NCBI RefSeq assembly: GCF_000231115.1
Contig: NW_006889834.1
Span: 124,001-188,000, forward strand
Length of the DNA: 64,000 nucleotides
Source of the DNA: Vittaforma corneae ATCC 50505
Lineage: Eukaryota; Microsporidia; Nosematidae
Direction of reading: 5' to 3'
The translations under genes were made by a program, and so were the position numbers. This document shows, one piece after another, positions 1-64,000 of this stretch. The notes below the pieces were generated by a model. It ran no database searches, was not told the origin of the DNA, and saw only the letters and a list, made by a program, of their open reading frames with translations. The first letter of the stretch is position 1, and every line of letters starts with the position of its first letter.

Positions 1-126
1 GCCCTTCTGAGCGGCTTGGCATTTGTATCGTGTTCTGCTTCTCCACTTCCGTCCTCATTAACTAGATCCTGACTATATGGAGACAGTTGTTCTTGTGCTT
101 TCCTTTTTCTTAATTGGCTCAGTCAT
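1..126 (-). CDS. N-terminal end of an unidentified gene, apparent frameshift
   Basis: An ATG on the minus strand at 126 is immediately preceded by CCC, the start signal used by most genes here. Its frame runs 17 codons and stops at a TAG. The +1 frame stays open from just after that ATG to the window edge and reads like a charged protein N-terminus (KRKAQEQLSPYSQDLVNEDG). The two frames can be joined in the AAAAA run near codons 6-8. This suggests one gene with an indel, either a sequencing error or a real break, that continues beyond position 1. The function cannot be recognised. Confidence 0.4.
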
Positions 127-282
127 GGGCTACCACTAAATTTTCATAAACCATCTGAATTTTTTGTAGGAAATACTTGAAAAATCATTCTTGAATGCAC
201 TTCAGCAAGCTTTGCATGGAAAGATATTTTTGTTTGCTCTAAATCCACAATTAGCCTTTTACTGGCAGATGACTAGTTTCTA

Positions 283-1731
283 TTACTCAAGAAGCGAGGT
301 TCCTGTCATCTCTCCAGGCACGGGAATGCCCATTAAATGAAGGACTGTTGGCGCAACATCTTTAAGCGATGCTTCTGGTCTTCCGCTGAGTTTCTTTTCA
401 GAATTTAGCACCATGAAAAGCACTTTGTTCGTAGTGTGTGACTTACATATCTTTTCATTTAACACCATTTGCTCAGAATTTCCATGATCAGCCGTTATAA
501 CCATCACATAGTCTTCTTTCACAGCCTTCTCATGTATCCCTTTAATCTGGTCATCCATTATTGACACTGCCTCAACAGTCTTTTCAAAATTACCCGTATG
601 TCCAAGAAGATCAGGCGCAGCAAGATTAATGACTATGAAATCGTATTTTTTCTCAATGCATTCCCTACATGTATTGGCAACCTCCTTCATTGATGTTCCA
701 GGTGCTAGTGTAAAATCCTCCACTTTTGGAGACGGCAACACAAACCAATCCTCGTTGTCAAATTTAAATTCTTTTCCTCCGTTGAAAAAGTATGTCACAT
801 GCGCATACTTCTCAGTCTCTGCTATGTGTGCTTGCGTTTTGTTATACTTTGAAAGCCATTCAGACAATGTATTTTCAACACTCGGCTTTCTGAGAATTGC
901 ATTCGGATCGCCGTCCTCATATTCTGTAATTGTGTAAACTCTGCAGAATTCCTTAAATCTGTTGTAAAGTTGTCTCATGCGATCTGCCCTAAAATTAAAA
1001 AATATAACTGTATCATCAGAGGTCACTGGCTCATTTATAAGCAAAGTAGGTTCAATGAATTCATCACCTGCGCTTTTGGCTACAATGCCTCTGATAATAT
1101 CATTGATGTTCGTGTTAACAGCATTGCAGCCAGCACCTCCAAAATTATTGCTAATGCCGGGGCCATTTTCTTTGTTTACCATCATTTGAAATACTTGTTC
1201 GGTTCTTTTATAATTCATATCCCTGTCCATCGCAAAGTATCTACCGGAAATGGAGACAATATTATTAAATGGCTGTATGAAATCTGCAAAAGTGTCTGGG
1301 GATACATCTATCCCGTCTGCAATGGCATGTATGTAGACACTGTACTTCATTGGAATACATTCCAAAAGATATTTCAAATGATCCAGATGCGAATGTACTC
1401 CACCGTCGCTGATCATTCCAATTAAGTGTATTTTCTTACCAGAAACTTTCAGCCTGGAGATAATATTCTTTAATTCCCCTGTTTCAAATGCATTTTTGAT
1501 CATTATTAAACTTTGGCTTATGATTCTTCCTGAGCCTATTGTTATATGACCTACTTCTGAATTTCCCATCTTTCCATCAGGAAGACCAACATACTTTCCA
1601 TGTGCGAATATTTCCAAATATCCGTTGCTTTCTTTGAGCTTATTGATGTAGTGGCTTCTTGTGGTGGCATTTCCCACCTCCTCTTTCGAAATGCCGTATC
1701 CATCAATAATTACCAAGCAGACATTTTTCAT
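283..1731 (-). CDS. 2,3-bisphosphoglycerate-independent phosphoglycerate mutase
   Basis: This 482-residue protein interconverts 3- and 2-phosphoglycerate in glycolysis and belongs to the alkaline-phosphatase superfamily. Visible signatures are the N-terminal IIDGYG metal site (D10), the catalytic-serine motif GNSEVGH (S58), DGGVHSH, a GRYFAMDRD block, NFRADRMRQL and, near the C-terminus, DLLGHTG and ADHGNSEQ, which hold the second metal ligands. It is slightly shorter than bacterial and plant enzymes (about 510 residues) and looks complete. The ATG at 1731 is preceded by CCTCA, a weak form of the local C-rich start signal. Animal hosts use the unrelated cofactor-dependent enzyme. Confidence 0.95.
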   Translation of the reverse strand: MKNVCLVIIDGYGISKEEVGNATTRSHYINKLKESNGYLEIFAHGKYVGLPDGKMGNSEVGHITIGSGRIISQSLIMIKNAFETGELKNIISRLKVSGKKIHLIGMISDGGVHSHLDHLKYLLECIPMKYSVYIHAIADGIDVSPDTFADFIQPFNNIVSISGRYFAMDRDMNYKRTEQVFQMMVNKENGPGISNNFGGAGCNAVNTNINDIIRGIVAKSAGDEFIEPTLLINEPVTSDDTVIFFNFRADRMRQLYNRFKEFCRVYTITEYEDGDPNAILRKPSVENTLSEWLSKYNKTQAHIAETEKYAHVTYFFNGGKEFKFDNEDWFVLPSPKVEDFTLAPGTSMKEVANTCRECIEKKYDFIVINLAAPDLLGHTGNFEKTVEAVSIMDDQIKGIHEKAVKEDYVMVITADHGNSEQMVLNEKICKSHTTNKVLFMVLNSEKKLSGRPEASLKDVAPTVLHLMGIPVPGEMTGTSLLE

Positions 1732-2013
1732 TGAGGATTTAGAAATAAACCAACCTGTAAATCTAAGTAAACGCTAGGCTGATAAAATTTTGATAGTCAA
1801 TTGGATATAATCAGCAATACACTTATTACCCAGGACACAGACTATTGCTTTGGCCATGTCTATTAAACAAAAACCATAAACATTAGCTGTTTCAACACTA
1901 GCCATCGAAACTAAAGTCAAACAAAGGATATTTAATTAAATGCCGTATTTCAAACTTTGCCTTCAACACCAACAAAGCAAAACCGCATTCGGAACATAAC
2001 ATTGGTAAATTGT

Positions 2014-2691
2014 TCAGTTAAAAAAGTTGAGCAATATGAGAATGAACATTATAAATATTGAAAAATATAAGGTCTGTCTCTCTGTCTGGCGGTCACCATA
2101 TGGTCTATATGCATTTCTGTACAGTTGCGAGTAAAAATTTATAAAGTCCCCCTCAGTAAATCTATATGGCCAGAATCCTGGTGATATTCCAGTGGAGAAC
2201 ATAAACTGCCTATTTCCAAATGAATAGGACATTGAATTAGAAATTGGAGTGGCGTAATACGCCTGGGAATACACTGGTTGGCCGCTGAAGAAAAATCTAC
2301 TTCCCTTTCGTCTACCGTCATACTGCTCTCTCTTGTCCTCTGTGTTAATCTCAAAGTATGCACCCTGAATTATCCTGAAAGCATCCTCTGCTCCCTTCAC
2401 AGGGGCTCTATTAGGATGGTATCTAGCTGCTTTCTCTCTAAAAGTCTTTTTTATCTCATCCAAGCTCGCATTCTGGTCTAGCCCTAGTATTTTATAACAA
2501 TCGTGTCCCTCCATTTTTAAAATTTCATGGATCTCTCTTGAAAGTTGCAACAGCTTCTTTGATTTTTCTAACTCCTCGAGATCTTCTTTTTCCTGAGTCT
2601 GATTATATTGTTTCTCAGAAAATTCAGCATATCCGCGGTAATCTGCATTTTCTAGACATTCTCTAGCTTTAGTTTTGAAATCGGTTGGCAT
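2014..2691 (-). CDS. Tail-anchored DnaJ-domain protein with HPN instead of HPD
   Basis: The product is 225 residues if translation starts at the ATG at 2691, which follows CCCCAAGC. An in-frame ATG at 2724 would add 11 residues but lacks that signal. A J domain occupies roughly residues 63-125 (CYKILGL, then EIKKTFREKAARYHPNRAP). The tripeptide that activates Hsp70 ATPase is HPN at residues 92-94, not HPD. A hydrophobic tail (residues about 206-224) ends the protein, so it is probably tail-anchored with the J domain facing the cytosol, like yeast Hlj1 or the DNAJB12 family on the ER. The changed Asp may weaken or abolish Hsp70 stimulation. Confidence 0.8.
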   Translation of the reverse strand: MPTDFKTKARECLENADYRGYAEFSEKQYNQTQEKEDLEELEKSKKLLQLSREIHEILKMEGHDCYKILGLDQNASLDEIKKTFREKAARYHPNRAPVKGAEDAFRIIQGAYFEINTEDKREQYDGRRKGSRFFFSGQPVYSQAYYATPISNSMSYSFGNRQFMFSTGISPGFWPYRFTEGDFINFYSQLYRNAYRPYGDRQTERQTLYFSIFIMFILILLNFFN

Positions 2692-3114
2692 GCTTGGGGC
2701 TGCAAGTAAAGGGGAATAAAACATACAACAAATTAGAAATTAAGCCCAAGCATGCAATCATACACCATTGATTCACAGATGTCTGGAAAGCAAGAGACAA
2801 AGTATTTATGCAACTACTGACATGTTTTATTAATATTAGATCAACTAGTGTCTTTATGCACTATAAAGGGTGTTATAAAAACCACACACAGATCCGTACA
2901 TTGTTGTTCATCTCAATACAAATTTTCGCCTGACTAACACTCGCCAACTATTTTAATATTTCCTTCGGCATGAAAACTAAGCAATATTTCATATTTGCCA
3001 TACACAGCTTTCCATTGAGTTTTAATAATAAATCTTGGCCAACTAATATGTAGTAAATTAATGCAATTTTTAATGTTAAAACTTCTAGCTCGTAAAATTA
3101 CCCTTTCCAAACAA
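2692..3114. other. Intergenic stretch between divergent genes
   Basis: This spacer lies between the starts of the DnaJ gene (minus) and a small plus-strand ORF. It holds two TATA-like strings around 2862-2880 (TATAAA-type) but no ORF of useful length, tRNA or repeat that I can see. Confidence 0.4.
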
Positions 3115-3336
3115 ATGAAACAGAATAGAGAAAAAATTTTCATAAAAAATTCAGATCAAAAACAAAAATTGTTAGGCGTATCTGAAAATGAACCAAGATA
3201 CAGATCGACGTTTTCTCGAGTTCCATCTCAAATGCAATCTCCACAGTCAAATATTAAGCAAAATGATATCTTGAAAAGAATTGATGCAGCCTTAGGTCTT
3301 CTAAAACTAAAAAACGTCAAACAAATTTTTGAATAA
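3115..3336 (+). CDS. Small conserved-looking hypothetical protein, 73 aa
   Basis: An ATG at 3115 lies 11 bases after CCC, and the frame runs 73 codons to a TAA embedded in AATAAA, a pattern seen at several real gene ends here. The product is basic, with a Ser/Gln-rich middle and an amphipathic C-terminal helix (ILKRIDAALGLLKLKNVKQI). The frame is open further upstream to an ATG at 3061 that lacks a C-rich signal. I do not recognise the family. It might bind a larger complex through the C-terminal helix, but that is only inferred from its shape. Confidence 0.5.
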   Translation: MKQNREKIFIKNSDQKQKLLGVSENEPRYRSTFSRVPSQMQSPQSNIKQNDILKRIDAALGLLKLKNVKQIFE

Positions 3337-3727
3337 ATGTGAATGAAGTAAACATTAATGCCCATCACTTATCTTAACACCAGGCACTATTCTTAGATTT
3401 AACAAGTTTTGTGATCAATCTTTATAGAGTGATCACCTAGAACAGTCTTTTTATACCTTGGCAAGCCTTTCATTTAAAACAAATATACTTATAAAGTTGG
3501 CATTTGGATCGATCTCTAAGCCTTAACTTTGATTAAATCAATGTAACCCCAAACTATTAAATATAGTACATGCTCATGCTTGAAAATATTATCTTTGGGC
3601 TAACGGCAATACTGGATGTTGAATTATTTGACATTATGATATGCTACACATAAACTACTATGCTATAATAAATAATATTATTGATAGTTGATTGACCAAT
3701 TTAGTAACAGTATAATCAATGGCAATA
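3337..3727. other. Intergenic stretch between convergent genes
   Basis: AT-rich spacer between two converging genes. I see no ORF with a C-rich start signal, no tRNA and no repeat in it. Confidence 0.4.
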
Positions 3728-5128
3728 CTACGTTTTGTTGACTTCCGCGAGTATCTTAATATATTCATTTCTTTTAGCCTCCTCGCAGTTTTCAAGTATG
3801 GTCTTCTTTATGAAGCTTATGGCCTCGACGTATCCACCTTTTTGAGAATCCACAGCCTTAAAAATCTCTTTGATCTCAGATCGTTCGTTTCTGCCCCCAA
3901 AAATTCGATCTATGATTTTGGGTGTCAAGTATCTCTCCATACACTCAATAATCTCCTTCTTATCATCCAATCTTTCAACAGAGTGAATAATTTGATGATT
4001 TTTCAAACCTTCTTCAAGTTGCACATTTTGTTTGCGAGCCTTTTTAATAACTGCATGGACTAGATTTTCCAGAAAATCAGATTTAATTGGCATTTTGTTC
4101 AACTCGTTGATCAATCCTGCCACTTCAAAACTCAATCCAGTACTTTTCTGTTGATGCAGAAAAACTTCCTCAAGTATGGCTTTTTTTTCTTTTAACGATT
4201 GGCCCAGAGATCCTAGTCTGTTAACGAATTCGCCAGTTGTGTACAAATTAAGGGCGATGATAATGCAAAAAGGTGACATTTTGAAGAAAATATCAATAAA
4301 ATCAACAATCATCAAGTCCACCCCTGAAAATATTTCTCTAATGTCTGAGCTAATGTCCATAAGACTCAAGAAGTTGGTTTCACACTCTAAAAGAGACTCA
4401 TATGTCATAACAAGGGCATCCAGGGTAAACTTTAATGAATTTACATCTGTTATCAACTCCGATACTCTATTTAGATGGTTTTCAAACTCTTCGTTATAGA
4501 GATCTTTTGATTTTCTAGTGTATGCAACACATAGAACTGTGTAATATTCACTATTTGTCTTGCTAAAAGTATAAATAAATTTATATTTCATCATTTTTTC
4601 ATAGAAGCTACGATGGACTCTGAGCTCATTTTTGCTTTCTGACTTTATAAATAGCTTTGAAAGAAACATCACAAATCTTTTTAAAAAATTAGAAAGAAGA
4701 TCTAGAATCTCCCTCTCCCTCTCTTTTACAATTTTAAGTTCGCATTTTCCTCTGGAAAACTCCTTCAAAATAGATAGGCTTTTTTCGATTTTTATAAGGT
4801 CATCGTCATCTGTAAAGCTTCCAGTTTCTAGTATATGCAAATTATCCTGATCAACTGTCAGCGACAGAAGTATCTGCTTAGTTCTTTCATATACTTTCTT
4901 TTCAAAGTCGAGCTTGCTTTCTAGATAGCCGACAGTATTTTTGATCTCTTCAAGCTCATTTGACAGAGAGCCAATCATAACCTGATGTACCGCAAAGGGA
5001 ACCATTTGAGACTTAATTTCTGTCTTCAAATGATCTATTTTTGGTCTAAGGGTTTTCAAATCTTCTTTAAATGACATGCACGATGTTTCTTTGCTTTCTA
5101 TATTGCTAGAGACGATTGTTTTTGGCAT
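3728..5128 (-). CDS. Probable exocyst subunit Sec3 (EXOC1-like)
   Basis: This 466-residue, mostly helical protein starts at an ATG ten bases after CCC. The N-terminal 130 residues are coiled-coil. They are followed by a segment with the Sec3 pattern: a KEREREILDLLSNF helix, then a His-led block with a Tyr/Leu-rich stretch (YEKMMKYKFIYTF) and KDLYNEEFENHLNR. In Sec3/EXOC1 the equivalent region starts the CATCHR helical rods that help tether secretory vesicles at the plasma membrane. The N-terminal PIP2/Rho-binding PH domain of fungal Sec3 is missing, as in a reduced form. The same block also resembles GARP subunit Vps52, so that is the main alternative. A Sec10 relative at 40.6 kb makes exocyst more likely. 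Confidence 0.55.
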   Translation of the reverse strand: MPKTIVSSNIESKETSCMSFKEDLKTLRPKIDHLKTEIKSQMVPFAVHQVMIGSLSNELEEIKNTVGYLESKLDFEKKVYERTKQILLSLTVDQDNLHILETGSFTDDDDLIKIEKSLSILKEFSRGKCELKIVKEREREILDLLSNFLKRFVMFLSKLFIKSESKNELRVHRSFYEKMMKYKFIYTFSKTNSEYYTVLCVAYTRKSKDLYNEEFENHLNRVSELITDVNSLKFTLDALVMTYESLLECETNFLSLMDISSDIREIFSGVDLMIVDFIDIFFKMSPFCIIIALNLYTTGEFVNRLGSLGQSLKEKKAILEEVFLHQQKSTGLSFEVAGLINELNKMPIKSDFLENLVHAVIKKARKQNVQLEEGLKNHQIIHSVERLDDKKEIIECMERYLTPKIIDRIFGGRNERSEIKEIFKAVDSQKGGYVEAISFIKKTILENCEEAKRNEYIKILAEVNKT

Positions 5129-5456
5129 GGCAAATTAAGGGATAAGAAAATTTAAAGGCTAGCACTAAAGATTTCCACAGCATTGGTTGGGTATATGATT
5201 AAATTAGCACATTATTAACAACCAATTATAGGAGGATTTTGCAAAGATTGATAAATGAAATATTGAACCTTACGAGTGGATATAGTCAGCTGTCTAGCTT
5301 AGTATTTTATACGATATGCATACAAAATCACCCTGCATGGTCTTATTAAATATGCTTATATGCAAACATCTGTGCTTTATGTATTTTTCTACAAATGTGC
5401 TTTGGCCCATTTTACTTCTTTTACATCTGTATTTTAAAAATTTTTGCCCTTCGAGA
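5129..5456. other. Spacer upstream of the poly(A)-binding protein gene
   Basis: The spacer lies between the divergent starts of the Sec3-like and PAB1 genes. The PAB1 frame is open back to 5316 and contains an ATG at 5337 after CCCTGC. It would add a hydrophobic leader that no poly(A)-binding protein needs, so I treat it as untranslated. Confidence 0.4.
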
Positions 5457-6923
5457 ATGGTTAGCATACAACATTCGAAATCACTTGTAACGGTCCGCTG
5501 TGGAAATCTATCTCCAAAGACATCCATAGCAGAGCTGGTTGCGCTCTTTTCTAGAGAGCCTGTTGCAATAGAAGATATCAAGATGAAAAAAAATGATCTT
5601 ATCCAGTCGTCATATGCATTTGTTACATTTTTATCCATAGAAGATGCTAAAAGAATTGTTGAGAAGTATAACTACACCACTCTGCACGACAGGGAAATGA
5701 CATTGATGATTCTTACGTCCGGTAATGTTTTTCCAGAAAACGCAAACTTATTTGTAAAGAACATTCCAAAAGAATATACTACTAAGAAACTTTATGAAAT
5801 CTTCAAAGATTTTGGATCAATAGCATCCTGCAAGGTATCAGTCGACAGTAATGGAGAGTCTAGGGGATATGGTTTTGTCCAGTACGAGACCGTTGAGTCG
5901 GCTGATAAGGCGATTGCGGATCTTCGAGATGAGAAATTTGAGGGAAAAACTCTTAGCATCTCTAGATTTGATAGATCCCTCCGAGATCAGAAACACAGTG
6001 ATAGTTCCTCTTCTACATCCTCTTTTACAAATGTTTTTGTTAAAAATTTTCCAAGTAGCTTAACAGAGGCGAAATTAAAAGACATTTTAGAAAAGTATGG
6101 GCCAATTTGCTCCATTTATTTGCCATTAAATGAAAAATCCGAGCCTGTAGGCTTCGCCTGTGTGAATTTTGAAAAAGCAGAAGATGCAGCCAAGGCTGTT
6201 GAGAATCTTCACAACAAACACATATTCTCCCTTGAGGAATGCCAGGATAGTTCTGTTGCCACCTGCCCCTTTTATATTCAAAAGGCTGAGAGAAGAAAAG
6301 AAAGAGAGGAGACCATTCGCAAGCAGCTCGAGGCTTTGTCTCTTAAAGGCATTAATTCAAAGAACAATCTCTATATCGCTCATATTCCAGAAACATTTTC
6401 AGAAGATGAAATACGAGATCTTTTCAGTAAGTTCGGAACAATTGTCAGCATTAAACTACAAAAGACATCCTCAGAGAACAATAAACAATTTGGATATATC
6501 TGCTTTAAGACACCGGAGGAGGCTGCAGCGGCTTTTGAAGCGATGGATGGTACCTTGCTGGACAACAGTAAGCTGCGTATATCATTTTATAAGGCCAAAA
6601 ATGAAAGAAGGGCAGAAAGCACTTCGGGAAAGCCAAGATCATCGAATTCGGAATCAAAAGAAGGTCTGTCGAGCATAGGAACTTCAAAATTAATTCAAAG
6701 TCTTGCCAATGTCGTTGAAAGGACGGCCTCACTTTATAAAAAAGACTGGAATGTTGTTGGTGCTAACAATTCAACTGAGTTTTCGCAGAAAATGGCAAGA
6801 GAGTTCTTCTCAGTCCACGAAAAAGAGCTTAAGGAAATGGTCAGTTCTTCAGCATTCCTGGAAAACAAAATCAAGACAATTCTAAAAAATAAGAAAGAAA
6901 AATTGAGTCAAAAACAACAATAA
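5457..6923 (+). CDS. PAB1: Polyadenylate-binding protein, four RRMs plus degenerate MLLE
   Basis: This 488-residue protein binds mRNA poly(A) tails and promotes translation and mRNA stability. Four RRM domains follow in order, about residues 8-85, 98-175, 190-280 and 300-385. RNP2/RNP1 motifs are visible in RRM2 (NLFVKNIP, RGYGFVQY), RRM3 (NVFVKNFP) and RRM4 (NNLYIAHIP, FGYICF). The last 75 residues resemble an MLLE domain in helix pattern, but its hallmark KITGMLLE core is replaced by QKMAREFFS. The start at 5457 follows CCC by seven bases and fits the normal Pab1 N-terminus. A partner, ataxin-2/Pbp1, is encoded at 58.9-60.2 kb. Confidence 0.93.
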   Translation: MVSIQHSKSLVTVRCGNLSPKTSIAELVALFSREPVAIEDIKMKKNDLIQSSYAFVTFLSIEDAKRIVEKYNYTTLHDREMTLMILTSGNVFPENANLFVKNIPKEYTTKKLYEIFKDFGSIASCKVSVDSNGESRGYGFVQYETVESADKAIADLRDEKFEGKTLSISRFDRSLRDQKHSDSSSSTSSFTNVFVKNFPSSLTEAKLKDILEKYGPICSIYLPLNEKSEPVGFACVNFEKAEDAAKAVENLHNKHIFSLEECQDSSVATCPFYIQKAERRKEREETIRKQLEALSLKGINSKNNLYIAHIPETFSEDEIRDLFSKFGTIVSIKLQKTSSENNKQFGYICFKTPEEAAAAFEAMDGTLLDNSKLRISFYKAKNERRAESTSGKPRSSNSESKEGLSSIGTSKLIQSLANVVERTASLYKKDWNVVGANNSTEFSQKMAREFFSVHEKELKEMVSSSAFLENKIKTILKNKKEKLSQKQQ

Positions 6924-7076
6924 CTAATAAAAGCTTTCTTAAGTTTCTTTAATAACTCATCATATTTTTAGCTGCGCTTAAGCAGTATCAAGATTCCAAA
7001 CATTTTAGCACTGTGGAGAATATGACAAGCATTCAAGCAAGGGCAATAGGGCGAGCATACGAATAAGACCTTGTCT

Positions 7077-8333
7077 TTATTTTTTTGGCAAAGACAGTGG
7101 CTTTAGACCTGACTTTATTTTGCCTTTGTAGAAATTTTGTGCAAAAATATTGTCAACAGATATGTTTTTAGACAATGAAAAGCTAACCAAGGCCTTTGAG
7201 TTAAGTTCTACCATTAAAGACTTAATAACATCAATAGGTGCGTTGGTTTTAAACGCGTTGTTGTCGCAGTGTGTGAGGGACACCAGATGGCCAGCATTTG
7301 CTAATCCTGTCATCACATCGCTAAGTTTACAACAGTTGATTTTCAAAAAAGATGCTAGCTTTGGAACTTCATAGTAAAACATTGTCGGCAACTCCTGTCT
7401 CATCAACTTTAGTATTCCAATCATCCTTTCATTGCTTGCTTCGCTAACTGAGGAAATAATGTTGTCTATAATTTGACTGTCGTGCAGCTCTTTGTTCCAA
7501 AAAGGGCCGTACAATTTCATTTTTTTGCCACAATGTGCACAGCAGTTAGTATTGGTACCTCCAGGAGGCAGCTCCAAGATATTCATACACTCGCAAATGT
7601 AGAAATGCGAATTATCCTTTAAAACAGACTTTCCCTGGCCTTTATAAACCCTTACTATCACTCTTACATAGAAATCCACACTCAGGCTCAATACCGGCAA
7701 AATTCTTGCATCATATTTTGAGAACTCTCTTGAAATATAGCTCAAAAGAGCACGGATGGGGGTTTCGTTTTTACAGAATATTTTTTTAATAAGTGTGCTG
7801 TACCTCATATAGCATTTTGCCTCATTTGTGCATAGTGCAGCCTTGTCAGTGCATGTAAAGCAGATTAGCCCATTATGTCTAATCGCCTTAAATGCAGAAT
7901 TTACAAACTCTGCACAGCTTCCAAATGGGTCAATATCAATTACGTCAAAGAAGGAATGGAACCTATTCATCAGAACGTGGCAGTCATTCCTGGTCACGTT
8001 GGCTCTATGCTTATACTCTTTGATGTTTTCGTGCTCTGAAAATATTTTGAATGTATCGATTCCATTATATTTAAGATTTTCTTGAATGGCTTCAACTGCC
8101 TTAGGACAAATGTCGTTGAAAAATAGTGTGGAGTTGGGAATTTCGTTTAAATATCTGATTCCCCTTAGTCCTGTCGCAGACATTGCAGTTAAAATTTTAA
8201 TGTTCTCCTTCCCGCTGAAATATGTCTTAATAACTTCAGCCGATAGATCTCTGTTCAGTTTTTGAGCAGGATTAAAAAATGTGTTTTCCTCTTTGACGAT
8301 CTTTGCTGAGCCTTCTGAAAACTCCTCCGGCAT
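7077..8333 (-). CDS. TRM1: tRNA (guanine26-N2)-dimethyltransferase
   Basis: The 418-residue enzyme makes m2,2G26 in tRNAs using S-adenosylmethionine. The N-terminal EEFSEGSAKI and FFNPAQKLNRDLS blocks, the SAM-fold ATGLRGIRY and DIDPFGS motifs, and the CFTCTDKAALC segment are diagnostic. A Cys cluster (CECMN and CCAHCGKK, residues about 245-275) matches the C-terminal zinc-binding part of Trm1. The start at 8333 follows CCCA. Yeast Trm1 is longer (570 residues), and this version lacks obvious N-terminal targeting extensions. It is convergent with PAB1, and its stop overlaps an AATAAA-like string. Confidence 0.95.
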   Translation of the reverse strand: MPEEFSEGSAKIVKEENTFFNPAQKLNRDLSAEVIKTYFSGKENIKILTAMSATGLRGIRYLNEIPNSTLFFNDICPKAVEAIQENLKYNGIDTFKIFSEHENIKEYKHRANVTRNDCHVLMNRFHSFFDVIDIDPFGSCAEFVNSAFKAIRHNGLICFTCTDKAALCTNEAKCYMRYSTLIKKIFCKNETPIRALLSYISREFSKYDARILPVLSLSVDFYVRVIVRVYKGQGKSVLKDNSHFYICECMNILELPPGGTNTNCCAHCGKKMKLYGPFWNKELHDSQIIDNIISSVSEASNERMIGILKLMRQELPTMFYYEVPKLASFLKINCCKLSDVMTGLANAGHLVSLTHCDNNAFKTNAPIDVIKSLMVELNSKALVSFSLSKNISVDNIFAQNFYKGKIKSGLKPLSLPKK

Positions 8334-8499
8334 TGGGCACGGAAAAGTAAAAATTTTCCATACAGATTTGCCATTTTTAAATCTTAGTGTTTCAGTATTA
8401 AGCTATTATTGCAGGTTTCAAAATTCAGTTTTTGCGCTTTGCAAACGAAGTGTGCTAAACTATCATGCATATAATTTTGACAAGTTATGCCGATATAAT

Positions 8500-9483
8500 T
8501 TATTTATTTTCCATCCTCTCTTTTATTATCTGATTTATGTCACGATCGTCTCTTCTCATGGTATCGGCAATATCAAACACCAATTCAGGATTTATGGCCG
8601 AGGGTTTTTGAAGAATTGCAAGGCACTTATCATAAGTCTCTGTCAGAATTATACTCCTCATTAGAATGATAACAGCCGCAGCACAGTACAGTAAAATTTC
8701 AAACCGATATGCATCACTGAGTATCTTGTCCCAGAGCCAAACTGTCCGATCAATTGGATATTCAGCGGAAAAAAGCAACAGAATCCACTTTAGCGGAAAC
8801 ATCGTTTTGATCAGATCTTTATCAGCCAGTGCGTTATAGAGCTCTGGATCTTTAGTCTTGATTATTTGAAATACTTCATTTACCTTATATCTTATTCCCT
8901 GCTTTTGGTCGTCAAATTCATCAATAAAGAGATTTGACATTTCTGATATCAGATTGTTAAATAAATAAAACGCATCTTCTTCTGCAAATTTGGCTGTTTC
9001 AATATTTTCATCACCCGATAATACAAAGTATAGCACGTACACAAGGTTAATCATACCCTGAACATATCCTATTTTGGGATTTATAATTGAAAAGGCAGTG
9101 AGAATCCTTCCTATAGATGCCTTCTGTATCCTATCAAAATCAGTCCTTTCTAGCTCGGCATTTATAATACTCGTAAGCTTCCTTACATTGCTATTGCTTT
9201 TATGTGTCTTATTCAAGATATCGGTGTAGGCCTGTCTGGCTTGTTTATAAAACTGCTCCAACTTAAATTTGTTAGGTGAATAGTAGTTTAACAACACTTT
9301 CCAGTAGCTTGGCCTAAGACTTTTGTCTGAAAATCCGTAATAGATGTAGTTTCTAATTTCGTATAGATTTATGGGCACATAGTCATTCATACTCAATTGT
9401 TTTGATATTAGATCCTTCAGTTTTAGCTTAATCCTCTGTAGCTCATCCGCTTTTTCAGCCATTGCATTTTTTTTGATTTCCAT
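8500..9483 (-). CDS. TBC-domain Rab GTPase-activating protein
   Basis: Almost the whole 327-residue protein is a TBC domain. The entry motif RPSYWKVLLNYY is at about 55-70. The arginine-finger segment INAELER sits at about 107-113 and the glutamine-finger motif GYVQGM at about 139. The distal PLKWILLLFSAEYP and VWLWDKILS blocks follow at about 225-250. Both fingers are kept, so it should accelerate GTP hydrolysis on a Rab. The closest architecture is the single-domain fungal Gyp/TBC1D13-type protein, but the target Rab cannot be predicted. No C-rich signal precedes the ATG at 9483. Other in-frame ATGs lie just downstream. Confidence 0.85.
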   Translation of the reverse strand: MEIKKNAMAEKADELQRIKLKLKDLISKQLSMNDYVPINLYEIRNYIYYGFSDKSLRPSYWKVLLNYYSPNKFKLEQFYKQARQAYTDILNKTHKSNSNVRKLTSIINAELERTDFDRIQKASIGRILTAFSIINPKIGYVQGMINLVYVLYFVLSGDENIETAKFAEEDAFYLFNNLISEMSNLFIDEFDDQKQGIRYKVNEVFQIIKTKDPELYNALADKDLIKTMFPLKWILLLFSAEYPIDRTVWLWDKILSDAYRFEILLYCAAAVIILMRSIILTETYDKCLAILQKPSAINPELVFDIADTMRRDDRDINQIIKERMENK

Positions 9484-9774
9484 TTTGATTCTCCTTTACA
9501 TCTCCCATTTTATATATAACCAATAGGCCAGATAATTTTGTTTGGCCCGTTTCAGAGCAAAATTGAAAATGCGCCAACAAACTAATATTCAGACAAGTTG
9601 GCGATACAGTAGTTTTGCAATCATGTGATGCAGTTTAATACTCAACTATAAGAGATAATAAAACCGAGCATAGCAATATTTAGTAATGCTATATTTGAAA
9701 TTTAGTTCATTATGTTTTGGTTTATTTTATTGGACAACACGATTCATTACTTGTAAAAATTTTGTTGAATAGCC

Positions 9775-10836
9775 ATGCTTTTTTCTAAAGAGACACTTAG
9801 GGCATTTGCGCAGTCAAGGGGAATCTCAAGCATAGACGACGATGCCTTGAGAATACTGTCGCAGGATTTGGAGTACAGAATTAAGGAACTCTGCCAAGAG
9901 GCTTCAAAGTTCATGGTTGTATCTCACAGAACGAAGCTAAATATTGGGGATGTCAACAATGCATTAATAAGCAGAAATGTAGAGCCTCTTTTTGGATATG
10001 ACTCAAATGATACATTGGTTTTTAGAGGACTTCCTTCGGGGTTCTACTGTGTTCCGGACGAAGAAATCGATCTTGAGGAATACCTCGAAAAACCACTTCC
10101 AAAAATCCCTCTTAAACCGTATGTCCAAAGCCATTGGCTTGCAATTGAAGGTGTGCAGCCCCCAATCCAACAGAACCCTATTCTAATTGAGAAGCCAGCT
10201 GCCAAGCAGGATAGTCTGTCCATGTATCAAGAGGATCTTGAGCTTAAGCAGCAGAACAAGCACTTACTCACAAAAGAACTGTCCATGTACTTTGAAAAAA
10301 TACTACAAACTATGGAAACTGATCCAGAAACAGCCATTTCGTGTCTTCTAAATGAAACAGGCATTCAACAACTTGTACCGTATTTTCTTCACCACTTCAA
10401 GCTAGTAATTAGAAAAAACTTTGAAAACGATGAATTACTGGCCGTAATCGTAAAGATGTATGGCAGTCTACTCAAAAACAAATATATTTTTATAGATCCA
10501 TATTTACATGAAATTCTCCCGCCATTGTTGTCTTGTGTTGTTGGAAAGTCAATATCGGAAGAAGCCAGACGACTGGCAACTGATCTGATAAAGTATATCT
10601 TCGATGTATTTAGTCCAAAATATAAAAGTTTACCTTCTAGAATTGTTAGCTTTTTGCTTAAGGGATGGCTAGACGATTCAAAGCCTGAGAGTGTACAGTA
10701 CGGCGCGCTCTTTTGTCTCAGCATCCTATCTGACAATGTAATCAAGGAGTGTGTTGTGCCTAACATCGAGAAATATACATCAAACAGGGCATCAGTCAAT
10801 GATCTTTTAGACCAAGTCCTCAAAAAGATTAAATGA
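9775..10836 (+). CDS. TAF6: Transcription initiation factor TFIID subunit TAF6
   Basis: The 353-residue protein opens with the TAF6 histone fold (residues 1-70, FSKETLRAFAQSRGI then MVVSHRTKLNIGDVNNAL), which pairs with TAF9 in TFIID. A linker with the family's PLKPYVQSHWLAIEGVQP block follows, and then the C-terminal HEAT-repeat domain (about 160-350). Yeast TAF6 is 516 residues; the reduction is at the C-terminal end. The start is the first ATG and matches the usual TAF6 N-terminus, although no CCC precedes it. Confidence 0.93.
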   Translation: MLFSKETLRAFAQSRGISSIDDDALRILSQDLEYRIKELCQEASKFMVVSHRTKLNIGDVNNALISRNVEPLFGYDSNDTLVFRGLPSGFYCVPDEEIDLEEYLEKPLPKIPLKPYVQSHWLAIEGVQPPIQQNPILIEKPAAKQDSLSMYQEDLELKQQNKHLLTKELSMYFEKILQTMETDPETAISCLLNETGIQQLVPYFLHHFKLVIRKNFENDELLAVIVKMYGSLLKNKYIFIDPYLHEILPPLLSCVVGKSISEEARRLATDLIKYIFDVFSPKYKSLPSRIVSFLLKGWLDDSKPESVQYGALFCLSILSDNVIKECVVPNIEKYTSNRASVNDLLDQVLKKIK

Positions 10837-11059
10837 GAAGGCCATGCAGAGCATGTTACTCTGAGTTCATCATGCTTAGTTAATTCTTACATCAAGTTTT
10901 GTAGCAGACAATGGGATGGCAGCCTAAAATATTTACCGAGTAGTTAAAACTTTACTGTTAAGTTTTCATAGCAAACACGTTAACTTTAATTTTGTATTGA
11001 TTAATTTCAAGCAATTGAACACAACGTCACGAAATGTATGCCAAGCACACAAGCTTGGA

Positions 11060-11509
11060 ATGGAGCTGGTCTGTATGTCATTTGTAGTTTTTGTCTTTTA
11101 CATTACTTTGGCTAAAGATTTAAGATTATTCAAAAATTTTTGGTACAATAAAATGCAGCGAATAAGAAAAGTGTTAAGAATTCCAAAAGATCCAAGAACT
11201 ATGAAAAACACGTTTATTACAGAAATACCGCAGGATCTTCTTCATAAAATAGATGCTGAGGAGTGGAGATCTCACGTAGAAGGCTTAAACAAAATAATGC
11301 TTAGGAAAGAAAGACCAAGCATTTTGAATACCATTAAAATGTTTCTCGTAATACCAGCAGCATTAGATTTGGACAGATATGATAAGGATGTTCGAAAATA
11401 TCTGAAAGAGTTAAATATTGGTCTTAAAAGTAGAGGAATTTTCATTGAAGATCCATCGTTGAATGGATACACTGAATTGGAAGTCGTTATCAGCGAAGCA
11501 AATCAATGA
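11060..11509 (+). CDS. ERF4/GOLGA7 (GCP16)-family palmitoyltransferase partner
   Basis: The family has an IP(R/K)D-type opening, a stretch leading to an FP..L..ID..EW segment, and a C-terminal GxxxxxP...GYTELE strand. All of these are visible here (RIPKDPRTM, EIPQDLLHKIDAEEW, GIFIEDPSLNGYTELEVVI). In yeast and animals, ERF4/GOLGA7 proteins stabilise and activate a DHHC palmitoyltransferase (Erf2/ZDHHC9) that acylates Ras-type proteins. A DHHC enzyme lies at 49.8-50.6 kb. The start is uncertain. ATG 11060 gives 149 residues with a hydrophobic first 20. ATG 11153 gives 118 residues beginning just before the family domain. Neither has a CCC signal. Confidence 0.65.
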   Translation: MELVCMSFVVFVFYITLAKDLRLFKNFWYNKMQRIRKVLRIPKDPRTMKNTFITEIPQDLLHKIDAEEWRSHVEGLNKIMLRKERPSILNTIKMFLVIPAALDLDRYDKDVRKYLKELNIGLKSRGIFIEDPSLNGYTELEVVISEANQ

Positions 11510-11568
11510 TAGAAAGCCTATCAAAGTGCACTTAAGCATAAAGGGTTGAGATGCCAAACCAAATTTAC

Positions 11569-12888
11569 TTATTTTCTCCTAAAAAGCGCAACAAAGAAGC
11601 CAATAGAGCCTGTTTCATCATCATTGGATGTTCTTATGACTTTATCTGAAAACTCATAGCCTTCATATCCTCTTTTCCCTGTATAGTTATCTATTTTTTC
11701 AAGCTCATAGCTTGGGTTTTTCTCAAGGGCTTCTTTAATGACATCTTCGCATTCTTCTTTGTGGTACGAACAGGCGGAATATACTACTGCTTTGGGGTTG
11801 AATTTAAACGCGTGGTTTAGCATCATTGCCTGAAAGTTTTTCAGTCTATTGATTCTCTGCTGATTTTTGACATAGTTTACATGTATTCCAGAACCAGAGC
11901 ACGATGGATCCAAGAGAATGTAGTCCGCTTTATATTGCTCTGGAGACGCTTTCAAAAAGTCTGAGTAAATAGCTTCAACATTTTCTGCACCATATTTCGC
12001 AATCTGCTCAACAAGAGTTTGATATCTTTTTGCATCTCTTTCGAATGCGTATATTTTGCCAGTATTATTCATTATTGAACACAGATGAGTGGTTTTGTTG
12101 CCAGGAGAGGCTGCTGCATCAATAACAGTAGAATTCATTTCAGGATTCAGTATAAATGCAGGGAGGCATGATGAAAAATTTTGAATTTTGACTTTTTCAA
12201 GGAACATTTTGCTAGTAAAGATGTCTTTTATTCTTTTATGAGCACCTTTGGTCCTTTCTTCAGCATTTGCACTGTTTTCAACATCAATGTTTCCATCTGC
12301 GTTGTTTTCTTCACAATTCTCTTCTTCCATACTGTCATTGCTATCACCTACCACGGCTTCAACTGCATTCTCTTTACTCTCGTACTCATCGTGAACATTA
12401 TGTCTTTCAGTATCTTCATTAACATTTTCCTCATCTTTATTCTTGTCTGCATTAACACAGTTGTTCAAAACTTCATAGACATGTGGAATACACGTCTTTC
12501 TAATATTAAAATCTTTCAAATCCTCCTCAGTTGCCTTCAAAGTGTTAATTCGTACAAATGTTCTTGTAACTGGGCCTTTTAGCCTTCCATCTCCCAGCGC
12601 CTGCTTTAATTTTCTCCTATAGCCATCGTTTTTAATCTTTTTGGTAAGAATCTCATATGCTACAACTGTACCAAGCGGTATGTTTTTCATAAAATTTGTC
12701 TTTTTTACGACTTTTTGGAGCACTGGATAGTTGATTAAGACTTTGTGAAGCAAAGCTTGATATCTCTCTGGTGCGTTGGTCTTATACACTTCCGATTTGA
12801 TTGTAGAGCGCCTGCTGTTGATTTTTGAAACCATCTTTGCAACAGTGTTGTAGAATTTTTGAGTTCGTTGGTCAAGAGCTCTGAACAT
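11569..12888 (-). CDS. NSUN5/RCM1-type 25S rRNA cytosine-C5 methyltransferase
   Basis: The 439-residue protein has the NSUN5-type N-terminus (FYNTVAKMV, ALLHKVLINYP) and the GPVTRTFVRINTLK motif. Its SAM domain contains DAAASPGNKTTH, DYILLDPSCSGSG and YSACSYHKEE. DPSCSG carries one of the two active-site cysteines and SACS the other. The DPSCSG form, instead of DPPCSG, is typical of NSUN5/Rcm1, which methylates a large-subunit rRNA cytosine in the nucleolus. Residues about 146-215 are an acidic Asn/Glu/Asp-rich insert between the N-terminal and catalytic parts, absent from the usual enzyme. Confidence 0.88.
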   Translation of the reverse strand: MFRALDQRTQKFYNTVAKMVSKINSRRSTIKSEVYKTNAPERYQALLHKVLINYPVLQKVVKKTNFMKNIPLGTVVAYEILTKKIKNDGYRRKLKQALGDGRLKGPVTRTFVRINTLKATEEDLKDFNIRKTCIPHVYEVLNNCVNADKNKDEENVNEDTERHNVHDEYESKENAVEAVVGDSNDSMEEENCEENNADGNIDVENSANAEERTKGAHKRIKDIFTSKMFLEKVKIQNFSSCLPAFILNPEMNSTVIDAAASPGNKTTHLCSIMNNTGKIYAFERDAKRYQTLVEQIAKYGAENVEAIYSDFLKASPEQYKADYILLDPSCSGSGIHVNYVKNQQRINRLKNFQAMMLNHAFKFNPKAVVYSACSYHKEECEDVIKEALEKNPSYELEKIDNYTGKRGYEGYEFSDKVIRTSNDDETGSIGFFVALFRRK

Positions 12889-13196
12889 GTCGGTTCAAAA
12901 AAGCAAAGAAAAAATAGCAAATGTCAACAAATATCAATCTACACGATTGGTATGGTCACCAGCATGATTTAGAAGCGAAAGAATGTATAAATACAGCAGT
13001 CTATAAATAGCCATTATATTGGCCAAATCTACTTTTCTTCAGCATGGTACTGAATCAACTGCATGAAACTACTTTTGATCAGACAAGCTAGCAAGCTAAT
13101 TAGAGCTGTAAAACCTAAATCATCGGGATTATCATGACGTGACACCGCACTGCCGAAACATAGTAAATATGTTCTAATAAACAAATATTGGACGAC
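12889..13196. promoter_or_regulatory. Divergent intergenic region with two TATA-like boxes
   Basis: Two copies of TATAAATA occur at 12986-12993 and 13002-13009, between the divergent starts of the rRNA methyltransferase and SNARE genes. They may be core-promoter elements. Nothing else is recognisable in this spacer. Confidence 0.3.
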
Positions 13197-13460
13197 ATGC
13201 AGGAGGGCGGAAATGAAAAATTACAAACCTTTACAATTGACTTGTCAAAAAAGGTATCTGAAATTTCTGATAAAATCAAAAGTCAATCACTAATGCTTGA
13301 ATCTATCCAGCATCAGGCCAGCCACAACAACGACTCATTTAAGAGAAACCAGCATCTGTTCTCAGAGGCGCTAAATAGACTAGACCACGACAAGAGGAAT
13401 ACATTAATAGTGATTTTGCTCGTGTCCATTATAGTTTTAGTCTATATTCTTAGGTCATAA
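13197..13460 (+). CDS. Bet1/Sft1-like Qc-SNARE, tail-anchored
   Basis: An 87-residue protein starts at the first ATG of the frame (13197). It has one SNARE-like heptad coiled coil (about residues 15-65) of the pattern LSKKVSEISDKIKSQSLMLE, then a short basic hinge and a C-terminal membrane anchor (LIVILLVSIIVLVYIL). Length and layout match Bet1 or Sft1, the light-chain SNAREs of ER-Golgi or intra-Golgi fusion. A Bos1-type partner is encoded at 38.4-39.0 kb. The family call rests on architecture more than on unique residues. Confidence 0.55.
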   Translation: MQEGGNEKLQTFTIDLSKKVSEISDKIKSQSLMLESIQHQASHNNDSFKRNQHLFSEALNRLDHDKRNTLIVILLVSIIVLVYILRS

Positions 13461-13698
13461 AGTAAATTATATCTTTGGTTTGGTTTTTGCTCGTTATAGA
13501 AGCGACATTTACAATACTTGGCAAGCTATCCAGTTTCTTTAAAACCTTATAAATATATATATTCTAATGGGACTTGATAATGATTTTAGTTGTTAGTTCA
13601 AAAGCTGGCGTTTATGGACCAGTTGTTTGTGACAGATGCATTACTAATATTTTGGCAGCCTTTTTAGAAATGGAATTTTGTTTTGACATTGCCCTTCC

Positions 13699-16600
13699 AT
13701 GGAGATTTCAACTCTACAAACCGGAACGGCTCCATCTCCTGAAAAATACAAACACACAAAATTTAAAGGTAGAAGAGTGAAATACAATGCAAAGCTCATT
13801 ATTTACGACAAAGAGGTCATTAGGTTTGAAAATACAATGATCGTTGCCGACAAACTACTTTACATCCAAAATCAATTTAATTCTGTATTTGTAACAGATG
13901 ACATGAGAAATTTTCAATTTCTAGGAATGGGAGAAATAGTAGGCCTTATAAATTCATCTTTGATCGTTAAGCTTGACATGTCATATTGGGTCTACTGTAA
14001 TGGAATTAGGATTTCGCTGTTCTTTTACATGCGCGACGAGAAGATATGCTATAGCCATAAGAAAAACGAGAATTGCCCAGAATTATATACAAACTGCACA
14101 ATTTATGAAAACTTTCTCGTGGTAATGGCAGGAAATAGCGCTTTATTCATTAACTTTCGTGATTCAAACGATGTACAGTGTAAGTTTTCGGGGCCAATTT
14201 CGAAGTGCTACGGCCTTAGATTCAGAAAATTAAAGTTTTTTGTATTTGAATATATGAAACATGAATTGCAGCATGCAGCACTATTTTACCACAGCGAATT
14301 GCTATCCTCTGACGTTGTTATCAAGGAGACCGATTCCGACGAGCCTACAATTATGTACAATATAAAGACAAGCAGATACGAAGTTAGATCTGCACAGATG
14401 TGGCCTGAACATGAAAGAGACGGAAGCAACAATGGCAAAATTGAATTTGCAAATACACAAGATGCCATATACTATAAAGATGAACTTACATCTGAGCCAG
14501 ACAACTTTAAAAACCAAAGATCAGGCTTGGTTTGTCAAATTGAAAATAAGAAAACCCCCGATTTCAGAGCAAAGTTTCAAATTTCTCCAACAGAATATCG
14601 GGCGTTTAATTTGTCTCCTATCAGAAACAAGATTGATTTTTTAAAATCAATATTTTCAGGTGCAAAGTTTGATATCATTACTGATGTATTGGACAGGTTG
14701 ATCCACTCTTCAAAGAGCATAACATCACTTATAGTTGACAGCGGCAATAATGCATTCAAGAACTTGGCTGAGCAGTCTAAACGTTCGTCATTCTATGAAA
14801 AACCTGATTTGTCAGTTCTAAGGCAAATGCCTAAGTTTAAATTCAGAGGTGCAATGTCAAGTAGAGAAATACAGTTTATAAACAGACACTACCATAGAAT
14901 CTTTCAATACAACCCTCAAATTACCAATAGTAAGAATCTCGCGTATAGAATTATCAAAATGGAGAGGGACTATATTAAGGACTTGAATGTTGAACGTCTA
15001 TTTAAGGATATTGTCGTATACAACCAAAGTTTCCTGAAGCTGGTAAATGCTCGTTATGAAGATCCAAGAATTGAAGAGGTTCTTCAAATTTTACTGGAAA
15101 ATTCAATATCTCTTCAGCAGGATATTTCAGACGTCAACAACTTCAGACAATCCACGTTTCTTCTAAGATGCTCGTGCAATATTGGGCCATACTTTGCCAA
15201 TCACAAATCATTGTATTACAAGTCTGTCTATAAATCTTCGCTCAAGCTCAATTCATTGCCTCTTGATGATAAATTGCCAAAGGAGTTGGGATTTCTAAGC
15301 TCTGCCTGTCTATTTTCATATTTCAAACAACCAGCATTTCAGAACATCTATGAGCAGCTTGGCCATGCCTTCGGACAAAGCCTGGCCAGCGGGCTTTCAC
15401 AAGATAGTCTACAACAGTATTTGAAGCTGGCGCAGACTGCAAATGATTCAGTGCTTGTGTTTATCTATCTTGTATTATCTACATATCCAGTCCGGTCTGA
15501 CCTTGGGAAGAACCACGGCATTAACACAATGATGAAATCGGCTTTGGAGGGGAGTGTTTTGGATCTAAAAAAATCCTCTATGTGTGCATTAGCAATATAT
15601 AACTTGGAAAGCCATGATAGAAACATTCTGTATGTTCTTAAAAATGAGATTGAAAGATACGGACCGGTAAAATCAGATAGACACACCTTGTTTTATACCA
15701 GTGAGTATCGAAAGCTGGCTGCTATTTGCACAGCAATGGTTGCAAAGCATCCTTTAATTGCCAGTTTTAATGATAGCTTTTGTGAGTTGGTAGTTACTGG
15801 ACTATCATCAGTTAATTCGGGTATCAATTCAACTGTTTTCAGTAGATCAGATGATGGTAGACCGGATGAAATTTTTTATTCTACGCTTTTCCAGCTAACA
15901 TGTGATTTCTCTGCAGCACCTAAGTCTCTGATGAACGATATGAATATCTTGCCATGCCAGGCCCAGCCAACTCAGATTTATAAGGTCGCAGCTAGAATTT
16001 TTTACATTTCATTGTATTATCTTAACTCAAATGTAGCCCCTGAGGAGCATGTGTATGACAAAATATATGATTTTACACTATTTGTAGAGGATTATGTGCT
16101 GGAAAACCAAGATATTCAGATTTTATTTAACTTTTCACTAGTTGCGCTGTCAATAATGAAATGTGGCACATGCGATATCGGATTATGCAGAATTCTAAGA
16201 AGACAGATATTAAAGACCAAGGAGGTCAAGCACATGAAAGAATGCACCCTGTTCGATTTTAAAAAGAAGGACATGGTATCGTTTAAGGGATATGACTTTG
16301 AAAGTATGCAGTTTTACAAAATTTGTCTTGGCCTAGTATGTATGAATTTTGGAATGTCAAGGCTTAAAAGAAATGCAGTCAAGCAGCTAATAATCACGTT
16401 TTTCATTACAAATGCTTGCACTTTAGACTTTAATTTCATTGATGTTCTTCGTATGCTGCTTGTTAAGTATTTGGAAGATGATCAAAATGAAATTGAAACT
16501 TTCAAATCAACCGCCAAGAAATTAGACTTGAAGTCGAGAAGGAAGAAATGCATGAAATTCTTTGAAACAAGCTTCTCCAAAATGACAGACGTTGATAAAA

Positions 16601-16713
16601 AGTTTGTTATTGATGTTATTTCAGACTATTATGAAAACATTCATTTTCCAGCCAATACGGAGTCAATATTTGATATGAAACTGCTGGCCAAGATCCTTTC
16701 CATTACAAAATAA
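13699..16713 (+). CDS. APC1: Anaphase-promoting complex subunit 1
   Basis: This 1004-residue protein starts at ATG 13699, four bases after CCC. The N-terminal half is beta-rich, with the short strands expected of the APC1 propeller. Residues about 540-690 carry alpha-helical repeats of proteasome/cyclosome type: a helix containing FGQSLASGL, then the SMCALAIYNLESHDRNI helix pair, then a YTSEYRKLAAICTAMV helix pair. Their spacing matches the PC-repeat solenoid of APC1. APC1 is the scaffold of the ubiquitin ligase that triggers anaphase. Yeast Apc1 is 1748 residues, so this is a strongly reduced version. Identification depends on the repeat region. Confidence 0.75.
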   Translation: MEISTLQTGTAPSPEKYKHTKFKGRRVKYNAKLIIYDKEVIRFENTMIVADKLLYIQNQFNSVFVTDDMRNFQFLGMGEIVGLINSSLIVKLDMSYWVYCNGIRISLFFYMRDEKICYSHKKNENCPELYTNCTIYENFLVVMAGNSALFINFRDSNDVQCKFSGPISKCYGLRFRKLKFFVFEYMKHELQHAALFYHSELLSSDVVIKETDSDEPTIMYNIKTSRYEVRSAQMWPEHERDGSNNGKIEFANTQDAIYYKDELTSEPDNFKNQRSGLVCQIENKKTPDFRAKFQISPTEYRAFNLSPIRNKIDFLKSIFSGAKFDIITDVLDRLIHSSKSITSLIVDSGNNAFKNLAEQSKRSSFYEKPDLSVLRQMPKFKFRGAMSSREIQFINRHYHRIFQYNPQITNSKNLAYRIIKMERDYIKDLNVERLFKDIVVYNQSFLKLVNARYEDPRIEEVLQILLENSISLQQDISDVNNFRQSTFLLRCSCNIGPYFANHKSLYYKSVYKSSLKLNSLPLDDKLPKELGFLSSACLFSYFKQPAFQNIYEQLGHAFGQSLASGLSQDSLQQYLKLAQTANDSVLVFIYLVLSTYPVRSDLGKNHGINTMMKSALEGSVLDLKKSSMCALAIYNLESHDRNILYVLKNEIERYGPVKSDRHTLFYTSEYRKLAAICTAMVAKHPLIASFNDSFCELVVTGLSSVNSGINSTVFSRSDDGRPDEIFYSTLFQLTCDFSAAPKSLMNDMNILPCQAQPTQIYKVAARIFYISLYYLNSNVAPEEHVYDKIYDFTLFVEDYVLENQDIQILFNFSLVALSIMKCGTCDIGLCRILRRQILKTKEVKHMKECTLFDFKKKDMVSFKGYDFESMQFYKICLGLVCMNFGMSRLKRNAVKQLIITFFITNACTLDFNFIDVLRMLLVKYLEDDQNEIETFKSTAKKLDLKSRRKKCMKFFETSFSKMTDVDKKFVIDVISDYYENIHFPANTESIFDMKLLAKILSITK

Positions 16714-16763
16714 ATCCAAATCACACGACATTTAGTTGTATATGGTATTTTTAAATTCTATGG

Positions 16764-17426
16764 ATGTTTGAATGTAGCTCTGTTAAAAGTCTGTATCTAA
16801 CACACACCCCACAGTGGAAAACAGTTTTCATGGATGGAAAAGATGAGTTTGAAAACGAAGAGTGCGGATTTTTTCGAAATGAAAGCAGCGCTGCTTTCAA
16901 GAACGTTGTTGAGGATCCATCAATTCTTGTATCAATTCTTGTTCCAGTAAAACCAAAAGACTGTTGCATGCATTGTGGAAGAGTTCCTTTGGATTACGAA
17001 GTTAAGAATGTATTTGATATTAGTGTTTGTACTTCCTGTTCAAGAACAGAACTAAAATTTATAACAAAAACAAAATGTTTGCAGGACTATTTGCTAACAC
17101 CAGACGAGTTGAAACAGTTTAAGTACTTAACAAGGCCCAATCCACACAAGAACACCTGGAATGATATGCAACTATTTATTGAAAGTCAGATTCAAGAATT
17201 TGCTGTAGGCAAGCATGGTAAGCTGGAGACTATTGAAAAATTAAAAGAAGATAGAAAAATTAAAAACAAAACCAGAAAGCTGGAAAGCGTGAGAAGAAGA
17301 GTAAAAGATTTGAAAAAAAGAACGTTTCTTACTCACTATGAAGAAAAGCATATCCATAAGTTTATCAGCAAGGGGAATATAAGTATTTGTGAGTGTGGAA
17401 TGAGCATAGAAGAGGAAGAACTTTGA
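16764..17426 (+). CDS. RAD14: Nucleotide excision repair protein XPA/Rad14
   Basis: The 220-residue product has the XPA zinc finger (CMHC and CTSC, residues about 74-97), the FITKTKCLQDYLLT helix, and the DNA-binding segment with RPNPHKNTWNDMQLF. A basic helix (KIKNKTRKLESVRRRVKDL) follows. XPA verifies damage and helps assemble the pre-incision complex. The first ATG is at 16764. An in-frame ATG at 16830, 20 bases after CCCC, would give 198 residues and is a possible alternative. The C-terminus adds CECGMSIEEEEL. The gene follows APC1 by only 50 bases on the same strand. Confidence 0.88.
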   Translation: MFECSSVKSLYLTHTPQWKTVFMDGKDEFENEECGFFRNESSAAFKNVVEDPSILVSILVPVKPKDCCMHCGRVPLDYEVKNVFDISVCTSCSRTELKFITKTKCLQDYLLTPDELKQFKYLTRPNPHKNTWNDMQLFIESQIQEFAVGKHGKLETIEKLKEDRKIKNKTRKLESVRRRVKDLKKRTFLTHYEEKHIHKFISKGNISICECGMSIEEEEL

Positions 17427-17575
17427 AAACAAAACTTTGCATCATTATTGGAGTTGGCACTGACAAGCACCAATTCTAATAGCATAATTCTGTATGGATA
17501 AGTCATCGCAAACATGTCTTCGGTGCGTTCAGTGAAATTTATGGTATTAAATAAAGGCAGGTTTAATATGCACTT

Positions 17576-18187
17576 TTATGATGAATCATCGTTATCCTCC
17601 AATTCTGTCACGCCAAATCCAAATATCTTTGGCGTGTATTCCCTAAAGGATCTTTTCTCAAACTGGTATGGATATGTCAAAATCAAAAAGTGTGCAAATC
17701 CACTGCCCCATGCAGCTCCGTCGAGCTTCTTAAGACTTCCTCTAGCCTCAAAAAGGTTATTACAATTATGGCAGTATGCCATTGTATATGCCTTTCCTAT
17801 TTGATTTGAAAGTCCTATTGGTATCAAGGGTATGTCTTTACATCCGTATCTGGGACATGTGCCATACTCTTTGTTCAAAACCCTGTCTAAAACATTGTCT
17901 GCTCCAGTCTTTGTAAAGACATATCTTTGATGCGCAAGTATGTACAGCATGCTCTCTACTGAGAAGTTTTTTGATGGCTTCTGATCCTGGATTGCCAAGT
18001 ATGCATCATCAAAGTCTTCTACTTTTTCCCTCAAACCATAGAAATTAAATCTATCCTGTAAAAATGAATCCTGAATACGCTCCAAGTATCTGTTTTGCCT
18101 TTTGTTCATAAACTTGAGTATCCACAGATCATCATAGGCTTTCTCTGAATTGTCAGACTCGTTGTTTTCACACGTGTCTGTACGCAT
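17576..18187 (-). CDS. CKB1: Casein kinase II regulatory (beta) subunit
   Basis: The ATG at 18187 is directly preceded by CCC and yields 203 residues. The protein shows the CK2-beta order: an N-terminal WILKFMNKRQNRYL helix, DRFNFYGLREKV, a VESMLYILAHQRYV helix, and the zinc-finger dimerisation domain with TCPRYGC and YCHNCNNLF. It ends with the DGAAWGSGFAHFL core. The subunit dimerises and docks catalytic CK2 alpha onto substrates. The usual acidic loop is reduced. The frame is open 57 bases further upstream but without an ATG. Confidence 0.93.
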   Translation of the reverse strand: MRTDTCENNESDNSEKAYDDLWILKFMNKRQNRYLERIQDSFLQDRFNFYGLREKVEDFDDAYLAIQDQKPSKNFSVESMLYILAHQRYVFTKTGADNVLDRVLNKEYGTCPRYGCKDIPLIPIGLSNQIGKAYTMAYCHNCNNLFEARGSLKKLDGAAWGSGFAHFLILTYPYQFEKRSFREYTPKIFGFGVTELEDNDDSS

Positions 18188-18374
18188 GGGATTGGCAAAA
18201 AGATGCTTGAAAATTTTTGTTGTAAAATTGCCCGCTTGAAACACTGGACACTTACCTAGTAAATATTGGTGAATGTGCTTATTATATAGCTATATGTGAA
18301 TGCCATGTTTTATATCTCTCGGATACTTTGTTTGAAGATCAACTATTAGAAAATTTTCGAAACAGCAGTAAATA

Positions 18375-19875
18375 ATGAACAGGCATCTTCAGAAAATGTG
18401 CAATTCGGGTAGCTTCATGGAGATCTGTAAGATTATAGAATCAAAAACCACAAAACCAAATCATAACTATAAAGATATGACCCTAACAACGACGGACCTG
18501 GATCATCTCAAACAATTTACCATATCAAATATTCTGAAGACTTTAAACTCCGATTCCAAAATACCAGAGCCACTCATAAAGCTATCTGTATTGCTAGGCG
18601 AAGATCATATAAGCTTAGTCAGATCGGTAGTTTGTAACTTTGTTGTATCTAGAAAATCGGCTGACATCTCACAGTTTATTCAGCAAAATTTTCAGAATCC
18701 AAGTTCCCTGAGGAAAATTTTTGATTTTTTGGAACAGACAGCTGACAATGTCTCTAACCTCTACAGCAATACGCCCATAGATTGGAATATAGATCTAAAG
18801 CTGGTGAATAGGTCTTTGGTAATGATAAAACAGATACTGTGCGAGTATTTTTTCTCCTCTGAAGTTATGCCTGATTCATATTCAGCTGGAATAGTTTACA
18901 CCATTAATTTTGAAAGAAAGCTAGAGAACTTTTTCAACAATAAAAAATGCTGCATTTCTCCAGCAGGCAATACTGATGATGACAGTGCTGTCAGTTACAA
19001 TCAAAGCAATCTTAGCGAGTGCATTCACAAGAGGATGCTGTCTCGTGTCTGTGTACCCTATATTGAAATCTTTTTTGAACAATGTCTTTCGAAAAACTCA
19101 GATGTCAGTCCTCAGCAGAGTATAATAGAAAAGAACATCATTAAGAGCTATATTGAGTTTTTCAAACAGTTGGAATACGCATATGGCATTGCATTGTATA
19201 TTGATGACAGAGAAGCCTACATAAAACTTGTTACAATCGTTGATAGATGTCTTTTTAACCTTATCAGGCAAACCAAAATAGAAGACAGCCCTGCCAAAAT
19301 GATAGTGGTTATTTCAACGATTTTATATATTCAACATGTGCTTGAAGAGTTTGTCAACAATGTCTCACTGAGGCACCCAATAGAATTCCAGCTGGTATCG
19401 ATGGAAGCATCTAGAAAACTTGAAAGGCAGCAGGCCATAAAAATTGAACATGAATTTAATAACAATTTCTCGGGGAATGTTTTGGATTTTTGAGAGCTCC
19501 TACAAAAGCTTGCTAAATGGGCATAGTCTAATCCCGGATGATGTCAGATACTACATTCTTGAATTGTGCATGTCGCAGCTATTTTCTCGGATTGGACTAT
19601 TAAAAATGAATAGCCAAATATCAATGCAATTAGTAGGGGAAATGAAGAGTTTGGAGTCTACATTAAAGGCGCAGTTTGACAGTATACCCTATTTTAAGGT
19701 AATAATGGACTACTTGAAAATATTCGCGTTTCCCGTCGAACCAAAAGAGGATTTTATCAAGAACTTCAATACAATTTCTGCTGGTAGATTTGAATTTACC
19801 CAGATACTAAAAGCGCTTGATGATCAAAGATTGGCAATGAAAATGTACGAGGCATTTAAGAAAATAAATCAATGA
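18375..19875 (+). CDS. Helical tethering-complex (CATCHR-type) subunit split by a +1 frame change
   Basis: The first frame (18375-19493, 372 residues) ends in a TGA. A second frame, +1 relative to it, is open from 19441 and codes 19444-19875. Both parts are all-helical, and together they make about 495 residues. The C-terminal part (LFSRIGLLKM, then a pair of helices and a final segment with RFEFTQILKALDD) resembles the end of COG4 or related CATCHR vesicle tethers. Vps53 or another exocyst/GARP subunit is also possible. The stop context is GAT TTT TGA G, where a P-site TTT could slip one base onto TTT. An extra T in the five-T run would also explain it. Confidence 0.4.
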
Positions 19876-20096
19876 GCTGGATCAGCAGCTAATTAAAATG
19901 TTACTTTTAGCATTTGTTGTTTAAGATTGATGATATTAGATAAGCAATATAAAGACATTGTACAGTTAAAGCTATATTGATGGTTTGCAATCTACTTATA
20001 CACTAGCTATGCAAATAGCAGATGAAATACTCGTTCATTTGATTTGCATTGCTCAAATATTTGTTACGACTTTTATCTTCAGCTTTGACCAAGCCC

Positions 20097-23000
20097 ATGG
20101 ATGGATCAAATCTTGTTCAAGAAAGTCTCCTTGACTTGCAGTTTGGATATGATTTTTACTACGGCTTTGAACCAAAGCACGGATGGCTCCTGTCATATAG
20201 CATTGAAAAGAACAAGAACGACAGCCTAAACGTGACATTTTATTTTGTGGATGAGTTTTCTAATAACTTTAAAGTGCAGGTGCCATACTTTCCTTCAATA
20301 ATCGTTGAGTGTAAGGAAGAACTAAGTAGTGTAGAAGGATATCTTAAAAAGCGATATGAGGGATGTATACAAAGCACTGAAGTAGTTGAGAAAATCGATG
20401 TTAAGGAGTATAATCATCTTAACAAACCACCGAAGAAATTCTTAAAACTATACTTCAGGACAGAAACATCATTTCAAGAGTGCATAAAAAACTTAAAGGA
20501 TGTTATTCTAGAAAGCACCAAAAACAGGTACAAAAATGAAATTTATTCAGATTTATTCCAGGAGAAGTGTGCGAATGATATAGCAAGTGAGATCATTCAA
20601 ATCCACGAGTACGACATACCTTATGAAATTCACGTTGGAAATGAACACAAAATACGATGCGGATGCTGGTATGAAATATCATATGATGGTGAAAGCTATA
20701 AAATTGAACTCGACAAGCAGAAGATTGCATATCCAGACCTACGGATATTTGCGTTTGACATCGAAACCACCAAACCACCCTTAAAGTTCCCAAATCCCGA
20801 GTCTGATCAGGTGATGATGATTTCAATTATGACTGACGAGTTCGGCGAACTAATAACTAATAGACAAATTGTCTCAGAGGACATCCAAGTGTTTGAATAT
20901 CATGCTAAAGATGACATGCGGTGCATGTTCAGGGTTTCTAACGAGCCCTCGGAGGAAGCCCTGTTAATACGCTTTTTGGAAGTAATCTTGGAACACAGGC
21001 CACACATTATAACAACATACAACGGTAGTTTCTTTGACTGGCCATTTATTTGCAAAAGATTAAGCAAGTACAATATGAATTTATTTAATTCTATACAGTT
21101 TAAAGAGGTAAACGAATACTTTGATTGCCCCTTCATAATTCACTTGGACTGCTATAAATGGGTTAAGAGAGACTCGTACTTGCCAATGAATAACCAGGGC
21201 CTGAAGGACGTGGCGCGTATAAAACTTGGGTATTTTCCAGATGAGATAGATCCCGAAGACATGTTTAGGCTAGCTTCAGAAGATCCACAGAGACTTGCCT
21301 CGTATTCAGTCTCTGATGCAGTAGCGACCTATTATCTTTATCTGAAGTACGTGCATTCCCACATTTTCTCTGTGTGTTCTTTGATACCATTGCCACCTGT
21401 GCAGGTTTTGTGTAAAGGCGCCGGAACCCTTTGCGAGTCTCTTCTTTTAGCTGAATCTGTTAGCTACAAAATTCTTGTTCCACTTAAAAAAAGAACTGAT
21501 GGTCTCGAGTACTACAAAGGCCGTTTGATTGAAAATCTTACGTATGTAGGTGGCCATGTAGAGTCTCTTAGAGCTGGCATCTACAGGTCTGACTTTTACC
21601 AGGAATTTAATATAGACGATCAGGTGGTTGAGCTTATTATCGACAATCTTGACCAAATATTAGAAGATTACACCAGCTGTACTGATTACCAAGCAAAGAA
21701 GGAGCAATACATTTGCGAGATTAAAAGTTGCATAGGCAAAATAATGAGTAAGGGATGTATCTACCATCTGGATGTTGGTGCTATGTATCCTAATATTATA
21801 CTTACAAACAGGCTACAGCCGATTTCGGTTGTAAACGATGACGTTTGCATTAGATGTGATTATAACGATGAGAAAAATCAATGCAGAAAGAAAATGCAAT
21901 GGATTTCAAGGGTTGAGTATATGCCACCAGAAGCAAATGAAATTAATATGATTCGGAACCAACTTGAAAATGAAACATTTGCAGATTTTAATAGTGGCAT
22001 ATTAGAAAAAGTTGCCTATAAAGACTTGCCTGAAGGCAGGAGAAATGCAATATTGAAAGATAGAATAAGTGAATACTCAAAGAAGATATACAAGAGAGTT
22101 AAAAAGGTGGAGGAAAACAAAGAGGATATTTATATCTGCCAAAGAGAAATACCCTTTTATGTTGAAACTGTCCGGAAGTTCAGAGACCAGAGATACGTTT
22201 ACAAGAATCTGTACAAAAAGGCAGCTCAAGAGTATGAAAAGAACCCAACGAGTGAGAACAAAAAGAATCTTGTTGTTTATAATAGCTTGCAGGTTGCATA
22301 CAAATGTATTTTAAATTCGTTCTATGGATATGCCATGAGGGAGGGATCCAGATGGTTTTCTTTGGAGATGGCAGCTACGGTGTGCAATGTTGGTGGCCAA
22401 ATTATCAGGCTTGCAAAGGAGCTCGTTGAAAAGATAGGAATGCCGCTTGAGCTTGATACTGATGGCATTTGGGGAATGTTGCCCATCAGGTTTCCACACA
22501 CAATTTCATTTAACGGCAAGAGTGTTTCAGTTCTCAGTCTGATTTTAAATTATTTTGTCTGTAAAAAGTTCACAAACCATCAATACCAAGTAGCTAATGG
22601 TCACGGTGGATTTGATGCAGTGCAGCAAAATTCAATATTTTTCGAGCTTGATGGTCCGTACAAAACTATGGTCATTCCGTCGTCAACAGAAGAGAACAAG
22701 CTGCTAAAAAAGCGCTATGTGGTTTTTAATGAGGATAATAAGATTGTAGAACTCAAAGGATTTGAGCTTAAGCGCCGGGGCGAGTTGCATTTTATTAAAA
22801 AATTCCAAGAGGATATTTTCAATCATTTTAATGATGGTACAACCCTAAAAGAATGCTACGATTCGCTGGCAAGTATTTGCAACTACTGGATGGGCATTAT
22901 TGACCAACAAGGAGGTCCGTTGGATGATGAATCAATATTTTACCTGTTTTCCGAGTCAAGAAATATGTCTAAGAGTGTTGAAAGCTATGCAAATAGAAAA

Positions 23001-25517
23001 TCAAATATATTGAGCACGGCCAAAAGGCTTTCTGAATTCCTGGGTGATGACATTCTCGAAGAAAAGCTCAAGTGTGAATTTATTATCAGTAAATTTCCAA
23101 CCAGCGCCCCGATTGTCGACCGTGCCATACCTGTTATGATATTCCGTAGTGCTGAAAAGGATTTTTATCTAAAAAAGTGGTTGAAAACAGCAAATAATAC
23201 AGATCTAAGGGATATATTGGATTGGGGTTATTATAGAAAACGTTTTGAAAATATCCTTCAGAGGCTGATCGTTATTCCAGCATATTTGCAAAACATAGAG
23301 AATCCGATTCCAAGTGTTAGTCTTCCGAATTGGATGAAGGATGCATCGAAAAGAGAAAGATTGGAGTTTTCCGTAGTCAAGGACATTGAAGATTCTGTTG
23401 TAAAGAAGAACCTTTCTGATGTGTTCTACACAAAAAATCAGTCAAAAAAACCAAAAACTAATACAACGATCACTGGCGATTGTATGATGCATGTGTCTGT
23501 TGGTGTTTCGGATAATATTAAAACAGCAGTCGTCAGTCTGAAAAATTCAGCGTTTCTGGAATATATTGCTACAAATACATCGAAATGGATGGAGTTTTAC
23601 ACTAATAAGCTTTCATTTGCATCAATAGTAGCCAAGGTTGAGGTTGTTGATCGAAATTATGTCACAATCAAGTACTTGAATGGTAAATCTGTGAGCTTAG
23701 ATTTTGTTTGTGATTTATATCTTGATGTTTTCAACAAAAAGCACTTTGCTGAAAACCAGATTGTGAAAATGTACCTTCCCGACCAGAATCTCTCGAAAGA
23801 TCTGGTAAAAATTCAATCGGCAGTAAGTGAAGTGGAATCTAAAAAGTACTCAAAGTTCTTGAATCATTTTTCAATTATGAAAACATATAACAGATTTAAA
23901 CCCGAATACCAGTTTTTCAATCAAACAGATCTAGTGTGTGGAGCCGTTGACTGCGTTGTAATATCCTCATTTAACTATTTAAAAAAGCCAGCCTTTGTCA
24001 TTACAACCACCGAAACGTTTATAGTATCGGATACTAAACATCCTAATGTACTGAAGTTTAGTTTGAAGGATTTCATTGACATTCGTTTAAAAAATCATAG
24101 AGTTGTTGTTTTCAGCAAAGCAGATGCTAATTCCACAACAATATCTGATTCTTTTAAAAACTTTTATCAGCTCGCAGTTGATGTAGTGGCAACCTCGTTC
24201 TTAGAAACATTTGAAAACCTAATTAAGATTCACATTGAATTTAATTCTGAATTGAAAAAATGCTTCAGTAATCTCCTGGATATTTCAAAGTTCGCAAAAA
24301 TTCCTATTATGAACATCGATGACTCCGTTCTTGACTTGATGCTATACAGACACTTTTTCAGAAACGGTGTAATGCCTGTTCAAGACATTGAATTTTCACC
24401 TAAATTGATCAAGGATGAAACACATAGGTCGGGGTATTATAACTCATATTGCATCCAATTCGAAAGCTCCAATTCACTTATTTTATCCATTCTTGAATAC
24501 AAGGCAACAGCCTCAGATATTTCCTTATATCATGGATATCAAAGGAAAGATTTTCAAGTATTTAAAACCTTTCTAAAGGATTTGGTATTAAATGCTTTGA
24601 GGGGAAATGATGGACTCAAATCACTACTCTTGAAAATTCCATATTGGGCTAAAAAGGGCTCTGGAATCATTTCTTCAGATCTTCGAGAGGTCATTGAGAT
24701 TACTCATCAGCGATATAATATTGGACTGGTTTCAGTGCTGAAGGAGAACCATATTAAGATTGTTTCAGCTTCAAAGGATTTGATGATCATAGATACCGAA
24801 AAACCAACCTTGGACGGATGCAACTCTTTTGTTGAGTATTTGAAGAACAAAATATCATCTATTCCAGGATATGAGTTATTGAACTTGAAGGTTTTGAGGA
24901 TATTTGGAAAGCTTGGGTTTGTAGATCAAACGAATTATTTCTTCTATGAAAATAACGAGTTTATTTCTGGATTTTCTGAATGTAAAATTCCACTGTCATT
25001 TCTGAAATTATACTTTTCAGACGCTGAAGTTAAAAACGAGGACGTCTATAGCTTAGTGAAGCATGTCGACAGAAAAACCCTCAAAGCAATGCTCCGACTG
25101 CTTTCCTATAAACGGGATATTCATGGGCTTGCATCAAATTGCTACCGACTAATGAGATGCAGTGAATTTGACGACCTTGATGAGCCAGAGTTTAGTTTGA
25201 CAGTATATTGCAGAAAGTGCGGATTTGAAAACTTTCTCAGAAAGCACTGCATTAAATGTTATTCAGTAATCGACCAAGAGCAAGTTAAAAAAGAAGCAAG
25301 TGAATATCTTAAATATTGTTGGAAAATGCAAATATTCGGGAACAGGTTCTGCAACAAATGCGGTTGCTGTGAAGAGAAAAAGCTAAAAGAGTACTGTTGT
25401 TGTGGAGGAAAGCTTGTCAAAAAAGAATATTTAGAAGATGTGTGCAAAATACAGAATTTTGTTTCATCAAAGGTTTTTGACTGTGAGGTTGAAAAGTTTA
25501 AAAGTTTTTTCAAATAA
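20097..25517 (+). CDS. POL2: DNA polymerase epsilon catalytic subunit
   Basis: The 1806-residue leading-strand polymerase starts at a CCCATGG. The frame extends 48 bases upstream to an ATG at 20049 without that signal. Exonuclease motifs are intact: FDIETT (about 220), NGSFFDWPF and YSVSDAVATYY. Polymerase motif A (DVGAMYPNIILTNRLQP, about 560), motif B (CILNSFYGYAMREGSRW) and motif C (ELDTDGIWGMLP, about 787) are present. The Fe-S cysteines of the catalytic domain are visible as CIRC, a third C nine residues on, and ICQRE. The inactive C-terminal half is retained, shortened, and ends in two Cys-rich modules (CRKCG...CIKC and CNKCGCC...CCCGG). Yeast Pol2 has 2222 residues. Confidence 0.97.
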   Translation: MDGSNLVQESLLDLQFGYDFYYGFEPKHGWLLSYSIEKNKNDSLNVTFYFVDEFSNNFKVQVPYFPSIIVECKEELSSVEGYLKKRYEGCIQSTEVVEKIDVKEYNHLNKPPKKFLKLYFRTETSFQECIKNLKDVILESTKNRYKNEIYSDLFQEKCANDIASEIIQIHEYDIPYEIHVGNEHKIRCGCWYEISYDGESYKIELDKQKIAYPDLRIFAFDIETTKPPLKFPNPESDQVMMISIMTDEFGELITNRQIVSEDIQVFEYHAKDDMRCMFRVSNEPSEEALLIRFLEVILEHRPHIITTYNGSFFDWPFICKRLSKYNMNLFNSIQFKEVNEYFDCPFIIHLDCYKWVKRDSYLPMNNQGLKDVARIKLGYFPDEIDPEDMFRLASEDPQRLASYSVSDAVATYYLYLKYVHSHIFSVCSLIPLPPVQVLCKGAGTLCESLLLAESVSYKILVPLKKRTDGLEYYKGRLIENLTYVGGHVESLRAGIYRSDFYQEFNIDDQVVELIIDNLDQILEDYTSCTDYQAKKEQYICEIKSCIGKIMSKGCIYHLDVGAMYPNIILTNRLQPISVVNDDVCIRCDYNDEKNQCRKKMQWISRVEYMPPEANEINMIRNQLENETFADFNSGILEKVAYKDLPEGRRNAILKDRISEYSKKIYKRVKKVEENKEDIYICQREIPFYVETVRKFRDQRYVYKNLYKKAAQEYEKNPTSENKKNLVVYNSLQVAYKCILNSFYGYAMREGSRWFSLEMAATVCNVGGQIIRLAKELVEKIGMPLELDTDGIWGMLPIRFPHTISFNGKSVSVLSLILNYFVCKKFTNHQYQVANGHGGFDAVQQNSIFFELDGPYKTMVIPSSTEENKLLKKRYVVFNEDNKIVELKGFELKRRGELHFIKKFQEDIFNHFNDGTTLKECYDSLASICNYWMGIIDQQGGPLDDESIFYLFSESRNMSKSVESYANRKSNILSTAKRLSEFLGDDILEEKLKCEFIISKFPTSAPIVDRAIPVMIFRSAEKDFYLKKWLKTANNTDLRDILDWGYYRKRFENILQRLIVIPAYLQNIENPIPSVSLPNWMKDASKRERLEFSVVKDIEDSVVKKNLSDVFYTKNQSKKPKTNTTITGDCMMHVSVGVSDNIKTAVVSLKNSAFLEYIATNTSKWMEFYTNKLSFASIVAKVEVVDRNYVTIKYLNGKSVSLDFVCDLYLDVFNKKHFAENQIVKMYLPDQNLSKDLVKIQSAVSEVESKKYSKFLNHFSIMKTYNRFKPEYQFFNQTDLVCGAVDCVVISSFNYLKKPAFVITTTETFIVSDTKHPNVLKFSLKDFIDIRLKNHRVVVFSKADANSTTISDSFKNFYQLAVDVVATSFLETFENLIKIHIEFNSELKKCFSNLLDISKFAKIPIMNIDDSVLDLMLYRHFFRNGVMPVQDIEFSPKLIKDETHRSGYYNSYCIQFESSNSLILSILEYKATASDISLYHGYQRKDFQVFKTFLKDLVLNALRGNDGLKSLLLKIPYWAKKGSGIISSDLREVIEITHQRYNIGLVSVLKENHIKIVSASKDLMIIDTEKPTLDGCNSFVEYLKNKISSIPGYELLNLKVLRIFGKLGFVDQTNYFFYENNEFISGFSECKIPLSFLKLYFSDAEVKNEDVYSLVKHVDRKTLKAMLRLLSYKRDIHGLASNCYRLMRCSEFDDLDEPEFSLTVYCRKCGFENFLRKHCIKCYSVIDQEQVKKEASEYLKYCWKMQIFGNRFCNKCGCCEEKKLKEYCCCGGKLVKKEYLEDVCKIQNFVSSKVFDCEVEKFKSFFK

Positions 25518-25703
25518 ATGCCATTTGTTGATGTCTATCTTTACAACATCTGTCGAGCAACATTGATCATAATTGTACTAATTTTTTAATACTTCTGTGC
25601 CTGAAATAGACAAACCCGTGTTGGTGTCGATACTCAACTCTTTAACACTATCCTGTATCAGAACCACTGGAAGGCAATAAATCCACATTTGCTAGCAATT
25701 ACC

Positions 25704-26105
25704 TCAGAAAAATGATTGCAGAACTATTTCCTGTCCATTCTTCAAAATATAGTGCTCGCCAATATGCTCAAGTGTCAAATTTTGATTGTAATATCTGTTT
25801 AAATGCATACAAATAATATACAGCAGAATCATATCATCCATGTCATCAAAGTAGTAAATCGAGAATGTGGTATTTTTGATGTCCGAAATATTAGTGAGAA
25901 TATTGAATACCAACTCATACCTGAAGGTATCTCTTGGATCATTTCTGAAGTATATTTTCAACTTGCTTGTGGAATCAAAACTAGCGTCTGGAACTAGCAT
26001 TTCATATTTATCATTTATAGTTGCGATGTGGACCATATGTTGGTATAGCCATACAACATTGTGAATGTTTTCATTTCTTTCCTCAAATATTGTTCTACAT
26101 TCCAT
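25704..26105 (-). CDS. Hypothetical protein, 133 aa
   Basis: The ATG at 26105 lies six bases after CCC, which supports a real gene. The product is acidic and rich in Tyr, Ile and Asp. The order of predicted strands and helices (VVWLYQHMVHIATIND, then KLKIYFRNDP, then FSIYYFDDMDD) suggests a small mixed alpha/beta domain. There is no signal peptide, membrane span or catalytic motif. I do not recognise it. It is convergent with POL2. Confidence 0.6.
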   Translation of the reverse strand: MECRTIFEERNENIHNVVWLYQHMVHIATINDKYEMLVPDASFDSTSKLKIYFRNDPRDTFRYELVFNILTNISDIKNTTFSIYYFDDMDDMILLYIICMHLNRYYNQNLTLEHIGEHYILKNGQEIVLQSFF

Positions 26106-26427
26106 TTACGAGGGTAAGAGTTTATTTGAAGCAAAAATTTTGTCTCTCAAAAGTGCTAGTATAAACAGATAGGCAACTAGAAACTCCATGGACCAATAAA
26201 TCCGAGGATTGCCTATTCTTAAATAAACATAGTGGTTGTATTTAAGCTTAATACCACGGAATTGTATAGTACCATATGCATACTCTGTCTGTAGCTACTA
26301 TTGCTGGTATGGATTACCTTGAGGTCGAGTGCAATACATTAGCCATGGTCAGCGTTAAGGACTCAACCAAAGATCCAATACATATTCGACCTGTGGCTTA
26401 TTTAAATTTTGGTGATGTTTTTATGGA
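26106..26427. other. Spacer between divergent genes, holding a 51-codon ORF
   Basis: An ATG at 26276 opens 51 codons that end at 26431, overlapping the MSH5 start as ATGA. It lacks a C-rich signal and a recognisable product, so I do not call it a gene. Nothing else stands out. Confidence 0.3.
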
Positions 26428-28149
26428 ATGAATAAATCTTCCATTTTGTCTATTTGTAACGAAAGCAACAGAGTTGGAATGTGCTACTACGATGGAAACA
26501 AATACAGGATATTCGCTCCCTTTTACGACTACTTTACTCTTTCTAAGGCATTAAAAATAATTGATGAATGTTTTCCGGACATTATTATTGCTTCCGTTTC
26601 CGAAGTATTTCAAGAAATGCTGAAAAGTAAATATGCTGAAAAAGTAATATATATGCATACAAGATCAAAAAATATAGCCTTTAAAGATATTGATAAGCTG
26701 GAAAATGCAACCATTCGATTACTAAGTAGTTTTACGAACCATTATCCCTTAGTTGGTGTGGAAGGCGATAAGATTGTTGGTTATGCGGGGGAATACATAA
26801 TAGAAAAGGTCAATGCTGGGGCATTCTTCATAGACAATTCTGTAATTTCAAATATAACGGATTTTAAGAGGCTAAATTTGATAGTTAAAAACGCAATTAC
26901 ACGGTTTGGAAGATGCACTTTGGTTCGCTGGATTTCACAGCCACTAATATCAGAACAGGAAGTTGCTGAAAGAAGATCAAAGATCGAGTACATGGTTTGC
27001 AAGGTTCCAAAGCTGTTGAAGCTGTTGAGAAAGTGCAAAATTAACTGTTTTGATCAAAAAATTAATTTTTCCAAACTGAAGCTGTTTATCAAGTCAGCTT
27101 TGATAATACAAAAGCTATTGCATGAGAAGCTAGCTCTTCCAAATAGAAAGAGGTATTTAAAATTGTACAAAATACTCAGAATTTTTGATAAAAATGGCAT
27201 ATCTAACGGAAAGGATAGGAAGCTTGATGAGCTAAGGAGCTTCATTGATAAAATACCACTAATCCTGGAAAATACAACCAGAAAACTATCTCAAAAATAC
27301 CAAATACCCATTAGCTCAGTTTACATTCCTGGTGCTGGGTTCTTTATTGAAAGTGGACAGTCGCTTCAAGATACCATTTTTACAGTTAAGGACAAGTTCT
27401 ACTGCAAAAATGAGGATATGAAAAACCTTGATGCCAAAATTGGCGATCCCTACGAGCGAATTAACGCTAGAGAAATTGAAATTTCTATAAGAGTTATCGA
27501 GAAAATCCACAAAACAAAGCTATCACCACTATACGATTTTATCGGCGAGGTTGACTCGTGTATTTCACTATACTTGAATACAAATGGGTCATTTACAGAA
27601 TGTTGTTCATCCTCAACATTTGAATACCAAAACATATCGTTTCACAAAACATCTGTGCTTTTAGGCGGGTTTAACACAATAGATTTAATCGAGTCTATTA
27701 TCATTAATCAGATTGGGGGCTGTGTTGACCAATCATCTGCCAGATATCCGCTCTTTAAAAGGCTAGCTTTCAAAATTCAAAATGAAAAGCATGCCAGTGT
27801 TCACAACAGTGCATTCCAGAACGAAGTAATCCAGCTTTCTAAGATATTTAGACACAGCGACGAAAATACTCTGTGTTTACTTGAAGGCATTGCAGAGTCT
27901 ACGACACCAACAGAAGGACTAGACATATTCTCATCATTTATTCAAAAAATTACTGCACGATTCCTGATAATCAGTACAAGCTATGAACTTTGCGATCTTA
28001 AAAATATTAAAAACTTGGTAAGTGTTCATTTCTATCAACTTAAAGATGGAAAGCCCCATTTGTTAGATGGTAAAGCAGAATTAGACTGTGAGCAGTCTGG
28101 AATATGCGATGAGTTCGAAGAATACATTCAAATGACCAGCCACCAATAA
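26428..28149 (+). CDS. MSH5: MutS homologue of MSH5 type with degenerate ATPase site
   Basis: The 573-residue product aligns with MSH5 from its start (VGMCYYDGNKY) through the MutS core (FGRCTLVRWISQPLIS, ERRSKIEYMV). It has the MSH5-like VYIPGAGFFIES and LDAKIGDPYERINAREIEI segments. MSH5 pairs with MSH4 to stabilise meiotic recombination intermediates. The ATPase domain (about 400-535) still follows the family pattern, but the P-loop is replaced by GGFNTIDL (about 412) and Walker B by LCLLEGIAES (about 482). ATP binding and hydrolysis are therefore unlikely. The protein is roughly 250-300 residues shorter than animal or yeast MSH5. The frame is intact and long, which argues against simple decay. 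Confidence 0.8.
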   Translation: MNKSSILSICNESNRVGMCYYDGNKYRIFAPFYDYFTLSKALKIIDECFPDIIIASVSEVFQEMLKSKYAEKVIYMHTRSKNIAFKDIDKLENATIRLLSSFTNHYPLVGVEGDKIVGYAGEYIIEKVNAGAFFIDNSVISNITDFKRLNLIVKNAITRFGRCTLVRWISQPLISEQEVAERRSKIEYMVCKVPKLLKLLRKCKINCFDQKINFSKLKLFIKSALIIQKLLHEKLALPNRKRYLKLYKILRIFDKNGISNGKDRKLDELRSFIDKIPLILENTTRKLSQKYQIPISSVYIPGAGFFIESGQSLQDTIFTVKDKFYCKNEDMKNLDAKIGDPYERINAREIEISIRVIEKIHKTKLSPLYDFIGEVDSCISLYLNTNGSFTECCSSSTFEYQNISFHKTSVLLGGFNTIDLIESIIINQIGGCVDQSSARYPLFKRLAFKIQNEKHASVHNSAFQNEVIQLSKIFRHSDENTLCLLEGIAESTTPTEGLDIFSSFIQKITARFLIISTSYELCDLKNIKNLVSVHFYQLKDGKPHLLDGKAELDCEQSGICDEFEEYIQMTSHQ

Positions 28150-28421
28150 AAGCATGGTCCACAAGGCATTATTGATATTTAACTGCTGTTACGTGCTGTA
28201 TTATGGATCATTTGATAGACAATAGTTTATTGAAAATGCATGGTACTAGCTAGTATTCACGTTATAGCAAAAATTGTAATAAGGGCTTCAACTAGGCTGA
28301 ATTTAAAGCTTCTATTTGTTGCTTGTCCAATGCATACGTGCATTCATTTTAATGCATCTATTCTCAAGAACGCTTTCTGTATTGCTGCTTCGTGTAAATT
28401 TTGGCTACATCCTTTACACCC

Positions 28422-30851
28422 ATGAATAAAGACACTGCTTTGCAATATCTACACAACGCACTTCAGCCAGATGGAAATATTCGTGCCGAAGCTGAAAGAG
28501 CGATTAAGTCTTTTATTCAATCCAGCTTTCAGGACTCTCTGACATTGTTCATTCAAATAATCTTTGACACGTCTGTTCCTCAGCCAAGCAGACAAATTTG
28601 CTCAATCATTGTGAAGAACTGCCTGCATTCAAAAAACCAGAGGTTGCAAAAGAGCTATGAATCCAACTGGCTTTCATGTCCTATTGAGTTCAGATCAAAC
28701 TTTATTAGTCTTTTGAACAAAAATCTTGACTGTAAGGAACAGAGCATATTTTCTAACATAACGAAAATATACGGTTCCATCATCAGAATTGAAACATCAA
28801 ATAGAACAGGCATAGATATTTTAAAAACCCTGCAGGCTGGCATTTCAAATCAAAGCTTTGCAGTGGGTATTTTAGAGTCCATTGCGCATGCATGTGATCA
28901 ATTGTACGAGGAAACATTGTATGAATTTGGAAATGAAAAGCATGACATCTTTAATATCAGCATGTTTTACTTAAAGCCTGGCGCAGGTCCATCTAGAAAC
29001 ATTATATTTTCAACTCTTCGTTGCATTTTAAGCTGTCTTGAGGTTTTTGAGGATATTTTAAGCTCTGAAAATGCCAGGCATGAGTTTATTTATAAGATTT
29101 TTGCCACAGAGAAGCCTGATTCTGAAGTGCTAGAGATTAGTCTTGAGGTAATTAATAGATTTGTCGATGTATATAGCTGCTTGACTGATAGCGAGTTAAT
29201 GCCTATTTGCCAGTTTTATCTGTCATATTTTGACAGCAAACACGACGAGGTTCCTCTTCAGATATTTGACTTTTGGTCTTTGCTGTTGGAGCTGGAAAAA
29301 TACACGATTTTAAAGCCGCTTGTATCAACACTTGTGCCCAACCTGCTGCTGTGTATAACAAAAGAAGACGTTTGTGATTTATCGCCTTCTCCACACAAGG
29401 CAGCATGCTCACTTTTGATGGATATTACCTCGAAAATGAAAATTTTACTGCTGAGCGACCAAATGTACCAGAACTTTATTTTGAACAACCTTAGTTCATC
29501 AGAATTAGAGAAGCACGCAATCGGAGCAACTGCGCTTGGCTGTATCTGCACTGCTGGCTCTGATGACTTTCTGTACCAAGTACTTCCAATATTGATAAAT
29601 GATCTGGGACATGATGAATGCGTCAATGAGGCATTGTTTGCTATTGCAAGGGTGTGCGAAAACGATATATCACTAGCCGTTAATTTTCTCCCAACAATCA
29701 TACAAAAAGTTGGCATTTTGATAGAGTCAAGAACTAAAGTTGCAGTGAACGCAGTGCTCGTTTACAACTCAATACTATTGTCCATGAAGGCTGATATTGT
29801 TAAAGAAGTTGAAAACATTGTGCTTTTCCATTATTCTGACATTCTGTCTATCCTCGTTTATAGGCTAGACCAGGCAGAGCCCAGTGAATATGAACTAAGA
29901 TCAGTTCTAAACTTGACTCTATCAGAACTAATCCTGTGCTGCCCAAGCAGTCATAAGAACATTCTTGACCAGCTTCAAAGCTATCTTCTCACGAAAGTGA
30001 AGTCTGCAATCCAAACAGTCAAAACGTCCGTAGACCAGCAGTTTTTAGTTTTTGATGATGTTTTGTGCAGCTACATTGTACTTCTTGAGTCATGTTTGAG
30101 TATGAAGAAGATATTTGATGCCGACGAAATAGCTGAAGTCTTTATACAGTGTCTTTTGTTACCCAAGATGCTTGTTCAAGGAGAAATTTACATTGTGATC
30201 TCAAAGCTTTTAACTCACTTTTCGATATATTTGAAAAGATTTATTCCATTTGCATTGCGGGACATCTCTAGTGATGAAAGCTTTGTTCTCAAATCAGCGC
30301 TTAATCTCCTTTCTGATTGCGCCATTTTATTAGAATCGAATTTCATTGAATTTACAAATACTGTTATACCAGCGCTAGCGAACGCCATCACATCACCTGA
30401 TGTGTCCTTAGAAATCAAGCCCAGGATCATTGTGTCACTAGGAGATATTGCATTGGCCGTTGGAAAAAGCTTTGAGCCATATGTTTCATTGTGTGTAATG
30501 TTGCTAACTCAAATTAACACACTAAGCCGCGAGGGAGACGAGGACTATGTTGATAATTTGCGAAAGGCAGTAATTCAACTATTCAGCTGTCTCTTTTTAT
30601 CTGTTGGAAATACCGATGAAATGCGTCTATCCCTAAATGAAATACTGAGCAATATTAAAGTTGCCATACAACATGATAAAGAAAGTGCATATGTAAAGGA
30701 GTCTCTTAACATAATCTGCGACATCCAGACTATTTTTGGAACTGATAAAATTACCGAAGACTGGGTAGTTAAGTTTTTGCATGAGGTTATAAGGAATTCT
30801 ACTGGAAATACTGGTCAAAAGGCAAAAGAGATATTAGAAACGATATATTAA
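28422..30851 (+). CDS. KAP95: Importin beta-1 (karyopherin Kap95)
   Basis: This 809-residue HEAT-repeat protein starts at CCCATG (28422); the frame is open 21 bases further upstream without an ATG. The importin-beta N-terminal domain (QYLHNALQPDGNIRAEAERAI, then RQICSIIVKNCL) is followed by about 18 paired helices. The IFDFWSLLLELE segment matches the FW...E motif of the family. It carries NLS cargo, usually with importin alpha, through nuclear pores in a RanGTP-regulated manner. Length is close to yeast Kap95 (861). Another importin-beta family member cannot be fully excluded. Confidence 0.85.
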   Translation: MNKDTALQYLHNALQPDGNIRAEAERAIKSFIQSSFQDSLTLFIQIIFDTSVPQPSRQICSIIVKNCLHSKNQRLQKSYESNWLSCPIEFRSNFISLLNKNLDCKEQSIFSNITKIYGSIIRIETSNRTGIDILKTLQAGISNQSFAVGILESIAHACDQLYEETLYEFGNEKHDIFNISMFYLKPGAGPSRNIIFSTLRCILSCLEVFEDILSSENARHEFIYKIFATEKPDSEVLEISLEVINRFVDVYSCLTDSELMPICQFYLSYFDSKHDEVPLQIFDFWSLLLELEKYTILKPLVSTLVPNLLLCITKEDVCDLSPSPHKAACSLLMDITSKMKILLLSDQMYQNFILNNLSSSELEKHAIGATALGCICTAGSDDFLYQVLPILINDLGHDECVNEALFAIARVCENDISLAVNFLPTIIQKVGILIESRTKVAVNAVLVYNSILLSMKADIVKEVENIVLFHYSDILSILVYRLDQAEPSEYELRSVLNLTLSELILCCPSSHKNILDQLQSYLLTKVKSAIQTVKTSVDQQFLVFDDVLCSYIVLLESCLSMKKIFDADEIAEVFIQCLLLPKMLVQGEIYIVISKLLTHFSIYLKRFIPFALRDISSDESFVLKSALNLLSDCAILLESNFIEFTNTVIPALANAITSPDVSLEIKPRIIVSLGDIALAVGKSFEPYVSLCVMLLTQINTLSREGDEDYVDNLRKAVIQLFSCLFLSVGNTDEMRLSLNEILSNIKVAIQHDKESAYVKESLNIICDIQTIFGTDKITEDWVVKFLHEVIRNSTGNTGQKAKEILETIY

Positions 30852-31277
30852 ATGTTTTAAGAGTTATGACGCAGTTTGATGCTTAATAGTTTACTTGTGT
30901 GGTCGTTTATGGAAAGTTCTGTGTTCATGTTTTGCCATTGGTGCATAGTTAAAGAGTACGCTTGGTACGACGTCATTTTACAGTTGCTCAAAATCCTAGA
31001 AAAGAAATTTCAGATTATGGAATAAGCGACTGTGCTTGAATGAGCTGTTGCGAAAGGTGTGAAGAAAGCAATGACAAGGCAAGATAAATTATAGAATAGA
31101 TTGTGCTTTCACTCGCACCAAATTTGCTGTGCATGAAAGTTATTTTGGAGTATTAAAGTATTATAGACCTTGATAGGCCAATTGTTAAATGAAAACCATG
31201 ACAGTAAACTGGGATTTACTATACGAGACCTGCGGATTTTCACGACTTCTCAAAATTTTATCTTTGTGACAGCCCAG
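30852..31277. other. Intergenic stretch
   Basis: Spacer upstream of the cyclase-like gene. The gene's frame is open back to 31170 but contains no ATG before 31278. A 38-codon ORF (30909-31025) has no start signal or recognisable product. No RNA gene is visible. Confidence 0.35.
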
Positions 31278-33662
31278 ATGGAACCCAAACTAACCGAAGT
31301 TATTCTGAAAACAACCGAGACAATAAATGGCTATAAGATGGTTAAAATGTATCATAATCGAGCAGAAATCAATTCTAAGATCAGTGTTTATCTTGAAATT
31401 GATTTGTACGATTGCAAAAATGATTTCATAAGAACGGAAAGCTTTAGGGGAAGTTTGGATTCGACAGTAAAGGATATAAAGGCGATATTTACAGAAGATA
31501 TTAATGTTTTCATTCATGATCACGGGGCAATGTATATTCTTGATGACTCTCAGCGGCCTTTGTTCAAATGCTTTGAAATATGCAAGCATGCAATAAAATC
31601 ATCATTCAAAACATTTGTAAAAGCTAAATTAAAGCCCCAACAGATCACATTTCTTCCTGGAGGAATTATCAACTTTTATATGCTAAGGAAGTTGATTGTA
31701 GAACACATCCCCATACATTCAATTTCTTTAGAGCATCTTAGATTTTTAAGATATTTAAAGCTTATAAATAACAATTTGAAATCAATTTCAATGCCAAAAA
31801 ATATGCTCGAGTTTTGTGACCTGAGAAGCAATTGTCTAAAATGCTGTGCTGTCCAGTCAAAAGTTTTGATCTTGCAAAACAACGAAATAGCAAAGTTTGT
31901 CTCGAGGTTTTGTTTTAAATACTTAAACCTTTCCAATAACCCACTAAAGACAATCGACTGCAGCTGTGAATTTTTGAATATCAGAAATACAGAAATAGCA
32001 CATTCTTTGGAGTGTGATTCAAAAATAATACTCGCCGACGGTGTAGAAAAGATTAAAATAGGCAAATGCCCCAGCATGAGAGTGCTTTATATAAGCGATT
32101 GCCAGCTCACACAAATCGGAAATGTAATACAAAATTTGAGGCTGTTCAAGGCTAGAAATAACTATTTCCAGAGTTTGCCAAAGCTAAAGAAGTGCGCGGT
32201 TATTGACGTTTCTGGCAATTTTTTAGAAAGTATTAGGGCTTCGAATGTCGTTTTTTTAAATATTTCAAAAAACCAGGTCAGAGAAATAGATTTGAAAAGA
32301 TTCGCCTCTTTGCAGCATCTTAATCTTTCATTTAATCCGCTGGAGAAAATCTTCAATGAAAAAGCTGTTAAACAGCCAAGGTCCATAATACTAAACAGCT
32401 CAACAAACTTAACCTCCACGGTTTTAACGTACAAAAGTGTCAAACGGCATGACTGTGCCAAAAGAAATTTTTTACTAGCGCAGCACAAGATGGAAACAGC
32501 TATTGGTGGCGTGCCTATAACAATCTTTATTCTATCAAAATCAATTGCAAAGCTGGCAGCTTGTGAAATCTTTTCTTCAGCTCTTAGCAGGTCTGCACAT
32601 ACCAACTCACTGCTTGACATATTTTGTGACTTCTCTGAATACTGCTACAAAAAACTGTGCGCCATGGAGCCCAGAATTGAACTGTCATTCACATTTATCA
32701 CGAGCAGACATGTGTTTCTGAGAAGCTTTTCCTTGCCTCTTTTTTTCTGTAATTTTTCTGAAATGGACGTTCTTGTTGAGCCTGAAAACATTAGAGTATT
32801 CAATAATGTCTCAAACTGGTGTACATTTCCAATCTTGTGTAGATACCAGCCATTGATTACAAAGAGAAGCTATTCATTTTTCAGACACAAGGCCGACTAC
32901 AATGAACTATTTCAGTTTAATGATTTCTTTTGTGCAAAGACGTTGGAGTTCTTCGTTGCAAATACGCCAGAGTTTTCTTCCACACAAAAATCAGATTTTG
33001 GTATTGAATGCAAACTAGTCAAAGAAATCCACACAAAATTTTATCGCGAAAACTTCATGAAACGTCTTCAGGAACTGATGTCTCACCACTCCAATCCACA
33101 GTATGAGCTTCTTGGATTTAAGAATATAGACTTCAACATAAATCACAATGGATTAGACTCGGCAGGGCTTTCCACCACCAACCCTGTCTTTCTGTACATG
33201 CAGTTGCATTTTGAATCGTTTATTGATCAAATTTTATGGGTAGAAGAGCTAAATTTAGTTCAGATTATTGATTTCTACGCCAAGGTGTTCCGTGGAAGGG
33301 TGGTTGAAAAGAACTATAAACTATTCATCATTGGATTTAATAACCCACTCCATTCGGCCCTGTTTGGATTAAAAATCCAGAAAATTTTGAGACCAGTGGG
33401 TATTGAGGTTGGCATTGGAATTGCAGATGATGTGGTATTCAGAACTGAGCAGGATGGCATCATGTACTTTGGTGGGCCTGTCTTTAATAAAACATCGCGA
33501 ATAGCAAACCTGGGCATTGGCGTGTTCTGCTGCGGATGTGTCAAGCTTTTTTCGCCCTTAATTGAAACGATAGATGAAGGTGAGAGATACTTGAAAGGGT
33601 TTAATAAGAGACATAGAATATTTTCTCTCAAATTAACGAATGTCTACGACAATCTACAATGA
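31278..33662 (+). CDS. Fungal adenylate-cyclase (Cyr1)-like LRR protein, catalytic residues lost
   Basis: The 794-residue protein starts two bases after CCC. The order of parts matches fungal adenylate cyclase: an N-terminal RA-like region, leucine-rich repeats (about 155-385; LRYLKLINNNLKSI, YLNLSNNPLKTI, LQHLNLSFNPLEKI), a divergent middle where Cyr1 has a PP2C-like domain, and a class III cyclase homology domain (about 630-775). In the last domain, YFGGPVFNKTSRIAN preserves the family's Gly-Pro and the Asn/Arg pair. The metal aspartates are gone: the FTD segment reads FESFIDQI and the GD of KTEGDAF is replaced (EKNYKLFIIGF). It may therefore act as a scaffold or regulator and not make cAMP. 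Confidence 0.7.
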   Translation: MEPKLTEVILKTTETINGYKMVKMYHNRAEINSKISVYLEIDLYDCKNDFIRTESFRGSLDSTVKDIKAIFTEDINVFIHDHGAMYILDDSQRPLFKCFEICKHAIKSSFKTFVKAKLKPQQITFLPGGIINFYMLRKLIVEHIPIHSISLEHLRFLRYLKLINNNLKSISMPKNMLEFCDLRSNCLKCCAVQSKVLILQNNEIAKFVSRFCFKYLNLSNNPLKTIDCSCEFLNIRNTEIAHSLECDSKIILADGVEKIKIGKCPSMRVLYISDCQLTQIGNVIQNLRLFKARNNYFQSLPKLKKCAVIDVSGNFLESIRASNVVFLNISKNQVREIDLKRFASLQHLNLSFNPLEKIFNEKAVKQPRSIILNSSTNLTSTVLTYKSVKRHDCAKRNFLLAQHKMETAIGGVPITIFILSKSIAKLAACEIFSSALSRSAHTNSLLDIFCDFSEYCYKKLCAMEPRIELSFTFITSRHVFLRSFSLPLFFCNFSEMDVLVEPENIRVFNNVSNWCTFPILCRYQPLITKRSYSFFRHKADYNELFQFNDFFCAKTLEFFVANTPEFSSTQKSDFGIECKLVKEIHTKFYRENFMKRLQELMSHHSNPQYELLGFKNIDFNINHNGLDSAGLSTTNPVFLYMQLHFESFIDQILWVEELNLVQIIDFYAKVFRGRVVEKNYKLFIIGFNNPLHSALFGLKIQKILRPVGIEVGIGIADDVVFRTEQDGIMYFGGPVFNKTSRIANLGIGVFCCGCVKLFSPLIETIDEGERYLKGFNKRHRIFSLKLTNVYDNLQ

Positions 33663-33887
33663 AGGGGCAATTTCAATGCAGCATGTGATGCTGGGATAAT
33701 TCTAAACACATCACATGATCCAGGAAAACTGACTGAATATCCAAACTGGGCATGCCATACCTTCTTAAAACGGATCCTGTAATTTTGCACGATCCAGTCT
33801 AAAATGGTTCAGCATCCAATGTATTGAATGTTGAAGACGTGTTTATTTTGTTAAATGCTATTCTTTCTGGAACTATAGCGTCAAGAA

Positions 33888-36512
33888 TTACGACTTTGCA
33901 ATCTTCCTATCTGCGCTTTCTAAAAGTTTGGTACCAAAAGAATGTATCGTCTCAAGCACACTGTTGATTGGCTTTGTTGATTCTTCTCCTACTTTTTTCT
34001 TTAAAAGATCAACATTCTCTTCTAGTTTTCTATACTCAGCAGTCGTTTCTTTTAGCTTCTTGCAGGCATATCCCAAAAGCTTTTTGAAAGTAGCCGTATC
34101 GAACTGCTTTATTTCACTAAGGCATTGAACACACTCGGTGTAGCTCGCTATGGCCTTGTTTATTCTATCCTTTATGCATGGGATTTCTTCATTTTTAATT
34201 TGGTCTATCCCGCTCATAGCTTTTCTAAGCTCCTCAAATTTTACGTTGTTTTTCATTAGCATTTCTACAATGAAGTCGAAAAGTGGATAGTTCTGATTTC
34301 CAAAATATGTTGAAAAAAGGTATAGGCTTTCAATTCTGAACCCCAGCACCATTTTTCTTTTTCTACCATAAACATAATTGATCAAATTTGTGACTTCAAG
34401 TAACATTTTGAATAAAATTTTAAGCTCATTACTTGTCAACAGAAGTGTAATAAGATCGTTGTAGTTTCTGAGAGTCTGATCAATTCTTGTTGTCTCCTCA
34501 AAAAACCATGTTTCAAACACAAATATTAAAACAACCTGTCTAATTTCGGGTATCCCTGAAAGCCTCAGCATGGCCGCCTCCGTGTGGCTTAGCTGCTCTT
34601 TTGCCACACTTTCTAATACGACTTTTTCGTCATCGGTTGGTAGAATCTTTAATATGTTAATGAAATCCTGCTGGGTCAGGTTTTCAGATGATCTTTCAAG
34701 AACATCAAGCAATTCATCAACCGACACTTTCTTCATCTCGAGCTGCTTTAGACACAGAGATATGATAAACAATCTCTTGGATTCTATCACATCCTTACGA
34801 TTCTGACTGTCCTTTTTCTCTAATAGCTTTTTCTGGGATTCTTCACAAAAAAGCTTTTCAAATTTTTGAAAATCCAGGTGAATACTAAAACCTTGAATCT
34901 CACTAAAAATTGTATTTTCAACAGAATGCAACGGATTGACGTGAATGGGCCTGATTGAAAACACAGTTTCATTCACGAGGACATTTGGTGATTGTTTTTT
35001 GGCAAACAGCCGACTACACGTTCGTCTATTTGGCAGCTTGTGAATAATGCTGTGCTCAATCAATGGGACTTCAGTTATTTCCAACTCTCCAAGAGCTTGG
35101 TATATTTGTCTATGGTTTATTTCTGGTGTTTCCATGGTTCGACTAGCCGATTTCATTTTTCCATCTATAGTAGTCTCACTACGGTTATCGTCCTCGTCAT
35201 TTCGACTAATATACTGGCGATGGTGTATTTTTTCAAGGCATTGCTCGTGGAGACTTTTGCACATCTCCTCATTAAGCCCCAACTGTGAACACACCTTGCT
35301 CAGGCATTGGCTATAGCCCAAATTCACTAGTTTTTTATAAACTTCATCATCTGCCTCTCCAAAAAACCTCTCCGAAACAGACTTGGCAACTTCGGCTATA
35401 TCATAGGTCATTGTGTATGGATTGGCCGATTGCGACTCATTGTTCTCAATTATCACCAAGTCGATATAAAAATTTTCATCAAAAAATTTGTAAATATTTT
35501 CCTGGGGAAGCGAGGTTTCAATGTCAGTTCTCATGAATCTATAAAGCCCCTGTTGATAGAAGCAGCTGTTCAGACTCAGATCAAGAATATGGTACGACTC
35601 TTTTTCTTGGACAAAATACAATGAAAGAACTGCATCCTTGGCAATTTCCATGTTCAGATGGCTAAAAACAATGTAGTTGGTATCGAAGTAGCACTTGTTG
35701 GATGGAAAGACAGTGTTCCCTGATTTACAGCGTATTTTTAGTTTCGGAACAAATGAACCACCTTTTAATATTGTAGGTATCGTTGTAATGATTACCTGGT
35801 TAAGGATTTTCTGCGGAAACCGCAGTGTGGTATTGAAGGTAATTATTTGATCGTAGTAGCGAACGTATCTAATAACAGTTTCTAGGTTTTTGAATTGAAA
35901 TTTCAGAGGATTTGTCATAGTTAATGAGTTGAGTGCTGATTCTGCCGACCAAAATATTTTGCAGTATGAAAGTATGCATGATAGAATAAACAGCACATTG
36001 CTCTCCTTGCCATTCCTCATCTCAACGAATAGAACACACTCTCCTTCACAATCCAGCCAAAATTTTGCAATTTTAGAAATTTCGCATGCATCCTCAAGGT
36101 TAAATTCAATATCGTCAAAAACTAGACACTTTTTGTAGCTTTTTGAAATACTTGAGCGTCTGAATGACAGTGCCAGATATCTATCTTTGTATTGTTTGTC
36201 TAGATGCTCAATTAATATGTCTATGTTGTTTCTCTTTGCAACGAAGTCTGTTCTGGAGGTGGTTGCTTCACAAGCAACACACAAGCAATCATTGATTTTC
36301 CAGATAAGCGGGTCCTTCAGAGCCTTGTCATCCAGAGTCTTGGCTTTACTCATTACTTCGCTGGCCTGCAAGTCATTAGTTTTCAGCGCACTTTTATTCT
36401 CATCCACATCAACCTGTCTTCCAGAAAGCATCTGAATCTTCTGATATATCCCCTTTTCGACGTTTAGGTTTTTTTTGATTGCAAGCTTTTCCTCATCCCT
36501 ATTGTTGGCCAT
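33888..36512 (-). CDS. PTEN-formin: inactive PTEN/C2 domain fused to FH2
   Basis: The 874-residue protein joins three modules. Residues about 90-200 match the PTEN/tensin phosphatase domain (VAKRNNIDILIEHLDKQYKD). Its P-loop reads VEMRNGKESN, so the CX5R cysteine and arginine are both replaced. Residues about 205-350 match the PTEN C2 domain (VIRYVRYYDQIITFN, FYQQGLYRFMRTDIE). Residues about 500-835 form an FH2 domain (SVENTIFSEIQ, FINILKILPTDDE, LGFRIESLYLFSTYF). FH2 dimers nucleate and elongate actin filaments, and the PTEN-C2 part probably targets membranes. No long proline-rich FH1 is visible, so profilin-actin delivery may be lacking. No CCC precedes the ATG. Confidence 0.82.
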   Translation of the reverse strand: MANNRDEEKLAIKKNLNVEKGIYQKIQMLSGRQVDVDENKSALKTNDLQASEVMSKAKTLDDKALKDPLIWKINDCLCVACEATTSRTDFVAKRNNIDILIEHLDKQYKDRYLALSFRRSSISKSYKKCLVFDDIEFNLEDACEISKIAKFWLDCEGECVLFVEMRNGKESNVLFILSCILSYCKIFWSAESALNSLTMTNPLKFQFKNLETVIRYVRYYDQIITFNTTLRFPQKILNQVIITTIPTILKGGSFVPKLKIRCKSGNTVFPSNKCYFDTNYIVFSHLNMEIAKDAVLSLYFVQEKESYHILDLSLNSCFYQQGLYRFMRTDIETSLPQENIYKFFDENFYIDLVIIENNESQSANPYTMTYDIAEVAKSVSERFFGEADDEVYKKLVNLGYSQCLSKVCSQLGLNEEMCKSLHEQCLEKIHHRQYISRNDEDDNRSETTIDGKMKSASRTMETPEINHRQIYQALGELEITEVPLIEHSIIHKLPNRRTCSRLFAKKQSPNVLVNETVFSIRPIHVNPLHSVENTIFSEIQGFSIHLDFQKFEKLFCEESQKKLLEKKDSQNRKDVIESKRLFIISLCLKQLEMKKVSVDELLDVLERSSENLTQQDFINILKILPTDDEKVVLESVAKEQLSHTEAAMLRLSGIPEIRQVVLIFVFETWFFEETTRIDQTLRNYNDLITLLLTSNELKILFKMLLEVTNLINYVYGRKRKMVLGFRIESLYLFSTYFGNQNYPLFDFIVEMLMKNNVKFEELRKAMSGIDQIKNEEIPCIKDRINKAIASYTECVQCLSEIKQFDTATFKKLLGYACKKLKETTAEYRKLEENVDLLKKKVGEESTKPINSVLETIHSFGTKLLESADRKIAKS

Positions 36513-37070
36513 GAGATCGCCGATGTTCCTTCTTTATAACTGTAATGTTTCAAAATAACCAATAAAGGAAAATTATGCTACAATGAACATATCCAACAAT
36601 CGTATTATAAAAGAGCTTGGGGTTGTGTAATTCTAGTTAATATGAATGAAATTTCAATTTTACGGCAGGACATTAAAATGCAAAACAATGCCATCCAAAT
36701 ACAGCATTGCATTGCACAGGAGATAGGCATTGAATGATAGACTGAGGAGTGTTATACAAAAGAAACATCCAACAGTTGGAATAGATCACCACATTCCTAA
36801 ATTACATATTATAATGTGTCAACATAGTTTTATAGACAAAACAGTAGGCCTTCAAAATAAATGTTCCTAAAGAACAGCATAGCTCTTTAGAGTTTGTTGT
36901 CCGATTTTGACCCATTTAGCACAAACTCATGGGCTTCGAATCAGCAGGGCCAAAATTTTTAAAAATCTAAATGAAAAGCAAAGCCAGCTTTGTTCCAGCA
37001 GTAAAAGTGTATCAGTTAAAATCAACGAATTGATTTAACCTTTTCTTTATTATTTAGCACTTAAAATTGG
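36513..37070. other. Long intergenic stretch
   Basis: About 560 bases upstream of the formin and downstream of the acyltransferase. It contains no ORF above about 20 codons with a C-rich start, no tRNA-like fold that I can pair, and no clear repeat. Confidence 0.4.
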
Positions 37071-38233
37071 TTATAGCTCCATTCCTGGCAAGATCAAGGG
37101 TGTCTCAGCAACATATAGTGGCTGATTAGAAACAAAGCAGTAAACCAGACACAGCACTATTGCACCTAACACCGATATCATGAGCAGTATTGCCGAAGCC
37201 ATGTATGTGAATCTATGATTAGAATCAATGGAAANNNNNNNNNNNNNNNNNNNNNNNNNNNNNNNNNNNNNNNNNNNNNNNNNNNNNNNNNNNNNNNNNN
37301 NNNNNNNNNNNNNNNNNNNNNNNNNNNNNNNNNNNNNNNNNNNNNNNNNNNNNNNNNNNNNNNNNNNNNNNNNNNNNNNNNNNNNNNNNNNNNNNNNNNN
37401 NNNNNNNNNNNNNNNNNNNNNNNNNNNNNNNNNNNNNNNNNNNNNNNNNNNNNNNNNNNNNNNNNNNNNNNNNNNNNNNNNNNNNNNNNNNNNNNNNNNT
37501 TTTGTATGCTTTCATGATATTTTTTTGCCTTCTCAAATTCCTCGGCACAAAGATATGTACCTTCTGGGAACAGCAATGGGTTCAAGAATCCGCCTTCTTG
37601 TATTGTTTTTTCACAGCTTTGTTGCAAACTTTCAAGATCGTTGTTAACTTGATTCGGATCGCTGGGCTTTCCGTTTCTCGCGAGGAAAACTGAATCAAAG
37701 GCCTCTAACAGATATCCAATAAATGGCGCCTTCCTCAATGAGGCTTTCATTGTGATCATAAGGTTATCAAAATATCCAAGTTGCTCTATCGTATAGGAAA
37801 CAAACATCCAATCAAAATCGCTGACGTGATTTGAGATTGTGATAAAATGTGAGGACCGTAGATTTTTTGGCACATTACAGTAGATAACGGTAAAGCTCTT
37901 TGAGAACCAAAACCTAAGCATTGCGTATCCTAAATGAAAGATGTAGTATTTCATTCTTCGATATATACTTTTTTGAGCACTTCTAGCCAAGCGGATGTGT
38001 CTTGCAACAAATACGATTGTCATCGCCATCAACAGATGGATGATAGCTATTGGAATTCCCACACAGAGATACAAAATGCATTTAATTTTTTGTATCATCT
38101 CCCCCTCCTTTTCGGTAAAATTTATTACATCCCCTTTCAAAAAAATAAAAACCAATAGAATTAAAAGTAATGTTAAAATAGAAATCAAACATAGAATGTG
38201 GAACAAAATAGATAAAAAGCACTTTACCTTCAT
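37071..38233 (-). CDS. Lysophospholipid acyltransferase (AGPAT/LCLAT-like), interrupted by assembly gap
   Basis: This membrane protein carries two N-terminal hydrophobic spans (about 5-33 and 50-78), then the PlsC acyltransferase motifs NHVSDFDW (motif I, NHxxxxD) and FPEGT (motif III). It transfers acyl chains to lysophosphatidate or lysocardiolipin-type acceptors. The layout resembles AGPAT3/5 and LCLAT1. Sequence is unknown at 37235-37499. Beyond the gap, the nominal frame stops at 37178. A different frame stays open to a TAA at 37071-37073 and encodes a good membrane span (ASAILLMISVLGAIVLCLVY), which fits the C-terminal span of this family. The gap is therefore probably mis-sized. Confidence 0.75.
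37235..37499. other. Assembly gap (265 N)
   Basis: A run of 265 N bases inside the acyltransferase gene. The length is unlikely to be exact, because the reading frames on the two sides do not agree. Confidence 0.99.
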
Positions 38234-38417
38234 GCCTCCAAACGTAGAGAAAATATGCTACTATTCCGCGATTACAGCTTCTAAACAAACTTTATTTAAA
38301 AATTTTAAGATATGAAAGATGCATTACATCCATGTTTTGACAGAACAAACGATCAACCCAACCCAGTGCAACAGATAGTAACAAGTGGCGTACTAAATAA
38401 GATGAATGGGTTGATCT

Positions 38418-38990
38418 TCAAAGAATAAATCTTAATATGAGAACCAGCGCCACTATCCCAATCAGGAGAATAATGAATAAAGACTTATCTCCAGCAAACC
38501 TTGATTCTATTCTACTCAGTGTTTCATTACTAACGCCTAGCCTGAATGCTCCTCGTCTCAGAGTTTCGTTTATTCGATCAATGTAAACGCTTTGGCGTCT
38601 TAATGATTCAAGGGAGTCCATCGAAGTGGAAATGAAATCGTCAAGCTTGCTGCTTTGTGCTGCAAAAAACCCGCTTTGGCCCATCTCCGATCCAAAATCA
38701 CTCATTTCAGTGATTTTCTTTGTTCTGATTTTTGAGTCCATTAACTCATTCTCAAGCTCCTGTTTTTCTTTGCTTCTTCTCTCGCTAAGCTCTCTTGCCT
38801 TGCTTTGAAAGGATGATGCTTTTATTTTCAACACCTTCACTTCCTTGTCGCTGGGATCTTCTTTTGCAAGCAGATTCATTAGAGACTGTGTTTTGATAAC
38901 CAGGCTTCCGACTTTTTTCAAATCCTTGTTGCATAGCTCAATTTCATTTTCTATTTCATTGGCCATTATTTTTAGCTCCCCAAGACTCAT
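38418..38990 (-). CDS. BOS1: Bos1/GOSR2 (membrin)-type Qb-SNARE
   Basis: The 190-residue tail-anchored protein begins at an ATG four bases after CCC. An N-terminal helical region (about 1-100) precedes a SNARE motif (about 115-170). This contains SMDSLESLRRQSVYIDRINE and the signature end LGVSNETLSRIESRFAGDK, which is characteristic of Bos1/membrin. A C-terminal anchor (LFIILLIGIVALVLILRF) follows. It should act in ER-to-Golgi fusion with Bet1, Sec22 and Sed5-type partners; a Bet1-like gene is at 13.2 kb. The neighbouring gene encodes an ER-Golgi lectin receptor on the same strand. Confidence 0.85.
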   Translation of the reverse strand: MSLGELKIMANEIENEIELCNKDLKKVGSLVIKTQSLMNLLAKEDPSDKEVKVLKIKASSFQSKARELSERRSKEKQELENELMDSKIRTKKITEMSDFGSEMGQSGFFAAQSSKLDDFISTSMDSLESLRRQSVYIDRINETLRRGAFRLGVSNETLSRIESRFAGDKSLFIILLIGIVALVLILRFIL

Positions 38991-39133
38991 GTATGGGACA
39001 AATGTTTAGCAAATAAAAGAATAACACTTACCATTTCAGACATCAAAATAATTAGTATGATAAAAACACTGATAAGAATTCTCGATAGTAGAACAACCAT
39101 GGTTAAAAGTTAATTTCTTGAACTAAGGCTTAT

Positions 39134-40345
39134 TTATTCTTTTTTTGGTAGTTTTGTCCGCGAAAGTATCCCCTCACCTATTGTTTTAATTACCGATCCC
39201 ACCAAAAACACAACACATGCAAATAAAGTCCATTTAAGCATGCTTGATGTATATTTTCCGCCCGAATCTTGCATTCTCCTGACCTTTCTTTTTATACTTT
39301 CAATCTTCCTTGCCAACTCACTTGCCATACTTTCAAGTTCATTGATTTTTGAATTCATTGCATTCTCGTGTGATGCAGTATCCAACTTGGAACGGTCGTT
39401 TACAATACCAGCAATTGAATCAAGCGAGTCCTTCAGGATCCTCAGCTTCTTTTTGATCGAAAGCACCATCTCAACAATATTATTGTTATTTTTTGAACCC
39501 AACACTATTGCTAGGTAGCTCATGAAGTGGTTTACATCGGCTATTGCAAGTCTTAGCTCTTCATCACTCTTATTCCTGGGATACTGATTGAACTCAGTAT
39601 GAAGATCTCTCATATCGTATCTGTCAGATTCTTCTCTGGCCAATATTCGCAGATCCTTCAACTCAAAAAAAATATCACTCGGGCAGTGCTCGTACTTGGT
39701 TGTTATCGCAAAGATCTTTTCACGGCTGTGTTTATTCATTATTAAAGGCTCATGGATTCTAAATGAGTCCGAGAACAAGTTGCCCTTATCATCAAACAGC
39801 TCAATTTTAAAGTTCTTTTCGGTATGAATGATTTTGACCTTGAATTCATCCAAATGGTCAATGAGTGTGGGATTGATACGGTCAAACCTAGTTGTTTGCA
39901 TGTCTTTATTTCCAAAATCCAAGCCGTAGTTGAATGCAAAAACAACATCAGACCTTTCCTTTGAGAACTCGATTCCCGTGACAAAGCCGTTAAATGTTGG
40001 TGACCCTCCTTTATAATTTCCTTTTTCAAGTGGTTTGTCTAAGTACCACAGATATATTCCGGCCTTTTCAATATCTTTTAACATAAGATTCTTGACTGTA
40101 AATTCAGTTGACCAATTATCTGATGTTGTTTCTTCTTTAATATTGATCAGACTTCCATCACCAGAGCTGGATCTAAGAATTATTGAGCCATCCATCTTTC
40201 TAATGTTATAGAACTGCGAATTGGCTTCTAGTGTCTTTTGATCATTGATGCTTGTGATCTCGCTTTCGAGAACGTGGCTATTGTGATGCGCTGCTTCTTC
40301 GCCTTTTAAAAACCCCAAGAGACATAGAACTCCTAGTCTTACCAT
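39134..40345 (-). CDS. L-type lectin ER-Golgi cargo receptor (Emp46/47, ERGIC-53 family)
   Basis: The 403-residue type I membrane protein has a short signal peptide (LGVLCLLGFL). Residues about 25-245 show the L-type lectin fold: NWSTEFTVKNL, GIYLWYLDKPLEKGNYKGG and TFNGFVTGIEF. A coiled-coil stalk (about 290-365), one transmembrane span (about 370-390) and a short Lys-rich cytosolic tail ending KLPKKE follow. In yeast and animals such receptors carry glycoproteins in COPII vesicles and return by COPI. A dilysine-like tail is present but not in the canonical KKXX position. The stop overlaps AATAAA. Confidence 0.82.
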   Translation of the reverse strand: MVRLGVLCLLGFLKGEEAAHHNSHVLESEITSINDQKTLEANSQFYNIRKMDGSIILRSSSGDGSLINIKEETTSDNWSTEFTVKNLMLKDIEKAGIYLWYLDKPLEKGNYKGGSPTFNGFVTGIEFSKERSDVVFAFNYGLDFGNKDMQTTRFDRINPTLIDHLDEFKVKIIHTEKNFKIELFDDKGNLFSDSFRIHEPLIMNKHSREKIFAITTKYEHCPSDIFFELKDLRILAREESDRYDMRDLHTEFNQYPRNKSDEELRLAIADVNHFMSYLAIVLGSKNNNNIVEMVLSIKKKLRILKDSLDSIAGIVNDRSKLDTASHENAMNSKINELESMASELARKIESIKRKVRRMQDSGGKYTSSMLKWTLFACVVFLVGSVIKTIGEGILSRTKLPKKE

Positions 40346-40592
40346 GCTTTGATTGACTATTTTGAATTTAAAGAATGTGTTTCATCGTATTTGTTTACCT
40401 GCATCACAAATTTTAGTTCAATACCAGAAACTATAGACTGCAGAATATCTTCTCCAATAGCTTATTCGCAAATGCAAATACGCACCAGACAGACATTCCT
40501 GTTTATTTTATATAGCATTGTGTGTCCTTGAGAATGTTTATATTTTGTTTTTAGATCTAGGCTGAAATTTCCATTGGATGCCGTCCACCCTG

Positions 40593-42486
40593 ATGAGAAA
40601 AATTACGATCGCAGATTTCAAGGGGGATGCATTCAATCCAATGACAGTGATTGAATGCATTTCCGAATTTGATATACGAAACACAGAAAAGGCATTGTCT
40701 GAAATATCAGATGGGAACTTCGAGCTTGACTCGCTCAAAGAAGCAATCTTCTTCAAAAAGGAGAAAATGAAACAAAGTCTCAGTGAACAGAAAGAGCAAA
40801 TGCTTGATGAGCTTTGCAAGGAGCTAAAGCACACGCTCAATGATATTGAGCTACAGGAGCCCACAAATGCATCCGAAATTTTGCAGGAAAGAGGAGAGCT
40901 TGTTCAGCTAAAAGACGCTTTCAAGAATAATGAAGTACAGCCTGAACATTGACAAATCAGAAGTCCAAGTTTTAGAAGCACTTCTAAACAGCGAAGACAC
41001 AGAGGATTGGATGATTCTAGCCGAAATGATATACATACATGTTAACTATGGCATGGGTGATAAAACAAACTTTCTCAATTTTTCAAAAAAACTTGAAGAA
41101 AAAATTTCAAACATTTTCCAGGAAAGCCTGAATGGAAACAATTTGACAGCCTGTAAAACCTGCTTTGATATTCTGACCACTATTGAAAAGCAGTATGCTC
41201 TAATTGACATATTTCTCCTGTCAAAAAGCCTACTTACAACCGATGTCAATGTGTATCCACAGCCGCTCACAACTGTCGATCTTAGCTTGAAGGTTTTAGA
41301 TAACACAACATTTGAGCAGTTTCTGAAAAACGTCATCCAAATTCTTGAGGACAATTACATCATTATTTGTAGGGTTTTTGGCCTCTCTGATGAATACTGT
41401 GAGTATATTTTTTCGAAAATTTCCAAAACCTTAATTTCCATGAGTCTTAACAGTTTTCTGAATGTTTCAAGTTCTTCCATCTATTTGATATGCTTGCAAT
41501 CTGCCTTTGTCCATCTTCAGTCGTTTGGTGGATTCGTAAAATCACTGTTTCCCAAGATCGACTTTGAGTCTAGCTTCCATGAGATATTTAGCCAGTTCAT
41601 TTATAAGGCAATTATGAAAGAAACTCAGATTTTTGAAGAGGTTTTGGAAATTTACCTGTCGGGTGCGAAGACTCTGAACATGTATACACTGAATGGCGCA
41701 AAGGTTGCAAAAACCAATAACTATGTCAGGATTTATGAGAACATGTTTGTTTTAATTGACTCGTTTCTCAATAGAAGAGAAATGCTGTATTCTGAGGAAA
41801 ACGAAGTCGAGGTTTTGAAATTTTGCTCCAAAAAACTGTGCATTTTGATTGACAAAATGGTATCGTCGAGCAGAGATTGCTGGGATACGATGAAGGATCT
41901 ATTTCATAGCTATTTGCTTAACAAAAGATTTCTTGGAGAGAAATTTCAAATGTTTGACACCTGCAATATGAAGCTAACCGATGCCACGCAGCAAGAGTTT
42001 GAATCAATGGTTGGAATGATCAAAACATTCATGAAAGGTGAGATATTAAACATGTTTTTCGGTGAAAAAGGTTCTCACATAAAGCTTTTGGAGTATCTAA
42101 GGAGAATACACGAAAAATCGAAAGAGCTGGGTGAAAGAAACACGAAAATACTGTTCTACAGAATATTGGACATCATCTATCATTTACTATATACTCAGAT
42201 CCAGCATATTAATTTTGACAAGAGCAGACTAGCCAATGTTTTGCAGTGTTTGGATGATCTTTCAGGATACTTCTCAATTAATGTTTCGCCCTCTCTTGAG
42301 ACCAAATTTAACCATCTAAAGCTGATGTGTGAAATGATTTGCGCAGACCAGAGCCAGTTTAAGGCAATGATTTCTCAGCATCGCATTTCGTTTGCAGAAA
42401 AAGAACTTCGTGATATTCTCAAATGCAGAGATGGCAAAGGAAATACAAAGGATATGGTATTCAAAAACTCACCTGCACAACCATGA
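40593..42486 (+). CDS. SEC10: Exocyst subunit Sec10 (EXOC5) split by a +1 frame change
   Basis: The first frame begins at ATG 40593 two bases after CCC (an ATG at 40578 is 15 bases upstream) and stops at 40952. The second frame, +1 to it, is open from 40912 and codes to 42486. The first part has the Sec10 N-terminal AFNPMTVIE block and coiled coil. The second has the family's helical pattern (LEEKISNIFQESLNGNNLTA, then CFDILTTIEKQYALID and FEQFLKNVIQI). Together they make about 630 residues, near the family's 700-870. Exocyst tethers secretory vesicles to the plasma membrane. Whether the break is real, a base-calling error or recoding is open. Confidence 0.65.
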
Positions 42487-42689
42487 GTGCACATTGCAAT
42501 GAGTATATAGACCTCATAGTTAAGGCAATGCTGACCACCATGCTTTGCTAGGCAAATAGTTTTACTAGCACTGGCACATCAAATAAATCAAAGTTAATCT
42601 ACAGCATAGTCTTTCATCCACAAATATATCCGATTTGGAAGAATGAATGCTATTTTGACACACGTATGCGTTTGAATCAAAACATTTTG

Positions 42690-43559
42690 TTATTTTGCTC
42701 TTATCTCACACTCCTTATTGTCTTTTTGAGCGTATTCAAAGGGCTTTCTACATCTCATATCATCCAATGTGGAGCAATAGTCTAAGTATTCTTTCAAGCA
42801 GTCCAAGCATCTATCCTGAGGATCGCCATTGAATATTGGCACTAATATTCCGTTATCTATGTCAGAACAAAATGAATAGTCTCTATCATCTACAAGAAGT
42901 ACTTTTGAAAGATCTCTTCCAAGAATTTTAAGATCTTTTGAAAAAAAGTCTTGATTCCGATTATTTTTGCCAATTAAAGTACAGAATCTCCTGTCCAAAA
43001 AGTAACTAATCCTCATTTTCCTATCGATTTTTTTCATCACTTTAACCCCATACTGTCGTATGCCAGCAGTGAACAAAATCACCTCGTATTTATTTGCAAC
43101 ATGCTCAAGAAAAGACTGCAGCCCTGGCCTTTCGACAATCCAAACGGGCTGTGCTTTTCCGTTATAATTAACTGTGATTTTATGGTCAAAATTTGTCAAT
43201 TCTTTGATTGTCGAAAAGATTAAGGTATTGTCCAGATCGAGGACAAGAGTAGGTTTTGAATCAAGCGCAGGGGGGAGACATCTGATTGTATGAGGTAGAG
43301 ATGCATTATAGCTTGTATGCTCATCATCATCTGTTTCAACCAGCCTAAACACTTCAGCACTGGATAACGCATGTAAGTCTTGAGCAGACCTGCTGGCGTA
43401 CTCATTTGATTTCAAAGTATAAGAAGGTATATTTCGCTCTGTCAAAACTTTACTCTTCAGAGCTTCGTCTTGCGAAACAAATACAACATTTCTGCTTATT
43501 TGTAACTCTTTTTCTGTGCGGCAACAAAAATATTTTTGAAGCAAGGACATCAGACTCAT
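42690..43559 (-). CDS. SCP/NIF-type (FCP1-homology) HAD phosphatase
   Basis: The 289-residue protein starts two bases after CCC. The catalytic DLDNTL motif (DxDxT) lies at about 105-110. ERPGLQSFLEHV, VILFTAGIRQYGVKVM and VLLVDDRDYSF (the last supplying HAD motif IV aspartates) complete the FCP1-homology domain. Such enzymes dephosphorylate the RNA polymerase II CTD (SCP type) or lipin (Nem1/Dullard type). No transmembrane segment is evident, which favours the soluble SCP type. The first 90 residues are divergent. Confidence 0.85.
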   Translation of the reverse strand: MSLMSLLQKYFCCRTEKELQISRNVVFVSQDEALKSKVLTERNIPSYTLKSNEYASRSAQDLHALSSAEVFRLVETDDDEHTSYNASLPHTIRCLPPALDSKPTLVLDLDNTLIFSTIKELTNFDHKITVNYNGKAQPVWIVERPGLQSFLEHVANKYEVILFTAGIRQYGVKVMKKIDRKMRISYFLDRRFCTLIGKNNRNQDFFSKDLKILGRDLSKVLLVDDRDYSFCSDIDNGILVPIFNGDPQDRCLDCLKEYLDYCSTLDDMRCRKPFEYAQKDNKECEIRAK

Positions 43560-43635
43560 AAGGGCTCATATATTTATATTAGTATAAAACACGATTAAAA
43601 ACTGAAATCTATCATACAAATCACCATTTACTAGG

Positions 43636-45879
43636 TCACATTTTCTTCAGATACACATCTATGTCTTTTTCATCAAGTAAGGCCACACCATCTCCAGAAA
43701 CTGGCTGGGCCATTTCTTTGTAAAACATTTTAGCTATTGAAAGTGCCATGTCAATGCTCAGTCCACAGTTTCCTTTTTCTATTCTCTCTTGGATCCATTT
43801 CGGCATTTTGCTGATTTTACTTTGTGCTCCAAATCGTTGATCTGCCATTATCATCAATCCATAGTCGGTCTTATTCCTCAGCACTCGTCCTAGACACTGT
43901 GCTGCGTGTCTCATTGCATCAAACACGAGAAACTCATACTCCTTGATACCATGCTCCTGTCTCATGTATTTTAGCCTCTCTTTTAGCCGTACGCTCTCCG
44001 TGTACATAAACGGAACACCTAGCATTACCACTGCCCTGCCATATCCGTGCTCAAAATCTACACCTTCTGAAACTTTGCCCCTTGCCACACTAAAAAGCAC
44101 TGCGCCTCTACCCATATCGCAAGCCTTACGATAGTTTCTCAGTGCCGTTTCGGTTTCTCTAAAATCAGGAGTCTCAATAAATACCAGTTTGCTTTGCAAA
44201 ATCTCCTCCATGACGTTTGATTCGGACCACAATGTTATCACCTCCTCCATATAGATATACGAGGGGAAAAACACGACTATGTTATCGGGCACTATTTTGC
44301 TTAGCGATGTTATCAAATTGCCATAGTTCCTAACCACTGAAGGATCTGCTCTCAACGCAAAGGATGTTGTGATTTTGCCATCCGCTTGTGACATGCTGCT
44401 CTTCTGCATTTCCAACATTTCATATTCATCATCTTTTGAATTCTTCAGCAGCATCTGGTCGTCTCCTTTAGTGATAATCAAAGGTGACGTCGAGTTCCTG
44501 CATAGGGTAATGCCTATCTCTACTATGCTAGAAGGCACAAAATTCAGTATTTTCGGATACATTTCAATTGGACTGAGTGTTCCACTCGTAATTATGACGT
44601 TTCTAAAGTTTTTAAAAACATGGGACATTGCAATGCTGGCATCGAGACATGAAAGCCTAAGAACGGGATTGAATACCCCAGACATCGTATCATAAGGTTC
44701 GAATATCACAGAAAATCCTTTTGAATATATGCTTAGCATTGTTCCAAAGTTAGCTATTGATAAAAGTTTGTATAATTCGTCATCCTCAACTCCCAAGCTT
44801 TGGACCATAATTCCCATTCTTTGAGATACAAAAGATAGTGTTTTCTTGTCAATAAAGGTTAGCTCCTTGATGCTTTGTATAAACGACTTGATTGATTCTA
44901 CTGTCAAGTGTGTCGTTTTGAGCTTAGTTTTTAAAAACTCAATTAATCTTTTCATAACACTAACAAAGTGACTGGCATTTCTCAAATTCCCAGGTGCCAG
45001 CTCAGGCTTGTTTGTGTTAAAAAAATGGGGTATTGTATTTTCGCCCGTATACTCCATGGTTTTAAACATCAGCTCATATTCTTTCCTTAATCTCCTATCT
45101 ATTTCCTGCTTTTTGCTCTTTATCTTGCTTTCAATAACTGACATAATTCTGGAGGCTGCTTCAAGAGTGTTCCTGGAAATTTCAATACTCAGGGCCTCGA
45201 TGCAGTGAGAGTCGATGTTGTGAGCTTCATCAAAGACCACGAATGAATCTTTTGGAAGCTCTTTGGATATTATGCTAAAAATAGATGGCTCAATCAGATA
45301 ATTGTAAGGGTAGATTATACAATCAAACAGTGGTAGATGATTTCTTACAAAGAAATACGGACACACTCCCATCTTAGCTCCAAGCTCTTTGATTTCTGTG
45401 AAATCATACACACCGTACGGTATTGATGTTGCTTTGTTTTCATAAAAATCGCATTTCATGTTTTCAAAGTGATTAGTCATCTTTCTACATGTGATTTCGA
45501 CATCAAAGCTTCCCAAAGCTTCTTTATTTATGCACATATTGCCTCTTTTGCTTAGCCCAACCCCTAGGAAATCAAAACTAACATGTTTTTTGATGTACTC
45601 AACGAGACTCCTCAACTCTTTCAGCGCCTTGTCTATTTCTGGAAGTGTTCTCGAGCAGTAAACAATTTTAAACGGCACTCCCTTCGCCTTCATGTGAAGT
45701 TGATAGGAAACCGTGCAGCTGAGAAGAGCTACTGTTTTGCCTGTTCCCGATGGCATTTCAATAAGAACGTGTCCCGGGGTTTGGATGCTTTTTAGAAGAG
45801 ACTTTATATATTTCAGCTGTTCTGGGTATATTTTTTCGTATGGAAAGTAGATTGGCACGCCGTCAATCAAGAATCTCAT
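43636..45879 (-). CDS. RAD3: TFIIH helicase XPD/Rad3
   Basis: The 747-residue 5'-3' DNA helicase starts four bases after CCC. Walker A is PSGTGKT (43-49), the Walker B box is FDEAHNID (about 221), and helicase motifs V/VI read GKVSEGVDFEHGYGRAVV and CLGRVLRNKTDYG. Four cysteines in the Fe-S domain are present (NMCIN, ITCRK, KCDFYEN, GVCPYF). It opens DNA in nucleotide excision repair and belongs to TFIIH. Length matches yeast Rad3 (778). CIA2, encoded at 49.1 kb, belongs to the machinery that inserts the Fe-S cluster. An FANCJ/CHL1 relative is less likely given the length and lack of insertions. Confidence 0.93.
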   Translation of the reverse strand: MRFLIDGVPIYFPYEKIYPEQLKYIKSLLKSIQTPGHVLIEMPSGTGKTVALLSCTVSYQLHMKAKGVPFKIVYCSRTLPEIDKALKELRSLVEYIKKHVSFDFLGVGLSKRGNMCINKEALGSFDVEITCRKMTNHFENMKCDFYENKATSIPYGVYDFTEIKELGAKMGVCPYFFVRNHLPLFDCIIYPYNYLIEPSIFSIISKELPKDSFVVFDEAHNIDSHCIEALSIEISRNTLEAASRIMSVIESKIKSKKQEIDRRLRKEYELMFKTMEYTGENTIPHFFNTNKPELAPGNLRNASHFVSVMKRLIEFLKTKLKTTHLTVESIKSFIQSIKELTFIDKKTLSFVSQRMGIMVQSLGVEDDELYKLLSIANFGTMLSIYSKGFSVIFEPYDTMSGVFNPVLRLSCLDASIAMSHVFKNFRNVIITSGTLSPIEMYPKILNFVPSSIVEIGITLCRNSTSPLIITKGDDQMLLKNSKDDEYEMLEMQKSSMSQADGKITTSFALRADPSVVRNYGNLITSLSKIVPDNIVVFFPSYIYMEEVITLWSESNVMEEILQSKLVFIETPDFRETETALRNYRKACDMGRGAVLFSVARGKVSEGVDFEHGYGRAVVMLGVPFMYTESVRLKERLKYMRQEHGIKEYEFLVFDAMRHAAQCLGRVLRNKTDYGLMIMADQRFGAQSKISKMPKWIQERIEKGNCGLSIDMALSIAKMFYKEMAQPVSGDGVALLDEKDIDVYLKKM

Positions 45880-46059
45880 TCTAGGGACTTAAGATTAAAT
45901 CGATTATATTCTAGCACCAAATGTGCGTGTGTATGAAAGCTAGTATGTTTAAATACAACCATGTCTTCGGAGATTAGATGAAGTACTAGCATTGACTTTT
46001 CTTAAGATGACAAAATTGAACACTGTGCTAGTTTTATGCAAAATCAGCTTTGACCTCAA

Positions 46060-46827
46060 ATGGCCCAGCTCGAAGGGAAAATCTTTCAGTACAACAATAA
46101 AGAGTCTTTAGCATTCAAAAATGGCGTTGAATCAGACAATACTGTTGTCTTGATAGGAGGACTAGGAGACAATGTTCTTAGCTTACCATACTGCACACTT
46201 TTGAATGAATTTTGCAAGAATAACAGGCTGTCATTGATTATACCGCAACTTAGATCAATGCCAAAGTACAAAACTACTTCTGTAGATTTTGACGTTGAGG
46301 ACATAAGAGATGTTGTTGCTGGGACCAATGGGCATGTCGCACTTATAGGGCACTCAACAGGCTGTAATGACATATTATTGTTCTTGAATGAATATAGACC
46401 TGAGAATGTCAAGTGTGTAATACTGCAAGGTCCTGTCAGTGATACAGAATCGATATCAAGAGGCAAAGTAGATGCAGTCCTTGAAACAATCGAAAAGTCT
46501 GATGGTAGCCAAAAGTATGTTGAGCTCAGTGATAACTCAATTTGGCTAAAAGAGCGCTATATTTCATTATACTCGATAAACGGAAAAGAAGATTTATTTA
46601 GTAGCTATTTAAGCGACGAATTGTTTTCGAGATGGAGAGGAACTGTTCCAATTCTTAGTATTTTGTCAGGCAAGGACGAATACTGTGAAAATCCTCCCAT
46701 TAGAAAATTCGAACTAATGGGTGATGTGCAGGTAATTGGAGATGGGGACCACAGTCTTTCTTCCGAGAAATGTCAGGCTGAGTTTATAAACATAGTTTAT
46801 CAGTTTTTAACTAAAGTTGGTTTTTAA
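46060..46827 (+). CDS. DUF1749-family alpha/beta hydrolase
   Basis: The 255-residue protein has an early strand and oxyanion loop (VVLIGGLGDNVLSLPY), the nucleophile elbow GHSTGCND and the adjacent VILQGPVSDTES. A late acid in SGKDEYC and a His in GDGDHSLS complete a plausible triad. These blocks match the DUF1749 fungal family, which includes siderophore-ester hydrolase relatives. The substrate is unknown. No signal peptide is seen, so it is probably cytosolic. The ATG at 46060 has only CCTCAA before it. Confidence 0.8.
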   Translation: MAQLEGKIFQYNNKESLAFKNGVESDNTVVLIGGLGDNVLSLPYCTLLNEFCKNNRLSLIIPQLRSMPKYKTTSVDFDVEDIRDVVAGTNGHVALIGHSTGCNDILLFLNEYRPENVKCVILQGPVSDTESISRGKVDAVLETIEKSDGSQKYVELSDNSIWLKERYISLYSINGKEDLFSSYLSDELFSRWRGTVPILSILSGKDEYCENPPIRKFELMGDVQVIGDGDHSLSSEKCQAEFINIVYQFLTKVGF

Positions 46828-47076
46828 GCAAATAAGCTTGATTGTCTTGACACAGATATTGGCAAGTTTTTGATATTCAAATCAGGTATATAAACTTAAA
46901 TAGCTTATATTACAGCACATCACTGGGATTCATATTGCTGATACCATAAATCCATATTTAGATCAGCACACCACTTTGTATTTTGCACTATGTGTGTCAT
47001 CTTGCATCAAGAGTTTTTAAGATAATATTCATAGGCTACGATGCCTGCACTTCCATGCCTTCTTCAAAGATCCCTC

Positions 47077-47940
47077 ATGAACCAGAATGTCTTGCAAAAA
47101 ACATTAGAAAATTTGGAGAATCTTGTATTACCACCGAAGGAACTGCTAGTTGATATTGTAAACCAAGCAAAAAGTGTTTTTGAAGAAGAAGAAAACATTC
47201 TGTACGCCAACGGTAGCTCTGTGGTTGTTGGGGACTTGCATGGCCAGTTTTTCGATTTCCTAAACATGCTGAATATGATTAAAGACGATGTGAATATTGT
47301 TTTTCTTGGGGATTACGTTGACAGGGGATTTAATTCCGTTGAACTGATCACTTACCTTTTGGTTTGCAAAATACTGAACAAAGATAAAATTGTTTTACTG
47401 AGAGGTAACCATGAAAATCGATCGCAAACGGCCGTGTATGGGTTTGAGGAGGAGTGCCTACTAAAATATGATCATTACATTTATTGGAAGTTTTGTGAGG
47501 TTTTTGAGCTTTTTCCTGTTGTTGCCATCATCAATAAAAAGTATTTCTGTGTCCATGGTGGAATTTCACCCAGTCTTACATTGGAATGGATCGATGGCCA
47601 GGATAGAGTCCAGGAGTATTCTCAAGTTAGTTGTATTCTGTGGGGAGATCCTGCTGATGATATTGATACATTTGAAACGAGCCAGCGAGGTGCTGGATAC
47701 CTCTATGGAAAGGTGGCAGTGGATGAATTTTTAAGAAGCGTCGGTTGTGAGTATTTAGTGAGAAGCCATCAGCTGATTTCAAGGGGATTTGAAGAAAAGT
47801 TTGGTGGAAGATGCATAACAGTGTGGAGCGCGCCTAATTACTGCTATAAATGCAAAAACATAGCTTCATTTATGATGATTACACAGGAAACCCACAAATT
47901 TATATTATTTGAGGCCTTGGCCGAGCAGTATAGATTATAA
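47077..47940 (+). CDS. PPP-family serine/threonine phosphatase, PP2A/PP4/PP6 type
   Basis: The ATG at 47077 follows CCCTC and gives 287 residues; an ATG 36 bases upstream lacks the signal. All PPP metal motifs are intact: GDLHGQ, GDYVDRG and RGNHE, plus VHGGISPS, SQRGAGYLYG and VWSAPNYCYKC. The YGFEEECLLKY and SAPNYCYKCKNIAS wording places it in the PP2A/PP4/PP6 branch and not PP1 or calcineurin. The usual C-terminal YFL tail, which is carboxymethylated and binds regulatory subunits, is absent; this protein ends EQYRL. The exact class cannot be assigned. Confidence 0.9.
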   Translation: MNQNVLQKTLENLENLVLPPKELLVDIVNQAKSVFEEEENILYANGSSVVVGDLHGQFFDFLNMLNMIKDDVNIVFLGDYVDRGFNSVELITYLLVCKILNKDKIVLLRGNHENRSQTAVYGFEEECLLKYDHYIYWKFCEVFELFPVVAIINKKYFCVHGGISPSLTLEWIDGQDRVQEYSQVSCILWGDPADDIDTFETSQRGAGYLYGKVAVDEFLRSVGCEYLVRSHQLISRGFEEKFGGRCITVWSAPNYCYKCKNIASFMMITQETHKFILFEALAEQYRL

Positions 47941-48068
47941 ATACCTAACCAACAATGGCCTGTAGTCTGTTGCTATTTTGCACTTCAAGTGCCTGCTTGA
48001 CGATGCTTTAAATATACAGGCTGGTCTTAAAAGACGAAAATTTTTTCAAAAAATTTACTTGCCCTCAG

Positions 48069-48383
48069 ATGGTAAATGTTCCAAAAACAAGAAAAAACTA
48101 CTGCCAAAAGTGCAATAAGCACGAGGAAATGAAGGTTTCTATATACAAGCAGGGAAAAAGGAATCCCAACAGACAGGGGGAAAGAAGGTATCGTATCAAG
48201 CAAAGGGGATACGGAGGTCAAAAGAGACCCATTCTGAGAAGAAAGGCCAAGGTCACCAAGAAGCCTGTTCTTAAGCTTGAATGTAAGACATGCCACTCAA
48301 AGGTTATGAAAGCTATACATAGAGCCAAGCATGTCATGATTAGCAACGAGAAAAAGGTTAAAGGACAAGCACTAACTTATTAA
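48069..48383 (+). CDS. RPL42: 60S ribosomal protein eL42 (L44/L36a)
   Basis: The 104-residue protein starts four bases after CCC. MVNVPKTRKNYCQKC, GYGGQKRPILRRKAKVTKK and the second zinc pair ECKTC are the eL42 signatures. It binds near the ribosomal E site. No intron is present, although microsporidian introns often sit in ribosomal protein genes. The stop codon lies inside an ATTAAA string. Confidence 0.97.
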   Translation: MVNVPKTRKNYCQKCNKHEEMKVSIYKQGKRNPNRQGERRYRIKQRGYGGQKRPILRRKAKVTKKPVLKLECKTCHSKVMKAIHRAKHVMISNEKKVKGQALTY

Positions 48384-49134
48384 ATATTCTTTCTAGTTTC
48401 AACATCGCTTTATAAGCTATCTGATGGCGTATTTTGGAGTCTATGCTAAGGTGTATATGTATTGGCTTTTATCTGGAATGCTTCAATTACATGTAAGAAT
48501 GCTGGAAAAGCATCCATTCAAATTGCAGTGCATTGCACAGACATGGCTATATGGAGCCACAATAGTCTGTATCGCAAGAGACACAATACAAGATGCACGG
48601 TGTTAAGATGGGAAGCATGGATGAGCTGTGGTACAAATAATCGACGCACTCTATGAGATGAAGTGACAAAGTTTCCCACAAAGTATATCAATGGTCCAAT
48701 ATTGTGCTAATGAATCATCCAGTCATAGTATATGATTTGTATAACATGTGTTTCAAATTAGGTCTGAAACCGTAAATCGCACAAAATCGAGAATACCAGG
48801 AAAAACATGAATATTGCACACATTGCGATCTTTACTCTATCCATCTTTAGTAAAAGAACAAAGAGAGAACATGGTGCCTCCTATAAACTTAATAATAACA
48901 CAAGGGATGGGATCGCGTCGATAATCGAGCAGGGAAATGCACTCATAAAAGAAATAAATAACATACTTGCCGAATCGAATCTATACCTATTCCCGCAGGG
49001 CCGGAATGCACCAGGCAAATCTAACATTTAGTGAATAAACTTTACTACTATTTCAAATTTTAATATTTACCTTGCCACCATATAGTAGATTAGCTAGCTT
49101 ATCAATCTGGAAATTTTGAAGTTTTCCTATACCC
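48384..49134. other. Longest spacer in the window, mostly without recognisable content
   Basis: About 750 bases between eL42 and CIA2, both on the plus strand. Apart from the doubtful small ORF at 48807-49031 there is a 60-codon frame at 48424-48606 without a start signal. I found no tRNA box pair, snRNA motif or direct repeat. Confidence 0.4.
48807..49031 (+). CDS. Doubtful small ORF, 74 aa
   Basis: A 74-codon frame from an ATG at 48807. The first 15 residues are hydrophobic (IAHIAIFTLSIF), like a weak signal peptide, followed by a basic stretch and an amphipathic helix (IASIIEQGNALIKEINNIL). No CCC precedes the ATG and no family is recognised. It could be a short secreted protein or a chance frame. 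Confidence 0.3.
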   Translation: MNIAHIAIFTLSIFSKRTKREHGASYKLNNNTRDGIASIIEQGNALIKEINNILAESNLYLFPQGRNAPGKSNI

Positions 49135-49647
49135 ATGGAAAATGCAAACCCATTTGTGAATGAAAAAACGTTGCCGAGCCATGAAATACATCTTGTGGAT
49201 GGAAAATTAGCGGAAATCACACAAAAATCAATTTTTGAAATACTCAGAAGGATTAGAGATCCAGAGCATCCATATAACCTTGAACAACTGAATATAATCT
49301 CGCTCGAAGACATAGGCATTTCAGAACTACAGGATAGGACTGTGCTATGTTCGGGCGGGCAGCCAATAAAATCGATCGAAGTAGTGTTTACGCCTACAGT
49401 TCCACATTGCAGTATGGCTGGAATTATTGGATTAAGCATAATTTATCAATTGCTAAACTTCACGCAAAATCACCATATTATTGTAAGAATCAAAGAGAAC
49501 ACACATAGTACATACCAGGCATTGAACAAGCAACTGTCCGATAAAGATAGAGTTTTGGCAGCATTTGAAAATGAAGGATTGGTTGATGTAATAGAGTCGT
49601 GTATCGAAGGAGCCATGCAATTTAGCGGTAGAAGCTGTGAGAATTAG
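49135..49647 (+). CDS. CIA2: Cytosolic Fe-S assembly protein CIA2 (MIP18 family)
   Basis: The gene starts at CCCATGG and encodes 170 residues. The MIP18 fold is marked by IFEILRRIRDPEHPYNLEQL and IEVVFTPTVPHCSMAGIIGL, with the reactive Cys in PHCSM. CIA2 works with Cia1 and Mms19-type factors to deliver [4Fe-4S] clusters to cytosolic and nuclear proteins. Two likely clients, XPD/Rad3 and Pol epsilon, are encoded in this window. The protein appears complete. Confidence 0.95.
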   Translation: MENANPFVNEKTLPSHEIHLVDGKLAEITQKSIFEILRRIRDPEHPYNLEQLNIISLEDIGISELQDRTVLCSGGQPIKSIEVVFTPTVPHCSMAGIIGLSIIYQLLNFTQNHHIIVRIKENTHSTYQALNKQLSDKDRVLAAFENEGLVDVIESCIEGAMQFSGRSCEN

Positions 49648-49812
49648 AAATAGAAGTCTCTAAATTTGATATGTCCTATAAACTGTCTTTAGTCGTATAC
49701 TTGGTCTGTTAGGTGCTTACATATAACTGTGTCTACCAATAATATTAATATACGAAACTGTGTTGTTAGATGCGCACTGTAAACATCATCCATCTGTGTT
49801 TTGATAAGTTTA

Positions 49813-50625
49813 TTATATTATAATCTTCTCATATGCTCTATCTATGGATCTAAAATGTTTTGGCCAATATTCCACACAGTACTTCTTTCTGAAAAATATT
49901 CCATTGCCCCTTGGGCTGCCAAGTAGAAAGTACTTTAGTGGCCCAAAAACATCCTCGATATTATGTCTAAGCCCTAGGTTATATGGAGAATCAGTCTCGG
50001 AATATCCATAGTTATAGCAGTTTATTGATTCTATGAAAGTAATATTCAAAAGAATCATGGAAACCTGGGCATGCAAATGAAAACAGCTTACACACATTAA
50101 TAAGAGGCTAGCAGTAAATGATAAAAGAAGAATGGCCCACATCAGCTGTGTTGGTTGGTAGCTGTCGTACTTTATAATTTCAACTAAGTAGTAGCTATTG
50201 AAGGCAAAAACAGCCGACGAGTTCAAGAACATGCATAGTAGAAAGCGTACAAAGTGGCCATGGTTGTCATAATTTATACATCTCCCTAGCCAGTGGCAGT
50301 GATGGTCCATCTTCTTGATACATTTCTTGCAAGTTGAGCAGTGGTGGGACCGCTCTGGCTTAAACTGCATGCAAATGTGGCAAGATCGAGACTCTGGGGA
50401 TAGCTCAATATTTGTGAAGTCCTTTAGCACTACATATCCTCTGTAGCACAGGCAGAGAGTGGCGTATACCAGTGTCAGACTTCCCGAACAACAAATGAAG
50501 ACAGCGCAGTAAAAGGAATACCAACTTTCTATCGAGAGGATATAGTATTTCGTGGGAAATACGGTAATAAAGAGCACAGTCAAATACATAACTAGTCTTG
50601 CAACTCTCTCTGATGATCTTGTCAT
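49813..50625 (-). CDS. DHHC-type protein S-acyltransferase
   Basis: The 270-residue polytopic membrane protein begins five bases after CCC. Two N-terminal spans (about 12-32 and 36-58) precede the Cys-rich domain (CHICMQFKPERSHHCSTC) and the catalytic MDHHCHWLGRCINYDNH. Two more spans follow (about 125-145 and 160-182). It should palmitoylate cytosol-facing cysteines on ER/Golgi membranes. The ERF4/GOLGA7-like gene at 11 kb could encode its partner. The C-terminal tail is divergent. Confidence 0.92.
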   Translation of the reverse strand: MTRSSERVARLVMYLTVLFITVFPTKYYILSIESWYSFYCAVFICCSGSLTLVYATLCLCYRGYVVLKDFTNIELSPESRSCHICMQFKPERSHHCSTCKKCIKKMDHHCHWLGRCINYDNHGHFVRFLLCMFLNSSAVFAFNSYYLVEIIKYDSYQPTQLMWAILLLSFTASLLLMCVSCFHLHAQVSMILLNITFIESINCYNYGYSETDSPYNLGLRHNIEDVFGPLKYFLLGSPRGNGIFFRKKYCVEYWPKHFRSIDRAYEKIII

Positions 50626-50944
50626 TTCAAGGGATCATTGAATGTTGACATTGTTAGTAAAGAGACAAAGAAAATAAGCGGAGAATGCAGACTAACCAAC
50701 GTAGGCAGCAGCTTATTTATTCAGTTGAAAAATACAGGCTTCATATACAACATGGAAGGATCCAGTGCGTATCTTCAATTTTATCTTAATCAATAAATAA
50801 ACTATGGGACTGAAGCATAACTGATTAGATCAATTAAGTCGAAAATCCGTGCTTTCATTCATAAAGCTAGCCTGATGAGTTAGGCTGGAGCAGCTTGTTG
50901 TAGACTAAAATGGCATTTCAAAAGACAATAATCTCTATTGTGTA
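50626..50944. other. Spacer upstream of the tRNA gene
   Basis: Roughly 320 bases between the DHHC gene start and tRNA-Cys. I see no ORF with a start signal and no second tRNA. Confidence 0.4.
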
Positions 50945-51016
50945 GGGTGTATAGCTCAGTGGTAGAGCCTTCGGCTGCAACCCGATATGTCGCAGGTTCG
51001 ATCCCTGCTGCACCCT
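50945..51016 (+). tRNA. tRNA-Cys (GCA)
   Basis: A 72-base cloverleaf can be folded by eye. The acceptor stem GGGTGTA pairs with TGCACCC (one G-T pair), the D stem is GCTC/GAGC, and the anticodon loop CTGCAAC gives GCA. The T arm is GCAGG TTCGATC CCTGC, and the discriminator base is T, as expected for tRNA-Cys. The outermost anticodon-stem pair is a T-T mismatch. There is no intron. The internal B box is GGTTCGATCCC. Confidence 0.96.
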
Positions 51017-51021
51017 CATAA

Positions 51022-51026
51022 TTTTT
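51022..51026 (+). terminator. RNA polymerase III terminator
   Basis: A run of five T bases begins six bases after the tRNA 3' end, the standard Pol III stop. It is followed by CTTTT. The next coding start is only 16 bases further on. Confidence 0.75.
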
Positions 51027-51041
51027 CTTTTGCTCCCACCC

Positions 51042-51521
51042 ATGGACATCAAGGATGCAGCATTCTTAGCCATTGTTGACTCTGCAAAAAACATTTTGCT
51101 TTCATACAGCTGCGAAGAGTTCGATAGACATGGACTATTGTCGTCTTTGGGCGAGGAGAACGGGCAGGTTTTCATATTTAAGGATCACACGGTCTTTGTT
51201 TCCAGAATAAATGATATCTCAGTTCTTTTGGTAACATTTCCTGAATCGAATGAAATATTTGTGTCAAAAGCATTTGAAGCATTGGTAAATAGCTTGTCCA
51301 GAGTAATTAAGAACTGGTGCATAGAACGAATTGCTGAAAAATACGATCAGCTCCAACTCATCTTCCACGAGTTTGTGTTCAAAGGAATCATTCTTGTTGA
51401 CGAAGAAGATGAACTAAGCTCAAGAATAATGAAAAGAACCTTTGAAAACATGAATGCAATTAAGGTCAATAAAGGATTTGCCTCTCTCCTGAACAAGGCT
51501 ACCAAGTCATTGAGAAAATAA
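51042..51521 (+). CDS. RET3: Coatomer subunit zeta (COPI)
   Basis: The ATG at 51042 follows CCCACCC and gives 159 residues. The longin-like fold shows FLAIVDSAKNILLSYS, an edge strand with VFVSRINDISVLLVTFP and SNEIFVSKAFEALVNSL. The C-terminal HEFVFKGIILVDEEDELSSRI matches the DE.vD.G.i.E.D motif of zeta-COP. It partners gamma-COP in the COPI coat for Golgi-to-ER return. An AP small (sigma) subunit is the alternative but fits that last motif less well. The start lies 25 bases after a tRNA gene. Confidence 0.8.
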   Translation: MDIKDAAFLAIVDSAKNILLSYSCEEFDRHGLLSSLGEENGQVFIFKDHTVFVSRINDISVLLVTFPESNEIFVSKAFEALVNSLSRVIKNWCIERIAEKYDQLQLIFHEFVFKGIILVDEEDELSSRIMKRTFENMNAIKVNKGFASLLNKATKSLRK

Positions 51522-51833
51522 AGTGCAGTGGACAACCAACAAACTAGCGACTTTGGCGTCTGTACTAGAAACTTTGATCTTCTTAAGACTAATGCTATAT
51601 TAAACTCTTCCTCTACTCTTCACTGATTTTTTCCAAAAGGTTAAATAAATTAGCTTGTAGCACTTCAAGATTAGTATAGACCTAAGACCTTATATATAGC
51701 AAACACCATTGGAATTACTTAAAAATACTTGGATAATGAGCTTCAATTAAAGAGATAAATATAGTTTGCATTGGCTAGAAACCAAAAGAGCGTTTAAAAA
51801 GTACTGCTTTATTCAGCTGTGCTCATCCCATAT
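51522..51833. other. Spacer between convergent genes
   Basis: AT-rich sequence between the ends of the zeta-COP and gamma-tubulin genes. I see nothing identifiable in it. Confidence 0.4.
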
Positions 51834-53099
51834 TCACATTTTTCCATAGCTATCGATTATGCTTTGGACTGTTTCCCTGCTTGCATCAAACAGTGAAAGA
51901 TCTGTGTCAAATTTCTTGTACATCTCAATGAACGCATTTCTTTTCTTGAGTTGGTCAAACTGTGCTGTTATTTTCTTAAGAAGTGTGGCAATACCTGTTG
52001 TGTTGTGTAGGCATAGCCCACTTACTCTATTGAACTCGGGCTTTTTTCTGGAAATCGCAGTAAGAAAGAATGGCGGAATGCCTTCCACAAAATTAACTGC
52101 CCTTCGGCTAAAGACCGATTCAACGTACCGGCTGACCTCTGATGCATCACTTACTCCTTCAAGAATATTGAAAAGCGATAGACTAGCATTAGTCTTATAT
52201 GTCTCAAATGTGCAGAGCTTGGTCTTGGGTAGTATCAATCTTCTCATCACATCGCTAACAGTTGTAGCTCGAACAACCTGATGAAGCTCATCGCAGGTAA
52301 ATGGTGTATAGCTAGGAACAATGAATTTAAATTCCGGAACAGGCACAGTACAGCTCAGAATAGATCTATAATCACAATACATATGGGTTGGATATCGAAT
52401 CGTAGATGTATACGAAGACATAACTGTAGATACAAGTGCATTCAAAATATTAAAGCTTACATTCTTTGTACGGATGGAGTCAAATGTTACCTGCCCTAAG
52501 GCATGGTTATCCATCACAATGACGTTATCTGCGTATTTGCTTAAGTAATTAAGCGTCAATATGGTATTATAAGGCTGAACTACAACATCGCTTCCATCTT
52601 CATTTGCTGGAAGAATTGAGAACGTCGTTAAAATCTTTTTGGGAAAGTAGTCTCCAATGCTTTCAAGCATCAAGGATCCAAAGCCCGATCCCGTGCCGCC
52701 TGCAACACTGTGCATGATGTTGAATGCCTCTAGCGATTCGCAAGCCTCGGCCTCTCTTTGGACTATGTCCATGACGTCCTCCTTGAATCTATTGGCCACG
52801 AAGTATCCGTGTGCCCAGTTGTTACCAGCCCCGCCACCTTCATTGGAAACAAACATATTTTCCCTGTTGAATATTGGCGCACACTGTCCTATTACTCTTG
52901 GCTCTAGATCAAGAAGGATGGATCTTGGAATATACCTGGAATCATCGGCCTGGTAGAAAAATACATCTTTTCGGTCATTTTGGTTGTCAAGCAGTGTTCC
53001 ATCCAGTGAGATTTTATGTTCTGAGCATAGCTTCTTCCAAAACTCATTTCCTATTTGATTTCCACACTGTCCTATTTGCAATGCCACTATCTCGTGCAT
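51834..53099 (-). CDS. TUB4: Gamma-tubulin
   Basis: The gene starts at CCCCATG and codes 421 residues. The tubulin nucleotide motif GGTGSGFGS, the opening EIVALQIGQCGNQIG and the gamma-specific GGGAGNNWAHGY are clear. ILLDLEPRVI and the lack of alpha/beta-type tails support gamma over alpha or beta. It nucleates spindle microtubules at the spindle plaque. It is somewhat shorter than the usual 450-470 residues because the C-terminal tail is trimmed. Confidence 0.97.
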   Translation of the reverse strand: MHEIVALQIGQCGNQIGNEFWKKLCSEHKISLDGTLLDNQNDRKDVFFYQADDSRYIPRSILLDLEPRVIGQCAPIFNRENMFVSNEGGGAGNNWAHGYFVANRFKEDVMDIVQREAEACESLEAFNIMHSVAGGTGSGFGSLMLESIGDYFPKKILTTFSILPANEDGSDVVVQPYNTILTLNYLSKYADNVIVMDNHALGQVTFDSIRTKNVSFNILNALVSTVMSSYTSTIRYPTHMYCDYRSILSCTVPVPEFKFIVPSYTPFTCDELHQVVRATTVSDVMRRLILPKTKLCTFETYKTNASLSLFNILEGVSDASEVSRYVESVFSRRAVNFVEGIPPFFLTAISRKKPEFNRVSGLCLHNTTGIATLLKKITAQFDQLKKRNAFIEMYKKFDTDLSLFDASRETVQSIIDSYGKM

Positions 53100-53379
53100 G
53101 GGGTAAGTGAAAACAATATCGGGAAATAGATAAAGTTAGGAGATAAACAGCATGAAATTTGCATCCTGCATCAGTGACCATGGCTTGCCACCATCCCTAA
53201 TGGGCAAATACATGAGCAAGCTGTATTATTACGCCTAGTTTGATAGTAAAAGTGGTAATCGAAAAGCGGCAATACAACCATACATGACACAAGCCATTGT
53301 TCTTCAGCAGCTTCAATATCGAACTTTTTTGCTCCTTCTAAAAAATTTTGAAAATTTTGTAAAAGTCCTGGCCCTTCGC

Positions 53380-53928
53380 ATGATGTTCATGTTCAGTAAG
53401 CAGAACTACAGTAAATGTAACCTCAAGGAATTTAAAGTGGTTGGATGCAAAAATCCTTCCGAGAAAGAGCCTCAACCGCAGCTCTTCACTTCGAATATTT
53501 TTGCAGAGAATTCCGTTGTTGCCAAATCCAAGTTTTCTAAGCTGCTCAAAGACCAGTTTAAAATAAAAGCAACCAATACGGTCATTGTCAGGCTTGAGGA
53601 GATTGAGCAGGATAATGATTTTGAAGTCAAGAACTATGGCATTAGGTTCACCTACAGAACTAGAACGGGACTTTGCAATGCATATAAGGAAGTAAGACAC
53701 ATCAACCGAGTGCTTGCTGTCCAGGATCTCTATACCGAGTTTGGATCAAAGCATAAGCTCAAGAAGCACGAGTTTTACATTATTGAAGTCAAGCAACTTG
53801 CTGACGATGAGGTTACCAAGAGTAGAGTCCTGCCGTATGTTGGAAAGGATGTGAAGTTCCCAGTGTTCTTTAAGCAGTCTAATACTGATGCCGAAGTTGT
53901 TCCAGTATCAACTAATATTTTTAATTAA
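53380..53928 (+). CDS. RPL20: 60S ribosomal protein eL20 (L18a)
   Basis: Translation from the ATG at 53380, five bases after CCC, gives 182 residues. Recognisable blocks are LKEFKVVGCKNPSEKEPQP, IFAENSVVAKSKF, VKNYGIRFTYRTRTG and the late ALRDLY-like VLAVQDLYTEFG. About 14 extra residues precede the usual eL20 N-terminus. A GTAAGC string follows the fifth codon, but removing a segment ending at the next plausible AG breaks the frame, so no intron is called. The frame is open further upstream to an ATG at 53284 without a C-rich signal. Confidence 0.95.
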   Translation: MMFMFSKQNYSKCNLKEFKVVGCKNPSEKEPQPQLFTSNIFAENSVVAKSKFSKLLKDQFKIKATNTVIVRLEEIEQDNDFEVKNYGIRFTYRTRTGLCNAYKEVRHINRVLAVQDLYTEFGSKHKLKKHEFYIIEVKQLADDEVTKSRVLPYVGKDVKFPVFFKQSNTDAEVVPVSTNIFN

Positions 53929-54252
53929 AGACGCCATTTTAGTACTATGCTTTCTGTTGACTTAATAGCAAGTAAATTCGGTCTGCCCATTGGCCAGGCG
54001 TTATTTGATGTTTTGATGCAATTTATGAGCTAAATGTCTCATGACATCTTAATATCTTCTTTGTCTCTTCTATTTTCAGCAAATCTTTAGTTTTGGATGA
54101 AATGTTGGCTGCAGAGCCATAATGTATTTACTCAGGTCTAGCTGTGTCTATTTCTCTATTTTTGCACAACATTAAGGATCTAGATTGCCACGTTGATAAA
54201 AATTTGTCAATGATGCGTTTGACAGTATTTATTTGGATTTATAAAATATCCC
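53929..54252. other. Intergenic stretch
   Basis: Spacer after eL20. Only frames below 25 codons occur here; I see no RNA gene. Confidence 0.4.
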
Positions 54253-54773
54253 ATGAGCAGAAGACTGAGACATGTATTTTCAACGCTTATAGGAGCACTG
54301 CTTTACCTATTGTTTAAAGGGCCACAGGATGTCCTGGAGGAGAGCGTGTTTCCTTCAATATTAGTTATTAATGAAGCCAACTTCACTAATCTGAAAACTG
54401 GGTCTTGGATGGTTGTTACAGAGAAGTTCAAGATCGACAATTTAAATATGTACACAGAAACGCCATCAAACTATGGAGTTCTGGTTGTCAATTCTATGAA
54501 CAAAGCAAGAATTGCAGCACTACTTGGGCTGGAGAATCCTGCAGACTTTGCCATAATTAACAACGGTGTTGTTGTCAACAGGACAGTGAGCCAGAGCATA
54601 GATTTTAACGTCCGTTTCAGAAAATCATAGACTATTTTGTATATTACTGGGCAATACATTTAAAAAGCGTCTTTAAGTCTGCAACAAGCCTTGGAGAAAT
54701 GGTGGAGCTATTTGTGTTTTCAACCCTGATGCTTCTATTTGAAATATTCCGGTATGCAATTGTGGAATATTAA
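54253..54773 (+). CDS. Unknown membrane protein with thioredoxin-like pattern, frame broken near its 3' end
   Basis: CCC directly precedes the ATG. The first frame codes 125 residues: a signal anchor (TLIGALLYLLF), then a region with a faint thioredoxin-like pattern (SILVINEANFTNLKTGSWMV) but no CxxC. It stops at 54630. The overlapping -1 frame, open from just before 54610, continues about 50 codons to 54773 and encodes a plausible second half (FQKIIDYFVYYWAIHLKSVF, then the span VELFVFSTLMLLFEIFRYAI). An indel in the AAAA run near 54620 would join them into a protein of about 172 residues with two membrane spans. No family is recognised. Confidence 0.5.
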
Positions 54774-54927
54774 AGTTCTAAATCAAGCACTCTTTAATAC
54801 TTTTTAGCGTAAACATATTTAATCTACCAGCTATAACAGGCCAATGCAATAGAGTTTTGTGCAACAGCATTTTAACGTACCAAAACTCGCAGAAAATCTT
54901 CAATAACTTGCTCCAATTGTACTAACT

Positions 54928-56616
54928 TTATTTGTCATATAGAAACTTGAGGGTCTTGAATAGCTGGCCACTCTCTGCTCTGTCTTCAAATATCGCATCA
55001 ATACATCTACAGGCATCATCTGACTTCCAAGAGTATTCAGTAAATATTTTCTTCAGAGACCTGAGAAAACTCCTAAATTCAAGATACTCGTCAGATGAAA
55101 ACCTCACCTTTAGCAATATTTCATCTAATAAAAACTCATCTATCTTCTCCTGCATTGTCTTTTCTACCAGGTCTGAATATATACAAATTTTATACTCATC
55201 AATAACTCTATTGATTTCAACAATCACAGTGCGTCTTGTTTCATTTGATGAATATGTAAAGTAGGCTATCTTTCTAAGTATGCTCTCAATATCACTAGCA
55301 GCCAACTTTTTGATTAACTTGAATATTTCCGCATTAAAAACGGTGATTTTATCCACAGACGATGCACAAATGTGTAGCATGCCTCGGGGATGGGCTAGTG
55401 ATGTCTCTCTTTCTTCATCGGAAATGAAAGCCTTTAGATCCTCAAATTCGCTGAAAATATACAGCACAGCCTTGATTTCTTCTCTGTTGATAAATCTGAA
55501 GTTTTCAATAAATAGCCTTGCATGCGAAAGTATCTGAGAAACCAGATCCTTGAATTTGAAGCTAGTGTCAGTGTCACCAAACTTGCATATATAAACAAGC
55601 GTGTCTTTGCATAGCTTCTTATATTCATCGAACCACTGCACATATCTCAATTCATGTATTTTTGAAAGCTCTGACTTAATATGATTGTACTGAACACTTG
55701 AGAGGACATGTCTAATTTCATCCAAGCCAGGATCAAAGGAATGCAGATCTTTTATCTTCTCTGCATATTCTTTGTATCTTGTGGCAAAGTTCAAAATTAG
55801 ATTGCGCTGTTGACTGCTTTCAAGCTTTGCAATTTCTGTTAGTTTCTGAAATACCAAATGCTGAGTATATGAAATCAGCTCAGCAATGCTTTTGTCAGAC
55901 AACCCAGACTTTGTTCTGCAATCTGAATATATTTGAATGGCATGTTCGCATTCATCATACTTCCTTAGCAGAAACTCCATGAACCATTCAGGCTTGTCAA
56001 GTCTATTAGACTCTCTATCAGACAGAAAATGGTATTCAAATTCCTTCTCTAACTTTTTGGCCAAAAAAGGCATGAATGCTTCTTCTTCAAAGTACATCTC
56101 ATACTTGATCATGAAATTGATATAAAATATTAGATCAGCGATCAAAGCCGGATCTTGCATTCTCATCTTGATTTCGTGGAATATCTTCTTTTTTAACAAC
56201 GCCCTCCGTGTATTGAAATACACTTCTTTCTTATCATTCAATATTGGAAACATTGATGTTTTAATTGCTTTTAGTGTATCAAACGATCTAAACACATTCA
56301 ATTTTAAATCGAATGGCAAGGAATTGATCTCCTGGACTATTCTTTCTATCTGTTTTTTATATTCCTTCTCTAAATGCAGCCTCTGGCTCTTTTTATACTC
56401 CTTGACAAGATTTCTTAGAGCTCCAAACTTCTGAGTTCTCTCTTTGTAATCCTTCTTCATACCCACAATCGATGAAACTAGATTGTTGTGCAGCTCAATT
56501 TTTTCTTTTATTTCGCCGTTTAACTCGTTAATTCTAATTTCCATCTTCTTCCTATTTGATCTCAACTCAGCCAATGTTTTTTCCAGACCGCTGTGTTTCT
56601 TTTGTAGTTCATCCAT
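54928..56616 (-). CDS. Dsl1-complex tether subunit Tip20 (RINT1 family)
   Basis: The 562-residue protein starts two bases after CCCC. An N-terminal coiled coil (about 1-95) is followed by helical rods. The block HFLSDRESNRLDKPEWFMEF matches the conserved TN..KPEW region of Tip20/RINT1, and further helices contain YDECEHAIQIYSD. The family tethers COPI vesicles at the ER together with Dsl1 and ER SNAREs. Yeast Tip20 is 701 residues. It is divergent, so the call depends mainly on that one block and the architecture. Confidence 0.6.
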   Translation of the reverse strand: MDELQKKHSGLEKTLAELRSNRKKMEIRINELNGEIKEKIELHNNLVSSIVGMKKDYKERTQKFGALRNLVKEYKKSQRLHLEKEYKKQIERIVQEINSLPFDLKLNVFRSFDTLKAIKTSMFPILNDKKEVYFNTRRALLKKKIFHEIKMRMQDPALIADLIFYINFMIKYEMYFEEEAFMPFLAKKLEKEFEYHFLSDRESNRLDKPEWFMEFLLRKYDECEHAIQIYSDCRTKSGLSDKSIAELISYTQHLVFQKLTEIAKLESSQQRNLILNFATRYKEYAEKIKDLHSFDPGLDEIRHVLSSVQYNHIKSELSKIHELRYVQWFDEYKKLCKDTLVYICKFGDTDTSFKFKDLVSQILSHARLFIENFRFINREEIKAVLYIFSEFEDLKAFISDEERETSLAHPRGMLHICASSVDKITVFNAEIFKLIKKLAASDIESILRKIAYFTYSSNETRRTVIVEINRVIDEYKICIYSDLVEKTMQEKIDEFLLDEILLKVRFSSDEYLEFRSFLRSLKKIFTEYSWKSDDACRCIDAIFEDRAESGQLFKTLKFLYDK

Positions 56617-56806
56617 TCGGGGACCTGGAAAACTTTTTTACACAAATACCAAAATATTTTTATAAAGATGAGCATACTTTAGTACATTTGATACTACAAC
56701 TCCTGTTTATTTAACCATTCTGGAATAACAGAAGGCACAAATTCTGGAATAATCTAGTACTTAGCACATCTGTCGATGCTTTTTAATGATATAGGTTATA
56801 TCCACG

Positions 56807-58006
56807 TCAGCTATTCAATAGGTAATGTGTCTCAGATGGGTTTCCAACAATCAAACACTGGCCCCTGAGTTTATATGCCAGCTCAACAGATTTACTGGTC
56901 AATGAAAAACATCCAAACACGTACAGCTTTTTCAAACGCAACTTCTCAGCCAGCTCTTTAACAACCGAATCGTCGACAATGGTATTCCAGGACACATCGA
57001 GTATTTCGAGCGACTTACACTCGTAAATCTGCTTGATTTTACTTTGGGATAGGCTTGCATGCGAAACATTCAGGTAGTTTAATTTTGCAAATGCTAAATT
57101 TTCAATATTGCTGCAATAGGAAATGTTAAGATGCTGAATATTCTGAGAAACGGGAAGCTCTGTGAGACTGACTATGCCTTCAACATCCAAATACTCAACA
57201 CTAGATAAATTCGGCAGCAAATTGACATTTTTGCATCCTTTTACGCTTAGCTGCTTAAGGTCTTTTAGACATCTAACAAACTTGTCTGAAAGCTTTGTTT
57301 CGCAAATAAAGAGTCGTTGGATGTCAATTAGAAGCTCTGCCTCTTTGGAAAATCCATAGCAGTATGACAGTCTTAGTTCCTCGAGTGATCCATGGCTTTG
57401 ATTAATGCCGTCGATGAACTTATCATCTAGTCTTGAACAGTTTGTTACATCCAAAATCCTAATGCTCTTTGGAACTTCAAAGTTATCTATGAGAAATGCC
57501 CCGGTAATCCTTAAAACCTCTAAACTTTGCATCGACTTAAGTATAAAGTTGAGTGTAAGAGGCCTTAATTGGCCACATTGGAAAAGCTCTAACGATTTTA
57601 GAGTTGTGGAAATATTGAAGTTCTGATCCGCTATCATTGAGCAATCAAAAACGACCAAGCTATCCTTTGAATGCTTGACCAAAAAATCAAAATAAGCCTT
57701 GCTCATCTTTCTTTTTGCACATAAATAGACCGAAATTCTTCGAAGCATTGAATCATTTACCTTCAAACTATGTAGATCTTCAAGCATCTGCTCAATTTCG
57801 TTTTCTGCCTGCACTGCCTCAAATATTTCAAAATTAACCACTTCAAATGGCTTTGAATATTGTATTTTCTTTGGCTTTCTCTTTGGAACTTGGGCTACTT
57901 GTGTTTCTAAATTGAAGACGGCATTGTCCTTTGAACTTCTAAGCTTTATTCCGCTCTCTTCAATGAAATCGGTTAGAGCACTCTTTGGTCCTTTAATGCT
58001 TCGCAT
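56807..58006 (-). CDS. RAD7: Rad7-like leucine-rich-repeat DNA repair protein
   Basis: The 399-residue protein starts four bases after CCC. Its N-terminus reads IKGPKSALTDFIEESGI, the hallmark opening of Rad7, and the rest is a run of cysteine-containing LRRs (LDVTNCSRLDD, LNISYCSNIENL, LDVSWNTIVDD) ending near LIVGNP. In yeast Rad7 works with Rad16 in global-genome nucleotide excision repair and in an Elongin C-Cul3-type ligase. Yeast Rad7 has 565 residues. Other F-box/AMN1-like LRR proteins would lack the N-terminal motif. Confidence 0.8.
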   Translation of the reverse strand: MRSIKGPKSALTDFIEESGIKLRSSKDNAVFNLETQVAQVPKRKPKKIQYSKPFEVVNFEIFEAVQAENEIEQMLEDLHSLKVNDSMLRRISVYLCAKRKMSKAYFDFLVKHSKDSLVVFDCSMIADQNFNISTTLKSLELFQCGQLRPLTLNFILKSMQSLEVLRITGAFLIDNFEVPKSIRILDVTNCSRLDDKFIDGINQSHGSLEELRLSYCYGFSKEAELLIDIQRLFICETKLSDKFVRCLKDLKQLSVKGCKNVNLLPNLSSVEYLDVEGIVSLTELPVSQNIQHLNISYCSNIENLAFAKLNYLNVSHASLSQSKIKQIYECKSLEILDVSWNTIVDDSVVKELAEKLRLKKLYVFGCFSLTSKSVELAYKLRGQCLIVGNPSETHYLLNS

Positions 58007-58099
58007 CTACGGGACAAAAAAGTTTTATAAACATCAAATAAAAAACAAAAAGTTTAGTGAATGGCCAGCATGATTTAACTATATTCCTCGCTATTATAA

Positions 58100-58618
58100 T
58101 TAGTCCCACCACATAACATGCCCAAGACCCTGATCATTCATACTTGCTTCCACAATGCCATCCTCAAATCTCAGCCCCTTAATTCTTAGCCTTACTCTTT
58201 CTCCAGTAATAAATGGTAGCTGATTTCCTTTATAGTTCCAAATCCACTTAGACTCTGCCTCTCCGCCTTCAAATTCACAGTTTTCAAACAAGTCCACTGC
58301 ATGCACCTCATAAATATTTGACATTTCATCTTCAATAACGATTTTCTCTTCTTCCTGTTTTACTATCCTGCCAAACACTATTTCGTCTTGATAAAATCTA
58401 TAGAAGACCACTTCAAAAATAACGTTTGCCACAAGCATTTCACTTTGAATTTCATATTCTGTAATGGCTATGATTTTATCAACAAAAAGTGAAACACCCA
58501 ATGCCTCTATCAGTTTGTTTGTGTATTTTGACTTTAATTTGTCTAAAACGGCAGCATGCCTGTCCACAGATGAGGCTTTTATTTCGACAATGTCCTGGAG
58601 TTCAGACCGAACAAACAT
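58100..58618 (-). CDS. RPC25: RNA polymerase III subunit RPC8 (Rpc25)
   Basis: The frame extends upstream, but the ATG at 58618 is directly preceded by CCC and gives the usual family N-terminus (MFVRSELQDIVEI), for 172 residues. The first half is the RPB7-like tip domain. The second is an OB fold with SKWIWNYKGNQLPFITGERV. The ending NDQGLGHVMWWD matches RPC8 more than RPB7 or RPA43. It forms the Pol III stalk with Rpc17 and assists initiation. Yeast Rpc25 is 212 residues. Confidence 0.88.
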   Translation of the reverse strand: MFVRSELQDIVEIKASSVDRHAAVLDKLKSKYTNKLIEALGVSLFVDKIIAITEYEIQSEMLVANVIFEVVFYRFYQDEIVFGRIVKQEEEKIVIEDEMSNIYEVHAVDLFENCEFEGGEAESKWIWNYKGNQLPFITGERVRLRIKGLRFEDGIVEASMNDQGLGHVMWWD

Positions 58619-58860
58619 GGGACCAAATATTTTCAGTAGATCATGTGGCAGCCGTAAAAAGCTCAGCATTCGGCATATAAAAATATTTGGTGGTGCAAAA
58701 CCACTTATTGCTAGTATCACCTTGCAGAGTCCCAAGCTTATCTGGCTAGTAAAATAATATTATTGTCAAGATGTGTATCAGCTACTGTTTTCAGTAGCAG
58801 CTGAACTCAAGTTAATTTAAATAAACTAATGCCATTAGGATTTAATTATTGAAAATAGAT

Positions 58861-60153
58861 TCACTTAAAAGTCTTTGGCAAATGAAATCTCCTTTCACTA
58901 CTTGTCTTTTGAAAATCCTGAATTTCTTGAACCTTTGATGCAGGGAAATCAAATGACTCAAGTGGTTTTAAATGGACATATGGATTCTCTTTTAAATTCT
59001 GAACATCGCACCAGCTGTGCTTGTGCTCCTGTTGTTTTACACTGCTGAAGTTTTTGATAATGAGCTCAATAATTTCAGATGCTGAATTGAACTTGGCTGG
59101 TGTTTCAACCTGAGACTGCTTCTGATGCTTTTGCTCATTTTGTGTATGCTTCTTGGCACCCTGTGCAGGTCTTTCTTTGCTCTTTTGAGGCTTGGCCTGA
59201 ATGCCTTCATTTCCATCATGTGTGCTTGTCTTCTGTTTACTTGGGCTTTCCACATCTTTCTTTATTTTATTTGGCACTTCCTCTTTAGATGGAAGTGCCA
59301 TCTCCTGCTTGGCTGTTGGGTTTGAAAGCGCTTCTAGCTCGTTTGTAATTGTCTTTTTCTTGTTCAACAACTTAGCAATAGCATTCCAGCCCTCCTTCTG
59401 AAAATCTTGATATGACTGGGTGATTTCCTTATCAATGCTTTCCAACTGTTTTTTTAATTCAGCTGTTTTGCTCACAGGCACAACCTCGGTAGCAGCTGCT
59501 GGCAATCTTTCAGCACTATGCATCATATCCCACTTTTCAGTGGGTCTAACTGTAGAGTAAAGCATATCTTCTGTGACTTCAGATTTTTTACGTGAGCACG
59601 AAGTATCGGATGCAAGCTCTTTGGCAATTTTCTCAGCCTGTGCTTCTGTGGAAGTATACTCAGGTGCCGATCTGTCAATAGTGCAGGCATATTCATCAAC
59701 ATCAAATGTAGGTTCAACACCAAACAGCTTTCTGTTTGCTTCAAACTGGTCCCACTCTTTCTTTTCCTGTTGTGCAGAGCCACTAGCCTTTATCGATGCA
59801 GTCTTTTGGCTTTCTACTTTGCTAGTTTTAACTGTCGACGGCCTAGCCTCATCATTTATGCCTGTGCTTTTTTTTCTTGACTCTAGAATCTTCTGAGCAG
59901 CCTGTGTATATGCTGGGTTCTTGAGCACAATTACTTGCTGCAACTGCTCATCCGTGAAGTTGTCAAAAGATGGTGCTGCCATTCTAGAAACAGTAATTAC
60001 GTACTTTTTTTCTATTTTGAAAAGTGAAATGGAAACGCCAGCGGATTTACTTAAAATAGCATTACTCAAGTAAATGCTATGGATGGTTGACTTGACGAAT
60101 GACCCATAGATATCTCCTAAGTCTCTAATCTTGAGGCATATATCATAAACCAT
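58861..60153 (-). CDS. PBP1: Ataxin-2/Pbp1 homologue (Lsm plus LsmAD)
   Basis: The ATG at 60153 is directly preceded by CCC and gives 430 residues. A later ATG (59982) would remove the first 57. Residues about 3-65 have the pattern of a short Lsm fold (ICLKIRDLGDIYGSFV, then VITVSRMAAPSFDNF). The LsmAD domain is clear (WDQFEANRKLFGVEPTFDVD, DRSAPEYTSTEAQAEKIAKE). The rest is low-complexity Lys/Gln/Ser-rich sequence. The protein normally binds poly(A)-binding protein and controls mRNP granules and polyadenylation. PAB1 is at 5.5 kb. I cannot find a standard PAM2 motif. Confidence 0.82.
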   Translation of the reverse strand: MVYDICLKIRDLGDIYGSFVKSTIHSIYLSNAILSKSAGVSISLFKIEKKYVITVSRMAAPSFDNFTDEQLQQVIVLKNPAYTQAAQKILESRKKSTGINDEARPSTVKTSKVESQKTASIKASGSAQQEKKEWDQFEANRKLFGVEPTFDVDEYACTIDRSAPEYTSTEAQAEKIAKELASDTSCSRKKSEVTEDMLYSTVRPTEKWDMMHSAERLPAAATEVVPVSKTAELKKQLESIDKEITQSYQDFQKEGWNAIAKLLNKKKTITNELEALSNPTAKQEMALPSKEEVPNKIKKDVESPSKQKTSTHDGNEGIQAKPQKSKERPAQGAKKHTQNEQKHQKQSQVETPAKFNSASEIIELIIKNFSSVKQQEHKHSWCDVQNLKENPYVHLKPLESFDFPASKVQEIQDFQKTSSERRFHLPKTFK

Positions 60154-60275
60154 GGGTAGAAAATCTTTGTTTGAATACACCGTTTGAGAGAAATTTTAAA
60201 AGAGTGAAAATGGTGAATCAACCCTGGGCAAGTCAGAAAGTGCTATAAAAATATTTATAACCAACAACGCATTCG

Positions 60276-61142
60276 CTATCCTAGATTTGAAATATACTCC
60301 AAAAGATCTGAAATGAACTTGCTTTTATCTTCTGTTAGACCAAATGCCTGTTTGATTTGATCAAAAATACTTTTGTCTTCTACAAAACATTTTTTCAAAT
60401 CAATATCGTTTGTAACAGAAAACGAAAAATTAAAGGCCATGAAATCTTTAAGTCCATCAATAAAACTGATGTTATTGGGAAGAATCTCTCGGATATATGT
60501 AGCATTTTTACTATATTTTGCATAGAAGCAAAATATTTCCAAATACTTATATCCAATAAAGCTCTGATCGATAACTGCCAGGCTTGCATTAAAAGGCTTT
60601 GTGTCGCTGTCAATAAAGCATGGCAATGCTTTTATTTTATTTTCATCACTAAGGCTTTTCGTCTGTACCAGTTCAACCATTCTTTGTACGACAGAATCTT
60701 TAATCTTCTTGTTCTGTTCAATATTGTAGAGTCTGGATATGACTATATTGCTCAGCATTTTGAGTATAAGCCCATCAAAATACTCAGAATAACCCAAAAA
60801 GTTCGAAACCAACTCAAAAACCAGTATGTGATTGATTAATGATGCTGGCCTATTCAAAAGATAGTAGCAGATAACCATAAGCTTCAGCTTCTTTTCAGAA
60901 GTGTCAAACGGCGGTCTCATTTTCTTTAAAAAATCTTGGATCTTCAATTCCAATCCCTGGTTTGGAATCTTGTTAGGATGTGCACTGTAAACTAGGATCT
61001 TCGACCAGTCATCTGATATTTCAAGTGTGGGTGTCGTGTTTGTAAGAAGAAGCACAAGATTGCAATGTAGAATGTGGAATATAATTGGCTGATCATATGT
61101 TGCTTTTATGAGATTTATCGTTTTCTGAACTTGAGGATTCAT
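60276..61142 (-). CDS. Hypothetical helical protein, 288 aa
   Basis: The ATG at 61142 lies one base after CCCC; an upstream ATG at 61226 lacks that signal and would add 28 residues. The protein is alpha-helical throughout, rich in Leu, Ile, Lys and Asn, with armadillo-like stretches (MVICYYLLNRPASLINHILV, LKMLSNIVISRLYNI). There is no signal peptide or catalytic motif. I do not recognise the family. The fold could be an ARM/HEAT scaffold, for instance of a chromatin-remodelling complex, but that is a guess from composition. Confidence 0.6.
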   Translation of the reverse strand: MNPQVQKTINLIKATYDQPIIFHILHCNLVLLLTNTTPTLEISDDWSKILVYSAHPNKIPNQGLELKIQDFLKKMRPPFDTSEKKLKLMVICYYLLNRPASLINHILVFELVSNFLGYSEYFDGLILKMLSNIVISRLYNIEQNKKIKDSVVQRMVELVQTKSLSDENKIKALPCFIDSDTKPFNASLAVIDQSFIGYKYLEIFCFYAKYSKNATYIREILPNNISFIDGLKDFMAFNFSFSVTNDIDLKKCFVEDKSIFDQIKQAFGLTEDKSKFISDLLEYISNLG

Positions 61143-61328
61143 TGGGGCTATTGTAAAACTAATTTCTTTACATCTAATGCAAGGATGCAAATTTATGCTG
61201 GGCAGCCTCTTTGGATAGTAGGCCATGCCGACCTGAGATAGATGGAAAAGATCCTGTGCTAGAATGGTTTTATGCTGGGCAAGGAACTTTAAAAGTAGTT
61301 GTATATATTACTGCTTTTTGTGGCGCCC

Positions 61329-63395
61329 ATGGACACGCTCATCCAGCTCCAGACAATCTTCAATGAAATACAAACATGCGACTCCAGGCGCTTTTCAGAA
61401 AATATGAGCACAGTCCTTGCTATTATTCCAAGGGATAGCTCATTCCTCAGAATTATAGATTCCATTTTAGTATTCCCAAAAAGTTCACTCCCTCCAAAAG
61501 TCACGTATTTTGTAAGGCGAGTCTTCGAAGAGCTCAATGAAACAAACAAGAGCATTTTCAACATAATTCTTATGTATTTACTTGGTAAAACATACTGCAA
61601 AAGTACAAAGATTAGGAAAAACTCTCTAAGACTCATTAATGCCATGCTTGCTATTGAAGGTGATTGCTGTGATGACGATTTATTGGCCAAAATTGCCGAA
61701 AAATTGTTTGACAAAGAGCCTAGTGTTAGGAAAGAAGCATTGAAAATATGCATTATCTTCCAAAATCGACATCTTAGTGACTCTTTGACCATCCAGACCA
61801 CAATTAAGGACATTATTCGGCATGATCCGTCACACGACATTAGAAGAGTCGGATTTCTTGGGCTTGAGCTTAACGAGTCAACTCTCAACTGCATTTTGGA
61901 GAGATGTGTTGATTCTAACATGCCAATTAGAAAGGCCTTTTGGATGCAATATTTTCCAAGAATCGAGCTGGAAAAACTAACGTGTGCTCAAAGGATATAT
62001 CTAATGAAGAAAGGTGTTAATGAGAGAGAGTTTAATGCCAAGGAGATATTTTTGCAGAAAATTAGAAATTACGAACTAGACCAGTTTATTGAATATTTCT
62101 ACTGTGAGGAGCATGAATATGAGTTATGTGTTGAAGAATATCTAAAGAACAGTACAGAGGAATATGAAATGATCAAGTACACACCTAGCTATCTTCACTT
62201 TCTAACCTGTTATTACAAAATTGCTGAAGAAAGAAATGGTAGGGATGCACTCAAGTTGTTGCCTCTGGATGAATTTTTGCAGATTTTCTATGTAAAGTGT
62301 GTAGAGCTTGAAAAAATAGCTGAAAGTGTCGAAGACTCAACCAAGCAGTTCAAAATTTTAAAATACTTTCTCAAAATACTAGGCTTCTATGATCTATTTA
62401 CAGATGATTCCAAGAAGTATGTGCTTTCTATTGTCAATCACATAATATTAGCGTGTAACTTCATTCCTGTTGTTGAAGAATGTATCGTTTTACTGGCGAA
62501 GACATGCTCTGACAACCTTGTAAAGATTGCTGGTGGTCTGATTAAAAAGACAAGAGGTAGGCCCATTTGTTTTTCTATTTGTGAATTTGTCATGAAGTAT
62601 CTGCCCTTTGGTGAGATACATGAAGCCATTCTTAATGAAATTGCTATTTTAGACATTGAGCAAAGCACTAGTTTGTTTTTCTGGTATTTTGTAAAAAATC
62701 CAAACCCTAATATTGAAAGCCAGTATCTTACTCTGCTTCCCAACAAGAAAGTTGTGGAAGGATGTGCAGATCTCGCACTAATGGGCATCCTCGATACAAG
62801 TAGAATTGAAGACTGTCTTTTAACCCAGCTTTCACGATTCAATCAAAACTGTGTTGTTCCTGTCAGCAAGCTTTTATTGGGAAAAAAGCTATGCTCCAGC
62901 GAGTTTGTAAAGTATCTTTTGCTGATTTATTATTCAACAGAAGCTGATTACATCCAGCAGTATCTTTCTCTGTTTTTCTTTGAATACTTCCGAATCAACC
63001 CGCAGTCGCTCATCAGTGTTTTCTGTGAGGTGCTTGAGTTAATTTCTTCAAATCACAAGGTCTTTGTTGACCAATCGCTTTTCTGGATTTCTAACACAGA
63101 AAATGCTATGGAGTATCAGTCATTGTATTTAAGTATTTGTATATTCATTTACAATAGTTATGATGCTCTTATCAGTAAGAAACACTGCTTTTCGGTGCTT
63201 TCGGCAGTACCAGTTGAGTCCTCTTGGGATCCTATGGTAACCAAGAAAATCATCACTGTTCTTGGATTGATAATCAGGAAAAGACCAAGAGAGAATGTCA
63301 ATGCTCTTTTGAACCAGGTTATGGAAATAGATGATGGCACACCGCTCCCGCCTGAAGAGTTTGAAAATCTCAAGAAGGTCGTTAAAATACAATAA
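61329..63395 (+). CDS. YCG1: Condensin HEAT subunit Ycg1/CAP-G
   Basis: The gene starts at CCCATGG (61329); the frame is open 30 bases upstream. The 688-residue protein is built of HEAT repeats. The block LLAKIAEKLFDKEPSVRKEA matches the conserved DKEP/DREPSVR repeat of CAP-G, and SHDIRRVGFLGL with CVDSNMPIRKAFW follows in family order. CAP-G/Ycg1 clamps DNA in the condensin complex for mitotic chromosome compaction. Yeast Ycg1 is 1035 residues, so the protein is trimmed. Confidence 0.8.
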   Translation: MDTLIQLQTIFNEIQTCDSRRFSENMSTVLAIIPRDSSFLRIIDSILVFPKSSLPPKVTYFVRRVFEELNETNKSIFNIILMYLLGKTYCKSTKIRKNSLRLINAMLAIEGDCCDDDLLAKIAEKLFDKEPSVRKEALKICIIFQNRHLSDSLTIQTTIKDIIRHDPSHDIRRVGFLGLELNESTLNCILERCVDSNMPIRKAFWMQYFPRIELEKLTCAQRIYLMKKGVNEREFNAKEIFLQKIRNYELDQFIEYFYCEEHEYELCVEEYLKNSTEEYEMIKYTPSYLHFLTCYYKIAEERNGRDALKLLPLDEFLQIFYVKCVELEKIAESVEDSTKQFKILKYFLKILGFYDLFTDDSKKYVLSIVNHIILACNFIPVVEECIVLLAKTCSDNLVKIAGGLIKKTRGRPICFSICEFVMKYLPFGEIHEAILNEIAILDIEQSTSLFFWYFVKNPNPNIESQYLTLLPNKKVVEGCADLALMGILDTSRIEDCLLTQLSRFNQNCVVPVSKLLLGKKLCSSEFVKYLLLIYYSTEADYIQQYLSLFFFEYFRINPQSLISVFCEVLELISSNHKVFVDQSLFWISNTENAMEYQSLYLSICIFIYNSYDALISKKHCFSVLSAVPVESSWDPMVTKKIITVLGLIIRKRPRENVNALLNQVMEIDDGTPLPPEEFENLKKVVKIQ

Positions 63396-63551
63396 ACCAG
63401 CACCTACATCTATGAAATTTCCATGCAGATACTCCTAGCAAGTAAATTTTCTATGTATAAATATCAAAATGTTGTGCTTTGTGTGGATATACTTTACGTT
63501 GAAGATCAGCTACACATCCAGTATTACAACTAATATGTGCAATTTGCTTAA

Positions 63552-63734
63552 CTATGGCTTCCTTTTCATTTCCAGATCTTTCAAATACCTCCTAGCCCTA
63601 CACAAATCTATCTGATAACATGTATTCTTCTGGATTTTTATATCCGCACTCTCAATAACTGCCGCTTTCTTATTGTTGATAACTTTTTCTTTAACTAAAT
63701 ATGGCTTTGAAAATGGATTTTCATAGATGTTCAT
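63552..63734 (-). CDS. Small basic hypothetical protein, 60 aa
   Basis: The first ATG of this frame is at 63734 and gives 60 residues; the frame is open 39 bases further upstream without an ATG. It is Lys/Arg-rich with a helical C-terminus (CRARRYLKDLEMKRKP). CC occurs four bases before the ATG but not the full CCC. Its composition would suit an RNA-binding or ribonucleoprotein component. The family is not recognised and it could be a chance frame. Confidence 0.4.
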   Translation of the reverse strand: MNIYENPFSKPYLVKEKVINNKKAAVIESADIKIQKNTCYQIDLCRARRYLKDLEMKRKP

Positions 63735-63903
63735 ATATGGAAACTCGTGCGAGCTCGCATAAAACCGAAACAATACTCGTAAAGTACCAATTAGAATTGT
63801 TTGGCTTATGGGACATGCTACCTATTAACTAACTGTCGTTACTTTGATGGTAAGCCTTTTTAATCTTTTGTTGTCTTTATTTTTGTAAATTTTTGTGTTC
63901 CCC

Positions 63904-64000
63904 ATGGCAGTAAGACTTAAAAGAACCTGCATGAGGTCTTTCAAAGTAACAATGTTTAAATTGAAGGTCAAGTACCTAGCTGCTCGGAAATCTAACAAAG
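63904..64000 (+). CDS. Start of a gene running off the window, Lys/Arg-rich
   Basis: CCCC directly precedes an ATG at 63904. The frame is open for 32 codons to the window end and encodes a very basic N-terminus (MAVRLKRTCMRSFKV). GTAAGA occurs just after codon 2, which resembles the early 5' splice sites of microsporidian ribosomal protein genes, but the unspliced frame is also open. The identity cannot be decided from what is visible. Confidence 0.5.
   Translation, partial: MAVRLKRTCMRSFKVTMFKLKVKYLAARKSNK

What the first reader, a model, noticed from the sequence alone, without database searches (positions are those of the whole stretch)
26428..28149. MSH5 homologue that has lost both Walker motifs but keeps a full open frame
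The MutS core and MSH5-specific segments are clear. The P-loop position reads GGFNTIDL (expected GPNxSGKS) and the Walker B position reads LCLLEGIAES (expected a LIDE-type motif). Downstream pattern residues such as TEGLDIF are still alignable. A 573-codon uninterrupted frame with this specific loss suggests a selected, non-ATPase role, perhaps as a structural partner of MSH4 in meiosis. Meiosis is poorly understood in microsporidia.
Basis: partly seen in the sequence, partly recalled or inferred. Interest (0 to 1): 0.78.

Follow-up and report, generated by a model that had tools for sequence, protein, structure and literature searches.

The report
Meiotic MSH5 with dead ATP site
A meiosis protein of a microsporidian parasite, normally an ATP-driven clamp on DNA, has lost its own ATP-binding motifs in all six related proteins found while keeping a part that would complete its partner's site, so the clamp may run on one ATP site instead of two.

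Summary
Window 26428-28149 (+) encodes an intact 573-aa MSH5-type MutS homologue of a microsporidian, Vittaforma corneae by the match. Consensus P-loop, Walker B pair and switch histidine are gone. This is no recent lesion or sequence error: the five relatives found (39-47% identity, one from Glugoides intestinalis, four unnamed) lack them too and share a net loss of about 30 residues in and before the P-loop. The dead domain is not decaying: two of its stretches rank 1st and 2nd of 564 windows for conservation, and the signature serine, which in MutS dimers reaches the partner's ATP, is kept in 5 of 6. The one other MutS homologue left in the genome, an MSH4 candidate, shows the reverse: P-loop, Walker B and histidine kept, signature and post-Walker-B loop lost. 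Best reading: a MutS-gamma with one ATP site, in MSH4, completed in trans by MSH5. In yeast and mouse the MSH5 site is essential, so this would surprise. Weak points: a single MSH4 candidate with a broken frame; a K-[ST] relic near the old P-loop; no dN/dS; relatives with an intact P-loop may have been missed.

The parts
26428..28149 (+). MSH5-type MutS homologue without a consensus ATP-binding site, 573 aa
26428..26817 (+). N-terminal part (residues 1-130), domain II-like; no mismatch-binding domain I
   Evidence: no MutS_I; the model aligns from residue 1-14 on with MutS/MSH2 residues from about 117-146 in most full-length rows
26818..27552 (+). core and lever/clamp region (residues 131-375), MutS domains III/IV
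   Evidence: MutS_III
27430..27447 (+). DxxxGD block (D335, D340), matched to yeast Msh5 D527 and D532
   Evidence: invariant in 6 of 6; at these columns 36 of 36 MutS rows have E, and 22 of 36 have G with no D; residues from Table 1 of PMC2928781
27553..28146 (+). degenerate ABC-ATPase domain V (residues 376-573)
27649..27678 (+). former P-loop by the structure model (residues 408-417): strand 408-412 and four-residue turn GGFN instead of GPNMxGKS; the MAFFT alignment puts the old P-loop a few residues earlier
27691..27720 (+). helix after the lost P-loop, ESIIINQIGG (residues 422-431), most conserved 10-residue window of the protein
   Evidence: rank 1 of 564 windows
27808..27825 (+). signature helix start SAFQNE (residues 461-466); S461 aligns with MSH3 S950, which acts on the opposite subunit's ATP
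   Evidence: PMC12231599 passages
27871..27888 (+). former Walker B (residues 482-487, LCLLEG)
   Evidence: complete DE pair in 0 of 6
27889..27918 (+). loop after Walker B, IAESTTPTEG (residues 488-497; D-loop position of ABC ATPases, label recalled)
   Evidence: rank 2 of 564 windows
27976..27978 (+). position of the conserved (switch) histidine, here T517
   Evidence: H in 0 of 6

Best explanation
This is a conserved pseudo-ATPase MSH5. An ancestor of these six proteins lost MSH5's own ATP-binding core (the segment before the P-loop and the P-loop itself) and let Walker B and the histidine drift, but selection kept the fold, the start of the signature helix and the loop after Walker B. It most likely still pairs with MSH4. 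MSH4 binds and hydrolyses the only ATP, and MSH5 closes that site in trans through S461 and its neighbours, giving a one-site MutS-gamma clamp on meiotic recombination intermediates. Shown: the losses, their sharing by six proteins, the selective retention, and in one MSH4 candidate intact cis motifs with lost trans motifs. Inferred: pairing, trans-activation, meiotic role.
Against: Only one MSH4 candidate was available; its frame is broken in this assembly and its label rests on elimination: it is no closer to recalled human MSH4 than to other MutS proteins. By the same column count used for MSH4, the six MSH5 keep only 2-5 of 12 signature and 2-4 of 9 post-Walker-B residues, so the retention is of a core, not of the whole motif. 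S461 is G in one relative and T462 is A or M in two. A K-[ST] pair lies near the old P-loop in 6 of 6, in 5 of 6 in the column MAFFT sets on GKS; P0002 even has GKS, and P0004 and P0006 have GxxxxKKS, so a relic phosphate grip is not excluded. MSH5 ATP binding is essential in yeast and mouse. No dN/dS, expression or heterodimer data. A trans role of the post-Walker-B loop is recalled from ABC ATPases, not tested.
Confidence: 0.52

Rival explanations
1. Purely structural MSH5: the protein holds MSH4 on DNA or to other meiotic proteins and has no part in the ATP cycle; the conserved stretches are only fold and packing.
For: The two most conserved windows (422-431, 488-497) could be explained by packing alone; the signature start ranks only 66 of 564; S461 is not universal; only 2-5 of 12 signature residues are kept.
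Against: S, F and E of the signature helix start are kept in 5, 6 and 6 of 6, and the reverse loss pattern in the MSH4 candidate is not predicted by this reading.
Confidence: 0.25
2. MutS-gamma as a whole is decaying in this group: MSH5 lost its ATP site first, MSH4 is now breaking (frame break in Vittaforma), and both are on the way out, as in E. cuniculi.
For: Frame break in the MSH4 candidate; its signature and post-Walker-B loop are degenerate; E. [quoted passage not shown] that MSH4 and MSH5 are among the other four follows from the list in PMC5701793 (passages).
Against: Six full-length MSH5 frames with 87 invariant positions of 573; the MSH4 C-terminal frame has intact Walker A and B and no further stop; a single break in one assembly may be a sequencing error.
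Confidence: 0.15
3. Residual or altered nucleotide binding: the K-[ST] next to the old P-loop is a relic phosphate grip and MSH5 still binds ATP weakly.
For: K-[ST] in 6 of 6 (same column in 5); GKS in P0002, GxxxxKKS in P0004 and P0006; MAFFT sets this stretch on GPNMxGKS.
Against: No complete GxxxxGK[ST] and no DE pair in any of the six, and the segment before the P-loop is shortened by about 30 residues; the model places P0001's K-T before and at the start of strand 408-412, not at a helix start.
Confidence: 0.08

Closest known systems
MSH5 of the MSH4-MSH5 heterodimer (MutS-gamma), yeast, mouse, human
   Same: No domain I, residues matching yeast D527/D532, overall MutS fold.
   Different: [quoted passage not shown] Here the motif is gone.
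MutS-beta and MutS-alpha (MSH2 with MSH3 or MSH6)
   Same: ATPase dimer with a signature helix whose serine (S723 in MSH2, S950 in MSH3) acts on the opposite site (PMC12231599, passages).
   Different: In MSH2 and MSH3 both subunits carry Walker motifs (same passages); reported asymmetry in MutS-alpha is in nucleotide affinity (PMC2928781), not loss of a site.
ABC proteins with one degenerate nucleotide site (recalled examples: TAP1/TAP2, CFTR)
   Same: One consensus site completed by the other half's signature motif.
   Different: Membrane transporters; as recalled, the degenerate half usually still binds ATP. No MutS-family case is known to me.

Membership tests
MSH5 orthologue group (by descent) | MutS core (III) and domain V homology without domain I | tested here: met
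   (MutS_III 33 bits, slightly under cut-off 34.1; MutS_V 31.6 over 30.2; no MutS_I at E up to 10)
MSH5 orthologue group (by descent) | Residues at yeast Msh5 D527 (class 1, Msh4/5) and D532 (class 3, Msh5 only) | tested here: met
   D335 and D340, 6 of 6; no D there in 38 rows (36 MutS plus own MSH2 and MSH6). Mapping rests on a recalled yeast fragment; anchored on D527 it fits the published D532, I537, D539 and L548 (4 of 4)
MSH5 orthologue group (by descent) | Other published Msh5 or Msh4/5 residues (D433, R436, Y480, Y486, D539, Y661, D680), mapped by eye | tested here: inconclusive
   D433: 6 of 6 and R436: 5 of 6, but both also in nearly all 36 MutS rows; Y480: 5 of 6; Y486: F in 6 of 6; D539: 1 of 6; Y661: 0 of 6; D680: 3 of 6. 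The recalled yeast fragment is off by two residues around 480-490
MSH5 orthologue group (by descent) | Closer to MSH5 than to MSH4 or MutS in the lever/clamp region | tested here: met
   Profile 250-395: recalled yeast and human MSH5 39.7 and 24.1 bits, ranks 1 and 2 of 77; best MutS 16.0; recalled human MSH4 8.2. No such preference over the whole protein (yeast fragment rank 5, human rank 63 of 77) or in the N-terminal, domain III and domain V parts. References typed from recall
Active MutS-family ATPase | Walker A GxxxxGK[ST] | tested here: not met
   0 of 6; 69 of 69 MutS proteins have it
Active MutS-family ATPase | Walker B DE pair | tested here: not met
   0 of 6 with both residues
Active MutS-family ATPase | Signature serine acting in trans | tested here: met
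   residue present in 5 of 6, aligned to MSH3 S950; the action itself not tested
MutS-gamma (MSH4-MSH5 heterodimer) | Partner MSH4 present and binding MSH5 | tested here: inconclusive
   One candidate in the genome, label by elimination, frame broken; binding not testable here
MutS-gamma (MSH4-MSH5 heterodimer) | Meiosis-specific expression and crossover function | not testable with these tools
   In another microsporidian, Edhazardia aedis, MSH4 and MSH5 are upregulated in sexual stages; in Vavraia culicis MSH4 was present but not expressed (PMC4435813, passages)

The most novel reading that the evidence does not exclude
Reciprocal degeneration has made an obligate one-site MutS-gamma in Vittaforma and its relatives: MSH4 keeps only the cis half and MSH5 only the trans half of a single ATP site, the reverse of the asymmetry reported in yeast and human, where the MSH5 site is the more sensitive or the tighter-binding one.
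Probability: 0.42. Interest if true: 0.72.

Novelty: new variant of a known kind. Interest (0 to 1): 0.6.

Why it matters
It is a natural experiment on a standing question: what each of the two ATP sites of MSH4-MSH5 does. Engineered loss of MSH5 ATP binding is null in yeast and blocks crossovers in mouse, whose authors suggest that both sites must be intact for full function (PMC6553527, passages). If this microsporidian complex works, one site suffices, and it is the MSH4 site. It would also be the first conserved pseudo-ATPase of the MutS family known to me, and it bears on meiosis in microsporidia, which has not been validated beyond morphology (PMC12558613, passage).

Tried and rejected
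Recent decay or sequencing error in MSH5: rejected, since five other proteins share the loss. An upstream exon: not supported, since the 51-aa ORF 26276-26431 has no Pfam match and all six proteins start at the same Met. Whole-protein profile comparison to tell MSH5 from other MutS did not discriminate (recalled yeast fragment rank 5, human MSH5 rank 63 of 77), nor did the N-terminal, domain III or domain V parts (human MSH5 73rd and 75th of 77 in the last two); only the lever region did. MSH4 label by similarity failed. The first AlphaFold2 run on six rows was poor (pLDDT 51.7, pTM 0.30); the 44-row run is used, and its MutS rows pull the model toward the MutS fold. Where the old P-loop lies is ambiguous: MAFFT sets the K-[ST] stretch on GPNMxGKS with a five-residue insertion after it, the model puts it at the turn 413-416. 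Literature: no passage that I saw mentions loss of the MSH5 Walker motifs in microsporidia; searches were (one search returned nothing). Of 12 papers opened I saw passages only, except section 6 of PMC2928781, seen whole; PMC12558613 has no 'msh' hit in its main text; supplements were not available. (pattern reduced to ATG) was useless. Relatives with an intact P-loop: both MSH5 searches scored only the 7,996 candidates sharing most words, so absence is no proof. Rows dropped: P0033 from the domain V alignment (68 of 69 MutS used); 36 of 69 MutS used in A2; length measured in 57 of 71 rows.

Full report
What is there. Window 26428-28149 (+) is an uninterrupted 573-codon frame between a DNA polymerase epsilon-like gene (20049-25517, recognised by eye) and an importin-beta gene (28401-30851). 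Pfam gives MutS_III and MutS_V only. The host is a microsporidian, most likely Vittaforma corneae: the 391-aa N-terminal piece of another gene on the same contig is identical to part of VICG_00010 of V. corneae ATCC 50505. G000 is 2.90 Mb in 35 contigs.

It is most likely MSH5. In the lever/clamp region two recalled MSH5 sequences rank 1 and 2 of 77 and above recalled human MSH4. The published yeast residues D527 and D532 (PMC2928781 section 6) correspond to D335 and D340, invariant in the six and absent from 38 rows (36 MutS, own MSH2 and MSH6). Other published residues are mixed. Outside the lever region the comparison does not discriminate.

The dead domain is under selection. Of 564 ten-residue windows, the helix after the lost P-loop ranks 1st and the loop after Walker B 2nd in conservation; the start of the signature helix ranks 66th; former P-loop, Walker B and histidine windows rank 388th, 275th and 445th. 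In human MutS-beta the signature loop of each subunit projects to the opposite site, and S723 of MSH2 and S950 of MSH3 help to close it on ATP (PMC12231599, passages). S950 aligns with S461 here. S is kept in 5 of 6; F463 and E466 in 6 of 6. Against this, of 12 conserved signature-region residues only 2-5 are kept, and of 9 after Walker B only 2-4.

The partner shows the mirror image. Searches with MutS_V and MutS_III find four MutS genes in the genome (a fifth, weak MutS_V hit is an ABC-transporter-like frame): MSH6-like (best solved match MSH6), MSH2-like (best match MSH2), the present gene, and one more on the same contig, about 140 kb away. This MSH4 candidate keeps 7 of 8 conserved P-loop residues, the DE pair and 5 of 7 residues around the histidine, but none of 12 conserved signature-region residues and none of 9 after Walker B; a separate pairwise alignment with Taq MutS also sets a leucine on the signature serine. 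In the same table the six MSH5 proteins keep 1-3 of 8, 0-1 of 2 and 0-2 of 7 of the cis residues. The MSH4 frame is broken between the core and the ATPase domain; sequencing error, programmed shift or decay are open. No relative's MSH4 could be fetched: the third and last protein search returned only the same protein.

Mechanism. Each of the two sites in a MutS dimer needs cis residues from one subunit and a signature from the other. If MSH5 lost its cis residues, MSH4's signature has nothing to act on and is free to drift, while MSH5's signature still serves MSH4. That is the pattern seen. The pairing and the trans action are inferred. In yeast msh5-G648A is null although the protein still binds Msh4, and msh4-G639A is null too; [quoted passage not shown] The microsporidian arrangement, if functional, inverts this.

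Context. The genome also has SPO11, HOP2, MND1, HORMA and RAD51 family hits over their cut-offs. E. cuniculi is said to have three of seven core meiosis-specific genes. MSH4 and MSH5 are reported and upregulated in the sexual stages of Edhazardia aedis.

Noticed in passing
L003 (G000:C1:9731-13081), around 1276-1357: The MSH4 candidate is split into two overlapping frames (the public record P0076 is the 542-aa N-terminal part); the C-terminal frame keeps intact Walker A and B.
   Followed up: partly
L013 (G000:C3:126937) and L014 (G000:C1:25542): Two near-equal hits to the MutL-type DNA_mis_repair family on two contigs, each with a TGA inside the open frame reported, plus a third hit below cut-off (C3:5398) with a clean 710-aa frame. 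Possibly a duplicated, broken MLH/PMS gene.
   Followed up: no
window 31170-33662: 830-aa protein with leucine-rich repeats whose C-terminal part looks by eye like a degenerate adenylate cyclase domain, as in fungal Cyr1; Pfam does not report the cyclase.
   Followed up: partly
window 37178-38233: Acyltransferase gene interrupted by a run of N (X in the translation), an assembly gap or a masked stretch.
   Followed up: no
window 26276-26431: 51-aa ORF that overlaps the MSH5 start by four bases (ATGA), with no Pfam match.
   Followed up: partly
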